Origin: Acrocarpospora phusangensis
GTDB taxonomy: Bacteria; Actinomycetota; Actinomycetes; Streptosporangiales; Streptosporangiaceae
Direction: 5' to 3'
NCBI RefSeq assembly: GCF_016862995.1
Contig: NZ_BOOA01000001.1
Location: 62,001-126,000 of the forward strand
Length of the DNA: 64,000 bases
The notes beneath the pieces were generated by a model. It had not been told where the DNA came from and did no database searches. It saw only the letters and a program-made list of their open reading frames with translations. The first letter of the stretch is position 1. The number at the start of each line of letters is the position of its first letter. Shown piece after piece: positions 1 through 64,000 of this stretch. Made by a program: the position numbers and the translations under genes.

Positions 1-692
1 TCGCCGTGCTCGACGAGCGTGTCGTCGGCCGTGATCCCGGCCCGCTCCAGCGTCGCGCGGTAGCCGGCCAGCCGCGCCTGGCTGCACAGGAAGCGCATCG
101 GCCCGGTGATCATGCCGATGCGCCGGTGGCCGAGGTCGATGAGGTGCTGGGTGGCGGCCATCCCGCCGCCCCAGTTGCCGGCGCCGATGGACGGGATCCC
201 GGTGTCGGAGTCCCCGACCGGGTCGACCAGGATGGCCGGCACGCCGAGCTTCTCGATGCGTTTGTGGTCGGCCGCCGTCAGCTCGGATAAGGCGAGGATG
301 ATGCCGCGCGGCGACCGGTCGGCGATGTCCTCCAGCCACTGCTGGCCGCGCGCCTGGTCGAGCACGGACACCACGATGCCGACCCGGGCGGACCGGGCGG
401 CCTCCTCGGCGCCGCGGATCATCTCGGCGGCCCACGGCGTGCTGGGGTCGTTGAACAGCATCTCCATCAGGCCGCCCCGGCGCACCGCGACCACGGGCCG
501 CTTGGTGCGCTTGGTGGGGACGTACCCGCGCGTGACGAGCACCGCCTCGATCTGCACCCGGGTGGCGGGCGCCACGTCCGACCGGCCGTTGAGCACCTTG
601 GACACGGTCGCGCGGGACACCCCGGCCTCGGCGGCGACGTCGGCGACGGTGACGCGCCGTTCGATCGAGTCGGAAACCAACCGTTGCTCCAT
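1..692 (-). CDS. LacI-family transcriptional regulator (3' end cut by window edge)
   Basis: This gene reads leftwards and is open at base 1, so only the first 230 codons are visible. The start ATG is the complement of 690-692. The N-terminus has the LacI helix-turn-helix (VTVADVAAEAGVSRATVSKV, about residues 14-33) followed by NGRSDVAP. After it comes a periplasmic-binding-protein-like sugar-sensing domain with GIVVSVLDQ and HRRIGMITGP. It should be a cytoplasmic repressor responding to a sugar or sugar acid. It lies 107 bp downstream of the IlvD/Edd dehydratase on the same strand, so it may be its local regulator. An imperfect palindrome (CCAACCTAATGCTTGG, 746-761) lies just upstream and could be an autoregulatory site, but it is weak. 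Confidence 0.9.
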   Translation of the reverse strand, partial: MEQRLVSDSIERRVTVADVAAEAGVSRATVSKVLNGRSDVAPATRVQIEAVLVTRGYVPTKRTKRPVVAVRRGGLMEMLFNDPSTPWAAEMIRGAEEAARSARVGIVVSVLDQARGQQWLEDIADRSPRGIILALSELTAADHKRIEKLGVPAILVDPVGDSDTGIPSIGAGNWGGGMAATQHLIDLGHRRIGMITGPMRFLCSQARLAGYRATLERAGITADDTLVEHG

Positions 693-799
693 CACCGAAA
701 CTTGGCAGCACTGTAGAACCCCATGCTACCGGGGCGGCGCTCATTCCAACCTAATGCTTGGTAGTTTGCCCTGTCTGTCCTGATTTGACATGAAATCGT

Positions 800-2542
800 T
801 TAGTGCGAGTCGCGCGGAACCGCGCTCCCGCGGCTGCCGCGCAGGAACCCGAAGTCGGCGCCGGCGTCGGCCCCCAGCACGTGCTCCCGGTACAGCCAGG
901 TGTAGCCGCTCACGTCCGCGGACTCGGGCGGCAGCCACTCGGCCCCCCGGCGCGCCAGCTCCTCGTCGGACACCAGCAGGGTCAGCCGCCGTTCCGGCAC
1001 GTTCAGTTCGACGCTGTCACCGGTGCGTACCAGCGCGAGCGGGCCGCCGAGCGCGGCCTCGGGCGTGACGTGCAGCACCACCGTGCCGAAACCGGTGCCG
1101 CTCATGCGCCCGTCGCTGATCCGCACCATGTCGGTCACCCCGGCGCGCAGCAGCTTGGCCGGCAGCGGCACGTTCGCCACCTCGGGCATGCCCGGGTAGC
1201 CCTTCGGCCCCGCGCCCCGGATGACCAGGATGTCGCCCGGGTTCACGTCGAGGTCCTCGTCGTCGCAGACCGCGTGGTACGCCTCCGGCGAGTCGAACAC
1301 CAGAGCCCGGCCCACGTGGCTCATCAGCGCGGGCGAGGCCGCCGACTGCTTGATGACCGCGCCGCCCGGGGCGAGGTTGCCGCGCAGGACGGCGGTGCCG
1401 GTGCCCGCGGGCTGGAGCGGCGCGTCCAGCGGGCGGATCACCTCGGTGTTCCAGCACTCCGCGTCCGCGACGTTCTCCCCCATGCCGCGGCCGGTCACCG
1501 TCAGGGCGTCCGAGTTGAGCAGGCCGGCCTCGTCCAGCTGGCGCAGCACCACCGGGAGGCCGCCGGCGTAGCAGAAGTCCTCCATCAGGAACCGGCCCGA
1601 GGGCATCAGGTCGACGATGGTCGGCACGTCCCTGGCCAGGGCGTCGAAGTCGTCCAGGGGCAGGTCCACGCCGAGCCGTCCGGCCAGCGCGGTCAGGTGG
1701 ATGATGGCGTTGGTGGAGCCGCCGATCGCGGCGTTGGCGCGGACGGCGTTCTCGAACGCGGCGCGGGTGAGGATGGCGCTCGGCCGCAGGTCCTCCTCGA
1801 CCATGGCCACGATGCGCTGCCCCGCCTCCTGCGCGACCTCCATGCGGCGCGAGTCGACGGCGGGCCAGGCCGCGGAGCCGGGCAACTGCATGCCGAGCGC
1901 CTCGGCCAGGCAGGCCATCGTGGACGCCGTGCCCATCGTCATGCAGTGGCCGTTCGAGCGGGCCATGCAGCCCTCGGCGACGTGGCCCTCCTGCGCGGTC
2001 ATGCGGCCGGCCTTGATCTCGGCCTCGAACTTCCACACGTGGGTGCCCGAGCCGACGTCCTGGCCGCGGAACTTGCCGTTCAGCATGGGGCCGCCGGTCA
2101 CCATCACGGCCGGCAGGTCCACGCTGGCCGCGCCCATGAGCAGGCCCGGGGTCGTCTTGTCGCAGCCGGACAGGAGCACCACGCCGTCCAGCGGGTTGGC
2201 CCGGATCAGCTCCTCGGCCTGCATGGCCACCATGTTCCGGTACAGCATCGCGGTCGGCCGCAGCAGCGTCTCCCCGGTCGCCATCACCGGGAACTCCAGT
2301 GGGAAGCCGCCCGCCATCCAGACGCCGCGCTCGACCGCCTCGGCCACCCGGTCGAGGTGGGCGTTGCACGGGGCCAGCTCCGACCACGTGCTCGCGATGC
2401 CGATGACCGGGCGGCCGTCGAAGACCTCCGCGCCGAATCCCTGGTTGCGCATCCAGGAGCGGTACAGCATGCCGGAACGGCCCTCGGCGCCGAACCAGTG
2501 CGCGCTGCGCCGCCCGGTCCCGCCGCCTTCGTTGTGCGCCAT
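800..2542 (-). CDS. IlvD/Edd-family sugar-acid dehydratase (L-arabinonate/D-xylonate dehydratase-like)
   Basis: 580 residues. It should dehydrate an aldonic acid to a 2-keto-3-deoxy acid in non-phosphorylating pentose or deoxyhexose oxidation. Candidate Fe-S ligands are Cys59 (ELAPCN), Cys127 (SGCDKTTP) and Cys200 (SNGHCMTMG). To my recollection these are the positions of the [2Fe-2S] ligands in the characterised L-arabinonate dehydratase. SDGRMSGTGFG near residue 476 supplies the active-site serine. The length fits the sugar-acid branch (about 580) rather than branched-chain IlvD. The start at 2542 has AAGGA five to six bases upstream; an alternative ATG at 2560 would overlap the upstream SDR stop. 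It is the third gene of an ADH-SDR-dehydratase operon. The exact substrate is not decided by sequence. Confidence 0.88.
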   Translation of the reverse strand: MAHNEGGGTGRRSAHWFGAEGRSGMLYRSWMRNQGFGAEVFDGRPVIGIASTWSELAPCNAHLDRVAEAVERGVWMAGGFPLEFPVMATGETLLRPTAMLYRNMVAMQAEELIRANPLDGVVLLSGCDKTTPGLLMGAASVDLPAVMVTGGPMLNGKFRGQDVGSGTHVWKFEAEIKAGRMTAQEGHVAEGCMARSNGHCMTMGTASTMACLAEALGMQLPGSAAWPAVDSRRMEVAQEAGQRIVAMVEEDLRPSAILTRAAFENAVRANAAIGGSTNAIIHLTALAGRLGVDLPLDDFDALARDVPTIVDLMPSGRFLMEDFCYAGGLPVVLRQLDEAGLLNSDALTVTGRGMGENVADAECWNTEVIRPLDAPLQPAGTGTAVLRGNLAPGGAVIKQSAASPALMSHVGRALVFDSPEAYHAVCDDEDLDVNPGDILVIRGAGPKGYPGMPEVANVPLPAKLLRAGVTDMVRISDGRMSGTGFGTVVLHVTPEAALGGPLALVRTGDSVELNVPERRLTLLVSDEELARRGAEWLPPESADVSGYTWLYREHVLGADAGADFGFLRGSRGSAVPRDSH

Positions 2543-2550
2543 CGTTTCCT

Positions 2551-3330
2551 TCACATCCATCCGCCGTCGACGATCCACTTCTGCCCAGTGCACATGGCGC
2601 TGTCGTCGGCCGCCAGCCACAGCACCATCCGCGCCACGTCGGCCGGCATGACGTTGTCCGGCAGCGACTGCACCCGCGCGAGTTTCTCCCGCACCTCCGG
2701 CGTGACCCAGTGGGTGAGCTGCCGCTCGGTGAAGACCCAGCCGGGGACGACGCAGTTGACCCGGATGCGGTCCGGGCCGAGCTCCCTGGCCATGGTCCTG
2801 GTCAGGCCCTCGATGGCGGCCTTGGCCGCGATGTACATCGGCAGGCCGGTGAAGTCCACGTGCGCGCTGATGGAGCCCAGGTTGATGATGGAGCCGCCGC
2901 CGAGCCCGCGCATGCCGGCCATCACGGCCTGGATGGCGAAGAAGTGGTGGCGCAGGTTCACCGCGATGCCGTGGTCCCAGTCGGGCGTGTCCACGGTCTC
3001 GATGTCCGTACGGGTGTCGTTGGCGGCGTTGTTGACCAGGACGGAGATCGGGCCGAGTCCCTTCTCCACGGCGGCCACCGCCGAGCGCAGCTGCGCCACG
3101 TCGCAGACGTCGGCGCGCACGTACAGGGGCTGCGGGCCGCCGGTGCCGGCCAGCCGGTCCAGCAGGCGCCCGGCGCCCGCGTCGTCGACGTCGGCGAATC
3201 CGACCCGCGCGCCCTGCGCGGCCAGCGAGGCGACGAACTCCGCGCCCAGGCCGGTCGCGCCGCCGGTGACGAAGGCCACCTTGCCCCGCAGGCTGGGGTA
3301 GACGGCGTACGGGGATTCGGTGGCGGTCAT
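2551..3330 (-). CDS. SDR-family oxidoreductase (sugar dehydrogenase-like)
   Basis: 259 residues, the usual size of a classical short-chain dehydrogenase. The Rossmann dinucleotide motif TGGATGLG is at residues 22-29, NNAAN follows, and the catalytic Ser-Tyr-Lys is seen in GSISAH and YIAAK. The C-terminal QKWIVDGGWM is typical of the family. It probably oxidises a sugar or sugar lactone precursor with NAD(P). Its ATG overlaps the stop of the upstream alcohol dehydrogenase by four bases (ATGA), so translation is probably coupled. The downstream dehydratase starts eight bases after its stop. Together the three enzymes look like an oxidative sugar pathway. Substrate is inferred only from context. 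Confidence 0.88.
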   Translation of the reverse strand: MTATESPYAVYPSLRGKVAFVTGGATGLGAEFVASLAAQGARVGFADVDDAGAGRLLDRLAGTGGPQPLYVRADVCDVAQLRSAVAAVEKGLGPISVLVNNAANDTRTDIETVDTPDWDHGIAVNLRHHFFAIQAVMAGMRGLGGGSIINLGSISAHVDFTGLPMYIAAKAAIEGLTRTMARELGPDRIRVNCVVPGWVFTERQLTHWVTPEVREKLARVQSLPDNVMPADVARMVLWLAADDSAMCTGQKWIVDGGWM

Positions 3331-4433
3331 GCTGTCTCCCAGGGCTGGACCACACCCCGGCCGACGGAGCCGCCGGTCAGGTCGGTGAACGCGTCGTTGA
3401 TGCGGTCCAGGGGGTAACGCCGGCCGATGAGCAGGTCCAGGGGCAGGCGTCCCGCGAGGTAGAGGTCGAACAGGCGGGGGAGGTCGACGAGGGGGTTGGC
3501 GGAGCCGTACAGGCTGCCGATGACTCTCTTCTCCCGCTGGACCAGCATGTTGAGCGGCACGTTGAAGGTCTGGCCGACCTTGCCGAGGCCGACGGCGACC
3601 AGGGTGCCGCCGGGGCGGAGCACGTCGATGGCCGTCTCCAGGGTGGCGGGGCGGCCGATGGCCTCGATCGCCCATTCGACGCCGCCGGGGCGGATGTCCT
3701 GGATGGCGGCGGCGACGTCCTCGCGTGCGGCGTCGATGGTGTGGGTGGCGCCGAGTTTCCCGGCCATGGCGAGCCGTTCGGCGACGACGTCCACGACGAT
3801 GATCGGGTTGGCTCCGGCGAGGACCGCGCCCAGCACGGTGGAGAGCCCGACCCCGCCCGCTCCGAAGATCACGATGGCCTCGCCGGCGCACTGCCCGACG
3901 GCGTTGAGCACGGCCCCGACGCCGGTGATGACGGCGCATCCGGCGATGGCGGCGATCTCCGAAGGGACGCCGTCCGGTACGGGCACGACCGCGCGCTCCG
4001 AGACGACGCAGTATTCGGCGAAGCAGGAGACGCCGAGCAGGTGGTGCACGCGTTCGCCGCCGGCGTGGAGGCGGGTGGTCCCGTCGAGCAGGCCGCCGGA
4101 TCCGACCATGATTCCCGCGGCCTCGCAGAGCGCGGGCCGTCCGACGAGGCAGTTCCGGCAGTGCCCGCACCGGGGCCGCCACATCAGGCTGACCCTGTCG
4201 CCGGCCGCGAAGCGCGTCACGCCGGGGCCGACGGCCTCCACCACGCCGGCGCCTTCGTGGCCCGGCACGACCGGCAGCGGACATCGCAGGTCTCCCGCGA
4301 GGTAGTGCTGGTCGCTGTGGCACACCCCGGCCGCCTCGACCCTGACCAGCACCTCCTCCGGGCCTGGCGCGTCGAGTCGCAGGTCCCGCACCGCGAGGGG
4401 CGCCCCGATCCGTTCCAGCAGCGCAGCCCTCAT
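3327..4433 (-). CDS. Zinc-dependent alcohol dehydrogenase (MDR family)
   Basis: 368 residues. The N-terminal GroES-like domain carries GVCHSDQHY and GHEGAGVVEAVG, which supply catalytic zinc ligands. CGHCRNCLVGRPALC gives the four structural-zinc cysteines. The cofactor domain has the NAD(P)-binding GAGGVGLS. It resembles class III or aryl-alcohol type enzymes and should oxidise an alcohol or polyol in the cytoplasm. I chose the ATG at 4433, where the MRAALLE family N-terminus begins; an ATG at 4496 would add a low-complexity Arg-rich tail and would sit inside the predicted promoter. It is first in the operon and overlaps the SDR by ATGA. Confidence 0.88.
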   Translation of the reverse strand: MRAALLERIGAPLAVRDLRLDAPGPEEVLVRVEAAGVCHSDQHYLAGDLRCPLPVVPGHEGAGVVEAVGPGVTRFAAGDRVSLMWRPRCGHCRNCLVGRPALCEAAGIMVGSGGLLDGTTRLHAGGERVHHLLGVSCFAEYCVVSERAVVPVPDGVPSEIAAIAGCAVITGVGAVLNAVGQCAGEAIVIFGAGGVGLSTVLGAVLAGANPIIVVDVVAERLAMAGKLGATHTIDAAREDVAAAIQDIRPGGVEWAIEAIGRPATLETAIDVLRPGGTLVAVGLGKVGQTFNVPLNMLVQREKRVIGSLYGSANPLVDLPRLFDLYLAGRLPLDLLIGRRYPLDRINDAFTDLTGGSVGRGVVQPWETA

Positions 4434-4495
4434 CCGGCCCGTTCTCCCTCTACCGCCGCCCCGCTCGTCGCGCGGCTCCGTTCTCGATCGCGGCA

Positions 4496-4525
4496 ACGCT
4501 AGGTGTTACGAACACATGTCGTCAA
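4496..4525 (-). promoter_or_regulatory. Promoter of the ADH-SDR-dehydratase operon with an embedded palindrome
   Basis: Read on the minus strand, TTGACG (4520-4525) and TAGCGT (4496-4501) are separated by 18 bases and look like -35 and -10 elements. The spacer contains the perfect inverted repeat GTGTT-CGT-AACAC (4503-4515), well placed for a repressor. The predicted transcript would have a leader of about 55 bases before the ADH start. The regulator is unknown; the LacI gene at the left edge is the nearest candidate. Confidence 0.55.
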
Positions 4526-4653
4526 TAGTTTCGCAACTTTTCACTCGAATTCGGGCTGTATCCACCTTGTCACTCAGTCTGCGACGATGCGGATCTGGCC
4601 TGTCTGACCTGGTGTTATGCGCTCCGCGATAGCACCGAACATCGTCCGAATAC

Positions 4654-4663
4654 GTTTCGAAAC
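4654..4663. promoter_or_regulatory. Candidate operator palindrome GTTTCGAAAC
   Basis: A perfect 10-bp palindrome lies upstream of the ADH promoter. A near copy, GTTTCGCAAC, lies at 4528-4537 next to the -35 element. The pair could bind a LacI-type dimer or tetramer with looping. It could also be chance. No third copy was found near the LacI gene at the left edge. Confidence 0.3.
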
Positions 4664-4681
4664 TTTCCTGAACGCCCAGGT

Positions 4682-4721
4682 GCCGGTCAGCCGGGCGGGC
4701 GGCTCCGCCCGGCTGACCGGC
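4682..4721 (-). terminator. Strong stem-loop after the RTX-repeat gene
   Basis: A perfect 17-bp inverted repeat (4682-4698 with 4705-4721) has a six-base loop (4699-4704). It begins eight bases beyond the stop of the gene at 4729-5277. No T-run follows, as is common for actinobacterial terminators. Confidence 0.75.
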
Positions 4722-4728
4722 GTAGGTG

Positions 4729-5277
4729 TTACAACTCGCAGGCGACCTCGGTCTCGCCGTCGCACTGGTCGGTGCCGGTGCCGCCGTTGAGGCGGTCGTT
4801 GCCGACGCCGCCGCTCAGGCGGTCGTTGCCGCCGTTGCCGTTGAGCACGTCGTCGCCGAAGCTGCCGAACAGGATGTCGCCGCCGGTGCCTCCGTTGACG
4901 GTGTCGATGCCGTTGTCGCCGGAGAGCGTGCTCGGCAGTTTCGTGTTGTTGCGGATCGCGTCGTCGCCGCTCCCGGCGAACACGTCCACCCGGTCGATCC
5001 CGGCGGCCGGGCACTGGGCGGACAGGCCCACCTGCGCGCAGCCGGGGCCGGCCGCGACCGCGCCCAGCGTGTTGATGATCGTCACGACCGTGCCGGCGCT
5101 GTTGAGGGTGACGGTGATCCCGTCGGCGACCGTGCTGCCGTTGACGAGGATCCGGCCGCTGTCGAGCTGCGCGGTGACCGTGGCCGCCGACGCGGGTCCG
5201 GCCAGCGCCGCGGCGCCCCCGAACAGGACGGCGGTGATCCCCAGAGCCGTGCCTGTCTTTCTGAGCTTGCTGAACAT
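4729..5277 (-). CDS. Secreted protein with RTX-like calcium-binding nonapeptide repeats
   Basis: 182 residues. The N-terminus is a Sec-type signal peptide: basic MFSKLRK, a hydrophobic stretch, then AGPASA-A cleavage. The C-terminal half has about five consecutive nonapeptide repeats of the GGxGxDxLx type (GGTGGDILF, GSFGDDVLN, GNGGNDRLS, GGVGNDRLN, GGTGTDQCD). Such repeats fold as a calcium-loaded parallel beta-roll. Four cysteines, two of them close to the C-terminus (CDGETEVAC), suggest disulfides after export. The Sec signal, rather than a C-terminal type I secretion signal, is usual for actinobacterial members. Function is unknown; an extracellular structural or adhesive role is a guess. 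It is monocistronic with a strong terminator. Confidence 0.8.
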   Translation of the reverse strand: MFSKLRKTGTALGITAVLFGGAAALAGPASAATVTAQLDSGRILVNGSTVADGITVTLNSAGTVVTIINTLGAVAAGPGCAQVGLSAQCPAAGIDRVDVFAGSGDDAIRNNTKLPSTLSGDNGIDTVNGGTGGDILFGSFGDDVLNGNGGNDRLSGGVGNDRLNGGTGTDQCDGETEVACEL

Positions 5278-5369
5278 TCTTGGTTTCCCCTCGATGTGTC
5301 GTTCCGAGCCCCGACGACACTCTGCGGGAACCGCCCCGGCCGCTCACCGCAGAAAGACGCACCGGCGGC

Positions 5370-5423
5370 GGGTACTAGGTCCTGTTTCCGCTGAACGGCC
5401 TCGCGGGCCGGGACCTATGGCCC
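5370..5423 (+). promoter_or_regulatory. Two DevR/DosR-type boxes upstream of the Acg-like gene
   Basis: The proximal box GGGAC-CTAT-GGCCC (5410-5423) matches the GGGAC-N4-GTCCC core of the DosR palindrome with one mismatch and lies 53 bases before the GTG start. A weaker distal box GGGTA-CTAG-GTCCT is at 5370-5383, 40 bp away centre to centre. Paired boxes are typical of strong DosR promoters such as acg and hspX in mycobacteria. Confidence 0.6.
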
Positions 5424-5476
5424 TGGAAGCGGCCGGTCCGGCGCGTTCGACTGGAGAAAACGCCGAGGGAGACGCC

Positions 5477-6457
5477 GTGGGCAGATGTACGCGAGACGAC
5501 CTGGAAGCGGTGGTGGAGGCGGCGGCGTGGGCGCCGTCGGTGCACAACAGCCAGCCGTGGTCGTTCGCCCTGGACGAAGACGAGATCATTCTCCGCGCCG
5601 ACACCGACCGGCGGCTGCGCGCCGCCGATCCGGAGGGGCGGGAGCTGCTGCTGAGCTGCGGAGCCGCGCTGTTCAACGTCAGGACGGCGATCCGCGCGAC
5701 CGGCTGCGAGCCCCTCGTGCGGATGCTTCCCGATCCGGACCGGCCCGCCCTGGTGGCCCGGGTACGGATCGGGCCGGCCGGAGCGGTCGAGGAGGAGACC
5801 AAGATGCTCCGGGAGGAGATTCCGCGCCGCCGTACCCATCGGGCGGGGTTCATTCCCCGGCCGGTGCCGCCGCGGCTGCTCGATCTTCTGGTCAAGGAGG
5901 CGGAGAGGGAGGGTGCCCGGCTGACGCCCGTACGGTCGGTGGGCGCGGTGCGGGTGCTGGCGGCGCTCACCTCGGCCGCCCAGGACGTGCAGGCGCAGGA
6001 TCGGAGTTTCAGCCTGGAGATGATCCGCTGGGGCCGGCCGCCGGGCAGCCGCCACCGGGACGGGGTGCCCGCGGACGCCTACCCGCAGCAGGCTCGCCGT
6101 ACCTATCCGCATTTCGCGCAGCGGGACTATGCGCGCGGTCAGGGCTGGGGCGATCGCGGCGACCAGCCGATGGCGACCCAGACCGGGGTCGTCGCGCTGC
6201 TCACCACCGGCGGCGACACCCGCGCGGACTGGATCCAGGCCGGGCAGGCCCTCCAGGCCGTGCTCCTGCACGCCTCCGCGTACGGCGTATGCGCCGCCTT
6301 CCACACCCAGCTGCTGGAGTTCCGGCACCTGCGGGACTTCGTCAGGGAGGAGCTCTGCTCGCCGGAGTTCCCGCAGATGGTGATGCGCCTGGGTTATCCC
6401 GTCCGCCACACCCGGGGCGTCCGCCGTACGCTCCCGGACGTCCTGGAGCAGGCCTGA
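5477..6457 (+). CDS. Acg-family nitroreductase-like FMN-binding protein
   Basis: 326 residues. It belongs to the nitroreductase-fold Acg group (mycobacterial Rv2032/Rv3131 type) whose members are DosR-controlled. Visible motifs include AAWAPSVHNSQPW near the N-terminus (the flavin-binding region), RRTHRAGF in the middle and AGQALQAVLLHASAYG near the C-terminus. Acg proteins often lack clear nitroreductase activity and may sequester FMN. I chose GTG at 5477 because GGGAG lies five bases upstream and the encoded N-terminus starts at the domain; an in-frame ATG at 5417 overlaps the DevR box. It is followed by a split-barrel protein and a DevS/DevR-like pair, which supports a hypoxia or dormancy role. 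Confidence 0.87.
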   Translation: MGRCTRDDLEAVVEAAAWAPSVHNSQPWSFALDEDEIILRADTDRRLRAADPEGRELLLSCGAALFNVRTAIRATGCEPLVRMLPDPDRPALVARVRIGPAGAVEEETKMLREEIPRRRTHRAGFIPRPVPPRLLDLLVKEAEREGARLTPVRSVGAVRVLAALTSAAQDVQAQDRSFSLEMIRWGRPPGSRHRDGVPADAYPQQARRTYPHFAQRDYARGQGWGDRGDQPMATQTGVVALLTTGGDTRADWIQAGQALQAVLLHASAYGVCAAFHTQLLEFRHLRDFVREELCSPEFPQMVMRLGYPVRHTRGVRRTLPDVLEQA

Positions 6458-6476
6458 CCCCGGTGAGGCCGGCTCA

Positions 6477-6490
6477 GGGCCGAAGGTCCC
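6477..6490 (+). promoter_or_regulatory. DevR/DosR-type box upstream of the split-barrel gene
   Basis: GGGCC-GAAG-GTCCC matches the GGGAC-N4-GTCCC core with one mismatch. It lies 83 bases before the start of the next gene and downstream of the Acg-like stop. Confidence 0.55.
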
Positions 6491-6573
6491 ATGCGGGAAG
6501 GCCCATCGGCGGTGCCGGAGCCGGGCCCCCGGACGGGAGACTCAAGCCAGGAAACGGAGCAGAGGGGACGCCG

Positions 6574-7008
6574 ATGGGCGAGACGAACGGGAACGGCACC
6601 GCGCTGCGGGAGCTCAGCCAGGACGAGTGCCTGCGGCTGATCTCGCCAGGCGGGGTCGGCCGGGTGGCCTTCAACGGCTCGCACGGGCCGACCATCCTGC
6701 CGGTCAACTACCAGGTCGCCGGTGGCGCGATCGTGTTCCGCACCCGGGCGGGCGGCGCCATGGACGACGACCTGCGCACCGGCATCGAGAACCTGGAGAT
6801 CAAGATCGCCTTCGAGGTGGACGAGATCGACGAGAACCGGCGCGAGGGGTGGAGCGTGCTGGTGCAGGGCCCCATCCACCACGTCACCGACGACGAGCTG
6901 GCCGGGCTGACCGGCCTCCAGGTCGAGCCCTGGGCGGGCGGCACCCGCGAGCAGTACGTCCGGATCACCCCGCAGCGCATCACCGGCCGCCGCATCCAGT
7001 CCCTGTGA
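6574..7008 (+). CDS. Pyridoxamine 5'-phosphate oxidase-family (split-barrel) protein
   Basis: 144 residues. The fold signature is LSQDECLRLISPGGVGRVAF at the N-terminus, then LPVNYQVAGGAIVFRT and the acidic strand IAFEVDEID. This is the small FMN/F420-type split-barrel family often found in actinobacterial dormancy regulons. The ATG at 6574 follows an AGAGGGG ribosome-binding site. It has its own DevR-like box and sits between the Acg-like gene and the sensor kinase. The cofactor cannot be told from sequence; a flavin- or F420-dependent redox or cofactor-storage role is inferred. Confidence 0.85.
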   Translation: MGETNGNGTALRELSQDECLRLISPGGVGRVAFNGSHGPTILPVNYQVAGGAIVFRTRAGGAMDDDLRTGIENLEIKIAFEVDEIDENRREGWSVLVQGPIHHVTDDELAGLTGLQVEPWAGGTREQYVRITPQRITGRRIQSL

Positions 7009-7068
7009 TCCGCCCCGGGCAGGAATTCCCGGACGGGTGCCTGGGCGTATGCGTGCAGAATATGGGAC

Positions 7069-8766
7069 ATGACCACGGCTGAGCCGCACCCCCTCCTGCC
7101 CGGCATGCGGTTGGACGACCTGCTGGCCGAACTCCGTACCCGTCTGGAAGCCGTGCTGGCCACCCGGGACCGGGTGCACGCCCTGCTGGAGGCGGTGGTT
7201 CTGATCGGCGGCGACCTGAAGCTGGAGACGGCGCTCCGCCGGATCGTGGAGACCGCCGCCCGGCTCGTCGACGCCGGCTACGGGGCGCTCGGCGTGGTCG
7301 GCGAGGAGAACACCCTGGTGGAGTTCATCCCCGTGGGCCTCAGCGAGGAGGAGATCGCCCGCATCGAGCACTGGCCGCACGGCCTGGGCCTGCTCGGCCT
7401 GCTCATCAAGGAGCCCGTGCCGCTCCGCCTGGCCCGCATCTCCGACCACCCCGGCTCGTACGGCTTCCCGCCCGGCCACCCTCCGATGGGCTCCTTCCTG
7501 GGGGTGCCGCTGCGGGTCCGCGAGGAGGTCTTCGGCAACCTGTACCTGACCGAGAAGCGCGGCGGCGGCGAGTTCGACGAGGAGGACCAGGCCGTGGTCG
7601 TCGCCCTGGCGACCGCCGCCGGCGTGGCCATCGAGAACGCCCGCCTGTACGAGGAGACCCGCCGCCGCGAGATCTGGCTCCAGGCGTCCGCCGAGGTCAC
7701 CACCGGCCTGCTGTCGGGCGCCGGCCCGCTGGAGGTGCTGACGCAGGTGACCAGGCGGGTGCGCGAGATGGCCGACGCGGACGCGGTCACGCTGCTGTTC
7801 CCCGCCGGGGACTCCCTCCAGGTCATGATCTCCGACGGCGTGGACAACGCGATGGACGAGGCCGTGGACGGCGTGGAGGTCGCGATGGCCGGCTCGCTGC
7901 CCGGCCGCGCGTACACCAGCGGCCTGCCCCAGATGGTCAGCGACCTCGCCGCGGGCGGCCCCTCCGTGATCGAAGGGCTGCCCGCCGGCCCGGCCGCGGC
8001 GGTGCCGCTCGGCAAGCCCGGCTCGGTGCGCGGCGTGCTCGCGCTCGGCAAACGTCCCGGCCGGCTGCCCTTCACTCCGTCGATGCTGCGCATGCTGCAC
8101 TCCTTCGCCGACCAGGCCGCGCTGGCCCTGGAGCTGGCCGAGGCCCGTCAGGACGCCGAACGCCTGGGGCTGCTGGAGGACCGCGACCGCATCGCCAGGG
8201 ACCTGCACGACGTGGTCATCCAGCGTCTGTTCGCCACCGCCATGACGCTCATGAGCACCCTGCGGCTGATCGAGCGGCCGGAGGCCGCGGGCCGCGTGCA
8301 GCACGCCATCGACGAACTCGACGAGACCATCCGGCAGATCCGCTCCACCATCTTCGCGCTCCAGTCGCCGCAGCTGCCGGACGAGCCGAGCCTGCGGGCG
8401 CGCGTCGTGGAGCTGGTCGAGGGCGCCCGCAGCCATCTGGGCTTCATGCCGGGGCTGCGGATGGAGGGCCAGCTCGACCACGAGGTGGGCGAAGCGGCGG
8501 CCGAGCACCTGCTGGCGGTCCTGCGGGAGGCGCTGTCGAACATCGTGCGCCACGCGAAGGCGTCCAAGGCCACGGTGGCGGTGGAGGTGAGCGACAGGAC
8601 GCTCAGCCTGACCGTCCAGGACAACGGGGTCGGCCTGCCGCCGGGCGCGCGCCACAGCGGGCTGCGCAACATGGGCGAACGGGCCACGGAGCTCGGCGGC
8701 CGTTTCGCCGCCGAGCCCGCGCCGGACGGGGGCACCCTGCTGCGGTGGAGTGTCCCGGCCGGTTAG
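7069..8766 (+). CDS. devS: DevS/DosT-like two-GAF sensor histidine kinase
   Basis: 565 residues, no transmembrane segment. Two tandem GAF domains (about 55-195 and 215-350) are followed by a HisKA_3 dimerisation domain with the phospho-acceptor His380 in ARDLHDVV, and an HATPase domain with NIVRHAKAS and DNGVGLPPG. The first GAF contains HPPMGSFLGVPLRVRE and FGNLYLTEK, strongly reminiscent of DosS/DosT, whose first GAF binds haem and senses O2, NO or CO. Haem binding here is by analogy. It should phosphorylate the DevR-like regulator, whose gene is convergent and ends four bases away, unlike the devR-devS operon of mycobacteria. Confidence 0.88.
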   Translation: MTTAEPHPLLPGMRLDDLLAELRTRLEAVLATRDRVHALLEAVVLIGGDLKLETALRRIVETAARLVDAGYGALGVVGEENTLVEFIPVGLSEEEIARIEHWPHGLGLLGLLIKEPVPLRLARISDHPGSYGFPPGHPPMGSFLGVPLRVREEVFGNLYLTEKRGGGEFDEEDQAVVVALATAAGVAIENARLYEETRRREIWLQASAEVTTGLLSGAGPLEVLTQVTRRVREMADADAVTLLFPAGDSLQVMISDGVDNAMDEAVDGVEVAMAGSLPGRAYTSGLPQMVSDLAAGGPSVIEGLPAGPAAAVPLGKPGSVRGVLALGKRPGRLPFTPSMLRMLHSFADQAALALELAEARQDAERLGLLEDRDRIARDLHDVVIQRLFATAMTLMSTLRLIERPEAAGRVQHAIDELDETIRQIRSTIFALQSPQLPDEPSLRARVVELVEGARSHLGFMPGLRMEGQLDHEVGEAAAEHLLAVLREALSNIVRHAKASKATVAVEVSDRTLSLTVQDNGVGLPPGARHSGLRNMGERATELGGRFAAEPAPDGGTLLRWSVPAG

Positions 8767-8769
8767 CCG

Positions 8770-9411
8770 TCACTCGCCCCGGTCGGCGCGCATCCGGGCG
8801 GCCAGCGCCGCCGCCTGGGTCCTGCGCTGCATGTCGAGCTTGTTCAGCAGGTTGGACACGTAGTTCTTGACGGTCTTCTCGGCCAGGAACATGCGCTCGC
8901 CGATCTGCCGGTTGGTCAGCCCTTCGCCGATCAGCTCCAGGATCTGCCGCTCCTGCTTGGAGAGCGCGGCCAGGGGATCCTTACGCGCGGCCTGCTCCCG
9001 CAGCCGGGTCAGCATGGTGGCGGTGGTCTGCGGGTCCAGCAGCGACTGCCCGGACGCCACCGTACGGACCGCGCCGACCAGGTCGGACCCGTGGATCTGC
9101 TTGAGCACGTAACCGGCGGCGCCGGCCATGACGGCCTCGAACAGGGCTTCCTGGTCGGCGTACGAGGTCAGCATGAGGCAGCGTAATTCGGGCAGGCGGC
9201 TGCGGACCTCGCGGCAGACCTCCACCCCGTTGCCGTCCGGCAGGCGCACGTCCAGCACGGCGACATCGGGCCGCAGGGCGGGGATGCGGGCCAGCGCCGA
9301 CTCGGCGGTCCCGGCTTCGCCGATCACCTCGATGTCGTCCTCGACGTCCAGCAGCGCGGCGACACCGCGCCGTACGACCTCGTGGTCGTCGAGGAGAAAA
9401 ACACGAATCAT
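8770..9411 (-). CDS. devR: DevR/DosR-like NarL-family response regulator
   Basis: 213 residues, close to DosR (217). The receiver domain has acidic residues D8/D9, phospho-acceptor D54 (VLDVRLPDG), T82 and K104 (YVLKQ). The C-terminal LuxR-type HTH contains LTNRQIGERMFLAEKTVKN and RRTQAA, nearly the DosR recognition region. It should bind GGGAC-N4-GTCCC palindromes when phosphorylated; a perfect copy lies in its own promoter region at 9446-9461, consistent with autoregulation. It is transcribed convergently with the DevS-like kinase. Confidence 0.9.
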   Translation of the reverse strand: MIRVFLLDDHEVVRRGVAALLDVEDDIEVIGEAGTAESALARIPALRPDVAVLDVRLPDGNGVEVCREVRSRLPELRCLMLTSYADQEALFEAVMAGAAGYVLKQIHGSDLVGAVRTVASGQSLLDPQTTATMLTRLREQAARKDPLAALSKQERQILELIGEGLTNRQIGERMFLAEKTVKNYVSNLLNKLDMQRRTQAAALAARMRADRGE

Positions 9412-9445
9412 GCCAGAAATGTAAGCTCCGTCGTATCTGTCCGAC

Positions 9446-9461
9446 AGGGACCTTGGTCCCT
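9446..9461 (-). promoter_or_regulatory. DevR/DosR box at the DevR-like promoter
   Basis: AGGGACC-TT-GGTCCCT is a perfect 7-bp inverted repeat around two bases and matches the DosR core GGGAC-N4-GTCCC exactly. It lies 35 bases upstream of the regulator's ATG, a position suited to autoactivation. Confidence 0.75.
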
Positions 9462-9504
9462 ATCCCCCACAATCGTGTCACCACGAGGGGGCCGCGCGCA
9501 GCAA

Positions 9505-9624
9505 CGCCTCGCGGACGAGGAACCCCGGGCTCCGCACGTGGTGTCGGACCGCAACCTCCGCACCGGCCAGAACCCGGCCTCCTCGGCCGCACTGGCCGTC
9601 GGCCTCCTGAAGGCTCTTGCCTGA
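9505..9624 (+). pseudogene. C-terminal remnant of a DJ-1/PfpI-type amidotransferase-like gene
   Basis: In one forward frame the short translation HVVSDRNLRTGQNPASSAAL and the tail up to the stop at 9622-9624 resemble the C-terminus of DJ-1/PfpI (Hsp31-like) proteins, where VVxDxNLxTGQNPASS is common. There is no start, nucleophile elbow or upstream domain, because the sequence immediately before is the DevR-like promoter. I read it as a decayed gene end. Confidence is limited because only about 40 residues remain. Confidence 0.5.
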
Positions 9625-9630
9625 GGCGGC

Positions 9631-12171
9631 TCAGGAGCCGGTCACGCGGGCCAGGCAGGCGATGGCCCAGTCGTTCTCGCCCGCCGCCTGGGCCGCCTCG
9701 GCCAGGCGGCGGTCCGCGTCGGGCAGCCCGGCCGCGAGTGCCAGTTCCGCTCCCGCGGCGCGGGCGTACGGCGCCGGCCAGCCCGTGGCCGTCTCCGCGA
9801 ATGCGCGCGTGACCAGCTCCGCCGCGTCCTCGAAGGCACCCGCGTGCACGGCCACGCGGGCGTCCACGAAAGCGGCGAAAACCGCAGCGTCGGGAGTAGG
9901 CGCGAACCTCCCGGTGCCCAGGACACGTTCGGCCCGGCCCTGCCACAGCCGGTACGCGGCCCGGTCGCCGGTCAGGCCGTACGCGAGTGCCACCGCGGAG
10001 GCGGCGGGCGAGAGCCAGGCGGCGACCGGCATCCCGGAACGCCGCCACGCGTCCCACATGGGCTGGGCGTGCTCCAGCGCCTCCTCGAACCGCCCGAGCA
10101 GCACCAGCGGCGGAACCAGCTTGGCCGCGGGCCGGTACGGATGCCCGCCGAGCAGCTCGTCTCCGGCGATCCGCTCCGCCGTGTCCAGCGCCCCCTCCAC
10201 GTCCCCGGAGGCGAACGCGCACAGCCAGGCGTTGTGGAAGGCGTCCAGGATCTCCGCCGCCGACGCCGGATGGCGGCGGTCCATCGCCTCCACCAGCGCC
10301 AGCCGCTCCCCGGCCACGCGGTACGCCTCCCGGAACCTGCCCGCGCGGATCGCCAGCGCGGCCGGCATGTCCAGGGCGGCGCTGACGAGCACGGGGTCGC
10401 CGGTGGCGCGTGCCGCGGCCACGGCGACCACCGCGAGCGACGGGTCGGGAGACGTCAGGGGTGCGCGGGGACACCAGGCCTCGGCGATGGCCAGGTGGGC
10501 GGCCGTCACCGGGTCTCCGCTGCCGTCGGCGGCCCGATCCACCAGCTCGCGCAACCGCTCGAACGGGATCGGCTCGGGGAAGCCCGAGGTGAACCTGCGC
10601 GCCGTGGCGACGGCGTGGGCGAGCGCGCGGGCCCCGGACTCGCCCGCCGCCTGCGCCTGCGCGGCGGAGTCGAGGAGCAGGTCGTACGCCCCCCGGGCCA
10701 GCCCGACCGCGAACACGACCTGGGCGGCGGTGGAGAGGTCCTCGGCGGCGGCCGACGCGGTCGGCGCGTGCCGGGCCGCCTCCTTGAAGTGCTCCAGGGA
10801 CTCCCCGGCCGAGTGACGGGCGTAGGACAGGTGGCCGAGCGCGCGGGCGAGCCGGTGCGGCAGCTCGCCGGGACCCTGCGGCGCGTTCCGCAACGCCGCG
10901 CGCAGATCGTCGCGTACGGCGTCGAACCGGTCCCACTCCGGGCCAGGGTCATCCGCCAGCGTGTGCGCGGTCTCGGCCGCCCACCGCAGGTGCAGGTCCC
11001 TGACCTCGTCCAGGTCGCCGCCGGCCGCCAGCCGGTCCAGGGCGTACGCGCGGACGGTCTCCAGCAGCCGCCACGAACCCGCGTCGTTCTCCCGGACGAC
11101 CAGGCTCTTGTCGACCAGCCTGCCCAGCACGTCCGCCACCGCGCCCGGGGCGACTCGGCGGGCGGCGTCGAGGTCGAAGGATCCGGCGAAGACGGCCAGC
11201 CGGGGAAAGAGTTGCCTTTCGTCCTCCGCGAGCAGGTCGTGGCTCCACGCGATGACCGTACGCAGGGATCGGTGCCGCTCGTCGGGGTGGCGGCTGCCCG
11301 CCAGCAGGCGGAGCGCGTCGTCCAGCGCGGCCAGCAGGCCCTCCGCGCCCAGCGAGGCGCAGCGGGCCGCGGCCAGTTCGATCGCGAGCGGCATACCGTC
11401 CAGCCGGGCGCAGATCTCCGCGACGGTCGCCGGGGCGGCCGTGAAGGCCGGATCGACGGCGGCCACGCGGTCCGCGAACAGTGCCTCCGCGTCGGAGGCC
11501 AGCGGCAGCGGCGAGACCGGCACCACGCGCTCGCCCGGCACGCCGAGCCGTTCCCTGCTGGTGGCCAGGACGGTGACGTCCGGGCACTGGGCCAGCACGC
11601 GGTCGGCCAGGGCGGCGACGCCGTCGAGCACGTGCTCGCAGTTGTCCAGGACCAGCAGCCGCCGCTCCTGCCCGAGGGCGCACACCACGGCGTCCGCGAG
11701 CGTCTGGCCCGGCGACTCGCCCACGCCGAGCGCCGCCGCGACGGCGGCGGCCACGTGCTCCTCCCGCACCGGGACCAGGTCCACGAACGCGCCGCCCAGC
11801 GCCGCCGCGGCGGCGACCGTCGCGGCCAGCCGGGTCTTGCCGACGCCGCCGGGGCCGGTCAGCGTCACCAGCGATCCGGGGCGCAGCATGGCCAGGACGG
11901 CGTCGCGTTCGTGCGCCCGCCCGACGAACCCGGTACGCCAGGACGGCGACCCGGTCATCCGCTGGACCGCCGGGGCGTCGTCCGCCTGCCTGGCGATGGC
12001 GGCCAGGGCGCGGCGGTCGGCCACGCCGTACTTGCGCAGGAGCGAGGAGACGTGGTTCTCGACGGTCCGTACGGAGATGTGCAGGCGGCCCGCGATCTGC
12101 ACGTTCGACAGGTGCGCGTCGAGCAGGGCCATGACCTCCGCCTCGCGGGGCGACACCGACTCCGGACTCAC
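9631..12171 (-). CDS. LuxR-type regulator with N-terminal HTH, NB-ARC-like ATPase and TPR-like repeats
   Basis: 846 residues. A LuxR-type HTH is at the extreme N-terminus (about 5-60; LSNVQIAGRLHISVRTVENH). Next come an AfsR/NB-ARC-type ATPase with Walker A GPGGVGKT (106-113) and Walker B LLVLDNCEH (172-180), then a long alpha-helical, TPR-like C-terminal half. Most LALs and NarL-type regulators carry the HTH at the C-terminus, so the order is reversed. It is a signal-gated activator or repressor of unknown target. I chose GTG at 12171 because the HTH begins at once after it; the downstream ATG (MALLDAHL) would cut the HTH. It lies between remnants of other genes, so its original neighbourhood is lost. 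Confidence 0.8.
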   Translation of the reverse strand: MSPESVSPREAEVMALLDAHLSNVQIAGRLHISVRTVENHVSSLLRKYGVADRRALAAIARQADDAPAVQRMTGSPSWRTGFVGRAHERDAVLAMLRPGSLVTLTGPGGVGKTRLAATVAAAAALGGAFVDLVPVREEHVAAAVAAALGVGESPGQTLADAVVCALGQERRLLVLDNCEHVLDGVAALADRVLAQCPDVTVLATSRERLGVPGERVVPVSPLPLASDAEALFADRVAAVDPAFTAAPATVAEICARLDGMPLAIELAAARCASLGAEGLLAALDDALRLLAGSRHPDERHRSLRTVIAWSHDLLAEDERQLFPRLAVFAGSFDLDAARRVAPGAVADVLGRLVDKSLVVRENDAGSWRLLETVRAYALDRLAAGGDLDEVRDLHLRWAAETAHTLADDPGPEWDRFDAVRDDLRAALRNAPQGPGELPHRLARALGHLSYARHSAGESLEHFKEAARHAPTASAAAEDLSTAAQVVFAVGLARGAYDLLLDSAAQAQAAGESGARALAHAVATARRFTSGFPEPIPFERLRELVDRAADGSGDPVTAAHLAIAEAWCPRAPLTSPDPSLAVVAVAAARATGDPVLVSAALDMPAALAIRAGRFREAYRVAGERLALVEAMDRRHPASAAEILDAFHNAWLCAFASGDVEGALDTAERIAGDELLGGHPYRPAAKLVPPLVLLGRFEEALEHAQPMWDAWRRSGMPVAAWLSPAASAVALAYGLTGDRAAYRLWQGRAERVLGTGRFAPTPDAAVFAAFVDARVAVHAGAFEDAAELVTRAFAETATGWPAPYARAAGAELALAAGLPDADRRLAEAAQAAGENDWAIACLARVTGS

Positions 12172-12287
12172 CCGCCTATCTGACCATAGGTACCCGTTGA
12201 GTGGTGAATGCGTGGTGGCCACGGATGCCGCCCCCGGCGGGCCTGGCCAAGACTGATGCCACGACGAACGGGAACGAGGCGAGACCA

Positions 12288-12698
12288 GTGACTGGCGGAG
12301 TACTGAACGTCGCGGCGGCCACCCTGCGCTACCTGTCCCACGGCCACGGCGCCCCCGTCCTGCTGGTGCACACCGCGACCGCTCCCAACGCCGTCCTGCA
12401 CACCCTGCCCGCGCTCCCCCGGGACCTGTGGGCGCCCAGCCTGACCGCGATCTGGACCACCACCGCCGCCATCTTCTCCGCGTACGCCCCAAGGGACGCC
12501 GCACCCCCCGAAACCCTCCCGGCCCCGCCGTCCGACTCCGACACCGTCGCCGACGCCCTGGACCGGGCCGTCGCCCACGGCGACGAACACGTCATCAAGT
12601 TCACCGACACCGCGGCCGAGGTCTACACCCGCACCGACCACCCCGGCGCACTGGCCGCCACCGTCCGCGCCACCCACCTCATCCCGTCCTCCCGCTAA
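12288..12698 (+). pseudogene. Truncated questin oxidase-like protein (C-terminal part only)
   Basis: An open frame of 136 codons starts at GTG 12288. The translation matches the C-terminal part of actinobacterial questin oxidase-family proteins: ATLRYLSHGHGAPVLLVHTA, LPALPRDLWAPSL and AHGDEHVIKFTDTA. Family members are usually about 350-400 residues. The N-terminal two-thirds are missing and the upstream sequence shows no trace of them. It may still be translated, but is probably a relic. It is followed by another fragment in the same orientation, pointing to a deletion-prone region. Confidence 0.6.
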
Positions 12699-12735
12699 GA
12701 AACTCACCGTCACCACGTTTCCCACGTCGACGAGG

Positions 12736-12927
12736 GTCCCCGGCAGCCTCACCTTGATCCAGACCCTCATCCAGGGCGACCTCGTGGACGAATGCCGCTT
12801 CCTGGTCTTCCCCGTCGTCCTCGGCACCGGCAAACGCCTTTTCGGCGACATCATCCCCACCGGCCTCGAACCCATCGACGAGAACGCGGCCGAAGGGCTT
12901 CCTTCTTGTCCTGTCCCGTGGCGTTGA
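12736..12927 (+). pseudogene. C-terminal remnant of a RibD-type dihydrofolate reductase-family gene
   Basis: Without a start codon, one forward frame reads GSLTLIQTLIQGDLVDECRF followed by LVFPVVLGTGKRLFGD, the hallmark C-terminal region of the RibD/dihydrofolate-reductase-like family, and ends at TGA 12925-12927. The N-terminal NADPH-binding part is absent. It immediately follows the questin oxidase remnant. I see no intact gene in 12699-12939. Confidence 0.6.
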
Positions 12928-12939
12928 CGCGCGCAAGCA

Positions 12940-15900
12940 TCAGGCCAGATCGTCCCAACCCCACGGCTGTGCCTCAGTGCCGTCGGGTTCGCGGCCGAAT
13001 CGATACCGGCTTTCCACGCGAGGTAGCAGGTGAAACAGACCGGCGGGGGATAACCGTTCCGCCAGAATGCGCACTTGATCAGGCTGGCCGGTACGAGTCA
13101 GTCCGTCCAGCAGCTTGGCGACCGCGTGAATATTGCCCAGGGGAAAATTCACCGCGACCCGGGTCGACAGCGTGCGCAATGGTCCGTGCATTTCCAGCCT
13201 GAACAAACGGTTCAGTAACTCCACTACGGCAAACGGGTCATCGAGAGCGGCGTCCGTGGCGGCCCGCTCCGCCAGTACGCGAACCGCGGCGTCGGCATCC
13301 ATACCCCGGAGTTTGTTTATCAGCTCGATCACCGCGGACAGATTGTCGAGCGGCACGTGTGCGGCGGCCCGCTCGGCGAGCATGTGCGCCTGTTCCACCG
13401 CGCCCGCGCCTCGCAGTCGCACGAGGAGTTCCTCGACAGCAGGTTGATCGTCGAGCGGGAAATACGCGGCGGCCCGGGAGGCGAGCACGTTCATCTGACT
13501 GTCGGCGCCCATGCCGCGCAGCGCCACCAGCAAACCGGTTATCGCCTGGAGATCGTCAAGGGGACCATCGGTGATGGCGCGTTCCGCCAGGGCGTGCACC
13601 AGATCGTCGGCGTGCACCGCTCTCAGCACGACGAACAGCCGCGCGATCGCTGACATGTCGGCCAATGACACCTGGGCGGCGGTACGTTCGGCCAGCACCC
13701 GCGCCAGATCCCGATGCCCCATGTCGCGCATGGTCAGCAACAGCTTGGCGACGGCGACGGTGTCAGCAAGAGACCCACGAAGTGCGGTTTCCTCTGCCAG
13801 ATGGCGCGCCAGGCCATGAGTGCCAACCCCGCGGAGGCCGCCGAGGTAGCCGATCACAGCGGGCTCGCCCTGCCCGATGACATGAGCCGCGACCCGTCCG
13901 GCCAGAGCCCTGGCCTCCTCGGCCGCACCCGCATCCCACAGCCTGTTCAGCGCGTTGCTCACCGCCCGGGAGTCGTCCAGAGACACGTTCATCGCGCGCA
14001 GAGCCAGAAGCCGAGCGTTCTCGGGCACGCCCGCGTCCCGTAGCGCCGTGACCACCTTGGCGATCGCGGACCAGTCATCCAGGGGTATCCTCGTGGCGCT
14101 CTCGGCCAGCACACTGATCAGATCGGTCGCCCCGATGGTGTGCAGTCCCGCCAGCAATCTGGCCATGGTGTGCGGATCGGCACCCGTCGATGCCCTCACC
14201 ACGGCTGCCCCGGCCAGTGCTCCTAGCGCGTCGGACATCTCCACCCCGCGCAGTTTCATCAGCAGGCCCGCTGTCATGTACGGATCCTCGTGCGGGAAAT
14301 TCGTGATCACGCGCCTGGCCAACGCCTGCATCTGCTCGTTCGCGCCCACCACACGCATCCCCGCCAGCAACCGGGTGACCTCCGACTGCTCGGCCAGCGG
14401 GAACTCCCCTGCCGCCCGGTCTGCCAGCGTACGCAGGTGCTCCGCCGCTCCCGACCGCTTCAGTCCGGCCATCCATCGCACCAGAGCCGCGGCGTCACCG
14501 AGCGGAGCATCCCGCACCACTCGCTCCGTGAGGACCTCACCTGCCGTACCCAGTCCGTAGATCTTGACGAGCAGAACAGCCAGCGCGTTCAAGTCGTCGA
14601 GCGGAACCACCTTGACGACCCGCTCGGCCAGTCTGCGCGCCAAGTTGGCCGTTGCCCCGCGACACGAGGCCGCCAACCACACCGCCACCGCCGCCGCATC
14701 ACCGGTAGACGCATGCTCAGCCACCCGTTCCGCCAACACATACGCCGATACCTCCATGCCAGATACATGGAGTTCCATGAATAGGTCAGTAATGGCGTTC
14801 AAGTCGTCGAGCGGGACCTTCGTGACGGCCCGTTTGGCCAACCGGTGCGCTGAGTCTGTCTCTCCCCTCTCCCGGAAGGCCGCCAGCAGAGCCGCCGCAT
14901 CGGACGGATCGTCGAACGAGAGGCTCGCGATGGCCCGATCGATCAGCACTGCTGTCCACTTTTGGGCACCCGTGACCCGTAGCTCGCGCAACAAGTCCGT
15001 CAACGCCGACGGATCGTCGAGCGGCGCATATGCGGCCGCTCGTGCTGCCAGCGTGCTCGCAGATCCATATCCGTCGACATTCCGGAGCATTTCGATAAGC
15101 CTCACGACTGCCGGAAGATTCGACAGCAGTACGCTTACGGCGGCTCGATCCGCCACCATGTGAAGCAGCTCATGGGCCGCCGCGACCGAAAGTTTGGCCA
15201 GAATGCCAGTCACATTGGCCGGGTCGTCGAGCAGACTGGTCCTGGCAACCCGCTCCGCCAATGCCCGGGCGAGAACGCCGCCCCCTATCCTCTCCAGTCC
15301 CACCAGCAGATCGGCCACCTTGGACCGATCGTTCAGCGAGGCGCTCATGGCGACCCGCTCCATCAGCACCAGCGCCTGATCGATCGCGCCGAGCTGCTCC
15401 ATGCTCGCCAGCAGCTTCACCGCCTTTGCCGGCTCATCGAGCCCGATCGTCGAGACGATCCGCTCCATCAGCCTCTGCGCCTGCTCCGCCGCACCCACCT
15501 GCTCCAGGCTGGCCAGCAGTCTCGCGGCGTCATGGGGATTCTTCAAGCGGGCGTTCCGGGCGCCACGCTCGGCCAGAACCTTCGCCTGTTCCACCGCGCC
15601 GACGCGTTCCAGCCCGGTCAGCAGCCCTGCCACGTCTGATGGATCCTCGACGGAAACCTCCGTGGCCACGCGGTCGGCCAATGCGTGCACCAGGGCGTTC
15701 GCTCCGGAGAGGCGCAGGTCATCCAGCAGCTGGATCACAGCGGAGAACTCATGGAGCGGAGCTTGCGCGACAGCCCTTTCCGCCAGCAGACGCGCTCGGT
15801 CGGGAGAGCCCATGCGGCGCAGCGTGACGATCAAGTCATCCACCATGGCCAGGTCGTCCAAGCCCACCTGCGCCGCCGCCCGTTCAACCAGCAGCCGTTC

Positions 15901-17916
15901 ACCCACTCCTATCTCGCGAAGCCGGACCAGCAGCGCGGAAACGGCGGACGAATCGTGGACAGGGACATGCGCCGCCACTCGCTCAGCCAGGAGACGCGCG
16001 GACAATCCGGGCACATCTCGAACTCTGGCCAGCAGTTGCGCGACAGCGGGCGCGTGGTCCAGGGCAACCTCGGCCGCGGCTCTCTCGGCCAGCTCCCGCA
16101 CCTGCTCATGCGCCCCGATTCCCTGCAACCCGTCCAAGAGCTCGATGAGGGCGGCGGGGCTGTCGACAGGAGCGTCCTGCGCCACCCGATGGGCCAGATC
16201 CTCCAGCCCCGTACCTGCGATGGCCCGCCCTCGCTGCCTCATCAGCAACCGGGCCAGCGCGTACGGATCATCGAGAGCGACGTTCGCGGCGACCCACACG
16301 GTGGGGCGCTGGTCCGCCGGATCGATCAGGTCAAGGACCTGGAGCAGCCGATCGGCCGCCACGGTGTCACCGAAGTCGGCCGCGTATTTGTAGAACTGAG
16401 CAGCGGCCTGGTAAAGCCCACGCTCGAAGGCGGCGACGCCGAGATTGGCCAGGTCCTTCGGATTGGCGTGAGCGGCCAGCGCCGCCCAGAATTCGCGCGG
16501 AGGGATCTGGTCAAGGCGATGCCGGCGGCCGTACTGGTCCAGATAGTCGGCAAGTCGGTACAGATTGTCTTCCGCTTGCGGCGCTGTGGCGTCGGGTGAC
16601 CCCGGCCGGTCTCTCCGGACCAGGGATGGCCTGGTGCGCGATCGAATCCGTGTGATGGGGCCGCGCACGCCTTTGCACGGGGTGGCGCAGTAAGCCAGGG
16701 CCTGCTCCAGCCAGTCCTCGCCCAGCGCCTCCCATTCGTTGTCGGCGAGGTAGGCCGGTGCTGCGGATTCCAGTAATCCGAGCGGCAATGCGTATCGGTG
16801 GCCCATACGCCGGGCGTCCATGGCCACGTGGATCATCGCCCGCACCACGGGGGTGGCATTGCGATAGCGGGCCAGCAGTTCCGGTACCCCGGCCAGATAC
16901 TGCGCGAGGCGACCGTCTTCTGCTTCGGCCATGGCCTTGGCCAGCCGGGCGTCGGTGGCGGCAGCCCGATCCAGCGCATTCGTGGAGACGCTGCTGAAAC
17001 TGCCCGGAACGGTGATATCCGTCCCTGAGAGGATCACACGGGCTTGCGCGTGCCGATCAAGGGCACCGCGGGGCACCGGACGTGTCAGCGTGTCCCAATG
17101 CTCCTGCCACAACGTTCCGAGCACCAGCACGGGAGCCGAGCTCCGTTCCGTCAGCAATGTGTGCAGGGCGGCTGCGACCCGCTCCCCGATATCTCCGGAG
17201 GTCTCCAGGTAGAACTGCGTCTCGTTCAGCCAGACGACCGTGCGCGGGCCCACGCGCGGCAGTTCGGCCAGCGCCGCCTCGGGACGTGTCGGGTCGAAGG
17301 GATGCCACAGCCGCCATCCTCCTCGCCTCCGCAACGCGCCGATGGCTTCCCAGCATGCGCGCGTCTTCCCGGTCGACGACCCTCCGACCAGCACCGCCAT
17401 CGCGCTTTGCCCGGACAGCACCCTGCCGACGACTCCCGCGAGAACGTCATCGTGGTCACGCCATATGTAAGGCGGTAGCGCGATGCTCCCCTCGGGAGGC
17501 GAGTCGTCGAGATCGATCGGTCTGTGGACCTCCAACGTGAACGGATCCGTCACCAGCTCCAGAGGTCGGCCTACCGACGTCTGGACCTGCTCCGACGCGA
17601 CACCGGCGCGAACGCTTTCATCCGCGCGGATACGGATGGACCACTCCACCCCGCTCAGCGTCCGCTCCCCGGCCCAGGCCGCCAGCGCATTGCCGACCGC
17701 GACTAGCTGGTCCAGGTCGCGAGGGAAACTCGACCCCGTCGCCCACGAGTTCAATGTCGTCGGCGGCACTTCCGACGCGTCCGCCACCCGCTTCTGCGTG
17801 AGCCTGTTGCCTTTACTCGCCTCGCGGTTCTCCGCCTGATCCCACAGTCGAGCCAATTCCGCGAGAACCACCGACCCCGCATACGGTCCCGAGACAGGGC
17901 GGAAGGGCCTGGCCAA
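12940..17916 (-). CDS. Giant HTH-ATPase protein with about thirty 35-residue helical repeats
   Basis: 1658 residues, not assigned to a named family. The N-terminus (about 35-85) resembles a Cro/XRE-like HTH (RLTQKRVADASEVPPTTLNS). A linker LEVHRPIDLDD...LPPYIWRDHD, common before NTPase modules in actinobacteria, leads to a P-loop GGSSTGKT (178-185) and a Walker-B-like VVWLNE (227-232), where Asn-Glu replaces the usual acidic pair. After about residue 570 there are about 30 tandem units of close to 35 residues with the pattern LAERAAxxxPLDDxxAVxxL and LxxLRxxGAxEQA. These should form a PPR/TPR-like solenoid. The C-terminus ends EAQPWGWDDLA. The start is TTG with AAGGAGG seven to eight bases upstream. 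A STAND-like sensor or defence role is inference. Confidence 0.85.
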   Translation of the reverse strand: MARPFRPVSGPYAGSVVLAELARLWDQAENREASKGNRLTQKRVADASEVPPTTLNSWATGSSFPRDLDQLVAVGNALAAWAGERTLSGVEWSIRIRADESVRAGVASEQVQTSVGRPLELVTDPFTLEVHRPIDLDDSPPEGSIALPPYIWRDHDDVLAGVVGRVLSGQSAMAVLVGGSSTGKTRACWEAIGALRRRGGWRLWHPFDPTRPEAALAELPRVGPRTVVWLNETQFYLETSGDIGERVAAALHTLLTERSSAPVLVLGTLWQEHWDTLTRPVPRGALDRHAQARVILSGTDITVPGSFSSVSTNALDRAAATDARLAKAMAEAEDGRLAQYLAGVPELLARYRNATPVVRAMIHVAMDARRMGHRYALPLGLLESAAPAYLADNEWEALGEDWLEQALAYCATPCKGVRGPITRIRSRTRPSLVRRDRPGSPDATAPQAEDNLYRLADYLDQYGRRHRLDQIPPREFWAALAAHANPKDLANLGVAAFERGLYQAAAQFYKYAADFGDTVAADRLLQVLDLIDPADQRPTVWVAANVALDDPYALARLLMRQRGRAIAGTGLEDLAHRVAQDAPVDSPAALIELLDGLQGIGAHEQVRELAERAAAEVALDHAPAVAQLLARVRDVPGLSARLLAERVAAHVPVHDSSAVSALLVRLREIGVGERLLVERAAAQVGLDDLAMVDDLIVTLRRMGSPDRARLLAERAVAQAPLHEFSAVIQLLDDLRLSGANALVHALADRVATEVSVEDPSDVAGLLTGLERVGAVEQAKVLAERGARNARLKNPHDAARLLASLEQVGAAEQAQRLMERIVSTIGLDEPAKAVKLLASMEQLGAIDQALVLMERVAMSASLNDRSKVADLLVGLERIGGGVLARALAERVARTSLLDDPANVTGILAKLSVAAAHELLHMVADRAAVSVLLSNLPAVVRLIEMLRNVDGYGSASTLAARAAAYAPLDDPSALTDLLRELRVTGAQKWTAVLIDRAIASLSFDDPSDAAALLAAFRERGETDSAHRLAKRAVTKVPLDDLNAITDLFMELHVSGMEVSAYVLAERVAEHASTGDAAAVAVWLAASCRGATANLARRLAERVVKVVPLDDLNALAVLLVKIYGLGTAGEVLTERVVRDAPLGDAAALVRWMAGLKRSGAAEHLRTLADRAAGEFPLAEQSEVTRLLAGMRVVGANEQMQALARRVITNFPHEDPYMTAGLLMKLRGVEMSDALGALAGAAVVRASTGADPHTMARLLAGLHTIGATDLISVLAESATRIPLDDWSAIAKVVTALRDAGVPENARLLALRAMNVSLDDSRAVSNALNRLWDAGAAEEARALAGRVAAHVIGQGEPAVIGYLGGLRGVGTHGLARHLAEETALRGSLADTVAVAKLLLTMRDMGHRDLARVLAERTAAQVSLADMSAIARLFVVLRAVHADDLVHALAERAITDGPLDDLQAITGLLVALRGMGADSQMNVLASRAAAYFPLDDQPAVEELLVRLRGAGAVEQAHMLAERAAAHVPLDNLSAVIELINKLRGMDADAAVRVLAERAATDAALDDPFAVVELLNRLFRLEMHGPLRTLSTRVAVNFPLGNIHAVAKLLDGLTRTGQPDQVRILAERLSPAGLFHLLPRVESRYRFGREPDGTEAQPWGWDDLA

Positions 17917-18097
17917 GAGTGCCCTCCTTCACCCGGCACGATCCGACTCGCATCCCTCCGGATCTCCCCCTGAAATGGAGTTTAACTACCGCGATCTATC
18001 TCGGATACGGAATGCCTGGGATCGGCGGGTGACCCGAGCTGCCATGGTGCCGACCGCGACACAAAACGCTGGCCATCACCCCGAAGGGACAACAGCA

Positions 18098-18220
18098 GTG
18101 AAACTCTCCCCCGCCACTCGCCGCCTCACCCGCATGGTCGCCTTCGCTCTGCTGCGCGGCGCGGCCACCGCCGTCGGCTCCGGAATTGTCGGGCTCGCCT
18201 TCTGGTGGATCACCCGTTAA
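18098..18220 (+). CDS. Small single-pass membrane protein (40 residues)
   Basis: GTG start at 18098 with AAGGGA about ten bases upstream, ending TAA at 18220. It has a basic N-terminus (KLSPATRRLTR) and one hydrophobic segment ending in LAFWWITR, so it is probably a membrane peptide with the positive end inside. In-frame ATGs upstream (17975, 18044) would add sequence without an obvious domain. It lies between the divergent giant HTH-ATPase gene and the DUF574 methyltransferase. Function unknown. Confidence 0.5.
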   Translation: MKLSPATRRLTRMVAFALLRGAATAVGSGIVGLAFWWITR

Positions 18221-18370
18221 GGCGGAAAGCGCCACTACGATGACTTTTGGTGCAATATCCCTGGTTCGGGAGGGCCGCGCGGACGCCGAATATCCGGCAT
18301 CGATCCCGGTCACGCTGAGTGGCGCCGCGCCGGCCTCTCGAATCTTTCATCAATCCGGCTAGCGCCGCAC

Positions 18371-18398
18371 TTGACATATCTCCCGGCATCCCTAGCAT
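18371..18398 (+). promoter_or_regulatory. SigA-type promoter of the DUF574 methyltransferase
   Basis: TTGACA (18371-18376) and TAGCAT (18393-18398) with a 16-base spacer form a near-consensus primary-sigma promoter. The predicted start of transcription is near 18405, giving a leader of about 95 bases. The rest of 18221-18499 holds no gene that I can support. Confidence 0.6.
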
Positions 18399-18499
18399 CG
18401 CTGCACTGGACGCTTCTGGCGAATGTGAGTTTCGCCGTGGTCGTGCCCAGTTCGCTGATGAGGGAGAACCATGCACCACACGTACGCCGGGGAGCGCTT

Positions 18500-19348
18500 A
18501 TGACCGATTTCGAGGACGCCCTGCCTCCGGCGCGTGACGAAGTTCCCGCCGGGCGGATCGATCCGACGATCCCGCACCCGGCTCGCATCTACGACTATCT
18601 GCTGGGCGGCAAGGACCACTTCGTGTCCGACCGGGAGGCGGCCGAGCAGTTGCTCAAGGTGTCGCCGGGAACGCGGGAGGGTGTGCGCGCCCACCGCGCC
18701 TTCCTCCGCCGGGCAGTACGGCATCTGACCGCAGAGGCGGGAATCACCCAGTTCCTCGACATCGGGACGGGCATCCCCACGCAGGGCAACACCCACGAGA
18801 TCGCCCAGAACGTCAACCCGTACGCACGGGTGGCGTACGTGGACAACGATCCGATCGTGCTCGTTCACGGGCGGGCGCTGCTGACGGGCACCGAGACCGG
18901 GATGACCACGGTGATCGAGGCGGATCTCCGCGAGCCGGACGTGATCCTTTCGCACCCCGGGGTACGGCAGGTGATCGACTTCTCGAAGCCGGTCGGCCTC
19001 ATCCTGGCCGGCGTCCTGCACTTCCTCACCGACGACGAGAACCCCCACCGCCTCGTCGACTACTGCAAGGCGGCGGTCCCCTCCGGCAGCCACCTCCTGC
19101 TCTCCCACATCACGCTCGACTTCGCCCCCAAAGTCCAGCGGCAGGACCTGAGCAAGCCGTACGAGAAGGGCACCGCCCCCATGGTTCCCCGCACGCACGC
19201 CGACGTGACACGCTTCTTCACCGGCTGGGAACTGATCGAACCCGGCCTCGTCGAGGTGGTCGACTGGCACCCGGACGAGGACGAGTACCAGGAGCCCATC
19301 CCAGGCGGCCACGCCTGGGCGTACGGCGGAGTCGCCGTCAAGCCTTGA
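18500..19348 (+). CDS. DUF574-type SAM-dependent methyltransferase
   Basis: 282 residues, typical of this actinobacterial family. The N-terminus IDPTIPHPARIYDYLLGGKD is the family hallmark. FLDIGTGIPTQGNTHEIAQN is the SAM-binding glycine-rich loop, YVDNDPIVLVHG the next acidic strand. Members are highly multiplied in streptomycetes and relatives, often next to HTH or conservon-type regulators, with substrates unknown. The ATG at 18500 has GGGGAG seven bases upstream; an in-frame ATG 45 bases upstream is possible. It has its own strong promoter. Confidence 0.9.
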   Translation: MTDFEDALPPARDEVPAGRIDPTIPHPARIYDYLLGGKDHFVSDREAAEQLLKVSPGTREGVRAHRAFLRRAVRHLTAEAGITQFLDIGTGIPTQGNTHEIAQNVNPYARVAYVDNDPIVLVHGRALLTGTETGMTTVIEADLREPDVILSHPGVRQVIDFSKPVGLILAGVLHFLTDDENPHRLVDYCKAAVPSGSHLLLSHITLDFAPKVQRQDLSKPYEKGTAPMVPRTHADVTRFFTGWELIEPGLVEVVDWHPDEDEYQEPIPGGHAWAYGGVAVKP

Positions 19349-19379
19349 GGCCGTTCCCACAAGGCGGGGACCCGTGCCG

Positions 19380-19880
19380 TCAGATGTCCTGGAGCGAACG
19401 GCGGCGCTGCCTGAACCAGGCGAACAGCACGTGGCCGAGCCCGGCGAGGCCGGGCGTGAGCGTGCCGAGCACTGCGCCGATGGTGAGGTAGAACCAGCCG
19501 TCCTTGGGCGCGTCGTCACCGATCGACGCCAGGCCGAGCAGTGCCAGCAGGGCGGCGAGGACGATGAAGGACGCGGAGACGAGGGCGTACCGGCGGAGGG
19601 AGACGGTGGCGCGCAGCCGGCGGCACATGATGAAGACGATCGGCAGCGCCAGGTACGTGACCAGCTTGTTCGAGCTGTGGGCCAGGAACTGCAGGGGATT
19701 CTCGACGATGTGGTCGAAGAAGCCGACGTCCTCGCCCGTGGAGTCGCGGGTGTCGAAGGTGTTGTCCAGCCATCGGGACAAGCCCACGAACAAGCCGACG
19801 CCCAGCAGGCCGAGCGCGTACCGCCACCACGGCCAGGCGGGCAGCGACTCGGGTTCCTCGGCGGGGGTCTCCTCGGTCAC
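19380..19880 (-). CDS. Hypothetical integral membrane protein (about three TM segments)
   Basis: 166 residues from GTG 19880. Hydrophobic segments are visible at WRYALGLLGVGLFVGL, near LVTYLALPIVFIM, at SASFIVLAALLALLGLAS and near the C-terminus (LTIGAVLGTLTPGLAGLGHV). The end is basic (WFRQRRRSLQDI). No family recognised. The frame extends to an ATG at 20000, but that would run into a long stem-loop and give a charged tail without membrane character. It is convergent with the methyltransferase and divergent from the NACHT gene. Confidence 0.6.
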   Translation of the reverse strand: MTEETPAEEPESLPAWPWWRYALGLLGVGLFVGLSRWLDNTFDTRDSTGEDVGFFDHIVENPLQFLAHSSNKLVTYLALPIVFIMCRRLRATVSLRRYALVSASFIVLAALLALLGLASIGDDAPKDGWFYLTIGAVLGTLTPGLAGLGHVLFAWFRQRRRSLQDI

Positions 19881-19984
19881 GGCGATCCGCCGACGATGCT
19901 CATCGAAACGATGATCGCCCCCTATGGGCCTGGGATGCGGAACGATCCCGTGCCGATGTGACACAAATCGTATGAATGTTAATA

Positions 19985-20019
19985 AATTGGCGGCCCGCAA
20001 ATAGTGCGGGCCGCCAATT
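19985..20019. terminator. Perfect 14-bp stem-loop between divergent genes
   Basis: AATTGGCGGCCCGC (19985-19998) pairs perfectly with 20006-20019 around a seven-base loop. It sits in an AT-richer patch between a leftward membrane-protein gene and the rightward NACHT gene. A terminator is unexpected in a divergent promoter region; it may be a relic of a lost gene, a transcription insulator or an attenuator in the NACHT leader. Confidence 0.55.
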
Positions 20020-20091
20020 GTTACGTCATCGACACGAGTCGAGATTTATCGGCAGGCGCCGGCCGCCGAAAGGGCCTGTGGCCAGGTGTTA

Positions 20092-22472
20092 ATGAGTGAA
20101 TGGGCAGGAATGACAAGCGACGGTGGATCGACCAAGAAACTCGGGCGGGGTGGCTCGAACCCGAAGGGCGTGACCCGGCCGGACCCGGCGGGCGTGCCGC
20201 CGGAATTCCGCCCGTGGGCCGAGCTCTCCTGCCGCTTGTACGACGAGCTGTACGCCACCCACCCCGACCGACCGGGCGTCAACGAACTCGCCCAGGCGAC
20301 CAGGTACGCCGGCGCCACGATCTCCTACGTCTTCTCCGGCCGCCGCACCTACAGCTGGCAGGTCTGCCGGGCGATCGTGCGCGCGCTCGGCGGACGCCCC
20401 GGCGAGTGGAAGGCGCGCTGGGACGCGACCGCGCGCCGCCACCGCGACGAGGCGAAGCTGCGCGGGCTGCTGCCGCTGCCCGGCTTCGACCAGGACGGCG
20501 GCCCGGACAGCGCCCCGCCCGACCGGGCCGTCGGCGACTGGCGCTCACCGGGGAAGCCGCCGATCAGGCGCGTGTCCCGATGGCCGGCACGCCTCGGCGC
20601 GGTCGCGTTCACCGCCGCGCTCGAAGCCACGCTGGTGATGCTGGCGTTCACCCTGCCCGCGCCCGGCTCGTATCTCGCCGGAGCCTCCGCCGCCGCTCTC
20701 GCGGCGCTGCTCGGCCGCTGGTGGCTGCGGCGGCGCGCGGACGCGACCCACCGGCAGCGGCTCAAACTCCTGAGAAAAGTCCGCGAGAGGGCAGGAAAAG
20801 ACGCCGCCCGCGCGGAGGAGCATTTATATCTGATTCCCCGGTTCACCCTTCTGCACGAGGAAGGGAAAAAGCGCGGGAGCCGTCCGGAACTGGCCAGGAC
20901 GGATACCGACGTGACCGATATCCGGGTGCTTTTCGAGCAGGGCGGCGACGAGCTGACCCTGCTGGCCGACGCGGGCCTCGGCAAGTCCGCCCAGTTGGCC
21001 AAGCTCGCGACCGTACTCGCCGAGGAGGCCATCGCGGAGCTGGAGGCCGAACCGGGCTTCGCGCAGCGCCCGCTGCCGGTGCTGCTGCATCTGGCGACCT
21101 ACCGGGGCGAGGAGTTCGCGGACTGGATCGTCGCCGAGGTGCACCGCGCCTACGACGACTTCCCCGAGCAGCTCGTCCGGGGCTGGCTGGCCGAGGACCT
21201 GCTGCTGCCGATCCTGGACGGTCTCGACCACGTGCCCGCCGCGCACCGGCGGGAGTGCGCCGCGCAGATCGCGCGCTTCCGGCGGTCGGCCGCCGGGCTG
21301 GCGCTGAGCTGCCGCGTCCGCGACGTGCAGCTGGCCCTCACGGTGGACACGGCGCTCTGCGCCGAGCTGGCCAGGCCGTCCAAGACGGACGTGCAGGAGT
21401 ATCTGGTCGCGAACCCGGGCGGGCTGCAGCCGGTCCACGACGCGCTGAAGGCCGACACCAAGCTGTGGCCGCTGCTCCAGTCGCCGCTGATGCTGGACAT
21501 CATCCGCCTGACGTACACCGGCCGTTCGGCCGACGATCTCCGCCGTCCCGGCAGACCCGCCGAACGCCGCGAACGGATCTTCGACACCTATGTCGCGGAA
21601 CGGCTCAAGGGGCACCCCGATCCGTACCGGGCGCTCGGGGCTCTGACCTTGCTGGCCCGCAAGCTCGGCGAGCGCGACGAGCAGGTGCTCTACCTCGACC
21701 GCCTCAATCTGGACTGGCTGCCCCCGGCGGCGCGGAGGGCGCCGCGCATGGCCACGACCGGCGCGACGACGATCACGATCTGGGCGCTGGCGATCTGCTG
21801 GATGGCGGTGGCGCTGCGGACCGGCGCGGTCACGGGCAGCCTCCCCGACGTGGCGCTGCTCGCCTGCGCCACCATCGTGGTCACCCTCTGCCAGCTGCTG
21901 GTCGGCGAGCGGGTGGCCGAGCAGCAGGGCAAGTCGAGGCCGGGCGTGGCCGTCGCCTACAACATCCCCGCCATCCTGGTCGGCGGCGTCGTGCTCCAGC
22001 GGATCGACTGGGGCTCGCAGGCCGTCACGCTGGCCGTGCTCGTCGCGGCCTGGGGCTACATCAGCACGCTGGAAGGCTCGTTCTCGACGACGCTCCAGCC
22101 GGTGGAGCGGCTGCGGCGGCGATCGTCACCCTCGCGCTGCTCCTGCTGGTCGCCGCCGCCACCGGCCGCCTCGACACGACCTCCGCCTGGCTCCTCGCCG
22201 GCCTCTTCGCCGGCCTGTACGGCCTGGCCCGCGCCTACCGCTACGGCGGCCTCGCCCTGGTCCAGTACTGGGGCGTACGGCTGTCGCTCGCCCGGCTGGG
22301 CGGCGTGCCGCTGCGCTACCTGCGCTTCCTGGAGGACGCCGAGCACCGCATCCTGCTCTACCGCACCGGCAGCGGCTTCACCTTCCCGCACCGGATGATC
22401 CAGGAGCACCTGGACATCCCCGCCGGGGAGCAGGCGCTGGACCGGTTCTGGAAACGCCTGCCGCCGCCGTGA
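20092..22472 (+). pseudogene. HTH-NACHT NTPase with membrane segments, interrupted by a -1 frameshift near 22105-22122
   Basis: The N-terminal part (about 35-125) is XRE-like (VNELAQATRYAGATISYVFS). Next come two hydrophobic segments (about 168-208), then a NACHT ATPase with Walker A ADAGLGKS (292-299) and Walker B LLPILDGLDHV (371-381), and several C-terminal membrane segments. In the first frame the protein reads well to LQPVERLRR, then becomes meaningless to a stop at 22398. The true continuation (IVTLALLLLVAAATGRLDTT to FTFPHRMIQEHLD) is in the next frame and stops at 22472. Restoring one base in the repeat CGGCGGCGA gives a 793-residue protein. A real mutation, assembly error or programmed -1 shift are all possible. 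The start is taken as ATG 20092. Such NACHT proteins are candidate immune or death effectors. Confidence 0.75.
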
Positions 22473-22497
22473 GCGGGCCCGGCGTCCCGGACCCGCT
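22472..22497. terminator. Stem-loop between convergent NACHT and lipoprotein genes
   Basis: AGCGGG (22472-22477) pairs with CCCGCT (22492-22497), with an inner CCGG/CCGG pairing. It fills the short gap between two convergent genes and can act in both directions. Confidence 0.5.
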
Positions 22498-22506
22498 CCC
22501 CCGACG

Positions 22507-23130
22507 TCAGGCGGGACCCGGGCGCAGGGCCGCACCGCCGCCGAAGCCCGCCGCCCGGCAGTCGTCCTGGATCTTCCCGATGTCCACGCCGGGACCGGGC
22601 ACGCTGTTGTACGTCCAGCCGATGGCGTTCGGGTTCGAGCCGGTGGCCGGGGTGATACTGACGTCGAAGCCGTGCTCCTTCATGCATTTGACCTGCTTGC
22701 GCACGGCGTCCGCGTAGTGCGGGTTCTGGTCGGGGTCCATCTCCGGGGGCAGCAGGGGCATCTTGTCCTCGCAGGCCTTCCTGGCCTTGTCGATCGCCTT
22801 CGTCATCGCCGCGGTGACCTCGCCGTCGCCCTGCGGCATGCCGTGCTCGCCGAGGCAGGCCGCGTACGCCCGGCGGAGTTCCGCGATCTCCTCCTCCGTG
22901 CTGTCCAGCCGCAACTGGGGGCGCTTCGACTCGGCGTCGGGCTTCTTCGACGGGGTCGGTTCAGCGGCGCCGTCGTCCTTCACCGGGGACTGAGTGACCA
23001 GGGTCGCCACCCCGTCGTCCCGCGCGGCCGCCTGCTCGGTGCCCGTACCGCCGCCGCACGCGGTGAGCAGGCATCCGGCGAGCGTCAGCGCGGCGAGTCT
23101 CCCCAGGGTTCTCACTGTTCGAAGAGTCAT
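22507..23130 (-). CDS. Putative lipoprotein, co-regulated with the ABC exporter operon
   Basis: 207 residues. The N-terminus is a lipoprotein signal with lipobox LTAC followed by a GGG linker and a Pro/Lys-rich low-complexity stretch. The C-terminal region has four spaced cysteines ([31 protein letters not shown]), a pattern common in small actinobacterial lipoproteins encoded near MacB-type ABC systems. It should be anchored outside the membrane. Function is unknown; sensing or protecting against the exporter's substrate is plausible from context. A direct repeat at 23157-23174, like that upstream of the ABC operon, lies 27 bases from the start. Confidence 0.8.
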
Positions 23131-23156
23131 GCGAGGCAGGATGGCGACCGGATGTG

Positions 23157-23174
23157 AGGAACCTGTCAGGGACC
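23157..23174 (-). promoter_or_regulatory. Candidate OmpR-type direct repeat upstream of the lipoprotein
   Basis: AGGAACC (23157-23163) and AGGGACC (23168-23174) are direct repeats 11 bp apart, one helical turn, as for tandem binding of OmpR/PhoB regulators. The same arrangement occurs at 26262-26280. Confidence 0.5.
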
Positions 23175-23204
23175 GATGAGGTTCTCTTATGGCTTGACAC
23201 GGGT

Positions 23205-24416
23205 TCACGCGGCGGCCAGCGCGCCGGTGGGCGTGAGGCGGGAGGCCCGGATCGACGGGTAGACCCCGGCGGCCACGCCGACCACGACCGCGCCGGCGAG
23301 GCCCCCCGCCACGGCGATCCCGGGGATGACGGGCGGCCAGCCCTGGTAGGCGTCGTAGCCGAGGGTCGCCAGCAGGCCCAGCAGGGTGCCCATGCCGCCG
23401 CCCAGCCCGGACAGGGCCACCGACTCGGTGAGGAACTGGGCGCGGATGTGCCCCCGGGTGGCGCCGAGCGCCCGCCGCAGGCCGATCTCGCGGCGGCGTT
23501 CCAGCACCGAGACGACCATCGTGTTGGCCACCCCGATGCCGCCGACCAGCAGCGCGACCCCGGCCAGGCCGAGGAACAGCGCCGAGAAGGCGGTCTCGGT
23601 GGCGCGTTTGGCGGCCAGCGCGTCCGACGGCCTGCTGACCCGGACGAGGCCGGGCGCCTCCGGGTGCACGCTGGCGGGCAGCACCGCCCGGACGTCCTCG
23701 ACCGAGGGTTCGTCGGCCCGTACGTAGATCACGGTGGGGTGGCCGTCGAAGCGGAGGAAGCGGCGGGCGGCGTCCCAGCCGACCAGGACGGCCCGGTCCA
23801 GTTCGGGGGCGAGCGGCAGCGGGTCGAGGACGCCGATGACGGTGAACCACTGGCCGCCGACGTACACCTGCGGGGGTTCGCGGCCGGCGGGCAGGTCGTC
23901 GACGCCGAGCCGGGAGGCGGCGTGGTAGCCGAGGACGACGGTGGGGAAGGCGTTGGTGGAGGGGCTGAGGAACCGGCCGGTGCGCACGGTGCCGTGGACC
24001 GCCGCCAGCAGGTTGTCCCGGCCGGCGAGCACGCTGACGCCGGCGGCGTCGGTGTCGTCGACCCGGTCGGAGCGGGCCACGAAGGAGTGCGTGTTGGCGA
24101 CCGCGCTCGCCACCTGGACGGGGGCGATCCGGGCCGCCATGGCGTCGGCCTGCTCCGGCAGCAGGACCGGCGGGTCCTGGTTGGGCATCGGCTCGGCGCG
24201 CAGCAGGTTGGTGCCGAGCGCGGCCAGCCGGTCGAGCAGGGCCTGCTGCCCGGCGGCCGGGATTCCGGTCACGACGATCAGGGTGGCCACGCCGATCGAG
24301 ATGCCGAGCGCGGACAGCGCCGCCCTGAGCTTCCTGGTACGGATGCCCAGCAGCCCGAGACGCACCACGTCGGCGGGTGCCAGCCGTACGGGGGCGGAGG
24401 GAGACGGGTGGGTCAT
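23205..24416 (-). CDS. MacB/FtsX-type ABC transporter permease
   Basis: 403 residues. It has an N-terminal membrane segment (about 28-50), a large extracytoplasmic MacB-like domain, then three membrane segments within the FtsX domain, with [20 protein letters not shown] and RRALGA, the conserved cytoplasmic signature. It works with the adjacent ATPase and fusion protein as a mechanotransmission-type exporter or lipoprotein/peptide-handling system rather than a classical pore. Its ATG overlaps the ATPase stop (ATGA). Control by the OmpR/kinase pair next door is likely; antimicrobial-peptide or cell-envelope stress is the usual signal for such sets. Confidence 0.9.
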
Positions 24417-25093
24417 GGGGCGCCCTTCGTGTCGGCGACGATGCGGCCGTCGACGATCTCGACCCGCCGGGGCAGGCGGGCCGCGAGGTCCCGGTCGTGG
24501 GTGACGATCGCGATGGTGGTGCCCTCGGCGTTGAGCCGTACCAGCAGGTCGAGCACGGCCTGGCCGTTGGCGGTGTCCAAGGCGCCGGTGGGCTCGTCGG
24601 CGAGGACCAGGGCGGGCTCGTTGACCAGGGCGCGGGCGACGGCGACGCGCTGCCGTTCGCCGCCGGAGAGCTGGTGCGGCAGGTGGCCGACGCGGCGGGA
24701 GAGCCCGACGCGGTCGAGGGCGGCCAGGGCGAGCGGGCGGCGCCTGCGGTGCGGCACCCCGGCGTAGAGCAGGCCGGTGGCCACGTTCTCGGCGGCGGTC
24801 AGCCCGTCGGTGAGGTGGAACTGCTGGAAGACGAAGCCGAGTGAACGGCCCCGCAGGGCGGACAGGCGCCGGTCGGAGAGCCCGGCCGCGTCCTGGCCGC
24901 CGATCTCCACGGTGCCGCTGGTGGGCCGGTCGAGGGTGCCCATGATGTTGAGCAGGGTGGACTTGCCCGAGCCGGACGGGCCGAGGATGGCGAGGAGTTC
25001 CCCCGCGTCGATCTCCAGGGAGACTCCGTCGAGCGCCGTCACCCCGCCCGGGTGGATCTTGCTCGCGTCCCGGACCCGGAGCACGGGGGTCAT
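24413..25093 (-). CDS. MacB-type ABC transporter ATP-binding protein
   Basis: 226 residues. All ABC motifs are present: Walker [11 protein letters not shown]-loop FQQFHL, signature [15 protein letters not shown], Walker [13 protein letters not shown] and H-loop THD. The ADEPTGALD and FQQFHL variants are typical of the LolD/MacB class. It overlaps both neighbours by four bases (ATGA), indicating translational coupling in the order fusion protein, ATPase, permease. Confidence 0.93.
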
Positions 25094-26154
25094 GAGCTGG
25101 TCACCACCGTCAGGCCGGGGGTGATCCCGGAGCCGCTGACCTCGACCATGCCCCGGGTGAACATGCCGGTCTCGGCGGCGACCAGCTTCCCGCCGGGCAG
25201 CTGGAGGGCGTAACCGCCTTCGCGGAGGGCGAGCAGCGCGCCGACCGGCACGGCGAGCACGTCCTCGCGCGCCTTGACCGTGAACCGCACCTCGACCCTG
25301 GCCGAGTCGACGGCTTTCACGTCGGAGCCCTTGCTGGGCGTGACGGTGACGTTGACCTGCGGGACGGTGCCGTCGGACCCGCCGTCGGTGACGGCGGCGC
25401 CGATCGCGGTGACCTTGGCGGGGATCTCGTCGCCGCTGGGCAGGACGACGGTGACGCGCATGCCCCGGCGGATCGTGCCCACGTCGACGGCGTTCACCGG
25501 CACGGTCACCACCTTCACCGCCCGGGTCACCGTGATCAGGTCTCCGGCGGCGGGGTCGCCGAGGCGGGCCTGTATCGAGCCGACCCGGACGGGACCGGGC
25601 AGGACGGCGACCTGTCCCAGGTCGAGCGTGCCCGTGGGCTTCAGCCCGAAGTCGAGCTGCCAGCGTTTGAGGGCGGCGCGCAGGCCGGCGGTGAGGACGT
25701 CCCCCGGGAGCGGCTTGGCGCGCGACACGCGCGACACGCGCGACACGCGCGCGGCCGGCGACGACCTCGGGCCGATGTCGTAGCCGAGCGCGGTCAGGTT
25801 GTCGGCCACCATGGTCACGTCCCGGCCCCGCAGCCCGATCTTGTCGAGTCTGCGGAAGAGCGGGGTGGCGCCGAAGAACGCCGGCACGGGACGGTCGTTC
25901 ACCCAGTAGAGCGGTGTGCCGCGCCGTACGGCCGCGCCCGTTTTCGGCAGGCGGGTCACCAGGCCCTCGCCCGCGCCGCGCACCGGTCGTGCCGCGCCGT
26001 ACCCGAGCGTGCCGGGCAGCGTACGCGTGTCCGACAGGTCGGTCCTGACCACCTCGGTGGTCGCGACGGAGGCTTTGGCGGGCGGGGGCGGCTCCGGTTC
26101 GCCCCGGGCGGCCAGCGCCACCGCGCCAGCGCCCCGGCGGCGACCCGCCGCCAC
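25090..26154 (-). CDS. Periplasmic adaptor/peptidoglycan-binding-like protein of the ABC exporter (N-terminus probably frameshifted)
   Basis: 354 residues from GTG 26154. It has a beta-barrel/lipoyl-type adaptor organisation: [20 protein letters not shown], a peptidoglycan-binding-like helical region ([21 protein letters not shown]) and C-terminal barrel strands ([19 protein letters not shown]). A membrane anchor is expected at the N-terminus but only a broken one ([11 protein letters not shown]) is in this frame. The preceding frame, from ATG 26201 or GTG 26189, reads [19 protein letters not shown], which looks like the missing basic start of the anchor. One base restored near 26125-26140 would join them. 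A mutation or a sequencing error is possible. Confidence 0.8.
25721..25750. repeat. 9-bp tandem repeat within the adaptor gene
   Basis: CGCGACACG is repeated three times, plus CGCG. It encodes Arg-Val-Ser triplets in the linker between barrel and peptidoglycan-binding-like part. The reading frame is kept, so copy number could vary without loss of the gene. Confidence 0.8.
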
Positions 26155-26261
26155 CTCCTGACCTCGGCCGTGTCCGTGTCAACAGTCACCGGAGCCCCCA
26201 TCCTCGTCGTGTCCAGCTCGTGTCCAGCTCGGCATGACGGCGAGGATCGTGGGGAAATGTT

Positions 26262-26280
26262 AGGAACCCGTCAGGAACCC
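26262..26280. promoter_or_regulatory. Candidate OmpR-type direct repeat between the ABC operon and its response regulator
   Basis: AGGAACCC occurs at 26262-26269 and 26273-26280, 11 bp apart. It lies between the leftward ABC operon and the rightward regulator gene, so it could control both. The same heptamer pair precedes the lipoprotein gene. A separate direct duplication, GTGTCCAGCTC twice, lies at 26209-26230. Confidence 0.55.
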
Positions 26281-26336
26281 ATAGTCCTTCTGTGAACCGT
26301 CCAGGCCGGTTCACCGGCCACCCTAAACTCGCCGTT

Positions 26337-27038
26337 ATGTGCGCCTATGTCCTGGTTGCCGAGGACGACGAGAAGCAGGCGGACCTGCTCCGTCGTTACC
26401 TGGAGTGGGAGGGCCACACCGTCGGGCTCGTGCACGACGGGCGCTCGGTGCTGGACTCCGTCCGCCGCCGGGCCCCCGACCTGCTCGTGCTCGACGTCAT
26501 GATGCCGCGGGTCAGCGGGTTGGACGTGTGCCGCATCCTGCGCGCCGAGTCGGACCTGCCGATGCTCATGCTGACCGCCCGCGCGACCGAGGACGACCTG
26601 CTGCTCGGCCTCGACCTGGGCGCCGACGACTACGTGACCAAGCCGTACAGCCCGCGGGAGCTGATGGCCCGCATCCGCACCCTGCTCCGGCGCACCCGCC
26701 GGGTGGCCACGCCCGCCGATCCGCTGCTGCGGGTGGGCGACCTGGCCGTCGATCCGGTACGGCACGAGGTCAGCGTGGCCGGAAAGCCCGTCGAGTGCAC
26801 CCCCGGGGAGTTCCAGCTGCTGGAGCTGATGGTGTCGCAGCCGGGCCGGGTGTTCACCCGGGCGCAGATCCTGGAGCATCTGCACGGCTTCGACCGGCAC
26901 ATCACCTCCCGTACGGTGGACGTGCACGTGATGAACCTGCGCAGGAAGATCGAGCCGGAGCCGCGCAGGCCGGTACGGCTGGTGACCGTGTACGGCGTCG
27001 GGTACAAGCTGACCGACGGCCCGCATGACGCGGCGTGA
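26337..27038 (+). CDS. OmpR-family response regulator
   Basis: 233 residues. The receiver domain has D10/D11, phospho-acceptor D53 (LLVLDVMMPRVSG), a conserved Thr in MLTARATEDD and Lys in VTKPYSP. The C-terminal winged helix contains CTPGEFQLLELM and SRTVDVHVMNLRRK. No Shine-Dalgarno sequence is evident before ATG 26337. A TAAACT -10-like element ends seven bases before it, so the mRNA may be leaderless. It overlaps the kinase gene by 14 bases. The ABC operon is divergent from it, with a candidate binding site between. Confidence 0.93.
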   Translation: MCAYVLVAEDDEKQADLLRRYLEWEGHTVGLVHDGRSVLDSVRRRAPDLLVLDVMMPRVSGLDVCRILRAESDLPMLMLTARATEDDLLLGLDLGADDYVTKPYSPRELMARIRTLLRRTRRVATPADPLLRVGDLAVDPVRHEVSVAGKPVECTPGEFQLLELMVSQPGRVFTRAQILEHLHGFDRHITSRTVDVHVMNLRRKIEPEPRRPVRLVTVYGVGYKLTDGPHDAA

Positions 27039-28818
27039 CGTGCCGCTGCGCCGCAGCCTGCTGCTCCGGCTGCTCGCGGTGACCATGCTGGTGTCGGTCT
27101 GCTCGATCGCGGCGACCGCCTGGCTGACCGTGCGGAGCACCACCGTGGCGCTGCGTCAGGAGCAGGGGCAGGCGCTGGCCGACGACGCGCGTGTCTATGA
27201 CGCCCTGCTGGGGTACGCGGCCGGTCATTCGTCGTGGCGGGGGGCGTCGCAGACCGTACAGCGGCTGGCGCGGGAGACCGGGCACCGGATCACACTGACC
27301 ACCGAGGAGCGGGAGCCGCTGTTCGACTCCGACCCCGGGCCGGTGACGCTGCCCGCCAAGCCGACGGCGGTGATCGAGCCGCTGGCCGTGGACACCCCGG
27401 AGCACATCGATCCGCGCGCGGTCGGGCCCTTCCGGCTGCCCGCCGGTGAGCGCGACCTGCTGCGGGCCGCCGCGCAGCGTCGCGCCGCCTGCCTGCGGGA
27501 CGCCTTCGTGAACGTCACCGCGACCGTCGCGGAGAGACCCGGCGGGCGGTCGTTTCTGGAGATCCGCAACATCGACCCGGCCACGTCCAGGTGCGCCAGC
27601 ACGGTCCTGGACGAGCTGACGCCCACGGAGACGAAGGCGCTGGCCCAGCTCGGGAAGCTGGTGAACGGCTGCCTCAAGAAGCGGGACATGCCCGAGGTGC
27701 GGCTCGGGCTGGACTTCAGCTGGTCGCCTCTCCCGGCGCCGGCCGCCCGGGACGCGGCACCCGCGGGGAATCTCACCAAGACCGTGCAGGAGTGCATCGT
27801 CGGGAGCCGCCGCGAGCAGCTCGAACCGTATGTCGCGCCGGCCGCGCTGCTCTTCGTCGGCAGCCGCGCCGGGCCGCCCTCGACGATCTTCGACCTGTCG
27901 TCGGCCAACCAGGTCAGGATCGCCGGGGTCGCGGCGGCGGTGCTGCTGGTCACCCTGACCGTGACCGTCCTGGCCGGGGTGCAGCTGGTCAGGCCGCTGC
28001 GGGCGCTCACCGGCGCGGTACGGCGGATGGAGGAAGGCGACCTCTCCCCCAGCGTGCGCATCGGCAGGAAGGACGAGATCGGCAGCCTGGCGGAAGCGTT
28101 CAACGCCATGTCCACCCGGCGCGCCCAGCTGGAAGAACTGCGCAAGGCGATGGTCGGCGACGTCGCGCACGAGCTGCGCACCCCGCTGAGCAACATCAGG
28201 GGATGGCTGGAGGCGGCCGAGGACGGCGTCGTCGCCCCCGACCGGGCGCTCATGTCGTCCCTGCTGGAGGAGGCCCTGCTGCTCCAGCACATCATCGACG
28301 ACCTGCGCGACCTGGCCGAGGCCGACGCCGGCGAACTCCGCCTCCACAAGGAGACCTTCGACGTCACCGACCTGCTCGCCCAGGTCGCCAAAGTCCACCG
28401 CGGCAACGCGACCACCGCCGGTGTCACCCTCTCAACCCCGTCCGACGCCCCCTTGGACCTCCACGCCGATCCCGTACGGCTCCGCCAGGCCGTCGCCAAC
28501 CTCGTCTCCAACGCGGTACGGCACACGCCCCCCGGCGGCACCGTCACCCTCAGCGCCCACCGCGACGGCCCAGCCACCGTGATCGAGGTCGCCGACACCG
28601 GCACCGGCATCGGCGCCGAGGACCTGCCCCTGATCTTCGAACGCTTCTGGCGCGTGGACCTGTCCCGCAACCGCCGCACCGGCGGCAGCGGCCTCGGCCT
28701 CTCCATCGTCCGCAAACTCACCGAAGCCCACGGCGGCACCGCCACCGCCACCAGCACCCCCGGCCACGGCTCCACATTCGCCCTCCGCCTGCCCCGGGGG
28801 GACGATCACCCGGCTTGA
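27025..28818 (+). CDS. Membrane sensor histidine kinase partnering the OmpR regulator
   Basis: 597 residues. TM1 is near 12-33 and TM2 near 295-317, enclosing a large extracytoplasmic domain (about 260 residues) with several cysteines (AACLRDAF, RCASTV, NGCLKK, ECIVG) that could form disulfides. HAMP follows (LVRPLRALTGAVRRMEEGDL). The H-box is HELRTPL with His382, then N-box NLVSNAVRHTPPGG and G-boxes DTGTGIGAEDL and GGSGLGLSIV. It should sense an envelope ligand and control the adjacent exporter. It starts within the regulator gene, so the two are cotranslated. Confidence 0.92.
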   Translation: MTRRDVPLRRSLLLRLLAVTMLVSVCSIAATAWLTVRSTTVALRQEQGQALADDARVYDALLGYAAGHSSWRGASQTVQRLARETGHRITLTTEEREPLFDSDPGPVTLPAKPTAVIEPLAVDTPEHIDPRAVGPFRLPAGERDLLRAAAQRRAACLRDAFVNVTATVAERPGGRSFLEIRNIDPATSRCASTVLDELTPTETKALAQLGKLVNGCLKKRDMPEVRLGLDFSWSPLPAPAARDAAPAGNLTKTVQECIVGSRREQLEPYVAPAALLFVGSRAGPPSTIFDLSSANQVRIAGVAAAVLLVTLTVTVLAGVQLVRPLRALTGAVRRMEEGDLSPSVRIGRKDEIGSLAEAFNAMSTRRAQLEELRKAMVGDVAHELRTPLSNIRGWLEAAEDGVVAPDRALMSSLLEEALLLQHIIDDLRDLAEADAGELRLHKETFDVTDLLAQVAKVHRGNATTAGVTLSTPSDAPLDLHADPVRLRQAVANLVSNAVRHTPPGGTVTLSAHRDGPATVIEVADTGTGIGAEDLPLIFERFWRVDLSRNRRTGGSGLGLSIVRKLTEAHGGTATATSTPGHGSTFALRLPRGDDHPA

Positions 28819-28936
28819 CCTGCCGGGCCCGCGCCGTTATCCGGCGCCGTTAACACAGGTGACGCTTCTCGCCGCACCGGCGCCAAGAGCGGCCGGGGCA
28901 TTCCTCTGGACCCTACTTACGCTCTTCTTGTCCCGG

Positions 28937-29125
28937 TTGGTGTGCCTCAGCCGCAGTGACGTGCGAGCGCACCCGCCGCGATCCTCGGCGCCCGAATCCA
29001 GACAGGCGAAAGTTGGTGTGCCCCGGCCGCGGCGACGTGCGAGCGCACCCGCCGCGATTCTCGGTGCCCGAATTCAGGCAGGCGATAGTTGGTGTGCCCG
29101 GCCCCGGCGACGTGTGACCGCACCC
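28937..29125. repeat. 76-bp tandem repeats, two full copies and one partial
   Basis: Copies start at 28937, 29013 and 29089, each with TTGGTGTGCC. The first two are 76 bp and differ at a few positions; the third is degenerate and ends near 29125. Each full copy holds the palindrome GTGCGAGCGCAC. Frames through the repeat give only Arg/Pro-rich sequence. The region 28819-29156 contains no gene I can support. Confidence 0.75.
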
Positions 29126-29140
29126 CTCCGGCGGTCACAC
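29112..29140. terminator. Stem-loop between the kinase gene and the convergent small gene
   Basis: GTGTGACCGC (29112-29121) pairs perfectly with GCGGTCACAC (29131-29140) around nine bases. The loop and 3' arm are part of an 18-base direct repeat present twice (29121-29138 and 29143-29160), the second copy reaching the stop of the small gene. A bidirectional terminator is likely. Confidence 0.5.
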
Positions 29141-29156
29141 GTCACCCCTCCGGCGG

Positions 29157-29504
29157 TCACAGCTTGCCGACGAGGGCCACTATCAAGGTGGCGACGCCGG
29201 TTTGGACGGCGGTGAGGATTGCTTCCTTGGCGCCGCCAGCGATGGCTGTGCCCAGGGCGCGGAGGCGGCCCGGCTCGGATTCGACGGCGGCGACCACGGC
29301 GGCGGGGTCGGTGACCGTGCCGTCTGGTGTGACCGCGCCGGTGCGGGTCAGGGTGGTGATGAAGGCGCGTAGTTCGGCGACGGCGGCGTCGATCTCGGCG
29401 CGGGAGGCTCCCTCGCCGGAGTTGTTGACCGTGATGATGCTGCCGGAGCCGTGCTGCACGTAGCTGTCGCGGCCGACGCTGGTCCCGTATACGTAGTCGG
29501 GCAT
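29157..29504 (-). CDS. Small protein with GRDSYVQHGSGS motif
   Basis: 115 residues, unrecognised. The N-terminus YGTSVGRDSYVQHGSGSIIT resembles the C-terminal end of the upstream gene product (ARDKYEQRGADSRITVNG). A helical middle region (AEIDAAVAELRAFITTL) is followed by a hydrophobic C-terminal segment (TAVQTGVATLIVALVGKL) that could be a membrane anchor or pore-like helix. The start is ATG 29504 with GAGG eight bases upstream. It is ten bases downstream of the DUF6232-like gene and surely cotranscribed. The organisation suggests partners or an effector and its carrier; this is inference. Confidence 0.65.
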   Translation of the reverse strand: MPDYVYGTSVGRDSYVQHGSGSIITVNNSGEGASRAEIDAAVAELRAFITTLTRTGAVTPDGTVTDPAAVVAAVESEPGRLRALGTAIAGGAKEAILTAVQTGVATLIVALVGKL

Positions 29505-29514
29505 TTCGTACACC

Positions 29515-30087
29515 TCATCCGTTGACGGTGATGCGGCTGTCCGCGCCGCGCTGCTCGTACTTGTCCCGGGCGACCTTGTCGCCGAGGACCAGGTCGCCGC
29601 CGACGTGGACGATGCGCTCCTGATCGGGCGGGTCCTCGATGGCGCTGACGATCTCGCCTTCGATCCGGTGGATCTCGTCTCTGGCGGTGCCGGAGAGGGC
29701 CGTGAACTGGGTGCCGGCCGTCTCGATCACCAGGGCGTACCGGCGGCGGCGGAAGATCAGCCGGTAGAGGAGCAGTCCCAGCAGGTACACGATCCGCACG
29801 CCGCCCAGGATGGCCGCGCCGGTCGTGAACTGGCCGGCGGCCTCCTCCAGGTTGAATCCCGCGTCCACGTCCAGTTCCGGCAGGGCCACGTACGCCGCCG
29901 CCGCGAGCGCGCCGACCAGCGCCAGGGTGACCGCGATGCCCTTCAGCGGGTAGAACGTCGCCGACCGGCCGCTCCACACGAGCCGCAGGGTCCGTACCCG
30001 CGAGATGTTCGCCAGCGGGTACACCTCATGCCCGATCCGGACGACCCGCTTGCTGATCCGGATCTCGCCTACCTGCCGCTTTCCCAT
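29515..30087 (-). CDS. DUF6232-like membrane protein with C-terminal GD-RDKYEQRG motif
   Basis: 190 residues. The N-terminal EIRISKRVVRIGHEVYPLAN is the pattern I associate with DUF6232, a family of unknown function common in actinomycetes. Two hydrophobic segments are near 50-68 and 94-112, followed by a cytoplasmic region containing VIETAGTQFTALSG. The tail HVGGDLVLGDKVARDKYEQR shares a motif with the N-terminus of the next gene product. It is the first gene of a two-gene operon and is divergent from the large polytopic protein at 30254. Confidence 0.75.
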   Translation of the reverse strand: MGKRQVGEIRISKRVVRIGHEVYPLANISRVRTLRLVWSGRSATFYPLKGIAVTLALVGALAAAAYVALPELDVDAGFNLEEAAGQFTTGAAILGGVRIVYLLGLLLYRLIFRRRRYALVIETAGTQFTALSGTARDEIHRIEGEIVSAIEDPPDQERIVHVGGDLVLGDKVARDKYEQRGADSRITVNG

Positions 30088-30253
30088 CTCGGCCTCACCT
30101 TCACGTTCACGCGAAGAACGGCTTCATGGTCACCCGGCCACAGGAGGCGGCGAGAGAGTATCCCCCTACTCAACCCGTCGCCGACGTAGCCCGCCTCGTC
30201 ACGGTTTGAGCATTCCGCTGGCGCGGGCGGAGCCACGGACCCACCATCGAACC

Positions 30254-33043
30254 GTGGCGCCGAGGCACTCCCCATGGCGGAGCACGCTCCGGCGGATACT
30301 CGCCGTAATCCTCGCGGCAGGCACCGTGACCGTGTACGCGCTGCTCATCCGCGAGGTGGCGACGGACACCTCCCGCCTGCCCACCCGGGCCCCCGCGAAC
30401 GCGCCGACTCCCGATCTCCCGGGTCCCTCCGGCGCGGAGCCCGACCCGCCCGTCAACGGCGCGAGCTGGTGGGCCCTCGGCCATCCCCGCCGCTCGGCCG
30501 TGACCACCGTGCGGATCGCCCAGGCCACCCAGGCGGACCTGGCCGTTCTCCAGGGCGTCGATCTCTCCGAAGGTGAGACCCCCGTCAAGGTGACCATGAC
30601 GATCGAGGTCTCGGCCGACCCCGCCGATCCCATCGTCGAGGAGGTCCGCACCGGGGGAATGCAGGCTTACGAACTGTTCGAATACGGCCACGGCAGCCTG
30701 TACCCCGAAACCACCCGCAACGATCTCCGGGCGGGTCTGGATTCCGCGATCACCCTCAGGTTCGCGGGCGGGCAGACCAGCGCGACAGTGGCGACGAGGT
30801 GGACATATCTCGGCACAGTCGCCAACAGCGCAGCCCTCGAACTCAACTATTTCGCCCCGTATCCGCCCTCAAGGCTACGCACCTACGGCGGACCGGCCAT
30901 CGACGCCCACACCGTACGAATCGTCGCGGACGGCTGGGACATCGCGGGGGTCACCGGGCAGACACCCACCTCCCAGGCTGATCACCAAATGGAACTGCGT
31001 GGCCAGTCGGACTTCCAGGTCGCGCTGACCCGAACAGGCCATAACCCGTACGTGGAACTGTTCCTCCCGGACACGGCAGAGGACGAGGACACCGAAGAAG
31101 GCGTCGAGTGGAACACGGTCGCGGTCTGGTCCGCGGTCGCGGCCCTGCTGATCGCCGCCGGATGCGGGGTGCGCGCCCTCGGGCGAACTTGGTGGCGCGA
31201 CCGCCGCAACCACCTGCTCGTGGCCGTGACGGCGGCGGTGTCCGGTGGCGTCGCCGCAGTCGCCGCGCAGGCCGAGCCGAGCCTGCTTCCCGGAGCGCCG
31301 AACCGGGTGCTGTCCGCCGCCTGGACCACGCTGGCGAGACGGAGCTGGGAGGACCTGAGCGCGCTCGCGCTGTGGACGAGCGTGGGTCTGGTGCTGCTGG
31401 CCCTTCCCGCCCTGCTGGTCTCGCACACGATCAAACGGCGCGGCCAGATGCCCTGGTCCAGCTGGGCACTCCGCGATCTCGTCGTCACCCTGGCCATCGT
31501 CCCGGCGATCCTCCTCGTCGTGTCGGCACGTGTCGAGGATGGCCCGGAGTATGCGCCATGGCTGGCCTTGGCGCTGCTGTGTCCCGTGGGTGCCGCAGTG
31601 CTCGCAGAGCCTACGAGAATGCCGGACTCCTATCTGCGCGCGACCGTGGCGATCGCGGCCGCGCTGTCCTGCCTCGCTCTACTGGTCTTCACGCGGAACC
31701 TGCTGATCGGTCTGTATCCCGCCGTGTGGGTCATCGGCCTGGTCTTCGCGGTTCTCTGGTCACCGATCGCCATCGCCGGGGTGGCGCTCGCGGTGGGCCG
31801 ATGGTCCCGGCCACACGCTCTGCTGAGCCTCGCGGCCACGGTCGTCATCTTCGTCTGGCCGATCTCCAGGAGCGATTCGACACCGTACCTCTCCGCCGAC
31901 GATGCGAAGGCTGTGCTGTTCTCCCTCGTCGTTCAGAGTCTGGGCCTCCTGGTCCTGCTCGTGTGCCTGCTCATGCTGCTGAGGCTCTTCCGTCTCGGCC
32001 GGTCGCCCGGCGCGATCGTGGCTCGGGAGCCGTATGCGACGGTCGCCGGCATCCTGGTCGTGGCCTACATGGTCGGCAACGGCGGCGACGAACTCGCCGC
32101 CCTGGTCGCCTTCGCCTCCATGGTCTGGCTGACGACCGGTGCTCCGGCCCGCCGTTCGAACGAGCAGGCCACCAAACTGGCCACCGAACTGGCCACCGAG
32201 CCGGCAATCGAACTGGCCGAGGTCTCGCCCGCCGAGCATCGGCGGCTCGTCCGGTCGGCCCTGCGCCTGCGGCTGCTGCGGGCCTCGGAGGAGGATCTCT
32301 TCCGGACCAGCGGCGCCCGCCTGGCCGGCGGCGAGATGACGGTGTCCGAACTCGACGGCAAGGCGCGCGAGCTCGAGGAGGCGATCGCGCGCCGGGAGGA
32401 GGGTCTGGATCCCGACCTGGCCTTCGCCACCTCGGGTGGCCGCACCCCGGCGGCCAACGGCCTCACCGCCGCCGCGGTGGCGCTCGTGCTCACCCTGCCG
32501 CTGACGATCACGCAGGGGCTGGAGAACACCGGGCTCTCGATCCAGGAGATGTACAACAGCCGGTTCCTCATCGCGCTGCCCGCCTTCGGGCTGGTCTACG
32601 GCTACTTCTACCCGAGGATCCGCGGCGAGCTTCCGATCACCAAGGGCCTGTTCCTCATGGTGGCGGCCCTGGTGACGGAGCTGTCGAGCTATCTGCCCAG
32701 CCTGACCGACGGCAGCACCGATCTGGCCGACCGCCTCTACGTGATCGCGATCGTGCTGGGCAACACCGCGATCCTCGGGCTCGGCCTGGGGCTGTTCTGG
32801 GAGTGGCGGCTGATGCGCCTCGCGGGCGAACCGTGGTCACGGATCCGCAACGTCCGCAATGTCCGCTCGCTCACCGCGCCGCTCGCGGCCATCCTCATCG
32901 CGGCCGGCACCGCGGCGGCGACGTCCCTGGCGGGAGCCGCGGCCACCGAGATCTTCCAGTCACCGTCCGCGGAGCAGACCACGGGACAGACCGGAGGGCA
33001 GACCGGGCCCCCAGGTCAGACCGCGCCGAGCCCACGCCCGTGA
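30254..33043 (+). CDS. Large polytopic membrane protein (DUF6185-like)
   Basis: About 929 residues from GTG 30254. One N-terminal membrane segment (LRRILAVILAAGTVTVYALL) is followed by an extracytoplasmic beta-rich domain of about 270 residues, then a long series of hydrophobic helices interrupted by a charged cytoplasmic coiled region (SPAEHRRLVRSALRLRLLRA, SELDGKARELEEAIARREEG) and further helices. It ends with a Gln/Thr/Gly-rich low-complexity tail. I associate this organisation with DUF6185, but only from memory. The start is uncertain: a TTG at 30206 is also in frame and neither has a clear ribosome-binding site. Confidence 0.65.
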   Translation: MAPRHSPWRSTLRRILAVILAAGTVTVYALLIREVATDTSRLPTRAPANAPTPDLPGPSGAEPDPPVNGASWWALGHPRRSAVTTVRIAQATQADLAVLQGVDLSEGETPVKVTMTIEVSADPADPIVEEVRTGGMQAYELFEYGHGSLYPETTRNDLRAGLDSAITLRFAGGQTSATVATRWTYLGTVANSAALELNYFAPYPPSRLRTYGGPAIDAHTVRIVADGWDIAGVTGQTPTSQADHQMELRGQSDFQVALTRTGHNPYVELFLPDTAEDEDTEEGVEWNTVAVWSAVAALLIAAGCGVRALGRTWWRDRRNHLLVAVTAAVSGGVAAVAAQAEPSLLPGAPNRVLSAAWTTLARRSWEDLSALALWTSVGLVLLALPALLVSHTIKRRGQMPWSSWALRDLVVTLAIVPAILLVVSARVEDGPEYAPWLALALLCPVGAAVLAEPTRMPDSYLRATVAIAAALSCLALLVFTRNLLIGLYPAVWVIGLVFAVLWSPIAIAGVALAVGRWSRPHALLSLAATVVIFVWPISRSDSTPYLSADDAKAVLFSLVVQSLGLLVLLVCLLMLLRLFRLGRSPGAIVAREPYATVAGILVVAYMVGNGGDELAALVAFASMVWLTTGAPARRSNEQATKLATELATEPAIELAEVSPAEHRRLVRSALRLRLLRASEEDLFRTSGARLAGGEMTVSELDGKARELEEAIARREEGLDPDLAFATSGGRTPAANGLTAAAVALVLTLPLTITQGLENTGLSIQEMYNSRFLIALPAFGLVYGYFYPRIRGELPITKGLFLMVAALVTELSSYLPSLTDGSTDLADRLYVIAIVLGNTAILGLGLGLFWEWRLMRLAGEPWSRIRNVRNVRSLTAPLAAILIAAGTAAATSLAGAAATEIFQSPSAEQTTGQTGGQTGPPGQTAPSPRP

Positions 33044-33044
33044 A

Positions 33045-33076
33045 CGGGGCTCCCGCCGTACGAGACGGAAGCCCCG
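33045..33076. terminator. Bidirectional stem-loop between convergent genes
   Basis: CGGGGCT (33045-33051) pairs with AGCCCCG (33070-33076), with inner CCGT/ACGG pairing. It lies between the stops of the polytopic membrane protein and the sugar isomerase. Confidence 0.55.
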
Positions 33077-33088
33077 CGGAACGGAGGG

Positions 33089-34729
33089 TCAGGCGATGGA
33101 CGTCTCCCCGCACAGGTGCACCTGGACGCCGAGTTCGGCGAAGAGGGCGGCCTTGGCCAGGAGGGCCTTGTCGGCGGTCGCCGCGTCGGGGGCGTACGCG
33201 ACGTTGAGGTGGTTGGCCTTGTGGCGGGCCATGAACTGGTCGCGGCTGACGCCGTGGAAGACCGCGTGCATGATCGGCCAGGCGGGGGTGGTGGCCCGGG
33301 AGCGGCGTTCGGTCTCCTCGTCCGGGAGCGAGATCGCCGACGCCCGGCCGAGGTCGACGTGGAGCGCGCCGCCCTGGACGAAGACGCGGCTCCAGACGAT
33401 CTCGCCCGGCTTGCAGACGCCCTTGATGGTGGAGCCGCCGAGCGGGAAGTAGACCGGGTCCTGCCGCCAGCCGACCGCGCCCGCGTAGCCGTCGGCGAAG
33501 TGGGACGGCGGTACCGAGCCGGAGATCTCGAAGACCCAGACGAACTCCCCGTCGTACTCCTCGCCCCAGCGCACGTCGTGGAGGGTGGTCGCCGGGTCGA
33601 GGCCCATGGCCGTCCAGATGCGGTTGGTCACCAGGGCGTCCACGGCCACGCCCTCGTCGGCCTCGTTGAAGTGCGGGAGCGCCTGCCCGTCCCAGAGCAC
33701 GCGGGAGCCGTCGCGGGAGGTCACCGGCGGGCGCTCGACGTTGTTGAGGATGCCCTCGGCCAGGTCGGAGGCCGGGGAGAGGTCCTTGAGGCCCTGCTGG
33801 TACTGGATGCCGACCGCGTCGAGGCCGAAGTCGTCGCTGATGCGCAGCGCCGCCACGTACATCTTGTACTGCCAGCGCAGCTGCGCCTCGGTCAGCTCGG
33901 TCGCCTCGTCGGTGCCCAGCCGGAAGGTCATGCCCCTGCCGAGCAGCCACGCGCCGACCGCGTCGGCCTCCTCGTCGGACACGGTCTGCATCTCGGCCCA
34001 GAGGGCGCTCTGGGAGAGCCGCTCCTTGTAGACGCCGATCGGGTTGAGCAGCTCGTCGTCGATGATCGCGTTGTACATGCCCATGCAGCCCTCGTCGAAG
34101 ACGCCGATGATGGCCTTGTCGGCGAGGAGCTGCCGGGCGATCGCCCGGCCGAGTTCGGTCTCGGCGTTGCCGGGCAGGGCGGGCAGGTCGCGGACGTGGG
34201 CGGCGTCGTGCGGGATGGCCTGGTTCTCCACCCAGCCCTTGATGCCCGCCTTGAACCAGTCGTCGGTGAAGTCGACACTCCAGATCGTCGAGTACGCGAC
34301 GCCCATCTTCGTCATCCCGGCGTTGAGCCCGAGCAGGCCGACCAGGCCCGGCCACTCGCCGGAGAAGTTGGCGACGGTCAGGATCGGACCCCGGTGGGTG
34401 CGCAGCCCGGCCAGCACGTGGTGGCTGTACTGCCAGACGGCCTCGGCGACGATGAGCGGCGCGTCGGCGGGGATGTTCTTGAACACCTCCAGGCCCATGC
34501 GCTGGCTGGAGATGAATCCGTGGCCGGTGGCCGGGTCGACCGGGTTGGCCCGTACGACCGTCCAGCCCAGCTCGGCGAAGGCGGCCGTGACGTCGGCCTC
34601 CATGCGCTGCTGGGTGGGCCAGCCGGCGAGGTTCGCCGAGAGCCGCAGGTCTCCGCTGGCGATCAGGTAGGCCGTGTTGGGCGGCGCCGCCGGGCGGCTC
34701 GCCGGGACGGGGAGGGTGTAGCTGGTCAT
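33089..34729 (-). CDS. L-fucose/L-arabinose isomerase-family protein
   Basis: 546 residues. It matches the fold family of L-fucose isomerase (FucI), which interconverts an aldose and a ketose with a metal ion. Recognisable parts are PNTAYLIASGDLRLSANLAG, ILTVANFSGEWPGLVGLLGL, the central GVFDEGCMGMYNAIIDDELL, and the C-terminal domain with HVDLGRASAISLPDEETERR. It overlaps the upstream FGGY kinase by ATGA and is the last gene of the sugar operon, so it probably makes the ketose that the kinase phosphorylates. The real substrate (fucose, arabinose, xylose or another) cannot be assigned. Confidence 0.83.
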   Translation of the reverse strand: MTSYTLPVPASRPAAPPNTAYLIASGDLRLSANLAGWPTQQRMEADVTAAFAELGWTVVRANPVDPATGHGFISSQRMGLEVFKNIPADAPLIVAEAVWQYSHHVLAGLRTHRGPILTVANFSGEWPGLVGLLGLNAGMTKMGVAYSTIWSVDFTDDWFKAGIKGWVENQAIPHDAAHVRDLPALPGNAETELGRAIARQLLADKAIIGVFDEGCMGMYNAIIDDELLNPIGVYKERLSQSALWAEMQTVSDEEADAVGAWLLGRGMTFRLGTDEATELTEAQLRWQYKMYVAALRISDDFGLDAVGIQYQQGLKDLSPASDLAEGILNNVERPPVTSRDGSRVLWDGQALPHFNEADEGVAVDALVTNRIWTAMGLDPATTLHDVRWGEEYDGEFVWVFEISGSVPPSHFADGYAGAVGWRQDPVYFPLGGSTIKGVCKPGEIVWSRVFVQGGALHVDLGRASAISLPDEETERRSRATTPAWPIMHAVFHGVSRDQFMARHKANHLNVAYAPDAATADKALLAKAALFAELGVQVHLCGETSIA

Positions 34730-36225
34730 GGTGTCTCCTCCGAAGGGGGGCTGGCCGGCGTCCGTTGCCGGGCCGCGAGCGCGTGGGCGATGGTGCGGGT
34801 GGCGGGGTAGAGCTCGCGGTACAGCGCGTAGAGCTCGTCGTAGCCGGCCCGTTGCGCGGGATCCGGCGTGATGGTCTCCGCCGGCGGGTTCCAGGCGGCG
34901 ATGTCGGCGGCGACGGTGGTGCGCGCCGCCAGGTGGGCGGCGCCGTAGGCCGCGCCGATGGTGGTGGCCGGGATGACCTGGGGCAGGCCGGTGACGTCGC
35001 TGACGATGCGCGTCCACAGCCCGCCGCGGGTGCCGCCGCCGACCGCCACGACACGGTCGACGGGCGCGCCGGCGTCGCGCAGCGCCTCGACGTTGTGCCG
35101 CACGCCCAGGGCGGTCGCCTCCAGGGCGGCCCGGTAGAGGTCGCCCCGGGTGTGGCTGAGGGTCAGTCCCGCGACGACGCCGCGCGCGTCCGGATCCTGG
35201 AGCGGCGTGCGCTCTCCCGCGAAGTACGGCAGCATCAGCAGCCCCCGCGCCCCCGGCCCCGACTCCTCGGCCTCGGCCAGCAGGGTGGCGTAGTCGGCGC
35301 CCGCCAGGTCGCGCAGCCAGGTGGTGATCGCGCCGGAGGTGGCCATGCCGCCCGCCAGGTTGTGCGAGCCGCGGAACGCGCCGACCGTGCCCCACATCGA
35401 CGGGGTGCGGAGCGGGCGTTCCACGGTGGCGATCAGGAACATGGTCGTGCCGTACATCAGCATGAGGTCGCCCGGGTTCTGGGCGTCCACGCTGACGGCC
35501 TCGGTCCAGGCGTCGATGGTGCCGGTGATGACGGGGGTGCCGGCGGGGATGCCCGCGACCGGCTCCCTGGTCGTGCCGGCGACCTGGTCGGACCAGGCGA
35601 GCGGGGGCAGCTCCAGGTCCGGTGCGACCCGCTCCGCCCACGGCCGGTACCAGTCCACCGCGCCGAGGTCGAACATCGGCGTGCACTGGCTGGCCGAGTG
35701 GTAGTCCAGCGTGTACGCCCCGGTGAGGCGGCGCACGAGCCACGAGGCCGGCATGAACAGGCGGCGGGCGCGGCGCCACACCTCCGGTTCACGGTCGGCG
35801 ACCCAGCGCAGCTTCGGCCCGACGGCCTGCGAGGACAGCACGGAGCCGCAGCGTTCCAGGATCGCGTCCGCGCCGCCCAGTTCGGCGGTCAGCTCCTCGA
35901 TCTGGGTGGCCGCGCGGGTGTCGACGCCGTACAGGATGGCCGGGCGGAGCGGCCGGTCGTCCTCGTCGGTGAGCAGCACGCACGGTCCCATGCCGCTGAC
36001 GCCCACCGCCGCGACCGTCACGCCGGAGGCGGCGGTCAGCTCGGCGGCGAGTTCGCGGAACTCGGTCCACCACAGCTCGCCGTCCATCTCGACGTGGCCC
36101 GGGCGCGGGCGGCTGACCTCGTGCTCGCGTACGGCGGACGCCAGCAGCCGGCCGTCCTCGTCCACCAGGACGCCCTTGCTGCTGGACGTGCCGATGTCGA
36201 CGCCCAGAAAAGCCCTTCCGCTCAC
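34726..36225 (-). CDS. FGGY-family sugar kinase (xylulokinase-like)
   Basis: 499 residues from GTG 36225. N-terminal GVDIGTSSSKGVLVDEDGRL is the first phosphate loop of the FGGY/ASKHA fold. VGVSGMGPCVLLTDEDDRPL and VDRVVAVGGGTRGGLWTRIV, with the adenosine-binding GGGTRG loop, are typical of xylulokinases. It should phosphorylate a ketose from the isomerase with ATP. GTGA and ATGA overlaps on both sides place it tightly between LacI regulator and isomerase. Confidence 0.88.
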   Translation of the reverse strand: MSGRAFLGVDIGTSSSKGVLVDEDGRLLASAVREHEVSRPRPGHVEMDGELWWTEFRELAAELTAASGVTVAAVGVSGMGPCVLLTDEDDRPLRPAILYGVDTRAATQIEELTAELGGADAILERCGSVLSSQAVGPKLRWVADREPEVWRRARRLFMPASWLVRRLTGAYTLDYHSASQCTPMFDLGAVDWYRPWAERVAPDLELPPLAWSDQVAGTTREPVAGIPAGTPVITGTIDAWTEAVSVDAQNPGDLMLMYGTTMFLIATVERPLRTPSMWGTVGAFRGSHNLAGGMATSGAITTWLRDLAGADYATLLAEAEESGPGARGLLMLPYFAGERTPLQDPDARGVVAGLTLSHTRGDLYRAALEATALGVRHNVEALRDAGAPVDRVVAVGGGTRGGLWTRIVSDVTGLPQVIPATTIGAAYGAAHLAARTTVAADIAAWNPPAETITPDPAQRAGYDELYALYRELYPATRTIAHALAARQRTPASPPSEETP

Positions 36226-37214
36226 TGCCTCTCCCTGGTTCTGTGGTCGGTGCGCAGCACCACGGTCCGCGCCGGGCCGTCGTCGCCGGCGATGCGGTCC
36301 AGCAGCAGCGCCGCGGCCGCCTCGCCGAGTTCCCTGGCGGGCAGGTCCACGACGCGGATGCCGCGCCGCTCGAACGACGCGAACGGCAGGTCGCCGAAGA
36401 CGGCCAGGCCGAACGCGGCCGGCGACAGCCCCGCGTCCTGGAGCGCGTCGAGCGCGCCAGCCGCCATCAGGTTGTTGGCCACGACGGCGGCGTCCGGAGG
36501 CTCGCGGAGCGCGAGCAGTTCCGCCATGGCCAGCCGGCCGCCGTCCACCCGGTAGTCGGCGTAGCGCAGCAGCTCGGCGTCGCCGGCCTCGCTGCGGTCG
36601 CGGGTGGCCTGCTGCCAGCCCTCCATGCGGAGCTGGGCGGTCTCCACCGAGCTGGGCCCGGTGATGCAGGCGACCCGCGAGAAACCGGCGGCGAACAGCG
36701 ACTCCGCGGCCGACAGGCCGCCGGCCCTGTTGTCGACGGTGACCGCGTCGATGTCGGCCCGGTTCAGGCTCCGGTCCACGGCCACGACGGGCCGCTGGCG
36801 GGCGACCAGCCTGCTCACGTCGCTGGCGGCGTCGGCCGGGGCCAGGATCACGCCGGCCATGTGCTCGGCCAGCGCGATGTCGATGTACGTGGACTCGCGG
36901 ACGGGGTCGTCGTCGGTGTTGCACAGCACCACCGAGTAGCCGCCCGCCCTGGCCCGGTTCTCCACGCCGCGGGCGAGCGCGGTGAAGAACGGGTTCTCGA
37001 TGTCCGGGATGATCAGCGCGATGACCTCCGAGTACTGGCGGCGCAGCCGCCTGGCGGTCCGGTTCGGGGTGAAGGCCAGCTGTTCGGCGGCGGCCCGGAC
37101 GAGCCGCTCCGACTCGGGCGAGACCCGCGCTCCGTTCATCACCCGGCTGACGGTGGCAGGCGACACGCCCGCGAGGGCCGCCACCTGGTAGATCGTCACC
37201 TTCGCGCCGGCCAT
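36222..37214 (-). CDS. LacI-family transcriptional regulator within the sugar operon
   Basis: 330 residues. The HTH is VTIYQVAALAGVSPATVSRV then MNGARVSPES; the sensor domain begins YSEVIALIIPDIENPFFTAL. It is a close paralogue of the regulator at 41212-42216 (same organisation, same IIPDIENPF core). It is encoded inside the operon, after the DUF624-like gene and overlapping the kinase, so it is a feedback regulator made together with the enzymes. Its target may be the GAAATCGATTTC operator at the operon promoter, alone or in competition with its paralogue. Confidence 0.92.
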   Translation of the reverse strand: MAGAKVTIYQVAALAGVSPATVSRVMNGARVSPESERLVRAAAEQLAFTPNRTARRLRRQYSEVIALIIPDIENPFFTALARGVENRARAGGYSVVLCNTDDDPVRESTYIDIALAEHMAGVILAPADAASDVSRLVARQRPVVAVDRSLNRADIDAVTVDNRAGGLSAAESLFAAGFSRVACITGPSSVETAQLRMEGWQQATRDRSEAGDAELLRYADYRVDGGRLAMAELLALREPPDAAVVANNLMAAGALDALQDAGLSPAAFGLAVFGDLPFASFERRGIRVVDLPARELGEAAAALLLDRIAGDDGPARTVVLRTDHRTRERQ

Positions 37215-37260
37215 CCGCTCTCGCTCAGGTCCGCGCCGCCCCCGGCGGCGAGTGCGAGGG

Positions 37261-37899
37261 TCATCGCCGGCTCTGGAGCGCGTCGATCTCGTCGAGGAGG
37301 CCGATCGTCTGCGCGGCGGTGACGGCCAGGAACAGCGGCAGCACCACGGCCGCCAGCACCCCGGCGGAGGCAGCGACGGCGAAGCCGCCCAGCCAGCCGA
37401 GGGCGACGAGCGTGACGGCCCAGCTCGGCCGGAACGCGACCAGGATCAGCCCGCCGCGCAGCGCCGCCAGGCCCTGCCGTCCGCGCAGGGCGCCGTAGGC
37501 CAGCGCGTACGGGAAGACGAGCAGCAGCCCCGCGCCGCCCAGGGTGGCGGCCAGCGCGGCCGCCCCGCCCGAGGCCAGGCCGAGCCAGGCGAGCGACACC
37601 CCCGCCGCGAGCAGCACCGCGAGCACGGGGTCGAACTCGCGCAGCATCGCCAGCCGGGGGCCTTCCCCGCGCGCCGCGGCGGCGGCGAACCGGGCCAGTC
37701 CGGTCAGCGCGAGCGCCGGCGGCACGGTCGCCGCGGCGATCATCCAGTCCGGGGCCCCGGAGATCATCGCCGCGGCCAGCGGAACCGCCGCCGCCAGCCC
37801 GGCCAGGCCCGCGACCAGCGAGCGGGGCAGCTCGTGCCAGAACCCGAGCGCGCCACGCCGTACCAGCCACGGCAGTGTCGAAACCGGCGGGGCCGCCAT
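37261..37899 (-). CDS. DUF624/YesL-like membrane protein of the sugar-uptake operon
   Basis: 212 residues with about five hydrophobic segments rich in Ala, Leu and Gly. YesL-like proteins commonly accompany MalF/MalG-type permeases in Firmicutes and actinobacteria and have no settled role. Here it starts on the stop of the second permease (TGATG, one shared base). Family assignment rests on context and topology more than on motifs. Confidence 0.6.
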   Translation of the reverse strand: MAAPPVSTLPWLVRRGALGFWHELPRSLVAGLAGLAAAVPLAAAMISGAPDWMIAAATVPPALALTGLARFAAAAARGEGPRLAMLREFDPVLAVLLAAGVSLAWLGLASGGAAALAATLGGAGLLLVFPYALAYGALRGRQGLAALRGGLILVAFRPSWAVTLVALGWLGGFAVAASAGVLAAVVLPLFLAVTAAQTIGLLDEIDALQSRR

Positions 37900-38780
37900 C
37901 AGAGCTTCAGCCCGCTCGACGCGATGGACTGCACGATGTACCGCTGCGCCACGATGAACACGATCAGCACCGGCACGATCGCCATCGCGATGCCCGCCGC
38001 GATGGTGCCCAGCGACCCGGTGGAGAACCGCCCGGCGAGCAGCACGAGGCCGACCGGGAGCGTCTGCCGCTCGGTGTCGCTGATCATCACCAGCGGCAGC
38101 AGCAGGTCGTTCCACCAGTACGTGAAGCACAGGATGCCCAGCGTCGCGATGGACGGCCCGGACAGCGGCAGGATCACCCGCGCGAACGTGCGGAACCGCC
38201 CCGCGCCGTCGATCTTCGCCGCCTCCTCCAGCTCGTACGGCAACGCCATGAAGTGCTGCCGCAGCAGGAAGATCCCGAACGCGCTGAAGATCCCCGGCAG
38301 GATGAGCGCCCACAGCGTGTTGGTCATGCCGAGCTTCGACATGACCAGGAACAGCGGGACGATCGTGACCTGGATCGGGATCATGAGCGAGCCGATCACG
38401 ATGGCGAACAGCAGGCCCTTGCCGCGGAACCGCAACCGCGCGAAGGCGTACGCGGCGGTGGAGCAGGTGACCAGCTGCGCGAGCGTGACCGTGCCCGACA
38501 CGATGATCGAGTTCAGGAAGAACCGGAAGTACGGCACCTGCTCCGTGACCTGGCCGAAGTTGCGCAGCGTGAGATTCTCGGCGTGGAAGGTCGGCGGCAG
38601 GCGGTACAGCTCGGCGTCGGAGCCGGAGAAGGCGCCGCGGAAGATCCACAGGAACGGCGCGGTGATGGCGACGGCCGCGACGGCCAGGACCAGGAAGGTC
38701 AGCACGCGGGCGGCGAGGTGGCCGGCCCGCGAGGGCGGGGTGACCGGTGATGTCGCCGGTGATGTCGTCAGGGTGCTCAT
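37899..38780 (-). CDS. Carbohydrate ABC transporter permease (MalG type)
   Basis: 293 residues, six predicted membrane segments. The EAA loop that docks the ATPase is ELEEAAKIDGAGRFRTFARV. The C-terminal QRYIVQSIASSGLKL is typical of MalG-type (CUT1) subunits. It pairs with the MalF-type permease encoded just upstream (ATGA overlap). No ATPase gene is in the operon; actinobacteria usually energise such importers with a shared MsiK-type ATPase encoded elsewhere. Confidence 0.92.
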   Translation of the reverse strand: MSTLTTSPATSPVTPPSRAGHLAARVLTFLVLAVAAVAITAPFLWIFRGAFSGSDAELYRLPPTFHAENLTLRNFGQVTEQVPYFRFFLNSIIVSGTVTLAQLVTCSTAAYAFARLRFRGKGLLFAIVIGSLMIPIQVTIVPLFLVMSKLGMTNTLWALILPGIFSAFGIFLLRQHFMALPYELEEAAKIDGAGRFRTFARVILPLSGPSIATLGILCFTYWWNDLLLPLVMISDTERQTLPVGLVLLAGRFSTGSLGTIAAGIAMAIVPVLIVFIVAQRYIVQSIASSGLKL

Positions 38781-39727
38781 GAGTAGTGCGTCCATCTGCG
38801 CGAGAACCAGAACTGGATGGCGGTGAGCAGGACGAGCACCAGCGCGAACGTGATGCCGATCGCGGAGGCGTAACCGAGGTCGAAGTCGCCGAAGGCCCGG
38901 TCGTAGAGGTACTCCACGATGGTGCGGCTGGAGTCGCCCGGCCCGCCCTGGGTGAGCACCCGCGGTTCGGCGAAGATCTGGAAGGAGTTGATCGTGTTGA
39001 TCACGACCAGGAAGAAGATGGTCGGCGAGAGCAGCGGGAAGGTGATCCGCCAGAACCTCGTCCAGGCCCCGGCGCCGTCCACGATGGCCGCCTCCCGCAG
39101 CTGCTTGGGGATCGACTGCAGGCCGGCGATGTAGACGAGGATGGAGAACCCGATCGTCTTCCACGAGTTCACGATGATGATCGACACGGGCGCGAACGCC
39201 GAGGAACCGAGCCAGTCGATCCGGTCCACCCCGGCCAGGCCGAGCAGGTAGTTGACCAGGCCGAGATCCTTGTTGAGCAGGAACCGCCAGATCAGCGCGA
39301 CCGCGGAGGCCGACACCACGAACGGGAACAGGAAGGAGAGCCGGAAGAAGCCGCGCAGCCAGTTCGGCATCCGCGTCTCCAGCAGCACCGCGAGCAGGAG
39401 CCCGAGGACGACGTTGACGGCCAGGATGGCCAGCGCCATGTAGGTCGTCGAGCCGTACACGCCGAGCAGGCGTTCGTCGTGGAAGAGCCGGTCGAAGTTG
39501 TCCAGGCCGACGAAGGTGCCGTCGCTGAGCAGGTTCCAGTTGTAGAAGCTCAGCACGAGCACGCCGACCGTCGGGGCCAGGACGAAGACGAGGAACATGA
39601 TGATCGACGGCGTGAGGAAGGCGAGCGCCGCGGCCCCGTCCCCCCTGCGCCGGCGCGGGGCCGGGGGCCCGGGATCGGCGACCGCGTGGTCGCCGGTCCC
39701 GGGCCGGAGTGTGCTACTGGTGGTCAT
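38777..39727 (-). CDS. Carbohydrate ABC transporter permease (MalF type)
   Basis: 316 residues, six membrane segments preceded by a Pro/Arg-rich cytoplasmic N-terminus. PKQLREAAIVDGAGAWTRFW is the EAA motif and the C-terminal FWFSRRWTHYS is usual for the class. It lies 26 bases after the solute-binding protein and overlaps the MalG-type gene. Confidence 0.92.
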   Translation of the reverse strand: MTTSSTLRPGTGDHAVADPGPPAPRRRRGDGAAALAFLTPSIIMFLVFVLAPTVGVLVLSFYNWNLLSDGTFVGLDNFDRLFHDERLLGVYGSTTYMALAILAVNVVLGLLLAVLLETRMPNWLRGFFRLSFLFPFVVSASAVALIWRFLLNKDLGLVNYLLGLAGVDRIDWLGSSAFAPVSIIIVNSWKTIGFSILVYIAGLQSIPKQLREAAIVDGAGAWTRFWRITFPLLSPTIFFLVVINTINSFQIFAEPRVLTQGGPGDSSRTIVEYLYDRAFGDFDLGYASAIGITFALVLVLLTAIQFWFSRRWTHYS

Positions 39728-39753
39728 GTCTGCCTAGCGGGATCGGGTCGGAC

Positions 39754-41082
39754 TCAGCAGGTGACGATGCCGCTCAGCTCACTCTGCAGGCTCTTCAGGC
39801 CGTCCGGCACGGACGTCTCGGCCGCGAAGATCTGCTGCAGGTGGCGGAGGACGGTCGACTCGAACGTGCTGTACTTCGCCGGTGCGGGGTACGGCACGAG
39901 GGTCGGGTACTTGTCGATGCTGTTGTAGTAGAGGTCGGAGTTGGCAGGGGGAACGCCGACCTTGGAGATCGTCTCCGCCACCGAGCGCCGGGACGGGATG
40001 GAGTCGCCGGGCTTGTCAGGGGTGCCGACGTACTGCTTCTCGATCTCGTCGCTGACGGTGAACTTCTGGTACTCCCAGGCGAGGTCCGGGTTCTGCGACG
40101 ACTTGAGGATCGGGTAGCCCGCCCCGCCGAACACCGTCTTGTAGGTGTCGCCCTTAGGGTAGAGCTGGATGTCGAATGCCTTGAAACCGGCCGGGAGGAA
40201 GGTGGCGATCGGCCACCGGCCCGCGCCGAACATGGCGACCTGGCCGTTCTGGAACCGGGTGAAGACGTCGCTCATCGGCATCGGCGCCGGCGCGATCCCC
40301 TCCTTGATCAGGTCGTTGAGGAAGGTCACCGCCTTGTTGACCTGGGGGGTGTCCACCGTGGCGGCGCAGACGTCGTCACTGGTGAGGTTGCCGCCGGCGT
40401 TGGCCACCCAGGGCATGATGCCGGGGAAGATCTCGTTGCTGGCCCAGGTGAAACCGTACTGGTCGGGCTTGCCGTCGTTGTTGGTGTCGGCGGTCAGCTT
40501 CTTGGCGGTGGCCTTGAAGTCGTCCCAGGTCCAGTCGGCGCTCGGGGGTTCGAGGCCGGCCTTGGTGAAGGCGTCGGTGTTGTAGTAGACGACCATGTCG
40601 TTCCAGCCGTACGTCAGCGTGATGACGTCGCCCTTGACGGTGAAGCCGTCGATGAGGCCCTGGGCGATGTCGGCCGTGATGGCCTTGGCCCCGGCGTCCT
40701 TCTCCAGGTACTGGTTGATGGGCTGGACGAGGTTGTTGGAGTGCACGAACTGGGCGCCCTCGCCGGAGATGACCATCAGGTCGGGGCGTTTGCCGGAGGC
40801 GATGAGCGTCGCCACGTTCGCGTAGTAGGTTCCCCAGTTCTCCCCGGTGACCGGGGTGAGGGTGACTTTCACATCGGGGTGGGACGCCATGAAGGCGTCG
40901 GCCGTGGACTTGTTGCCGCTCTCGGCGGCGGGTCCGTAGTTCCAGTAGACGATCTCGAGTGCTTTGTTGTTGTTGCCGGACGACGACGACGTGTCCGAAC
41001 CGCTTGCGCAACCCGCAAGGGCGGTCGCCGCCAGCGCGGTGACCGCGCAGGCCAGCGCGACTCTGCGCCGGGGGATGTTCAT
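39754..41082 (-). CDS. Extracellular sugar-binding lipoprotein of the ABC importer
   Basis: 442 residues. The signal peptide ends in lipobox LAGC, followed by a Ser/Asn-rich linker. The mature part is a family 1 solute-binding protein with YWNYGPAAESGNKSTADAFM, a GENWGTYYANVATLIASGKR core and PDQYGFTWASNE. It captures a mono- or oligosaccharide and delivers it to the two permeases. It is first in the operon and its promoter contains a LacI-type operator. Confidence 0.92.
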   Translation of the reverse strand: MNIPRRRVALACAVTALAATALAGCASGSDTSSSSGNNNKALEIVYWNYGPAAESGNKSTADAFMASHPDVKVTLTPVTGENWGTYYANVATLIASGKRPDLMVISGEGAQFVHSNNLVQPINQYLEKDAGAKAITADIAQGLIDGFTVKGDVITLTYGWNDMVVYYNTDAFTKAGLEPPSADWTWDDFKATAKKLTADTNNDGKPDQYGFTWASNEIFPGIMPWVANAGGNLTSDDVCAATVDTPQVNKAVTFLNDLIKEGIAPAPMPMSDVFTRFQNGQVAMFGAGRWPIATFLPAGFKAFDIQLYPKGDTYKTVFGGAGYPILKSSQNPDLAWEYQKFTVSDEIEKQYVGTPDKPGDSIPSRRSVAETISKVGVPPANSDLYYNSIDKYPTLVPYPAPAKYSTFESTVLRHLQQIFAAETSVPDGLKSLQSELSGIVTC

Positions 41083-41122
41083 AGGCCTGCGTCCCTCTCC
41101 TAACAGCCGTGGGGTGCGCCAC

Positions 41123-41151
41123 AGTGAAGTCTAAGAAATCGATTTCGTCAA
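41123..41151 (-). promoter_or_regulatory. Promoter of the sugar-uptake operon with LacI-type operator GAAATCGATTTC
   Basis: On the minus strand TTGACG (41146-41151) and TTCACT (41123-41128) have a 17-base spacer. The perfect 12-bp palindrome GAAATCGATTTC (41135-41146) fills the spacer next to the -35. It matches the site upstream of the GH116 gene except for one base. Binding there would block polymerase. Confidence 0.65.
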
Positions 41152-41211
41152 GCATCGCGGGCAAAGTCGCCAGGACAGCCTCTGATCAGGGAGATAACGT
41201 CATGGCATCGA

Positions 41212-42216
41212 TTACAGGGCTGGGTCTTTGCCCGGCAGCGGCGGCGGGCTAACCTCCGCGCGGAGCACCACGGTCCTGAGCGGCTGGGTGTCCCCCGCGA
41301 TGCGCTCCAGCAGCATCGTCGCGGCGGTTCTGCCCAGGTAGCGGGCCGGAAGGCGGACCTGGACGACGCTCGCCACGGCCGCCGGGGCCATGGTCACGAA
41401 GGGCAGCTCACCGACCGCCGCGACGCCGAACTGCTCCGGCGAGATCCCGGCCTCGGCGAGCGCCTGGAGGGCCCCGATGGCCATGAGGTTGTTGGTCGTC
41501 ACGACCGCGTCCGGCGGGGTGTCGAGGGCGAGCAGGGCCCGCATCGCCGCGTGCCCGCCGTCCACCCGGAAGTTGGCGTGGCGCAGATAGCCCTCGTGCA
41601 CGCCGGTCCCGCGCGCGGCGGCCACCTGCCGCCAGCCGAGGAACCGGTCCTCGGTCATCTCGATCCCGGCGGGGCCGGCGATGCAGGCGATCCTGCGGTA
41701 CCCGGCCTCGACCAGGGCGGTCGTCGCCGCGATGCCCGCCGCCCGGTTGTCGATCTTCACGGCGTCCACCGGGTACGGCGTCGTGCGGTCCACCGCCACG
41801 ACCGGGCGCCCCAGCGAGACGATCGCGCCCAGGTCCACCTCGTCCGAGGCCGGCGAGAGGATCACGCCCGCCATCTGCTCGGACGCGGCTATCTGCAGGT
41901 AGCGCAGCTCCTTGGCGGGGTTGTCGTCGGTGTTGCAGAGCACGACGGAGAAGCCCGACTCCTGGGCGCGGTCCTCCACTCCCCGGGCGAGCGCCGTGTA
42001 GAACGGGTTCTCGATGTCGGGGATGAGCAGGGCGATGATCTCCGAGCTCTGCTTGCGCAGTCGCCGCGCCGTCTTGTTCGGGGTGAACGCCAGCCGCGCG
42101 GCCGCGTCGCGGACCAGCCGCTGCTTCTCCTCGGAGACGGTGAGCCCGTTGAACACGCGCGAGACCGTCGCGGGAGAGACCCCGGCGAGCGCCGCTACCT
42201 CGTAGATCGTGGCCAT
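41212..42216 (-). CDS. LacI-family transcriptional regulator of the sugar-uptake/GH116 genes
   Basis: 334 residues. The HTH is MATIYEVAALAGVSPATVSR; the effector domain starts SSEIIALLIPDIENPFYTAL and ends in a Pro-rich tail. It lies between the two promoters carrying GAAA(T/C)CGATTTC operators: the sugar operon just downstream and GH116 just upstream and divergent. It is the most likely repressor of both. It probably responds to a product of the GH116 enzyme. Confidence 0.92.
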   Translation of the reverse strand: MATIYEVAALAGVSPATVSRVFNGLTVSEEKQRLVRDAAARLAFTPNKTARRLRKQSSEIIALLIPDIENPFYTALARGVEDRAQESGFSVVLCNTDDNPAKELRYLQIAASEQMAGVILSPASDEVDLGAIVSLGRPVVAVDRTTPYPVDAVKIDNRAAGIAATTALVEAGYRRIACIAGPAGIEMTEDRFLGWRQVAAARGTGVHEGYLRHANFRVDGGHAAMRALLALDTPPDAVVTTNNLMAIGALQALAEAGISPEQFGVAAVGELPFVTMAPAAVASVVQVRLPARYLGRTAATMLLERIAGDTQPLRTVVLRAEVSPPPLPGKDPAL

Positions 42217-42268
42217 GACCCCCCACTTTACCGACCCGGCGTGAAACCGGCCCCTCCCCCGCCCGGAC

Positions 42269-42314
42269 TTGACACCCGCCGTGACCTCGCCCTACGTTTG
42301 TGAAACCGATTTCA
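42269..42314 (+). promoter_or_regulatory. GH116 promoter with LacI-type operator
   Basis: TTGACA (42269-42274), an 18-base spacer and TACGTT (42293-42298) form a good promoter. The palindrome TGAAACCGATTTCA (42301-42314) covers the predicted transcription start and differs from the operator at 41135 by one core base. A half-site TGAAACCG lies at 42242-42249. Confidence 0.65.
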
Positions 42315-42369
42315 TGATCAAGGTCGCCAGCCGTCCGGCCGGCGATCGCACCACGAAGGGTAGGCGTCG

Positions 42370-44847
42370 GTGAGGCGGTACACCGGAGAGGCTCGGCGCG
42401 CGGTCGCGTTCCCGCTCGGCGGCTTCGGCACCGGACACGTGGCTCTGGGCGGCGACGGCGCGCTGCGCCAGTGGCAGCTGTCCGGGGTCGCGAACCATCT
42501 CGGGTTCCTGCCCGACAGTTTCTTCGCGCTGCGGGTCTCCTCCACCGAGCCGCCCTCCGACGTGGTACGGCTGCTGCGCTCCGCGCCGTTGCCGCCGCAC
42601 GAGCGCCCGGCCCCGAACGTCTCCGACGCCGAAGTGCCCGACGCCGACCGGCTGCCGCCCTGGCCCACCGTGGCGGGGACCGAGTTCCGCGGTTCGTACC
42701 CGTTCGCCGAGGTGTCGTACCTGGACGAGGAGCTGCCGGTCGAGGTGTCGCTGTCGGCGTTCACCCCGTTCGTCCCCCTCGACCCGGACGCCAGCGCGCT
42801 GCCCCTGGTGCGCTACCGGTTCACCGTGCGCAACACCAGCGCCGAACTCCGGCACGGCTGGCTGCTCGGCACGCTGCAGAACGCGGTCGGCTGGGACGGC
42901 GTCACCCCCGTCGACGGCACCCGCGGCGCCGGGTACGGCGGCAACGTCAACCGGCTGCTGCACCGGCCCGGCCAGACCGGCGTGCTCATGGACCACCCCG
43001 GCCTGGCCGAGGACGACCCCGCGTACGGCCAGATGCTGCTGTGGACGGACGGCCCGGCGGCGGCGCTGCCGCGCGCGGCGAGCGCCGAGGCGATGCTGCG
43101 TTTCGCGGAGACCGCCAAGCTGGTCACCCCGATCCAGCTGGGCGACTACAGCGAGGCCGCCCTGCGCGCCGCCGTCGCCGACGGCGTCTCCCCCGTGCGC
43201 GCCCCGGCGGGACCGAGCCCGGCCGGGCACACCTGGGACGCCGCCGTGGCCGTCGCGTTCGCGCTGCACCCGGGTGAGACCACGACAATCGATTTCGTCC
43301 ACGCCTGGTGGTTTCCCAACCGGTACGCCGACTTCGACCGGTTCGGCCCGGCCAGGTCGTACGGGCGGAGCCGGTTCTGGGTGGGCAACCACTACGCGAC
43401 CCGGTTCGGGGGCGCGCTGGACGTGCTCGACGCGTACCTGGCCGGCCGGGACGGACTGGACGGCGCCTCGCGGGCGTGGGCCGACGCGGTCGCCGGGAGC
43501 GACCTGCCGGAGCCGCTGCGGGAGGTGATCTCCGCGCAGGGCACGCTGGTGCGCTCCCCGACCCTGTTCCGCACGGCCGACGGTCGCGCGTACGGGTTCG
43601 AGGGGGCGCTGGGGGCCTCCACCCGCAACTGGAACGGCGACGTCGGCGGCTCCTGCCCGCTCAACTGCAACCACGTCTTCAACTACGAGCAGGCCATGGC
43701 CCGGCTCTTCCCCGCCCTCGGCCGCGGCATGCGGGAGACGGAGCTGGAGGTGCAGGCCCCCGACGGCTCGCTGCCGCACCGCGTGGTGCTGCCCCTCTAC
43801 CTGCCGCAGCTGCACGACGTCGGGATCGGCGGCCCGGAGCGCCCGGCGCTCGACGGCATGCTCGGCGCCGTCCTGAAGACCTACCGTTCCGTCCTGGACG
43901 GCGCGGGCCTCGAGTGGCTGCGCGAGCAGTGGCCGGGGCTGCGCCGCCTGATGGACCACATCACCAGGACCTGGGACTCCGACGGCGACGGCGTGCTCCA
44001 CGGCGACCAGCCGGTCACCTACGACATCAGCCTGCACGGGCCCAACATGTTCGTCGGCGCGCTCTGGCTGGCCGCGCTCCAGGCCATGCGCGCGATGGCC
44101 GACCTGGTCGAGCCGTCCGCCTCGGCGGCGTTCGCGGACCGGTTCGCGGCCGGCCGCGACGGCTACGACAAACTCCTGTGGAACGGCGAGTACTACGCCC
44201 AGCCCGTCACCGGCGAAGCCCACGACTTCGGCCTCGGCTGCCTGTCCGACCAGCTGCTCGGCCAGTGGTGGGCGCACCAGCTCGGCCTCGGCTACCTGCT
44301 GCCCCCCGACCGCGTACGGGCCGCGCTCGCCTCGATCGTGCGTTACAACCTGCGCACCGGCTTCACCGACCACGGCTACCGGGTCTTCGCCGACGGCGAC
44401 GAGACCGGCCTCGTGGTGTGCAGCTGGCCCAACGGGGGCCGCCCGGTCGTGCCCCTGCGCTACTGCGACGAGGTCTGGACCGGCGTCGAATACCAGGTCG
44501 CCGCCCACTGCCTCCACGAGGGCCTCACCGACGAGGCCCTCCGCATCGTCGAAGCCCTCCAGGCCCGGTACGACGGCACCCGCCGCAACCCGTACAACGA
44601 GATCGAGTGCGGCGACCACTACGTCCGGGCGATGGCCGGGTGGTCGCTGCTCGACGCGTACACGGGCTTCCACTACGACGCCCCTGCCGCCCACCTGCGC
44701 GTCGGCCGCCGCCCCGGCCGTTTCCCCTTCGTCGCCGGCACAGCCTGGGGCACCGTCACGATCACCGCCGACGCCACCGCCACCATCGAGATCCTGGGCG
44801 GCGAACTCCCCTCCGACCTGACCGTCGAAGTGACCGACCTGCCCTGA
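42370..44847 (+). CDS. GH116-family glycoside hydrolase (beta-glucosidase/beta-xylosidase/GBA2-like)
   Basis: 825 residues from GTG 42370. The N-terminal beta-sandwich starts FPLGGFGTGHVALGGDGALR; the C-terminal (alpha/alpha)6 barrel contains CNHVFNYEQAMARLFPALGR, where Glu440 is the probable nucleophile, and PVTYDISLHGPNMFVGALW, where Asp552 is the probable acid/base. No signal peptide is seen, so it should act inside the cell on imported beta-glucosides or beta-xylosides. It shares a LacI-type operator with the divergent uptake operon. Substrate is not predictable by eye. Confidence 0.85.
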   Translation: MRRYTGEARRAVAFPLGGFGTGHVALGGDGALRQWQLSGVANHLGFLPDSFFALRVSSTEPPSDVVRLLRSAPLPPHERPAPNVSDAEVPDADRLPPWPTVAGTEFRGSYPFAEVSYLDEELPVEVSLSAFTPFVPLDPDASALPLVRYRFTVRNTSAELRHGWLLGTLQNAVGWDGVTPVDGTRGAGYGGNVNRLLHRPGQTGVLMDHPGLAEDDPAYGQMLLWTDGPAAALPRAASAEAMLRFAETAKLVTPIQLGDYSEAALRAAVADGVSPVRAPAGPSPAGHTWDAAVAVAFALHPGETTTIDFVHAWWFPNRYADFDRFGPARSYGRSRFWVGNHYATRFGGALDVLDAYLAGRDGLDGASRAWADAVAGSDLPEPLREVISAQGTLVRSPTLFRTADGRAYGFEGALGASTRNWNGDVGGSCPLNCNHVFNYEQAMARLFPALGRGMRETELEVQAPDGSLPHRVVLPLYLPQLHDVGIGGPERPALDGMLGAVLKTYRSVLDGAGLEWLREQWPGLRRLMDHITRTWDSDGDGVLHGDQPVTYDISLHGPNMFVGALWLAALQAMRAMADLVEPSASAAFADRFAAGRDGYDKLLWNGEYYAQPVTGEAHDFGLGCLSDQLLGQWWAHQLGLGYLLPPDRVRAALASIVRYNLRTGFTDHGYRVFADGDETGLVVCSWPNGGRPVVPLRYCDEVWTGVEYQVAAHCLHEGLTDEALRIVEALQARYDGTRRNPYNEIECGDHYVRAMAGWSLLDAYTGFHYDAPAAHLRVGRRPGRFPFVAGTAWGTVTITADATATIEILGGELPSDLTVEVTDLP

Positions 44848-44861
44848 AGCTGCGCGTGGCG

Positions 44862-44871
44862 GAATCGATTC
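44862..44871. promoter_or_regulatory. Palindrome GAATCGATTC upstream of the reductase gene
   Basis: A perfect 10-bp palindrome similar to the core of the two LacI-type operators (AATCGATT) lies 25 bases before the F420-type reductase. It may place that gene under the same regulator, or be chance. Confidence 0.3.
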
Positions 44872-44896
44872 GCGGGATGCGGGTGTTGCAGGGGCT

Positions 44897-45523
44897 ATGG
44901 TCATCGCATTCATTGGCAGTGGGAACATCGGCGGGACCGTGGCGCGGCTGGCGGTTGACGCCGGGCACTCCGTGGTCCTGAGCAATTCACGCGGGCCGGA
45001 AACACTGGCCGGGCTGGTCGCCGAACTCGGGGAGAACGCCAGGGCGGCCACCGCGGAGGAGGCGGCGGGAGCCGGGGACGTCGTGGTGGTGAGCGTGCCG
45101 TTCGGCGCTCATACGAAGGTGCCGGTCGATCCGCTCGCGGGGAAGATCGTCATCGACACGAACAACTACTACCACGAGCGGGACGGCCGCTATCCGGAGA
45201 TCGACGAGGGCCGTCAGACCGACAGCGGAGCCCTCGCCGACCATCTTGGGACGGCGCGCGTGGTCAAGGCGTTCAACTCCATTTACTACGTGGAACTCGG
45301 CGACGACGGGCTCCCCGCGGGTGACCCCGCCCGCCGGGCCCTGCCGATCGCCGGCGACGACCCGGACGCCAAGCGCGTGGTGGCCGAACTCCTGGACTCC
45401 TTCGGCTTCGACAGCGTCGACGCGGGCCCGCTCGCGGAGGGCCGGCGCTTCCAGCGCGACAAGCCCGCCTACGGCCCCCGCCTCACCGCCGGCGAACTCC
45501 GCGAGGCCCTCGCCAAGGCGTGA
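44897..45523 (+). CDS. NADPH-dependent F420 reductase-like protein (NAD-binding)
   Basis: 208 residues. The dinucleotide motif GSGNIGGTVARLAVDAGH is at residues 7-24, with SNSRGPETL recognising the NADP phosphate, as in F420H2:NADP oxidoreductases and related proteins. VVVVSVPFGAH and VKAFNSIYYVEL are further family motifs. It may transfer hydride between NADPH and F420, or be one of the many homologues acting on other substrates. It follows GH116 after 49 bases and ends in a strong stem-loop. Confidence 0.83.
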   Translation: MVIAFIGSGNIGGTVARLAVDAGHSVVLSNSRGPETLAGLVAELGENARAATAEEAAGAGDVVVVSVPFGAHTKVPVDPLAGKIVIDTNNYYHERDGRYPEIDEGRQTDSGALADHLGTARVVKAFNSIYYVELGDDGLPAGDPARRALPIAGDDPDAKRVVAELLDSFGFDSVDAGPLAEGRRFQRDKPAYGPRLTAGELREALAKA

Positions 45524-45532
45524 CCTCCCCTT

Positions 45533-45564
45533 CCCCGGGACCCGCCGACCAGCGGGCCCCGGGG
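45533..45564 (+). terminator. Rho-independent-like terminator after the reductase gene
   Basis: CCCCGGG-A-CCCGC (45533-45545) pairs with GCGGG-C-CCCGGGG (45552-45564) around six bases, with one mismatch. It starts nine bases after the stop and has only a short TT after the stem. Confidence 0.75.
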
Positions 45565-45622
45565 TTCTCGACGAGGTCCCGCCTCACCGTTGTGTGGGCG
45601 GAGACGGATAAGGTCGGCCCTC

Positions 45623-46123
45623 GTGACTGACACCCGCGTTCCCCCGCCTCTCACCGGCGACGAACTGACCACCCTGAACAACTGGCTCGAATGGCACCGC
45701 GGCACCCTCGCCGTCAAATGCGCGAACCTGACGGACGACCAGCTGCGCCTGCGCTCGGCGTCGCCCTCGTCCCTGTCCCTGCTCGGCCTGGTCAGGCACA
45801 TGGCGCACGTCGAGCGCTCCTGGTTCCGGCGCGTGCTCAACGGTGAGGACCTGCCCAAGCTCTGGGACAAGGACCGCGACAACGACGCCGACTTCAACGA
45901 GGTCGACGCCGCCTCCGTCGACGAGGCCTTCGCCACCTGGCAGGCCGAGATCGAACACGCCCGCGCCATCTCCGCCGCCAAACCCCTGGACGCCGTCGGC
46001 GACCGCAACGGCCAGGACTGCACCCACCGCTGGATCCTCGTCCACATGATCGAGGAGTACGCCCGCCACAACGGCCACGCCGACCTCCTCCGCGAACGCA
46101 TCGACGGCACCACCGGCGAATAA
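45623..46123 (+). CDS. DinB/DUF664-family protein
   Basis: 166 residues from GTG 45623. It shows the four-helix DinB-like pattern: WLEWHRGTLAVKCANLTDDQ, LGLVRHMAHVERSWFRRVL and WILVHMIEEYARHNGHADLL. The histidines are the usual metal-binding residues of this superfamily, which includes thiol-dependent transferases (bacillithiol/mycothiol type). DUF664 proteins are abundant in actinobacteria and mostly uncharacterised; mycothiol-dependent activity is an inference. It appears monocistronic. Confidence 0.85.
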   Translation: MTDTRVPPPLTGDELTTLNNWLEWHRGTLAVKCANLTDDQLRLRSASPSSLSLLGLVRHMAHVERSWFRRVLNGEDLPKLWDKDRDNDADFNEVDAASVDEAFATWQAEIEHARAISAAKPLDAVGDRNGQDCTHRWILVHMIEEYARHNGHADLLRERIDGTTGE

Positions 46124-46203
46124 CGCCCCCAGCGGACGCTCGCCGCCTCCCGAAACTCAGCGATCCGGTTCGCGATGTCCGAGTGGACGGCAGGCCGAGC
46201 CGC

Positions 46204-46758
46204 TCACTTGCCCAGAGCCGTGACGAGTTCGTCCTTGGTCATCGAGCTGTAGCCGTCGATGCCCTTCTCCTTGGCCTGTTCGAGCAGTTCCTGCTTGGTA
46301 CGGCCTTTCGGCTTGGGCGGCTTGGCCAGTTCCTCTGCCTTGGCCTGGCTGAACACCCGGCCCAGCTTGACGAGTCTGTCGCCGGGGATGGCCTTGGCCA
46401 TGGCGGGGAGGATCTCGCTCTCCTCCTCCTCGACGTGGTGCTGGACGGCCTTGACCATCTGCGCCAGCACGGTCAGGAACTCCGGGCGGTCGGGGTCGGC
46501 CTCCATGAGCTGGGCCAGCAGTTCCTCGGCCTCGTGGTGCTCCTCGACTCCGTGGTGCACCTCGCCGCGCTCCCTCGGGGCGGCCTTGGCCAGCGCGGGA
46601 TAGACCTCCGCCTCCTCGGCGCGGGCGTGCGCGGTGAACTTCGCGGCCAGCTCGGCCACCAGCGCGGGGCGGTTCTCCGGCTGGCTCTTCAGCTTCTCGA
46701 AGATCATTTCCACGTCGCGGTGGTCAGCCATGATCAGATCGATGACGTTCTGGGTCAT
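46204..46758 (-). CDS. Hemerythrin-like protein with C-terminal Rho-N/SAP-like tail
   Basis: 184 residues. The N-terminal hemerythrin/HHE domain supplies the di-iron ligands: MADHRDVE, HARAEEAEVYPAL, HHGVEEHHEAEEL and VQHHVEEEESEILPAM. After a Lys/Pro-rich linker (LAKPPKPKGRTKQE) the last 40 residues (LLEQAKEKGIDGYSSMTKDE) resemble the Rho-N/SAP-like helical motif that binds nucleic acid or membrane. The fusion suggests oxygen, NO or peroxide sensing or storage close to DNA. Confidence 0.88.
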   Translation of the reverse strand: MTQNVIDLIMADHRDVEMIFEKLKSQPENRPALVAELAAKFTAHARAEEAEVYPALAKAAPRERGEVHHGVEEHHEAEELLAQLMEADPDRPEFLTVLAQMVKAVQHHVEEEESEILPAMAKAIPGDRLVKLGRVFSQAKAEELAKPPKPKGRTKQELLEQAKEKGIDGYSSMTKDELVTALGK

Positions 46759-46878
46759 GCTCTCTCCTCATGCTCGCGGCCGGTCGTCCTCAGCCGCACC
46801 TACCCGCCGCCGCCTCCGGAAACATCTGGAACCCCGGTCATATCGGGCCGCGTACGGCCGCCTCGGCCGGCCCGGTTG

Positions 46879-46892
46879 TGGGAGCGCTCCCG
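46879..46892 (+). promoter_or_regulatory. CebR-like operator upstream of the GT2 gene
   Basis: TGGGAGCGCTCCCG matches the palindrome TGGGAGCGCTCCCA, known as the CebR box in Streptomyces, at 13 of 14 positions. It lies about 70 bases before the GT2 start. A sister site is at 54986-54999 in the promoter of the NRPS operon. The region 46759-46937 has no gene. Confidence 0.6.
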
Positions 46893-46961
46893 CTTCCGCC
46901 TAGATCAGTTCTGGGGGAGAATTCCGGTAATCGGAACGTGACAGCGAAGGGGGCGGGCTCG

Positions 46962-47891
46962 TTGAAGTGCAGTGTGGTTATTCCGACGTACAACCGGGTG
47001 GAATTGCTTCGTCATACGCTCAACTCGCTCGTGTGGCAGAGTCTGCCGAAAGAGCAGTTCGAGGTGCTGGTCGCGGACGATGGCTCGGACGACTCGACCG
47101 CTGAGATGGTGGAGTCGTTCCGGGGGCGGCTCAACGTGCGGTATTTCTTTCAGGAGCGGGACGGGTTTCAGGTCGCGAAGGCGCGGAACCTCGGCATTTC
47201 CCATGCCGAGGGTGAGGTGTGCGTGATGCTGGACTGCGGGGTGCTCGCTCATTCGGAGTTGTTGCGGGCGCATCTCGACAGCCATGACGCGTCCGACGTG
47301 CCGCTCGCCGTTTGCGGATACGTGTACTGCTTCCACGTCAACAACGACTTCGCGAAGCTGATGGATCAGGTGATCGACTATGACGATCCGGATCTCACCG
47401 TCGCGAAGTTGAAGGCCAGGAAGTTGTGGCTGGACGTGCGGGAGACCTTCTACGGGCGGTACGGCGACGACATCGGCGACCTGCCCGCGCCGTGGCTGAA
47501 CTTCTGGACCTGCAACGTGTCGGCGCGGACGGAGCAACTGCGGTCGATCGGGATGTTCGATGAGGCGTTCCGGAGTTGGGGCGGGGAGGACATCGACCTC
47601 GGCTACCGGCTGCACCGGGACGGCGCCCGGTTCATGGTGAACCGGGAGGCGGCCGGGGTGCACTGCCCGCACGAGAAGGACTTCGACTCGAACATCGCCC
47701 AGGTCAGCGAGAACTACAAGTACATGGCGGAGAAGTACGGCACGCCCATCATTCAACTGCTGCTCGACGTCGGGGACGCGGTCGGCAATCTCGACTTCTT
47801 CAAACTGAATGACGTGATCAGGGAGCGCGGACTGCCGCGGTGCGCCGACTATCTGGCGGAGCGGGAAGCGGCCGGGCAGACGACGCCTTGA
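46962..47891 (+). CDS. Family 2 glycosyltransferase
   Basis: 309 residues from TTG 46962. GT-A fold motifs are KCSVVIPTYNRVELLRHTLN, VADDGSDDST (nucleotide binding), a DCGVLAHSE metal-binding equivalent and the galactosyltransferase-C-like WGGEDIDLGYRLHRDGARFM. It has no membrane segment, so acts in the cytoplasm on a nucleotide-sugar donor. I preferred TTG because a GAAGGGGG ribosome-binding site precedes it and the domain starts at once; an in-frame GTG at 46938 is an alternative. It converges on the NRPS operon, ends 12 bases from it, and shares its CebR-like box. Confidence 0.85.
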   Translation: MKCSVVIPTYNRVELLRHTLNSLVWQSLPKEQFEVLVADDGSDDSTAEMVESFRGRLNVRYFFQERDGFQVAKARNLGISHAEGEVCVMLDCGVLAHSELLRAHLDSHDASDVPLAVCGYVYCFHVNNDFAKLMDQVIDYDDPDLTVAKLKARKLWLDVRETFYGRYGDDIGDLPAPWLNFWTCNVSARTEQLRSIGMFDEAFRSWGGEDIDLGYRLHRDGARFMVNREAAGVHCPHEKDFDSNIAQVSENYKYMAEKYGTPIIQLLLDVGDAVGNLDFFKLNDVIRERGLPRCADYLAEREAAGQTTP

Positions 47892-47903
47892 GGCCCGGGG
47901 CGA

Positions 47904-50900
47904 TCAGGGGCTGTTGAGGAGGCGTTCGGCTTCTTCGTCGGAGAGGTCGGAGAGTTCGGTGAGAAGGAGTTCTTCCAGGGCGGCGGCGAGTTCGCGCACG
48001 GTGCGGTGGGTGAACATGGTGAGGATCGGGAGTTCGACGCCGACCGTGGCGCGGAGCCGGGCGCTGACCCGTACGGCGAGCAGCGAGTGCCCGCCGAGGC
48101 GGAAGAAGTCGTCGGTGGCGCTGACCCGGTCCAGGCTGAGCAGTTCGCACCAGACGTCCGCGACGAGTTCCTCGGCGTCGCCGCTCGGGGCGACGAAAAT
48201 CGTCTCGGGAGCCTGGGGGGTGGGCAGCGCGCGCCGGTCGAGTTTGCCGTTGGGGGTCAGCGGGAGCGCGGCCAGCGGGATGAACCAGGCGGGCACCAGG
48301 AAGGCGGGCAGCCGTTCGGCCAGCGCGGCGCGTACGGCCTCGGGGTCGGCGTCGCCGACGAGGTAGGCGACGAGGTTCTCCTCGTGGACGGCGGCGACGG
48401 CCGTGGCGACGCCGGGCACCGCCTCGCAGGCCGCCTCGACCTCGCCCAGCTCGATCCGGTGGCCGCGCAGTTTGACCTGGTTGTCGGCGCGCCCGAGGAA
48501 TTCCAGCCCGTGCTCGTCCCGCCAGCGCACCACGTCGCCGGTGCGGTAGAGGCGGCCGCCGGGCAGGCCGTACGGGTCGGGGACGAAGCGTTCGGCGGTG
48601 AGGGCCGGCCGGCCGAGGTAGCCGTGGGCGACCCCGGCTCCGCCGATGAGGAGTTCGCCGGGGACGCCCTGGCGGACGAGTTCGAGGTGCTCGCCGACCA
48701 CGTACACCTGGGTGCCTCGGATGGGGACGCCGACCAGGGGGTTGCCCGGGGGTGCGGGGACGGGCCAGGCGGTCGACCAGATGGTGGTCTCGGTCGGGCC
48801 GTACACGTTGAAGAGGCGGCCGACGGCGGCGCGCAGGCGGGAGGCGAGTTCGCCGCCGAGGGCTTCGCCGCCCACCAGGGCGGTCAGGGCCGGCTCGGCG
48901 ATCCCGCAGTCCAGCAGCATGCGCCAGCCGGACGGGGTGGCCTGGACGTGGGTGACCCCGGCCTGCTGGATCTGCCGGATCTGCCGGAATCCGTCGGCGG
49001 CGGTCTCCGCGTCGGCGATCTCGACCCGGCCTCCGGTGGCCAGCGGCAGGTAGAGCTCCAGGGCGGAGATGTCGAAGGACAGCGAGGTCAGCGACAGCCA
49101 GACGTCCTGGGGCGTGGCGCCGACCATGTCGTCCATGCCGGCCAGCAGGTTGCCGAGCGCCCCGTGCGGGACGGCGACGCCTTTGGGACGGCCGGTCGAG
49201 CCGGAGGTGTAGAGCACGTAGGCGGTGTCCACGCCGCGCACGGCAACCCGCTGGAAAGGCTCCGGCTCCGCGGGCTCGTCGACCATGAGGGTGCGCACGG
49301 AGTGGGCGGGCAGCACGGCGGCGGTCTCGGCGCTGGCGAGCACCAGGGACGCGCCGCAGTCGGCCAGCACGAACTCCAGCCGCGCGGCGGGGAAACCGGG
49401 ATCGAGCGGCACATAAGCCGCGCCGGTACGCTGCACGGCCAGCAGCGCCACCACCGCCTCCACCGAGCGGGGCAGGCAGACGGCCACGTGGTCGCCGGGC
49501 CGTACGCGCAGGCGGGCGGCCAGTTCGTCGGCGCGGCGGTCCAGTTCTGCGTAGGTGAGCCGGACCGGCCCGCAGCTCACCGCGGGGGCGGACGGCCGGA
49601 GTTCGACCTGGGCCTGGAAGAGGTCGGGGAACAGGGCCGTGGCGGGCGGGGCCACCCGGTTGCGCTCGTGGATCAGCAGGTCGCGTTCCTCGCCGGCGGG
49701 GGCGGTCAGGCGCGACAGCCGTACCAGGGGGTCGTCGGCGACGCGGGACAGCAGGGCCTCGAAGTCGCGGGCGTAGCGTTCGGCCGTGCTCGCGTCGAAC
49801 AGGTCGCGGTTGTAGACGAGCATCATGAGCCACTCGCCGCCGTTCTCGAAGATGTCCAGCTTCAGCTCGTACGGGGAGTGGGAGAAGCCGGACTCCAGCC
49901 ACTGGGTCTCCAGGCCGGCCAGCCGGATGGCCTGGTCGCCGGCCTCGTACGTCATGCCGAACGTGGTCTGGAACAGGGGGGCGCGGCTGAGGTCGCGTTC
50001 GATGTCGAGGGCGGTGAGCAGCCGGTCGAGGGGCAGCGTGCGGTGCCGGCGGGCGGCCAGCAGGCGGGACCTGGTCCGGTGCATCAGCTCCCGGAAGGTG
50101 GGGTCGCCGGACAGGTCCGCCCGAAGCGCCACGTTGGTGGCGAAGTAGCCGATCAGCTCGTCGTCCTCCGCGCCGTCCCGCCCGGCTGTCGGGAAGCCGA
50201 CGCAGAAGTCGTGCTGGCCGCTCCTGGCGGCGAGCAGCGTCTGGTAGGCGGCCATCAGCGCCATGAACGGCGTGCAGCGCGCGGCGGCGGCCATCACCGA
50301 GAAGCGCGCCACGAGCGGCCCCCGCAGCTTGTACGGGAACAGCGCGCTGTCGGAGCTGGCGACGGACGGCCGGGGATGGTCGGTGGGCAGCCGCAGCGGC
50401 GGCGCGTCGGCCAGCTGCCCCTTCCAGTACGCCAGCGACTCGGCGTCGTCGCTCTCCGCGCGGACGAAGTCGGACCATCGGCCCGGCAGCGGCGGCAGCG
50501 GCGCGGGCTCGCCCTTGCTGAACGCCGCGTAGAGCGTGGACAGCTCGCCGAGCAGGATGCCGATCGAGCGCCCGTCGGCGACGATGTGGTGCACGACGAC
50601 CGACAGGACGTGCTCCTCCGGACCGGTCTCGATCAGGGTGACCCGGAGCAGCCGGTCGGCGGCCAGGTCGAACGGCCGGGCGGCCAGCTCGGCCACCAGC
50701 GGCTCCACCGGCCCCCGATGGCTGAGGACGGCCGGCGCGAAGCCGCCGGGCGGGTCGATGACCTGGGCGGGGCTGCCGTCCACGGCCGGGAAGCGGGCGC
50801 GCAGCGACTCGTGGCGGGCGACGATCTCGGTCAGCGCGCGGGCCAGCGCGGACCGGTCGAGCGGGCCGGCGAGCCGGGCGGTGTGGGAGAGGTGGAAGGT

Positions 50901-50972
50901 CGGGTCGGCCGGGTCGACCTGGTGCAGGAACCACAGGCGTTCCTGGTCGGCGGAGAGCGGGAGCGTGTTCAT
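47904..50972 (-). CDS. Nonribosomal peptide synthetase, one module C-A-PCP
   Basis: 1022 residues. The C domain (about 1-430) has HHIVADG at 128-134. The A domain (about 460-870) shows TAYVLYTSGSTGRPKGVAVP, SFDISALELYLPL, NVYGPTETTIWST and YRTGDVVRW; hand extraction of the ten pocket residues gives roughly D-I-L-Q-L-G-V-I-W-K, close to the DILQLGLIWK code I recall for glycine. The PCP carries Ser963 in LGGHSLLAV. No thioesterase or reductase follows; the end is DLSDEEAERLLNSP. It overlaps the GT1 gene (ATGA) and is last in the NRPS operon. Product release must be spontaneous, by the separate C protein or by an enzyme elsewhere. Confidence 0.9.
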   Translation of the reverse strand: MNTLPLSADQERLWFLHQVDPADPTFHLSHTARLAGPLDRSALARALTEIVARHESLRARFPAVDGSPAQVIDPPGGFAPAVLSHRGPVEPLVAELAARPFDLAADRLLRVTLIETGPEEHVLSVVVHHIVADGRSIGILLGELSTLYAAFSKGEPAPLPPLPGRWSDFVRAESDDAESLAYWKGQLADAPPLRLPTDHPRPSVASSDSALFPYKLRGPLVARFSVMAAAARCTPFMALMAAYQTLLAARSGQHDFCVGFPTAGRDGAEDDELIGYFATNVALRADLSGDPTFRELMHRTRSRLLAARRHRTLPLDRLLTALDIERDLSRAPLFQTTFGMTYEAGDQAIRLAGLETQWLESGFSHSPYELKLDIFENGGEWLMMLVYNRDLFDASTAERYARDFEALLSRVADDPLVRLSRLTAPAGEERDLLIHERNRVAPPATALFPDLFQAQVELRPSAPAVSCGPVRLTYAELDRRADELAARLRVRPGDHVAVCLPRSVEAVVALLAVQRTGAAYVPLDPGFPAARLEFVLADCGASLVLASAETAAVLPAHSVRTLMVDEPAEPEPFQRVAVRGVDTAYVLYTSGSTGRPKGVAVPHGALGNLLAGMDDMVGATPQDVWLSLTSLSFDISALELYLPLATGGRVEIADAETAADGFRQIRQIQQAGVTHVQATPSGWRMLLDCGIAEPALTALVGGEALGGELASRLRAAVGRLFNVYGPTETTIWSTAWPVPAPPGNPLVGVPIRGTQVYVVGEHLELVRQGVPGELLIGGAGVAHGYLGRPALTAERFVPDPYGLPGGRLYRTGDVVRWRDEHGLEFLGRADNQVKLRGHRIELGEVEAACEAVPGVATAVAAVHEENLVAYLVGDADPEAVRAALAERLPAFLVPAWFIPLAALPLTPNGKLDRRALPTPQAPETIFVAPSGDAEELVADVWCELLSLDRVSATDDFFRLGGHSLLAVRVSARLRATVGVELPILTMFTHRTVRELAAALEELLLTELSDLSDEEAERLLNSP

Positions 50973-52147
50973 CGCGGGCCTACCAGGTGTTCGATGCGGA
51001 TACGGGCTTCGGCGGGCCCTGCCGCCGGATCGAGATCGCCGGTGATCTTCCGGCAGCGTTCCAGGTAACCGGTGTCGGCGACCGCGGCCGCCACCGCGGC
51101 CGAGACCTCCCCGGGGTTCCAGCGGCTGCTCGGCAGCCAGGCGGCCAGCCCGGCCCCGGCCAGCCGGGCCGCGTTGTCGGGCCGGTCGACCGTGTCGGCC
51201 AGGATGACCTGCGGGACGCCCGCCGCCAGGCCGCGGGTGAGGGTGCCGACGCCGCCGTGGTGGACCAGTGCCGAGACTTTGGGCACGACCTCGCGGAACG
51301 GCAGGCGCGGGAACCAGGTCATGCCGCCGGGCAGCGGATCGGGCAGCAGGTCGGCGTGGCGCGCCACCAGCATCACCCGCCGGCCCGCGCAGCCGCCGAC
51401 CGCGGCCTCGTAGAACCCGCGGTCCTGCATGCGGCTGGTGCCGCCGGTCAGCAGCACCGGGCGTTCGGCCAGCAGTTCCTCCGCCGCGGCGGGCAGCGTC
51501 TCCCCCGGGCTCTCGTCCGGCACCACGAACCCGGTCCGTACGACCCGGGCCGGGGTGCGCAGCCCCGCCTCGTCGAACCACTCCGGCCACAGGCCGAGCT
51601 CCAGGTCGACCTCCCTGAACCAGGCCCGCCAGTCGGTGACAGGGTTCAGGCCGAGGTCTCGGCGGACGGTGTCCATGCCGGGCGCGAGCTGCGTCCGGCA
51701 GCTGTGCACGGCCATGCCGACCAGCATCAGCTGGGACGGGGAGAGCGCCACCCACACGGCGGGCGCGCCCAGCAGTTCGGCGGCGAACCGTACGGAGAAG
51801 GTGGAGGTGTGCCGACCGATCAGGACCGTGTCGCCGGGTCTGTGCCGGGCGGCCATCTCCCTGACCTCCCAGGCGAGCTGCCCGTAGAGGCCGTGGCGGC
51901 GGAACAGGTCGGCCCAGGACAGGTCGCGGGTGCCGATGAGGGCCGTGGTGTCCGCCATGTGCCGCGCGTAGCCCGCGTCGGTGTCGACGGCGACGAAGTC
52001 CAGCCCGGCGCGGGCGGCGCGCTCCGCGAAGGGCGCGTGCGAGAACAGCGTGACGTCATGGCCCGCCCGCCGCAGCTCCCCGCCGAGGCGGATGAAGGGG
52101 AGCACGTCCCCGTCCGTGCCCTGGGTGGACATCAGCATTGTCGCCAC
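50969..52147 (-). CDS. Glycosyltransferase, UGT/GT1 (MGT) type, in the NRPS operon
   Basis: 392 residues. GT-B fold of the macrolide/glycopeptide glycosyltransferase group: N-terminal MSTQGTDGDVLPFIRLGGEL (acceptor side), C-terminal HHGGVGTLTRGLAAGVPQVI and ADTVDRPDNAARLAGAG (nucleotide-sugar side). It probably glycosylates the peptide or its carrier-bound precursor. It is 18 bases downstream of the stand-alone C-domain gene and overlaps the C-A-PCP gene. Confidence 0.9.
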   Translation of the reverse strand: MATMLMSTQGTDGDVLPFIRLGGELRRAGHDVTLFSHAPFAERAARAGLDFVAVDTDAGYARHMADTTALIGTRDLSWADLFRRHGLYGQLAWEVREMAARHRPGDTVLIGRHTSTFSVRFAAELLGAPAVWVALSPSQLMLVGMAVHSCRTQLAPGMDTVRRDLGLNPVTDWRAWFREVDLELGLWPEWFDEAGLRTPARVVRTGFVVPDESPGETLPAAAEELLAERPVLLTGGTSRMQDRGFYEAAVGGCAGRRVMLVARHADLLPDPLPGGMTWFPRLPFREVVPKVSALVHHGGVGTLTRGLAAGVPQVILADTVDRPDNAARLAGAGLAAWLPSSRWNPGEVSAAVAAAVADTGYLERCRKITGDLDPAAGPAEARIRIEHLVGPR

Positions 52148-52165
52148 GGCGGATCTCCCTTCGTC

Positions 52166-53419
52166 CTATCCGGCCGCGCCCGCCACGACCAGCGACTCCA
52201 TCCCGCGTAACAGCGTCTCCAGGTCCCCGGCCCGCAGGTAGCGGGTGTCGGCGGTCACCATGATCTTCAGCTGTCCCGGGTCGCCGGTGACGTGCACGCA
52301 GAACCGGCAGTTCAGCTCGTCCAGCCCGCTCTCCGGCTCCACCACGGTCTCGCCGGACCCCGTCCCGGCGGGGATCGGCACCCCGGTCGTCTCCGCCGAC
52401 CGCTGGTCGTTGAAGCAGCACAGCGGGTCTCCCCCGCCGAGCCTGGCGTTGAGCGCCGCCTGGTCGTAGTAGGCGTGCCGGTACGCGCGGAGCGCCGCCG
52501 CCCTGGCCCCCGCCATCAGCTCGTTGAAGTCGGCCGGGCCGGAGTCCACCACGAGCAGGCCGAGCTGGGCGAGCGAGGTGACCACCTCGCTGTGCCGGGC
52601 CAGGAAACGGTTGTTGACCAGCGGCGTCATGGCCGACCTGGGCCGCCCGGCCGCCCGGCCCACCAGCGCGCAGGCGGCCACCAGCAGGATGGTGGAGCCG
52701 TTGACGCCGTGGCGCTGGGCCAGCACCCGGGAGGCCCTGTCCATGGCCGGCGAGAAGATCACCGCCCGCTGGTAGCGGGGGCCCTCCGCGGCGGGCAGCG
52801 GCCGGTCGAGCAGCGGCCCGCCGAGGGACTGCGCCACCCAGAAGTCCAGGGCGCGCTCGCTGCGGGAGACGTCCGGACCCGACTGGGCGGCGACGAGGTC
52901 CCGCAGCTGCTCCGGCTCGCCGGGGGGCGCGCCGCGCAGCAGGGTCAGCCGCAGGTCCCTGACCACCAGGTCGGCCGCGTACCCGTCGGCGGCGACGTGG
53001 CAGAAGACCAGGAGCACCTCGCGGACCCGGTCGTCCGCCACCACCAGGGCCGCCCGGAGCGGCCAGTCCTCGGCGAACTCGAACCTGAGCCCCTCCAGGC
53101 GCTCCACCTCGGCGGCCGACTCCACGATCTCGACCGGGATCTCCCCGCCGCCCCCCACCACCTGGTACGGCTCGCCGCCCGCGTCCCGCCGTACGCGCGT
53201 GCGCAGCGAGTCGTGGCGGGCCACCACGACGCCGAGCGCGCGTACGACGGTGGCCACGTCGGCGGCGGGCGCGCCACGCGGGACCGGCACCACCCTGCTG
53301 AAGTTGAAGTACCGGTCCGCGGCCGGGCCGACGTGGGTGATCGCCCCCCAGATGGAGCGCTGGCCCCAGGCGAGCTCGCCGGTCCAGTCCTGTTCGCCCG
53401 TGTGGAACTGTGCCCGCAT
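52166..53419 (-). CDS. Stand-alone condensation-domain protein
   Basis: 417 residues, a single C domain without adenylation or carrier. The active-site motif HHxxxDG is CHVAADG at 140-146, so the first His is Cys but the catalytic second His (141) and Asp145 are kept. N-terminal LAWGQRSIWGAITHVGP is the C-domain start. It may link an acyl or amino group from the C-PCP protein to the glycine-type module, or release or cyclise the product. It starts four bases after the C-PCP stop. Confidence 0.85.
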   Translation of the reverse strand: MRAQFHTGEQDWTGELAWGQRSIWGAITHVGPAADRYFNFSRVVPVPRGAPAADVATVVRALGVVVARHDSLRTRVRRDAGGEPYQVVGGGGEIPVEIVESAAEVERLEGLRFEFAEDWPLRAALVVADDRVREVLLVFCHVAADGYAADLVVRDLRLTLLRGAPPGEPEQLRDLVAAQSGPDVSRSERALDFWVAQSLGGPLLDRPLPAAEGPRYQRAVIFSPAMDRASRVLAQRHGVNGSTILLVAACALVGRAAGRPRSAMTPLVNNRFLARHSEVVTSLAQLGLLVVDSGPADFNELMAGARAAALRAYRHAYYDQAALNARLGGGDPLCCFNDQRSAETTGVPIPAGTGSGETVVEPESGLDELNCRFCVHVTGDPGQLKIMVTADTRYLRAGDLETLLRGMESLVVAGAAG

Positions 53420-53423
53420 CCGG

Positions 53424-54914
53424 TCAGGCCCCGGCGTCGCGGGAGGCCTGCGCGACGGCTTCGGCCACGCCCACCACGGTCGGGTTGTCGAAGAACACGT
53501 CCATGGGCAGCTCCACGTCGTACTGCTTGCCGATCCTGGCGATGATGTTGATGATCGAGATCGAGTGCCCGCCCAGGTCGAACAGGTCCTCGTGGGGGCC
53601 GACGTGCTTGAGGCGGAGCACGTCGCACCAGATCCGGGTCACCGCCTCGACGATCTCGGGGGGCGCGGTCGCGATGGCCGCGGCGGGGGCGGGGGCCACC
53701 GCCTGGGCGGCGCGCGCGCCCGCCGACGGCAGGACCAGGTCGGCCAGCGGGGTGTCCGGCGGCTGGCTCAGCACGGCCCGCAGGTCGGTAGCGATGAGCG
53801 CCGCGTCCTCGCCGGAGACCACCCGGGGGTCGTGGCGCAGCCAGGCTTCCAGTGTGCCGGGGCCGCCCGCGCCCTCGATCGCCTGAAGGTGCAGCGCGCC
53901 GCGGGCGCCGCCGTTGAACATCGCCCAGTCCACGGTCACGGCCAGGCCGGGGAAGCCGGGGTCGGGCCCGCGCCGCCGGTAGCTCACCGAGACCGGGGTG
54001 AGCGAGCCGCGCGGGGACAGGCCGCCGAGGGCCCGGGCCAGCGGCACCTCGCGGAAGGCGTAGACGGCGCGCAGCTCCTCGCGTACCTGGTGGGCCAGCT
54101 CGCGGAAGGTGCCGCCCGGCTCGGGACGGCAGACCACGGGCAGCTCGTTGACCAGCAGGCCCACGGTCTCGGCCGTGTCCCCGCCGCGGGTGGAGAGGTC
54201 CACCGAGATGATCGGCTCGCGGGCGCCGTACCGGTGGAGCAGGGCGTGCAGGGCGGCCAGGACGCGCTCGAACGTGGTGACGCCCAGGTCGCCGGCGTCG
54301 GGCAGGCCGGAGAGGGCCGCCACGCTGCCGCCCGGTCCCGGCCGCCGGGACGCGGTGATCTGGCCGGCGGGCGTGTAGACCTCGAACTGGTCCCGCCACC
54401 GGGACTTCCAGAAGGTCTCGGCCGCCGGCAGCGCCTCCTCGACGCGCTGCGCCTCGGCCTGGATCGCCTCCCCGTACGGCGGCGCGGCGGGCCTGGTCGG
54501 GCGGCCCGCGTACGCGTCGGCGAGGTCGCGGACCAGGATGTCCTTGGACATGCCGTCGAAGACCAGGTGGTGGGCGATGAACAGGAGCCGGTGCCGGTCC
54601 GGCCCGGTCTCGGTCAGGGTGAAACGGGCGAGCGGGCCGTACCGGACGTCGAAGTCCGGGGGCTGCTCGGGGCCGTAGGTCACGGTCGGCGGGTCGGAGG
54701 CGCGGACGACGCGTAACTCACCGTCGCCCTCCTGGAACGCCGAGCCGAGGAGTTCGTGGCGCTCCAGCACGGACGCGCACGCCGCGAGGAGCGCGGGCAC
54801 GTCGAGCGGGCCCTCGAAGGTGATCGCCAGCGGCATCTGGTAGGCGGCGCCGGATCCGGCCAGTTCGTTGATCCACATGCCGCGCTGCAGCGGCGAGGCA
54901 GGGGTGTGAGGCAT
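53424..54914 (-). CDS. NRPS C-PCP didomain protein lacking an adenylation domain
   Basis: 496 residues, first gene of the NRPS operon. The C domain (about 1-390) has HHLVFDG at 115-121; a Pro/Ala-rich linker leads to a PCP with Ser451 in LFDLGGHSISIIN. With no A domain, the PCP must be loaded in trans by an A domain elsewhere, or by the only A domain of the locus. C-PCP proteins occur as initiating or shuttle modules in some peptide and siderophore pathways. The promoter with a CebR-like operator lies directly upstream. Confidence 0.88.
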   Translation of the reverse strand: MPHTPASPLQRGMWINELAGSGAAYQMPLAITFEGPLDVPALLAACASVLERHELLGSAFQEGDGELRVVRASDPPTVTYGPEQPPDFDVRYGPLARFTLTETGPDRHRLLFIAHHLVFDGMSKDILVRDLADAYAGRPTRPAAPPYGEAIQAEAQRVEEALPAAETFWKSRWRDQFEVYTPAGQITASRRPGPGGSVAALSGLPDAGDLGVTTFERVLAALHALLHRYGAREPIISVDLSTRGGDTAETVGLLVNELPVVCRPEPGGTFRELAHQVREELRAVYAFREVPLARALGGLSPRGSLTPVSVSYRRRGPDPGFPGLAVTVDWAMFNGGARGALHLQAIEGAGGPGTLEAWLRHDPRVVSGEDAALIATDLRAVLSQPPDTPLADLVLPSAGARAAQAVAPAPAAAIATAPPEIVEAVTRIWCDVLRLKHVGPHEDLFDLGGHSISIINIIARIGKQYDVELPMDVFFDNPTVVGVAEAVAQASRDAGA

Positions 54915-54985
54915 TCGTACCCTCCATCGGACGGGAAGAGACCGCCCGTACCGGAGCTTTCGAGAACGCCTGCGTACCCGACCGG

Positions 54986-55035
54986 TGGGAACGCTCCCAC
55001 GGCAAGAGGGTAGGATTCGGGATCTCGACCGTCAA
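54986..55035 (-). promoter_or_regulatory. NRPS operon promoter with CebR-like operator
   Basis: On the minus strand TTGACG (55030-55035), a 17-base spacer and TACCCT (55007-55012) form a promoter. The palindrome TGGGAACGCTCCCA (54986-54999), one base from the CebR box TGGGAGCGCTCCCA, starts at the predicted transcription start. It is about 70 bases before the C-PCP start and also lies upstream of the divergent GH15 gene. Confidence 0.65.
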
Positions 55036-55129
55036 GCTACTGCGGAGTACCCGTATCGCCGGGAAGATCTGCCGCCATTTGACCCTCGCCTGAGGCAGCA
55101 CCGCGTACGTCATGCGTAGTTTGAGGTGC

Positions 55130-56953
55130 ATGAGCACTCCGGACGAGGCAGCGGGGGCGCGTTACCTGCCGATCGGGGAGCACGGCCTCATCGGCGACCT
55201 GCGCACGGTCGCCCTGGTGGGGACCAACGGCACGATCGACTGGTACTGCTGCCCCGACTTCGACGCGCCCAGCGTGTTCGGCTCGCTGGTGGACGCCGGG
55301 CGGGGCGGCTCCTTCGAGCTGGCCGCCGACACCCCGGCGGACACCAAGCAGTTCTACTTCCCCGACACCAACGTCCTGATCACCCGGTTCTACGCGCCGG
55401 ACGGCGTGGGCGAGGTGCGGGACTTCATGCCCGTCACCGGCGGCGGCCCCGAGGTGGACCGGCACCGGCTGATCCGGCAGGTGACCTGTGTGCGCGGCAC
55501 CATCCCGTTCCGCGCCCTGATCGCCCCCCGCTTCGAGTACGCGACGCTCCCGCACACCGTGCGGACCACCGAGGGCCACGCCACCTTCGAGTCGGCCAAG
55601 CTGACCCTCAACCTGACCTCCACCGTCCCGTTCGAGACCGACGGGCAGGACGTGCGGGCGCGCTTCACCCTCGCCGAGGGTGAGCAGGCGGTGCTCGCGC
55701 TGGACCAGGTCGGCGACACGATCCAGCCGCGCACCTGCCCGGTCCAGCAGGCGCAGGACCAGTTCCTCGCCACCGTGCGGTACTGGCGGCGCTGGCTGTC
55801 GCAGTCCCGGTACCGGGGCCGGTGGCGGGAGGTGGTGCACCGCTCGGCGCTCACCCTGAAGCTGCTCACCTACGCCCCCAGCGGCGGCATCGTCGCCGCC
55901 CCGACCACCAGCCTGCCCGAGCAGCTCGGCGGCCCCCGCAACTGGGACTACCGCTACGTGTGGATCCGCGACGCCGCGTTCTGCGGCTACGCGCTGCTAC
56001 GGCTCGGCTTCACCGAGGAGGCCGAGGCGTTCATCGACTTCCTCACCCGGCACGCCATGCTCGGCCCCGACTGCCCGACCGGCCCCCTCCAGATCATGTA
56101 CGGCATCGACGGCCGCCGCGACCTCCCCGAACGCGTGCTCCCCCACCTGGAGGGCTACCGGAACTCGGCCCCCGTACGGGTCGGCAACGACGCCGCCGGC
56201 CAGCTCCAGCTGGACATCTACGGCGCGCTCGTGGACGCCCTCTACCTGTACAACAAGTGGGGCCGGCCGATCTCCAGCGAACGCTGGGAGGAGCTGTCCT
56301 GCATCGTCGACTGGATCTGCGCGCACTGGGATCAGCCGGACGAGGGCATCTGGGAGACCCGGGGCGGGCGCAAGAACTTCGTCTACTCGCGGCTGATGTG
56401 CTGGGTCGCCATCGAGCGCGCCATCCGGGTGGCCAACCAGCGCGGGCTGCCCGCCGACATCCCGGCCTGGCAGCGGGTGAGGGACACGATCTACCGGCAG
56501 ATCATGCGATGCGGCTGGTCCGAGGAGGCCGGCGCGTTCGTCCAGCACTTCGACGACGACGTGCTCGACGCCTCGGTGCTGATGATGCCGCTGGCCAAGT
56601 TCGTCGCCCCCACCGACCCGAAGTGGCTGTCCACCCTGGACGCGCTCGGCGACAAGCTGGTCTCCGACTCGCTGGTCTACCGCTACGACCCGGACGTCAG
56701 CCCCGACGGCCTGCCCGGCCGGGAGGGCACCTTCTCGGTCTGCTCGTTCTGGTACGTGGAGGCCCTCGCCCGAGCCGGACGGCTGGACGAGGCCCGCCTC
56801 GCCTTCGAGAAGATGCTCACCTACGCCAACCACGTCGGCCTGTACGCCGAGCAGATCAGCCACACCGGCGAGCAGCTCGGCAACTTCCCGCAGGCCCTCA
56901 CCCACCTGGCGCTGATCAGCGCCGCCTTCAACCTCGACCACGCCCTCGGCTGA
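55130..56953 (+). CDS. Family 15 glycoside hydrolase (trehalase/glucoamylase-like)
   Basis: 607 residues. The N-terminus YLPIGEHGLIGDLRTVALVG with TIDWYCCPDFDAPSVFGSLV is the hallmark of the actinobacterial GH15 group that includes mycobacterial trehalase. The (alpha/alpha)6 catalytic part contains GGPRNWDYRYVWIRDAAFCG and DEGIWETRGG, with the probable catalytic Glu, and ends GNFPQALTHLALISAAFNL. No signal peptide. I chose ATG 55130; a TAGTTT -10-like element ends seven bases before it, so the mRNA may be leaderless. An ATG 18 bases upstream is possible. It is divergent from the NRPS operon across a shared control region. Confidence 0.88.
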   Translation: MSTPDEAAGARYLPIGEHGLIGDLRTVALVGTNGTIDWYCCPDFDAPSVFGSLVDAGRGGSFELAADTPADTKQFYFPDTNVLITRFYAPDGVGEVRDFMPVTGGGPEVDRHRLIRQVTCVRGTIPFRALIAPRFEYATLPHTVRTTEGHATFESAKLTLNLTSTVPFETDGQDVRARFTLAEGEQAVLALDQVGDTIQPRTCPVQQAQDQFLATVRYWRRWLSQSRYRGRWREVVHRSALTLKLLTYAPSGGIVAAPTTSLPEQLGGPRNWDYRYVWIRDAAFCGYALLRLGFTEEAEAFIDFLTRHAMLGPDCPTGPLQIMYGIDGRRDLPERVLPHLEGYRNSAPVRVGNDAAGQLQLDIYGALVDALYLYNKWGRPISSERWEELSCIVDWICAHWDQPDEGIWETRGGRKNFVYSRLMCWVAIERAIRVANQRGLPADIPAWQRVRDTIYRQIMRCGWSEEAGAFVQHFDDDVLDASVLMMPLAKFVAPTDPKWLSTLDALGDKLVSDSLVYRYDPDVSPDGLPGREGTFSVCSFWYVEALARAGRLDEARLAFEKMLTYANHVGLYAEQISHTGEQLGNFPQALTHLALISAAFNLDHALG

Positions 56954-56965
56954 TCGAGGGCGGGC

Positions 56966-57646
56966 TCACTCCACCGGTTCCGACAGGCCGCGCTTGACCG
57001 TGCGGCTGAGGTCGTCGGCGAGGATCTCGGCCGTGCCGGCGGCGATGCCGTCCAGGCCCTGCGCGGCGATCCCGGCCGGGTCCAGCTTGTTCTCCGGGGG
57101 GATGAAGGAGGCCATGTCGGTGTCCATGTAGCCGACGTGCAGGCTGGACACGCGGATGCCCTTGGGGGCCAGCTCCTGCCTGAGCAGGTTGGTCAGCGCC
57201 CAGCCGGCCGCCTTGCCCGCCACGTACGCCCCGGTCTGCGGCATGGGGAACCAGGAGAGCACGGACAGCACGTTGAGGATCGCGCCGCCGCCGTTCGCCT
57301 CGATGACCGGCGCGAACGCGCGGGTGACGTTGAGGGGGCCGAAGTAGTGGGTCTCCATCTCCAGGCGAATGTTGTCCATGTCGCCCTCCAGCACCGAGGT
57401 GCGGGTGGACACGCCCGCGTTGTTGATCAGCAGGGTGACGTCGGTGGCGATCCGGGCCGCCGCGGCGACCGACTCGGGGTCGGTGATGTCCAACTGGAGC
57501 GGCGTCACGCCCGGCACGTCCACGGCCTCCAGCCGGCGGGCGGTGGCGTAGACCCTGGCCCCGCGCTCGACCAACTGCGTGACGAAGTGCCGTCCGAGCC
57601 CCCGGTTACCGCCGGTCACGAGCGCCACGGAGTCTTCGATCTTCAT
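56966..57646 (-). CDS. SDR-family oxidoreductase paired with HxlR regulator
   Basis: 226 residues. It has the cofactor motif TGGNRGLG, LLINNAGVS, catalytic Ser in SVLSWF and Tyr/Lys in YVAGK. A classical NAD(P)-dependent short-chain dehydrogenase of unknown substrate. I chose ATG 57646, with GAGGAAG just upstream, instead of an ATG 15 bases earlier. It is divergent from the HxlR gene, a frequent pairing in which the regulator responds to reactive or quinone-like compounds and induces the SDR. Confidence 0.9.
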   Translation of the reverse strand: MKIEDSVALVTGGNRGLGRHFVTQLVERGARVYATARRLEAVDVPGVTPLQLDITDPESVAAAARIATDVTLLINNAGVSTRTSVLEGDMDNIRLEMETHYFGPLNVTRAFAPVIEANGGGAILNVLSVLSWFPMPQTGAYVAGKAAGWALTNLLRQELAPKGIRVSSLHVGYMDTDMASFIPPENKLDPAGIAAQGLDGIAAGTAEILADDLSRTVKRGLSEPVE

Positions 57647-57722
57647 CGGTCTTCCTCTCACCTGCGAGTACGCCGGTCACCGACGCTACGGCCCGGCCTG
57701 GCTTTGAACAACCAAGTTAGCA

Positions 57723-57732
57723 CCAAGCTTGG
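57723..57732. promoter_or_regulatory. Candidate HxlR operator CCAAGCTTGG
   Basis: A perfect 10-bp palindrome in the SDR/HxlR intergenic region. ACCAAG is also repeated 11 bp upstream. The site is about 30 bases before the HxlR start and 76 before the SDR start, so it could govern both. Confidence 0.45.
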
Positions 57733-57761
57733 ATTAGGCAAGTAAGGGGTAGCCTGGGCGG

Positions 57762-58238
57762 GTGAGAACGACGACGCTCCGTGCCCTGCAGGACGGCAGC
57801 TGCTCGATCCAGCGCAGCCTCGACGTGATCGGGGACCCGTGGACGGTGCTCATCCTGCGGGAGGCGTTCCTGGGCACCACCCGCTTCGGTGACTTCGTCA
57901 CCGCCATCGGCATCTCCACCGACCTGCTCACCGACCGGCTGGCGACCCTCGTCGAGGCGGGGGTCCTGGAGAAGCGGCCGTACAGCGAGCCCGGGAGACG
58001 CTCGCGGTTCGAGTACCTGGTGACCCCCATGGGCGGCGAGCTGCGGGTCGTGCTCGGCGCGCTCCAGCAGTGGGGCGACGCGCACCGGCTGCGGGGCGCG
58101 GCCCCGACCATCGTGCGGCGCAGCCGGGCCACGGGTGAGCGGCTGGAGGTGGCCTTCGTCGGCGAGTCCGGCCAGGCGGTGCCGCTCGACGACGTGACGT
58201 TCGTGCCGTCGGCCGCACAGGCGGTCAGCGGCGGGTGA
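57762..58238 (+). CDS. HxlR-family transcriptional regulator
   Basis: 158 residues from GTG 57762. The winged helix contains CSIQRSLDVIGDPWTVLILR and GISTDLLTDRLATLVEAGVL, diagnostic of HxlR proteins. The Cys near residue 14 is the position used for redox or aldehyde sensing in some relatives. It is divergent from the SDR it probably controls, and its 3' end overlaps that of the convergent glycosyltransferase by 14 bases. Confidence 0.9.
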   Translation: MRTTTLRALQDGSCSIQRSLDVIGDPWTVLILREAFLGTTRFGDFVTAIGISTDLLTDRLATLVEAGVLEKRPYSEPGRRSRFEYLVTPMGGELRVVLGALQQWGDAHRLRGAAPTIVRRSRATGERLEVAFVGESGQAVPLDDVTFVPSAAQAVSGG

Positions 58239-59289
58239 GCAGGGCGGCGTAGAGGTCGAGGTGGGCGCGGGCGGCGGCCCGCCAGGTGTGGCGGAAGGCG
58301 AGCGCGCGGCCCGCGGCGCGCCGGGCCGGGCCGGGGACGTCGGCGGCCTCGCGGATGGCGGCGGCGAAGGCGGGCACGTCGGCCGCGTACCGGGCGGCGT
58401 CCCCGAAGACCTCGCGGAAGACGGGCAGGTCGCGGGTGACCAGGGGCACCCCGGCGGCGAGCGCCTCCATCGCGGCCAGGCCGAAACCCTCCTTGGTGGA
58501 CGGGAAGGCGAACACGGCGGCCCCGGCGACCAGGCCGGGCAAGGCGTCGTGGGCCACCGGGCCGAGGACCAGCGGGCGGACCCCGAGCTCGGCGGCGCGG
58601 GCCTCCCAGGCCGCCCGGTAGTCGCGGTAGTCGAACAGGGTCTCGCCGCCCGCGATCACCAGCCGGCGCCCGGCCGGGTCCAGCGCGTACGCCTCCAGCA
58701 GGTCGAGGGAGCCCTTCCGGGGTTCGATCCCGCCCACGGTCAGCACGTACGGGCCGAGGGTCGCGCGCCACGACTCGCCGGAGGCCGCGGCGAACCTGGC
58801 CGCCTCGACGCCGTTGGGGATGACCGTGGCCGTGATGCCCCATCCGGCGGCCAGTTCGGCGGCGACCGCGCCGGAGACGCAGACGTGCGCCCACGGCCGT
58901 ACGATGGCCCGTTCGTGGCAGGCGGCCAGTTCCGGGGTGGTGAACCGGTCGAGGTGGTGGACCGTGCGGACGCAGGGGCCGGCCGCGTTGGCGCTGATGC
59001 AGTCCTGGGCGTGCACCAGGTCGTACGCGGCGGGGTCGAAGGCGTCGGCGAGCAGGGCGATCGAGCGCAGCACCCGCGTGCCCAGGGGTTCGCCCTCGAC
59101 ATCGGGGCAGGGCACGATCCTGACCCGCACGCGGGGGTCGACCGGCCGGAAGAAGCCCAGGTCGCCGCCCCGGCCGAGGGACCACACGGTCACCTCCGCG
59201 CCCTCCTCGGCCAGGGCCTCGGCGAGCGCGAGCGTGTGCACGACCCCGCCGCGCGGCTTGGTCGAGTACGTGAGCAGCGCGATCCTCAT
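58225..59289 (-). CDS. MSMEG_0565-type family 4 glycosyltransferase
   Basis: 354 residues. GT-B fold: MRIALLTYSTKPRGGVVHTL at the N-terminus, VIPNGVEAARF, VLTVGGIEPRKGSLDLLEAY and the donor-site PSTKEGFGLAAMEALAAGVP. The presence of a radical SAM protein, GNAT/AIR synthase-like protein and nitrilases upstream identifies it as the glycosyltransferase of the nitrogen-starvation cluster known from mycobacteria (MSMEG_0565-0572) and cyanobacteria (sll0783-sll0787). The cluster's product is unknown to me; a glycosylated small molecule is suggested. It overlaps the upstream nitrilase-like gene by ATGA. Confidence 0.87.
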   Translation of the reverse strand: MRIALLTYSTKPRGGVVHTLALAEALAEEGAEVTVWSLGRGGDLGFFRPVDPRVRVRIVPCPDVEGEPLGTRVLRSIALLADAFDPAAYDLVHAQDCISANAAGPCVRTVHHLDRFTTPELAACHERAIVRPWAHVCVSGAVAAELAAGWGITATVIPNGVEAARFAAASGESWRATLGPYVLTVGGIEPRKGSLDLLEAYALDPAGRRLVIAGGETLFDYRDYRAAWEARAAELGVRPLVLGPVAHDALPGLVAGAAVFAFPSTKEGFGLAAMEALAAGVPLVTRDLPVFREVFGDAARYAADVPAFAAAIREAADVPGPARRAAGRALAFRHTWRAAARAHLDLYAALLTRR

Positions 59290-60122
59290 CCGGAACCGGC
59301 CCGGTAGCTGGCCGGCCGGCGTTCGGCGATGTGCTTGAGCACCCGGCGGGCGGTGGCGATCTCGGCGGCCACGTCCAGTTCGGCGACCGCCAGGCCGGCC
59401 TTGGACCAGGTCCTGGCCAGGATGTCGCCGCCGGGGCCGACCACCTTGGCCTGGCCGAGGAAGCGCATGCCGCCGAGCGCGCCGGTCTGGTTGGAGGAGG
59501 CCAGGACGACCTGGTTCTCGGCGGCGCGGGCGCAGTCGTACAGGTCGAAGAGGCGGGACTGGCGGTCCTGGGCCATGCGGGGGGCGCGGTTGGTGATGCT
59601 GGTGGGCCAGGCGGACAGGCAGGCGATGATCTCGGCTCCGTCCAGAACCAGGCTGCGGGCCGACTCGGGGAAGGTCTTGTCGTAGTCGATCAGCATGCCG
59701 ATCCGGCCCACGGGGGTGTCGAACGCGTCGAACCGGTCGCCGGGGTCGTAGGCGGCGGCCTCCCCGGCGGGCAGGTGCACCTTGCGGTGGCGGCCGAGCA
59801 CGCCGTCGCCGGTCACGCAGACGGCGGCGTTGAAGCGGCGTTCGCCGTCGGCCTCGCGGTAGCCGACGCAGACGACCATGCCGGCCGCCAGTTCGGCGAC
59901 CTGCTTGAGCAGCGGGTCGTCCGGGGCGAGCGCGGGCGGCAGCGCCTCGGGGTCGGGGTCGCGCAGGTCGGCGAGGTAGCCGCCGAGGGCCGCGTCGGGC
60001 AGCACGAGCAGGCCCGCGCCGGCCGTACGCGCGTCGGCGATCAGCTTGGCGATCCGGCGCAGGTCGAACTCCAGGTCGCGGCCGAAGCTCGCGGAGGCGG
60101 CGGCGATCCGTACGGTGGCCAT
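59286..60122 (-). CDS. Nitrilase-superfamily pseudoenzyme (catalytic Glu and Cys replaced by Asp)
   Basis: 278 residues. It aligns along its length with the next gene product and is clearly a carbon-nitrogen hydrolase fold. In the active-site triad E-K-C, the Glu position is Asp43 (LLVLPDAALGGYL), Lys114 is kept (RHRKVHLP) and the nucleophile Cys is Asp146 (GMLIDYDKTFPE). A nitrilase cannot work without the Cys, so this is probably a regulatory or scaffolding partner, or has acquired another activity. It is a full-length, conserved-looking gene between nitrilase and glycosyltransferase, so not a random decay. ATGA overlap with the glycosyltransferase suggests linked expression. Confidence 0.87.
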   Translation of the reverse strand: MATVRIAAASASFGRDLEFDLRRIAKLIADARTAGAGLLVLPDAALGGYLADLRDPDPEALPPALAPDDPLLKQVAELAAGMVVCVGYREADGERRFNAAVCVTGDGVLGRHRKVHLPAGEAAAYDPGDRFDAFDTPVGRIGMLIDYDKTFPESARSLVLDGAEIIACLSAWPTSITNRAPRMAQDRQSRLFDLYDCARAAENQVVLASSNQTGALGGMRFLGQAKVVGPGGDILARTWSKAGLAVAELDVAAEIATARRVLKHIAERRPASYRAGSG

Positions 60123-60229
60123 GGGTCAGGATCCTCCCGGGAAACCCGCGAAGCCCATGAAGCACATGACGTTTCGGACATCCCGGGCACCCCGAGCGCC
60201 CCGGGGACCACGGACGCCCGGCCCGCCGG

Positions 60230-61069
60230 TCACGCGGCCGTCCACGGCAGGGGTTTCCGGATATAGGTTTCGGGGCGGCGGTCGCGCAGGTGGCCCATGG
60301 AGCGGCGGGCGGCGGCGAGCGCGGCCCGCACGTCCAGCTCCGCCACGGCCATCCCGCCCTCCACCGGCGTCGCCGCGAGGATCTCCCCGCCCGGTGCGAC
60401 GATCTTGGCCCGGCCGACGAAACGCAGGTCCCCGAAGCTGCCCGACTGGTTGGCCGACAGCCAGACCACCTGGTTCTCCAGCGCCCGCGCCTGGTCGAAC
60501 AGGTCGAACCTGCGCGTCCACCGGTCCTCCGCCAGATCCGGAGCCGGATCCGTACGGCTGGCCGGCCACGCCGACACGCACACCACGATCTCGGCCCCGT
60601 CCAGCGCCAGGGCCCGCGCCGCCTCGGGGAACGCCTTGTCGTAGCAGATCAGCATGCCCAGCCTGCCCGCCGGGGTGTCGAAGGCGGCGAACCCGTCCCC
60701 GGCCGCGTAGGAGCTGTCCTCCGCGAGCGGCTGGTGCACCTTGCGGTGATGGCCGAGCACGCCGTCGCCGGTCACGCAGACGACGCTGTTGTAGCGCAGG
60801 TCGCCGTCCGCCTCGCAGTATCCGGCGCAGACCACCATGTCACCGGCGAGGTCACGCAGCCGCCGCAGTTCGGGGCCGTCGGCGGCGAGCGCGGGCGGCC
60901 CCTCCGCGTCGCCCTCCAGGTTGGCCAGGTAGCCGCCGAGGCAGGCCTCCGGCAGGGCCAGGACCTGGACCCCGTTAGCTCTGGCCCGGCCGATCAGGCC
61001 CTCGACGCGGGTGAAGCACTCCGCCATGTCCCGGCCGAACGGGGCCGCCACCGCGGCCATCCTGATCAT
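60230..61069 (-). CDS. Nitrilase (Nit6803-type carbon-nitrogen hydrolase) of the nitrogen-starvation cluster
   Basis: 279 residues. Complete triad: Glu41 (ALPEACLGGYL), Lys110 (HHRKVHQPL) and Cys142 (GMLICYDKAFPE). It should hydrolyse a nitrile or amide to release ammonia. By context it is the nitrilase of the MSMEG_0565-0572/sll0783-0787-type cluster. It overlaps the GNAT-AIR gene by ATGA. The 107 bases to its paralogue contain no other gene. Confidence 0.88.
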   Translation of the reverse strand: MIRMAAVAAPFGRDMAECFTRVEGLIGRARANGVQVLALPEACLGGYLANLEGDAEGPPALAADGPELRRLRDLAGDMVVCAGYCEADGDLRYNSVVCVTGDGVLGHHRKVHQPLAEDSSYAAGDGFAAFDTPAGRLGMLICYDKAFPEAARALALDGAEIVVCVSAWPASRTDPAPDLAEDRWTRRFDLFDQARALENQVVWLSANQSGSFGDLRFVGRAKIVAPGGEILAATPVEGGMAVAELDVRAALAAARRSMGHLRDRRPETYIRKPLPWTAA

Positions 61070-62748
61070 GCGGGTCCCAGGCCGGTGACCGGGCCGGGGA
61101 ACGCCTCGGTCAGTTCGCCGTCCGGCCAGCGGAGCCGTACGCCGCGGCCTTGGGTCAGCTCGCCGCACTCGGCGCCGGTGGCGGGTCCGGCAGGGAGGGC
61201 GGGGGCGCCCGGGGCGTCGGCGGTGAGCATGGCGAAGCCGGGGAAGCAGGTCAGCCAGTCGCCCACGGTGGCGTCCGGGGGGCGGGGCAGGTCGGCCATG
61301 TCCAGGACGGCGCCGCAGGAGCCGGCCTCGGCGAGCATGCCGAGGGTGCCGGCGATCCCGGCCATGGACACGTCCTTGGCGGCGGCGGGCCTGGCCGCGC
61401 CGACCGCGCCGATCATGGCGCGCAGGTCCGCGGTGGTGCGGGTGGAGGTGGAGTCCCACTGGCGTCCGGTGTAGCCGGGGCGCCAGCGTCCGCCCAGGTC
61501 GGCGGTGAGCCGGATCCGGTGGCCGGGACGGCCGCCGCCGCCCGGCACCGGCTGGGCGGCGCGGCCGATGGCGGTCACCGAGAGCGCGGCAGGGACGCCG
61601 AGCTGGGTGTGACCGCCGAGCACCGGCACGCCGTACGCCTCGGCGGCGCGGTACAGGCCGGCCAGGACCCGGGCGGCGAAGGAGGCGTCCCTGGCGGCGA
61701 GCGCGTCCAGCAGCCCGGACGGGGTCGCGCCCATGGCGGCCAGGTCGTTGACGTTGACCAGCACGGCGCACCACCCGGCCCAGTCGGGGTCGCGTTCCAC
61801 CATCGACGGCAGGATGGCGTCGCAGCAGGCGACCAGGTCGCTGCCGGGCACGGGCGCGCCGTCGTCGCCCACGAAGCCGCGCCCGCCGGGAGCGAGCCCG
61901 CGCAGCAGCGGCCCCAGCGGGGCCTTGGTGTCGGCGGCGGCCGCGATCCTGCCGATCGGCCAGCGCATCAGCACGTGCGGCACGCCCTCCACGCGCACCG
62001 GGCGGACCCGGCGCCAGCCGAGGCGGGCGAACAGCGACTCGTGCCTGGCCTGCACGTCGGCCTCGAAGCGCAGCACCCCGGCCTCCTCGGCGTACGCGCA
62101 GGCGGCGCGGACCAGGGCCGGGCCGACGCCGGGCGCGCCCCGCTGCCCCGGCGCGACCACCAGCCGCCCGCCGCGCCACCACCCGATGTCGGGCCCGTCG
62201 TCGGCGGGTCCCAGCCGGACCCCGCCGAGCACGGTCCCGGCGGGGTCGCGGGCGACCAGCACCACGGTCCGCGGATCGTCGTCGCGGAAGTCCAGGTCAC
62301 TGTCGGCGAACAGCGCCTGGTCCTCCACGAACACCCGCCGCCGCAGCATGCGGTAGGCGAGCACGGCGCCCCGGTCGGCGGCGGGGCCGATGGTGAACGG
62401 CCGCGGCGGCCGGGTGCCACCGCCGCCGAGGATGGCCGGCACGTCCAGCTCGGCCGGCCACGGCTCGGCCAGCCGGCCCTCGACTCCGAGCAGGGTGTCG
62501 CAGACCGACCCGGCGAACCGGGTCTGCTTGGTGAGCCTGACGTGAACAGTCGGCCTGGCCGATCTGGACTGCGCGGAGTGCGCCGCATAGACGGAATGCC
62601 TGAGCGACGCGGTCAACGCGGTCGGCCCGGTCAACGCGGTCGGCCCGGCTGGGGCGGCTGGGACGTTCAACGCCGTTGGCGCCGGTGGCGTGATTGGAAG
62701 TTCCGGCTTTCGTGGGGTGTTGGGCGTGGGGTGCATGGTTTGTGTCAC
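61066..62748 (-). CDS. GNAT acetyltransferase-AIR synthase-like fusion (MSMEG_0567/Sll0786-Sll0787 type)
   Basis: 560 residues. After a Pro/Ala/Thr-rich N-terminal tail of about 60 residues come a GNAT domain (about 110-270; MLRRRVFVEDQALFADSDLD, LVVAPGQRGAPGVGPALVRA) and an AIR-synthase/PurM-like ATP-binding domain (about 285-540; GDDGAPVPGSDLVACCDAIL, VNVNDLAAMGATPSGLLDAL, KDVSMAGIAGTLGMLAEAGS). The cyanobacterial cluster has these as two genes, as I recall. The start is taken as GTG 62748, overlapping the radical SAM stop (GTGA) with AGG just upstream; ATG 62736 is possible. Confidence 0.85.
   Translation of the reverse strand: MTQTMHPTPNTPRKPELPITPPAPTALNVPAAPAGPTALTGPTALTASLRHSVYAAHSAQSRSARPTVHVRLTKQTRFAGSVCDTLLGVEGRLAEPWPAELDVPAILGGGGTRPPRPFTIGPAADRGAVLAYRMLRRRVFVEDQALFADSDLDFRDDDPRTVVLVARDPAGTVLGGVRLGPADDGPDIGWWRGGRLVVAPGQRGAPGVGPALVRAACAYAEEAGVLRFEADVQARHESLFARLGWRRVRPVRVEGVPHVLMRWPIGRIAAAADTKAPLGPLLRGLAPGGRGFVGDDGAPVPGSDLVACCDAILPSMVERDPDWAGWCAVLVNVNDLAAMGATPSGLLDALAARDASFAARVLAGLYRAAEAYGVPVLGGHTQLGVPAALSVTAIGRAAQPVPGGGGRPGHRIRLTADLGGRWRPGYTGRQWDSTSTRTTADLRAMIGAVGAARPAAAKDVSMAGIAGTLGMLAEAGSCGAVLDMADLPRPPDATVGDWLTCFPGFAMLTADAPGAPALPAGPATGAECGELTQGRGVRLRWPDGELTEAFPGPVTGLGPA
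62611..62646. repeat. 18-bp perfect tandem repeat in the GNAT-AIR gene
   Basis: GGTCAACGCGGTCGGCCC is repeated twice without mismatch. It encodes Gly-Pro-Thr-Ala-Leu-Thr twice in the disordered N-terminal tail. It keeps frame, so its copy number could vary. Confidence 0.85.
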
Positions 62749-63800
62749 CCGCCTGCCATGGCCAGCGCGCTGCACGCCCCGCAGGCCGCGCACCCCGCCC
62801 GCTGCTCGGCCCCCGTCATCCCGGCGGCCTTGAGCAGCACCGCCACCCGCTCCGTGACATCCCTGACGAGCTCCTTGGCGGGGGCGGGAACGCCGTCGCG
62901 CCGGGCCAGCGTGCCCGCCATCGGGCGCAGCGGGACCACGAAAGGGTAGACGCCCCGCTCGATCAGCCGGGCCGCGCCCGCGACCAGTTCGCCGGGGTCC
63001 TCCCCCAGGCCGACCAGCAGGTACGTGGAGACGCGGTTCCTGCCGAAGACCCGTACCGCCTCGTCCCACGCCGACTCGTACGCCGCCAGGGGCACGCTCG
63101 CCTTGCCCGGCATCCACCGCCGCCGGACCTCGTCGTCCAGCGACTCCACGTGGATGCCGATGGCCGCGGCTCCCGCGGCGCGCAGCCGGCCGATCCAGGC
63201 CAGGTCGCCGGGCGGCTCGCACTGCACCTGGATGGGCAGCCCGGGCACGGCCGCCAGCACCGCGCGCACGCTCCGCACGAGCACCCGGGCTCCCCGGTCG
63301 GGGCCGCTGGTGGTACCCGTGGTCATCACCATCTGGCGCACGCCGTCCAGGCGGACGGCCGCCTCGGCGACCTCGGCCAGCTGCGCCGGGGTCTTGGCGG
63401 CGACCGTCGCGCCGGAGCGGAGGGACTCCTCGATGGCGCAGAACCGGCAGCGGTCGGCTTCGCCGTACCGGACGCAGGTCTGGACGACGGTGGTGGCCAG
63501 CACGTCGGAGCCGTGCAGCTTGGCGATCTTCTCGTACGGCACGCCGTCGGCGGTGGCCAGGTCGTAGAAGCGCGGGCGCCGTACCGGGCGGATGGCCAGG
63601 CCGGTGTCCGTGCCGCCCAGGTAGAGACGCCCTTCGCGGACCACGTACGGACTGTCGGGGTTGAGGGGGATCGCGGCGTTCGCGCCGTCGACCACCAGGT
63701 GGCCGTCGTCGCTCGGCCCCGCTCCCCCGGCCCGCCGGACCGGCGCGTCGAGCCGTACGCCGCGGATGGCGACGTCGACCCGGGTTCCCATCCGGTCCAT
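62745..63800 (-). CDS. MSMEG_0568-type radical SAM protein
   Basis: 351 residues. The likely [4Fe-4S] ligands are TCVRYGEADRCRFCAIEE, spaced C-x8-C-x2-C instead of the usual C-x3-C-x2-C. VQCEPPGDLAWIGRL and IGIHVESLDDEVRRRWMPGK are TIM-barrel parts. The C-terminus adds CAACGACS, which may bind a second cluster. It should generate a radical for an unknown step in the nitrogen-starvation cluster. The start is ATG 63800, sharing one base with the stop of the upstream gene; ATG 63791 is also possible. Confidence 0.88.
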   Translation of the reverse strand: MDRMGTRVDVAIRGVRLDAPVRRAGGAGPSDDGHLVVDGANAAIPLNPDSPYVVREGRLYLGGTDTGLAIRPVRRPRFYDLATADGVPYEKIAKLHGSDVLATTVVQTCVRYGEADRCRFCAIEESLRSGATVAAKTPAQLAEVAEAAVRLDGVRQMVMTTGTTSGPDRGARVLVRSVRAVLAAVPGLPIQVQCEPPGDLAWIGRLRAAGAAAIGIHVESLDDEVRRRWMPGKASVPLAAYESAWDEAVRVFGRNRVSTYLLVGLGEDPGELVAGAARLIERGVYPFVVPLRPMAGTLARRDGVPAPAKELVRDVTERVAVLLKAAGMTGAEQRAGCAACGACSALAMAGG

Positions 63801-64000
63801 CAGAACATGTACGTCGAGTTGATGATCGCGCCCTTGCGGGCGTAATGGATGAGCGCGTCCTGCACGTCCAGCGGATGCGTCGGGATCACGCCCTCCATCA
63901 GGTCCTCCTCGCGGGCGCCGTGCAGGGACAGGCCGAAGCGGCAGCAGAAGACCTTGCCGCCCTCGGCGATGAAGGTCTTGAGCGAGTTGTTGATGTTGTG
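63800..64000 (-). CDS. MSMEG_0572/Sll0783-type nitrogen-starvation protein (5' end beyond window)
   Basis: Only the last 66 codons are seen, open at base 64000. The sequence includes FCCRFGLSLHGAREEDLMEG, GVIPTHPLDVQDALIHYARK and ends INSTYMF. This is the small DsrE-like protein that leads the cluster in mycobacteria and cyanobacteria. Its two adjacent cysteines (FCC) may be functional. The stop shares a base with the radical SAM start, so it belongs to the same operon. Confidence 0.8.
   Translation of the reverse strand, partial: HNINNSLKTFIAEGGKVFCCRFGLSLHGAREEDLMEGVIPTHPLDVQDALIHYARKGAIINSTYMF

Follow-up and report, generated by a model that had tools for sequence, protein, structure and literature searches.

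The present study analyzes a gene for a protein of 1658 amino acids in a window of 64,000 nucleotides (the whole stretch of DNA analyzed) from Acrocarpospora phusangensis. The protein is probably a one-gene, NLR-like (STAND-class) sensor ATPase in which a C-terminal repeat array binds a ligand, a central switch signals, and an N-terminal module is the output, and this product of a soil actinomycete looks like a bacterial cousin of the immune receptors of plants and animals. The patterns behind this reading are the domain order (HTH-type bundle, AAA+/STAND switch with GSSTGKT, WLNE, and GxP, 30 repeat units, conserved tail; Table 1), the motifs of the switch, the swapping of N-terminal modules, and, in relatives, a labile array and position-specific variation of its units. 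In the resting protein an ADP-bound AAA+ switch would be kept off by the C-terminal superhelix; binding of a ligand, probably a protein, to one face of the repeat array would trigger nucleotide exchange and oligomerization, and output would follow through the N-terminal module, an HTH acting on DNA in the window protein and TIR, EAD1, or trypsin-like domains in relatives. From the patterns listed we infer autoinhibition, oligomerization, ligand class, transcriptional output, and a possible role in conflict or against phage.

Domain organization and the switch

The open reading frame is real: AAGGAGG lies six nucleotides upstream of the TTG start, and a PFRP start followed by ELARLWDQ is common to the window protein and three relatives (L033, L106, and L082). 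The preliminary description had reported a frame of 1658 residues with 35-residue repeats, and frame, period, motifs, and tail all confirm it. Pfam gave AAA_16 alone, below threshold, an NCBIfam scan gave nothing at cut-off, and PADLOC-DB 2.0.0 gave 0 families at E 1. Pfam, NCBIfam, and PADLOC had no match at cut-off for the actinobacterial family to which the protein belongs, and a literature search returned no paper that we recognized as describing that family.

Table 1. Features of the gene and its product, in order along the window (residues are those of the 1658-residue protein).
Feature	Window position	Strand	Basis
Whole gene	12940..17916	-	1658 aa, TTG start
Conserved tail RFGREPDG..PWGWDDL, residues 1631-1658	12943..13026	-	Family comparison
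30 PPR-like units of 33-36 residues, residues 587-1630	13027..16158	-	Self-similarity, profile, PDB profile matches, model
Helical entry to solenoid, residues 480-586	16159..16479	-	Model helices; weak TPR_2, E 0.15, at 488-513
Helical lid and probable winged-helix part of switch, residues 305-479	16480..17004	-	Model; some ORC/Cdc6 alignments
GxP motif (GVP), residues 343-345	16882..16890	-	G 88/91, P 86/91
AAA+ nucleotide-binding domain, residues 141-304	17005..17496	-	Model and fold matches
Walker B VVWLNE, residues 227-232	17221..17238	-	W229 92/92; N231 87, D 5; E232 87, D 5
Walker A GGSSTGKT, residues 178-185	17362..17385	-	G183, K184, T185 in 92/92
HTH-type helical bundle, residues 16-82	17671..17871	-	Model helices 16-34, 41-48, 52-60, 68-82; HTH_3 E 0.004 in L033
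Ribosome-binding-type AAGGAGGG upstream of TTG	17922..17929	-	Read directly from sequence

Conservation in the switch was counted over 92 aligned cores (alignment A5; 91 for the GxP columns). The P-loop of STAND NTPases is present, with G183, K184, and T185 invariant, and Walker B is a hydrophobic run followed by N (87 of 92) or D (5) and then E (87) or D (5), a variant N-E form whose Asn is found family-wide. After the nucleotide-binding domain comes GxP (G343 and P345), and ahead of the P-loop R153 is conserved in 92/92. A motif hhGRExE before the P-loop has been named for STAND NTPases (PMC4581296); the site here reads Y-h-x-R-x-H-D (R 92, H 84, and D 91 of 92), which, judged by its residues, is related to hhGRExE but is not the motif, and this alteration is a point against the NLR-like reading. 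The core model (pLDDT 92.9) matched SAMD9 in Foldseek at E 3.0e-6 (tied best) and ORC/Cdc6 at E 3.0e-6 and lower in the ranking than first place, while NRC3, an NLR of plants, came at rank 48 (E 1.2e-4); some of the ORC/Cdc6 alignments run through the lid and winged-helix part, the compared set spanning mostly model residues 1-203. For a model of residues 1-840 the best match was SAMD9 (E 1.8e-7), and the STAND-TPR protein 6mfv matched at E 3.3e-6. A core profile had 0 matches among PDB sequences at E 10. The HTH, the P-loop with Asn-Glu Walker B, and the 35-residue solenoid described earlier are upheld by model helices, the alignment of 92 cores, and fold matches, and the earlier proposal of a STAND-type sensor is supported by the core fold matches and switch motifs.

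The N-terminus of the window protein had no Pfam match of its own at E 0.01, and its assignment as an HTH-type bundle draws on the model and on the relative L033, which has a weak HTH_3 match and shares 56% identity with the window protein over the N-terminus. HTH is also the commonest N-terminal Pfam match in the family (HTH_31 in 13 and HTH_3 in 10 of 89 relatives scanned). Among the same 89, TIR_2 (L090), EAD1 (L057), and Trypsin_2 (L051) were found in one relative each, at E 2.7e-35, 1.9e-9, and 1.6e-7 when the full proteins were scanned, and these heads and the differing HTH heads all sit on one switch core. N-termini vary even among close relatives: the supported clade of five rows that includes the window protein (97/91) has four kinds, as judged by eye, with N-terminal ends set mechanically at the first start after a stop and possibly too long. 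A combination expected of STAND proteins, C-terminal superstructure-forming repeats with a swappable N-terminal effector, is found in the family.

These patterns are consistent with the STAND NTPases or NLR-like conflict receptors of multicellular actinobacteria, in those parts of Kaur et al. 2020 (PMC7159879) and 2021 (PMC8195603) used for the comparison. Shared are the AAA+ switch with GxP, the C-terminal superstructure-forming repeats, an N-terminal module that can be exchanged (TIR, EAD, trypsin-like, or HTH), and occurrence in multicellular actinobacteria, and in the same portions of the 2021 account HTH modules in TRADD-N conflict proteins are taken to indicate a transcriptional response (PMC8195603). 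The present family differs from the receptors covered there in its Asn-Glu Walker B, its altered hhGRExE, its own C-terminal tail, and its PPR-like units, where theirs are TPR, HEAT, or WD. The SAMD9 family, as characterized in the part of Mekhedov et al. 2017 (PMC5445408) drawn on here, has a GGT/S P-loop with AlbA, Sir2-like, and OB domains and is known in actinomycetes; it resembles the window protein in a STAND-like P-loop plus helical repeats and as the top Foldseek match of the 1-840 model. Against the features given in that part, membership in SAMD9 is ruled out, with GKT in 92/92 cores and AlbA, Sir2-like, and OB domains absent from the Pfam scan of the window protein.

Distribution, surroundings, and alternative functions

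The family is actinobacterial, patchy, and often plasmid-borne. A core-profile scan of species genomes gave 438 encoding stretches, from which 79 loci were retained, and the titles listed were actinobacterial save for one metagenome-assembled genome labelled Bacillota; the member on that Bacillota-binned contig (L042) is nested among actinobacterial ones, which suggests probable misbinning. With the window genome itself included in each count, the family is present in 13 of 41 relatives and in 5 of 296 genomes from across the phylum. Among 72,556 plasmid records 86 carry a member, and 75 of these 86 are Streptomyces. Such patchiness speaks for the NLR-like reading. The window genome itself holds a paralogue (contig C42, 50% identity over 109-731) and a remote member (C50). 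None of 50,697 phage records had a match to the family, and among viral contigs one of 104 pattern-matching stretches, on a single IMG/VR contig, encodes a relative (L112).

Two types of C-terminus occur: 41 members have PPR-like arrays, each of at least 5 units, and 38 were assigned by rule to a second type, with TPR/Sel1-like or other arrays. Array type tracks the core tree loosely, with 7 changes of the PPR-like label, at least 6 of them forced by supported branches, in a tree whose 10 incomplete rows inflate the number of changes. The tail is a family feature: a PW.WDDL-type motif was found in 37 of 41 relatives with PPR-like arrays compared with 2 of 677 control stretches. Of the four relatives that lack it, one lies on a cut contig, one has a masked stretch there, one has the motif further in, and the last has a near match. 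Among the 38 members with the other array type, 25 have a looser form of the pattern. In one locus (L032:5355-7613 and 8367-10517) two remote members are adjacent, with TPR arrays and an N-terminal GGTHN..GDVHG motif.

On one side of the gene is a LuxR-type ATP-binding regulator (9631-12504, -), which has GerE (6.3e-13) and AAA matches and is thus a second HTH-switch protein alongside; on the other side is an S-adenosyl methyltransferase (18371-19348, +, PF04672 2.7e-102). G+C is 0.66-0.68 over 12-20 kb and 0.70-0.77 either side, up to 30 kb. Congeners share a histidine kinase at about 7.0-8.8 kb (three) and a response regulator (two; 7.0-9.5 kb overall), one of several kinase copies having been used in 3/4 genomes, and the rest of window positions 1-45 kb had no match in the congener stretches compared; with only the kinase and at times the response regulator shared, the surroundings of the gene are variable. 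Two kilobases away, two overlapping frames (20086-22472, +) are perhaps a frame-broken HTH-NACHT gene, the first matching HTH_31 (E 0.0039) and NACHT (E 0.0066) weakly and the second resembling the C-terminus of a NACHT protein, and the homologue in one congener (G004) likewise has stops. Farther along (29157-30087, -), a short protein with a GRDSYVQHGSG motif and then a DUF6232 protein (6.2e-20) apparently form one operon.

No conserved partner gene was found among 629 neighbour genes of 92 loci, the largest cluster being an ABC ATPase at 8 loci, with genes called by a GC-by-codon-position filter that misses the 12940-17916 gene itself. This counts against the NLR-like reading, and neighbour clustering also failed to find the MoxR-vWA partners of the conflict receptors in the parts of the Kaur et al. 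papers compared. PADLOC at E 1e-10 matched 5 families (6 member matches) in 98 neighbour genes, these being 98 of the 147 immediate neighbours, and 34 families in 98 control genes, counts that are not like for like because one control protein matches many PD-T4-6 kinase models among the 25 of 34 control families listed. An argument from a defence island was dropped, the neighbours having no PADLOC enrichment over controls, and this too is a point against the NLR-like reading.

A dedicated anti-phage receptor (Avs-like), which would kill or arrest the infected cell, is possible but on balance unlikely. The STAND switch, the swapped TIR, EAD1, and trypsin-like modules, and carriage on plasmids are all consistent with it, but the protein matched no PADLOC model at E 1, its neighbours are not enriched, the window copy has an HTH and not an enzyme, and no phage record has a relative that would hint at counter-use. 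The same PADLOC results give no support to the earlier suggestion of phage defence or developmental signalling. An alternative explanation, less probable still, is an ordinary HTH-NOD-repeat regulator of development or secondary metabolism with no conflict role, in which the switch, depending on its ATP and ligand state, would free the HTH for target promoters. Its model is AfsR (SARP-NOD-TPR), where, in the portion of the AfsR account used here (PMC10936776), the NOD and TPR parts keep the DNA-binding part inhibited as long as ATP is not bound; this restraint is also a precedent for the NLR-like switch proposed here. The order of DNA-binding head, NOD switch, and repeats is as in AfsR so described, and HTHs predominate among N-terminal Pfam matches; however, no SARP domain was found in the window protein (Pfam, E 1), which has an XRE-type bundle and a PPR-like array instead, TIR, EAD1, and trypsin-like domains sit on the same core, no fixed target operon was found alongside at 92 loci, and the patchy occurrence and diversified repeat copies are unlike a housekeeping regulator.

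The repeat array and its variation

For residues 521-1630 the mean BLOSUM62 self-similarity reached 0.645 at a lag of 35 and 0.570 at a lag of 70. Over lags 20 to 119, 500 shuffles of the same region gave a mean of -0.716 with sd 0.064 and never exceeded -0.427. A 35-column profile picked 26 units in the window protein and 0 units in 50 shuffles, and two longer intervals (102 and 103 residues) contain two further units of 33-34 residues apiece, giving 30 units over 587-1630, a count that is partly circular because the profile was trained on the family of the window protein. Structure prediction, proposed earlier as a check of the repeat region, gave helical units up to residue 840, the extent of the model.

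The repeats are nearest to PPR repeats by sequence, and TPR superhelices rank as high by fold. The PPR repeat is known mainly from eukaryotic organelles, and its base-specifying residues stand at unit positions 5 and 35. Its hallmark, a tandem 35-residue two-helix unit, is present, and the match in sequence is in register. A profile of three-unit stretches (A4, from 28 of 46 stretches) had 23 matches to PDB sequences at E <= 0.1, of which 21 were named PPR and two were not, RESC6 (RAP domain; 1.7e-8) and a designed "alpha solenoid protein". Natural PPR matches were PPR10 (0.0013), mL102 (0.0022), and LRPPRC (0.017); E-values for designer PPRs sum over copies, with single-stretch i-Evalues of 0.17 to 16. 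As a control, a relative with the other array type (L025) matched a designed fusion and a Sel1 protein but none of the PPR proteins, and L112 matched 15 designed PPR or alpha-solenoid chains. Pfam PPR models had no match to the window protein at E 1, and among curated TPR/Sel1 models the array had none, the TPR_2 match of Table 1 lying before it. By fold, Foldseek placed TPR superhelices (OGT, consensus TPRs) above designed PPRs for the 1-840 model; the PPR likeness claimed earlier has its support in the sequence.

A PPR-type nucleic-acid sensor, whose array would wrap single-stranded RNA or DNA and thereby trigger the switch, is very improbable: 21 of the 23 profile matches carry the PPR name, D or N stands at position 35 in 301 of 497 family units, and the variable positions include 2 and 35 (below), but 5/35 code pairs occur in just 5 of 26 window units and 13% of the 497, the array is acidic (pI 5.72; the family median is 5.41 for 46 arrays, a set that includes five duplicates and one array at 9.5), and TPR superhelices rank higher in fold. 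RNA reading by the array is unlikely because the base-reading pair is mostly lost and the array is acidic, and it was dropped as the main reading; from known pentatricopeptide repeat proteins the present one differs also in being switch-fused and bacterial.

In the NLR-like reading the array is the sensor, and its history differs between the window protein and its relatives. The units of the window protein are old, as had been claimed, with mean pairwise identity among 26 units of 31% in amino acids and 48% in DNA and a best DNA pair of 66%; the claim does not extend to the family, in which 16 of 41 related arrays (at least 6 units) hold a pair at least 90% identical in DNA. Between species (one genome each) the number of units runs from 6 to 20 in the 41 arrays. 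Young copies were compared in 235 same-subtype unit pairs whose DNA identity was at least 80% but below 100%. The pairs come from 25 of the 41 arrays, are non-independent, and, where nearly identical, can be distorted by short-read assembly. Amino acid differences peaked at position 2 (0.61), 6 and 9 (0.54), 3 (0.49), 35 (0.44), and 10 (0.43), and uncorrected pN/pS was 1.16 at 2, 3, 6, 9, and 10 and 0.54 elsewhere. When the top five positions were taken from half of the arrays, the held-out ratio averaged 2.28 (minimum 1.46, 500 splits), and the observed top-five mean of 0.479 exceeded the maximum of 0.389 in 2000 position shuffles. Helix A occupies about unit positions 1-13 in the model, which by helical geometry would put 2, 6, 9, and 13 on one side. 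In the old array of the window protein positions 17 and 30 are the most variable, with 10 ranked 3rd, 9 4th, 2 9th, 6 12th, 35 17th, and 3 25th; on this ranking a special variable face is not evident there, and this lack of clear position bias is a further point against the NLR-like reading.

Fungal NLRs have highly conserved TPR, ANK, or WD repeats that are polymorphic in number, with positive selection at concave-face positions, according to the part of Dyrka et al. 2014 (PMC4986451) compared here. The present family resembles the fungal proteins of that part in having nearly identical repeats inside one gene, differing numbers of repeats, and diversification at few positions, seen here in relatives and between species and not in the window protein; it differs in being bacterial, in its PPR-like units, and in a variable side placed by helical geometry. 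If the NLR-like reading is correct, actinobacteria own a receptor family that diversifies its sensors by copying and varying short repeats, the process described for fungal NLRs being carried out with PPR-like units, and the family would allow repeat-based diversification of receptors to be studied in a tractable bacterial model and possibly supply a scaffold for programmable recognition. A stronger form, modular recognition, is improbable: through residues 2, 6, and 9 (and 35, 3, and 10) each unit would contact a single element of a peptide or nucleic acid ligand that is repeating or extended, and duplication and shuffling of units would re-aim a bacterial NLR much as in fungi, with swappable outputs at the other end.

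In three arrays (L112, L040, and L054) units of 35 residues (LAERAAAH) are mixed with units of 36 (LL.R.PAAH), the two alternating in places.
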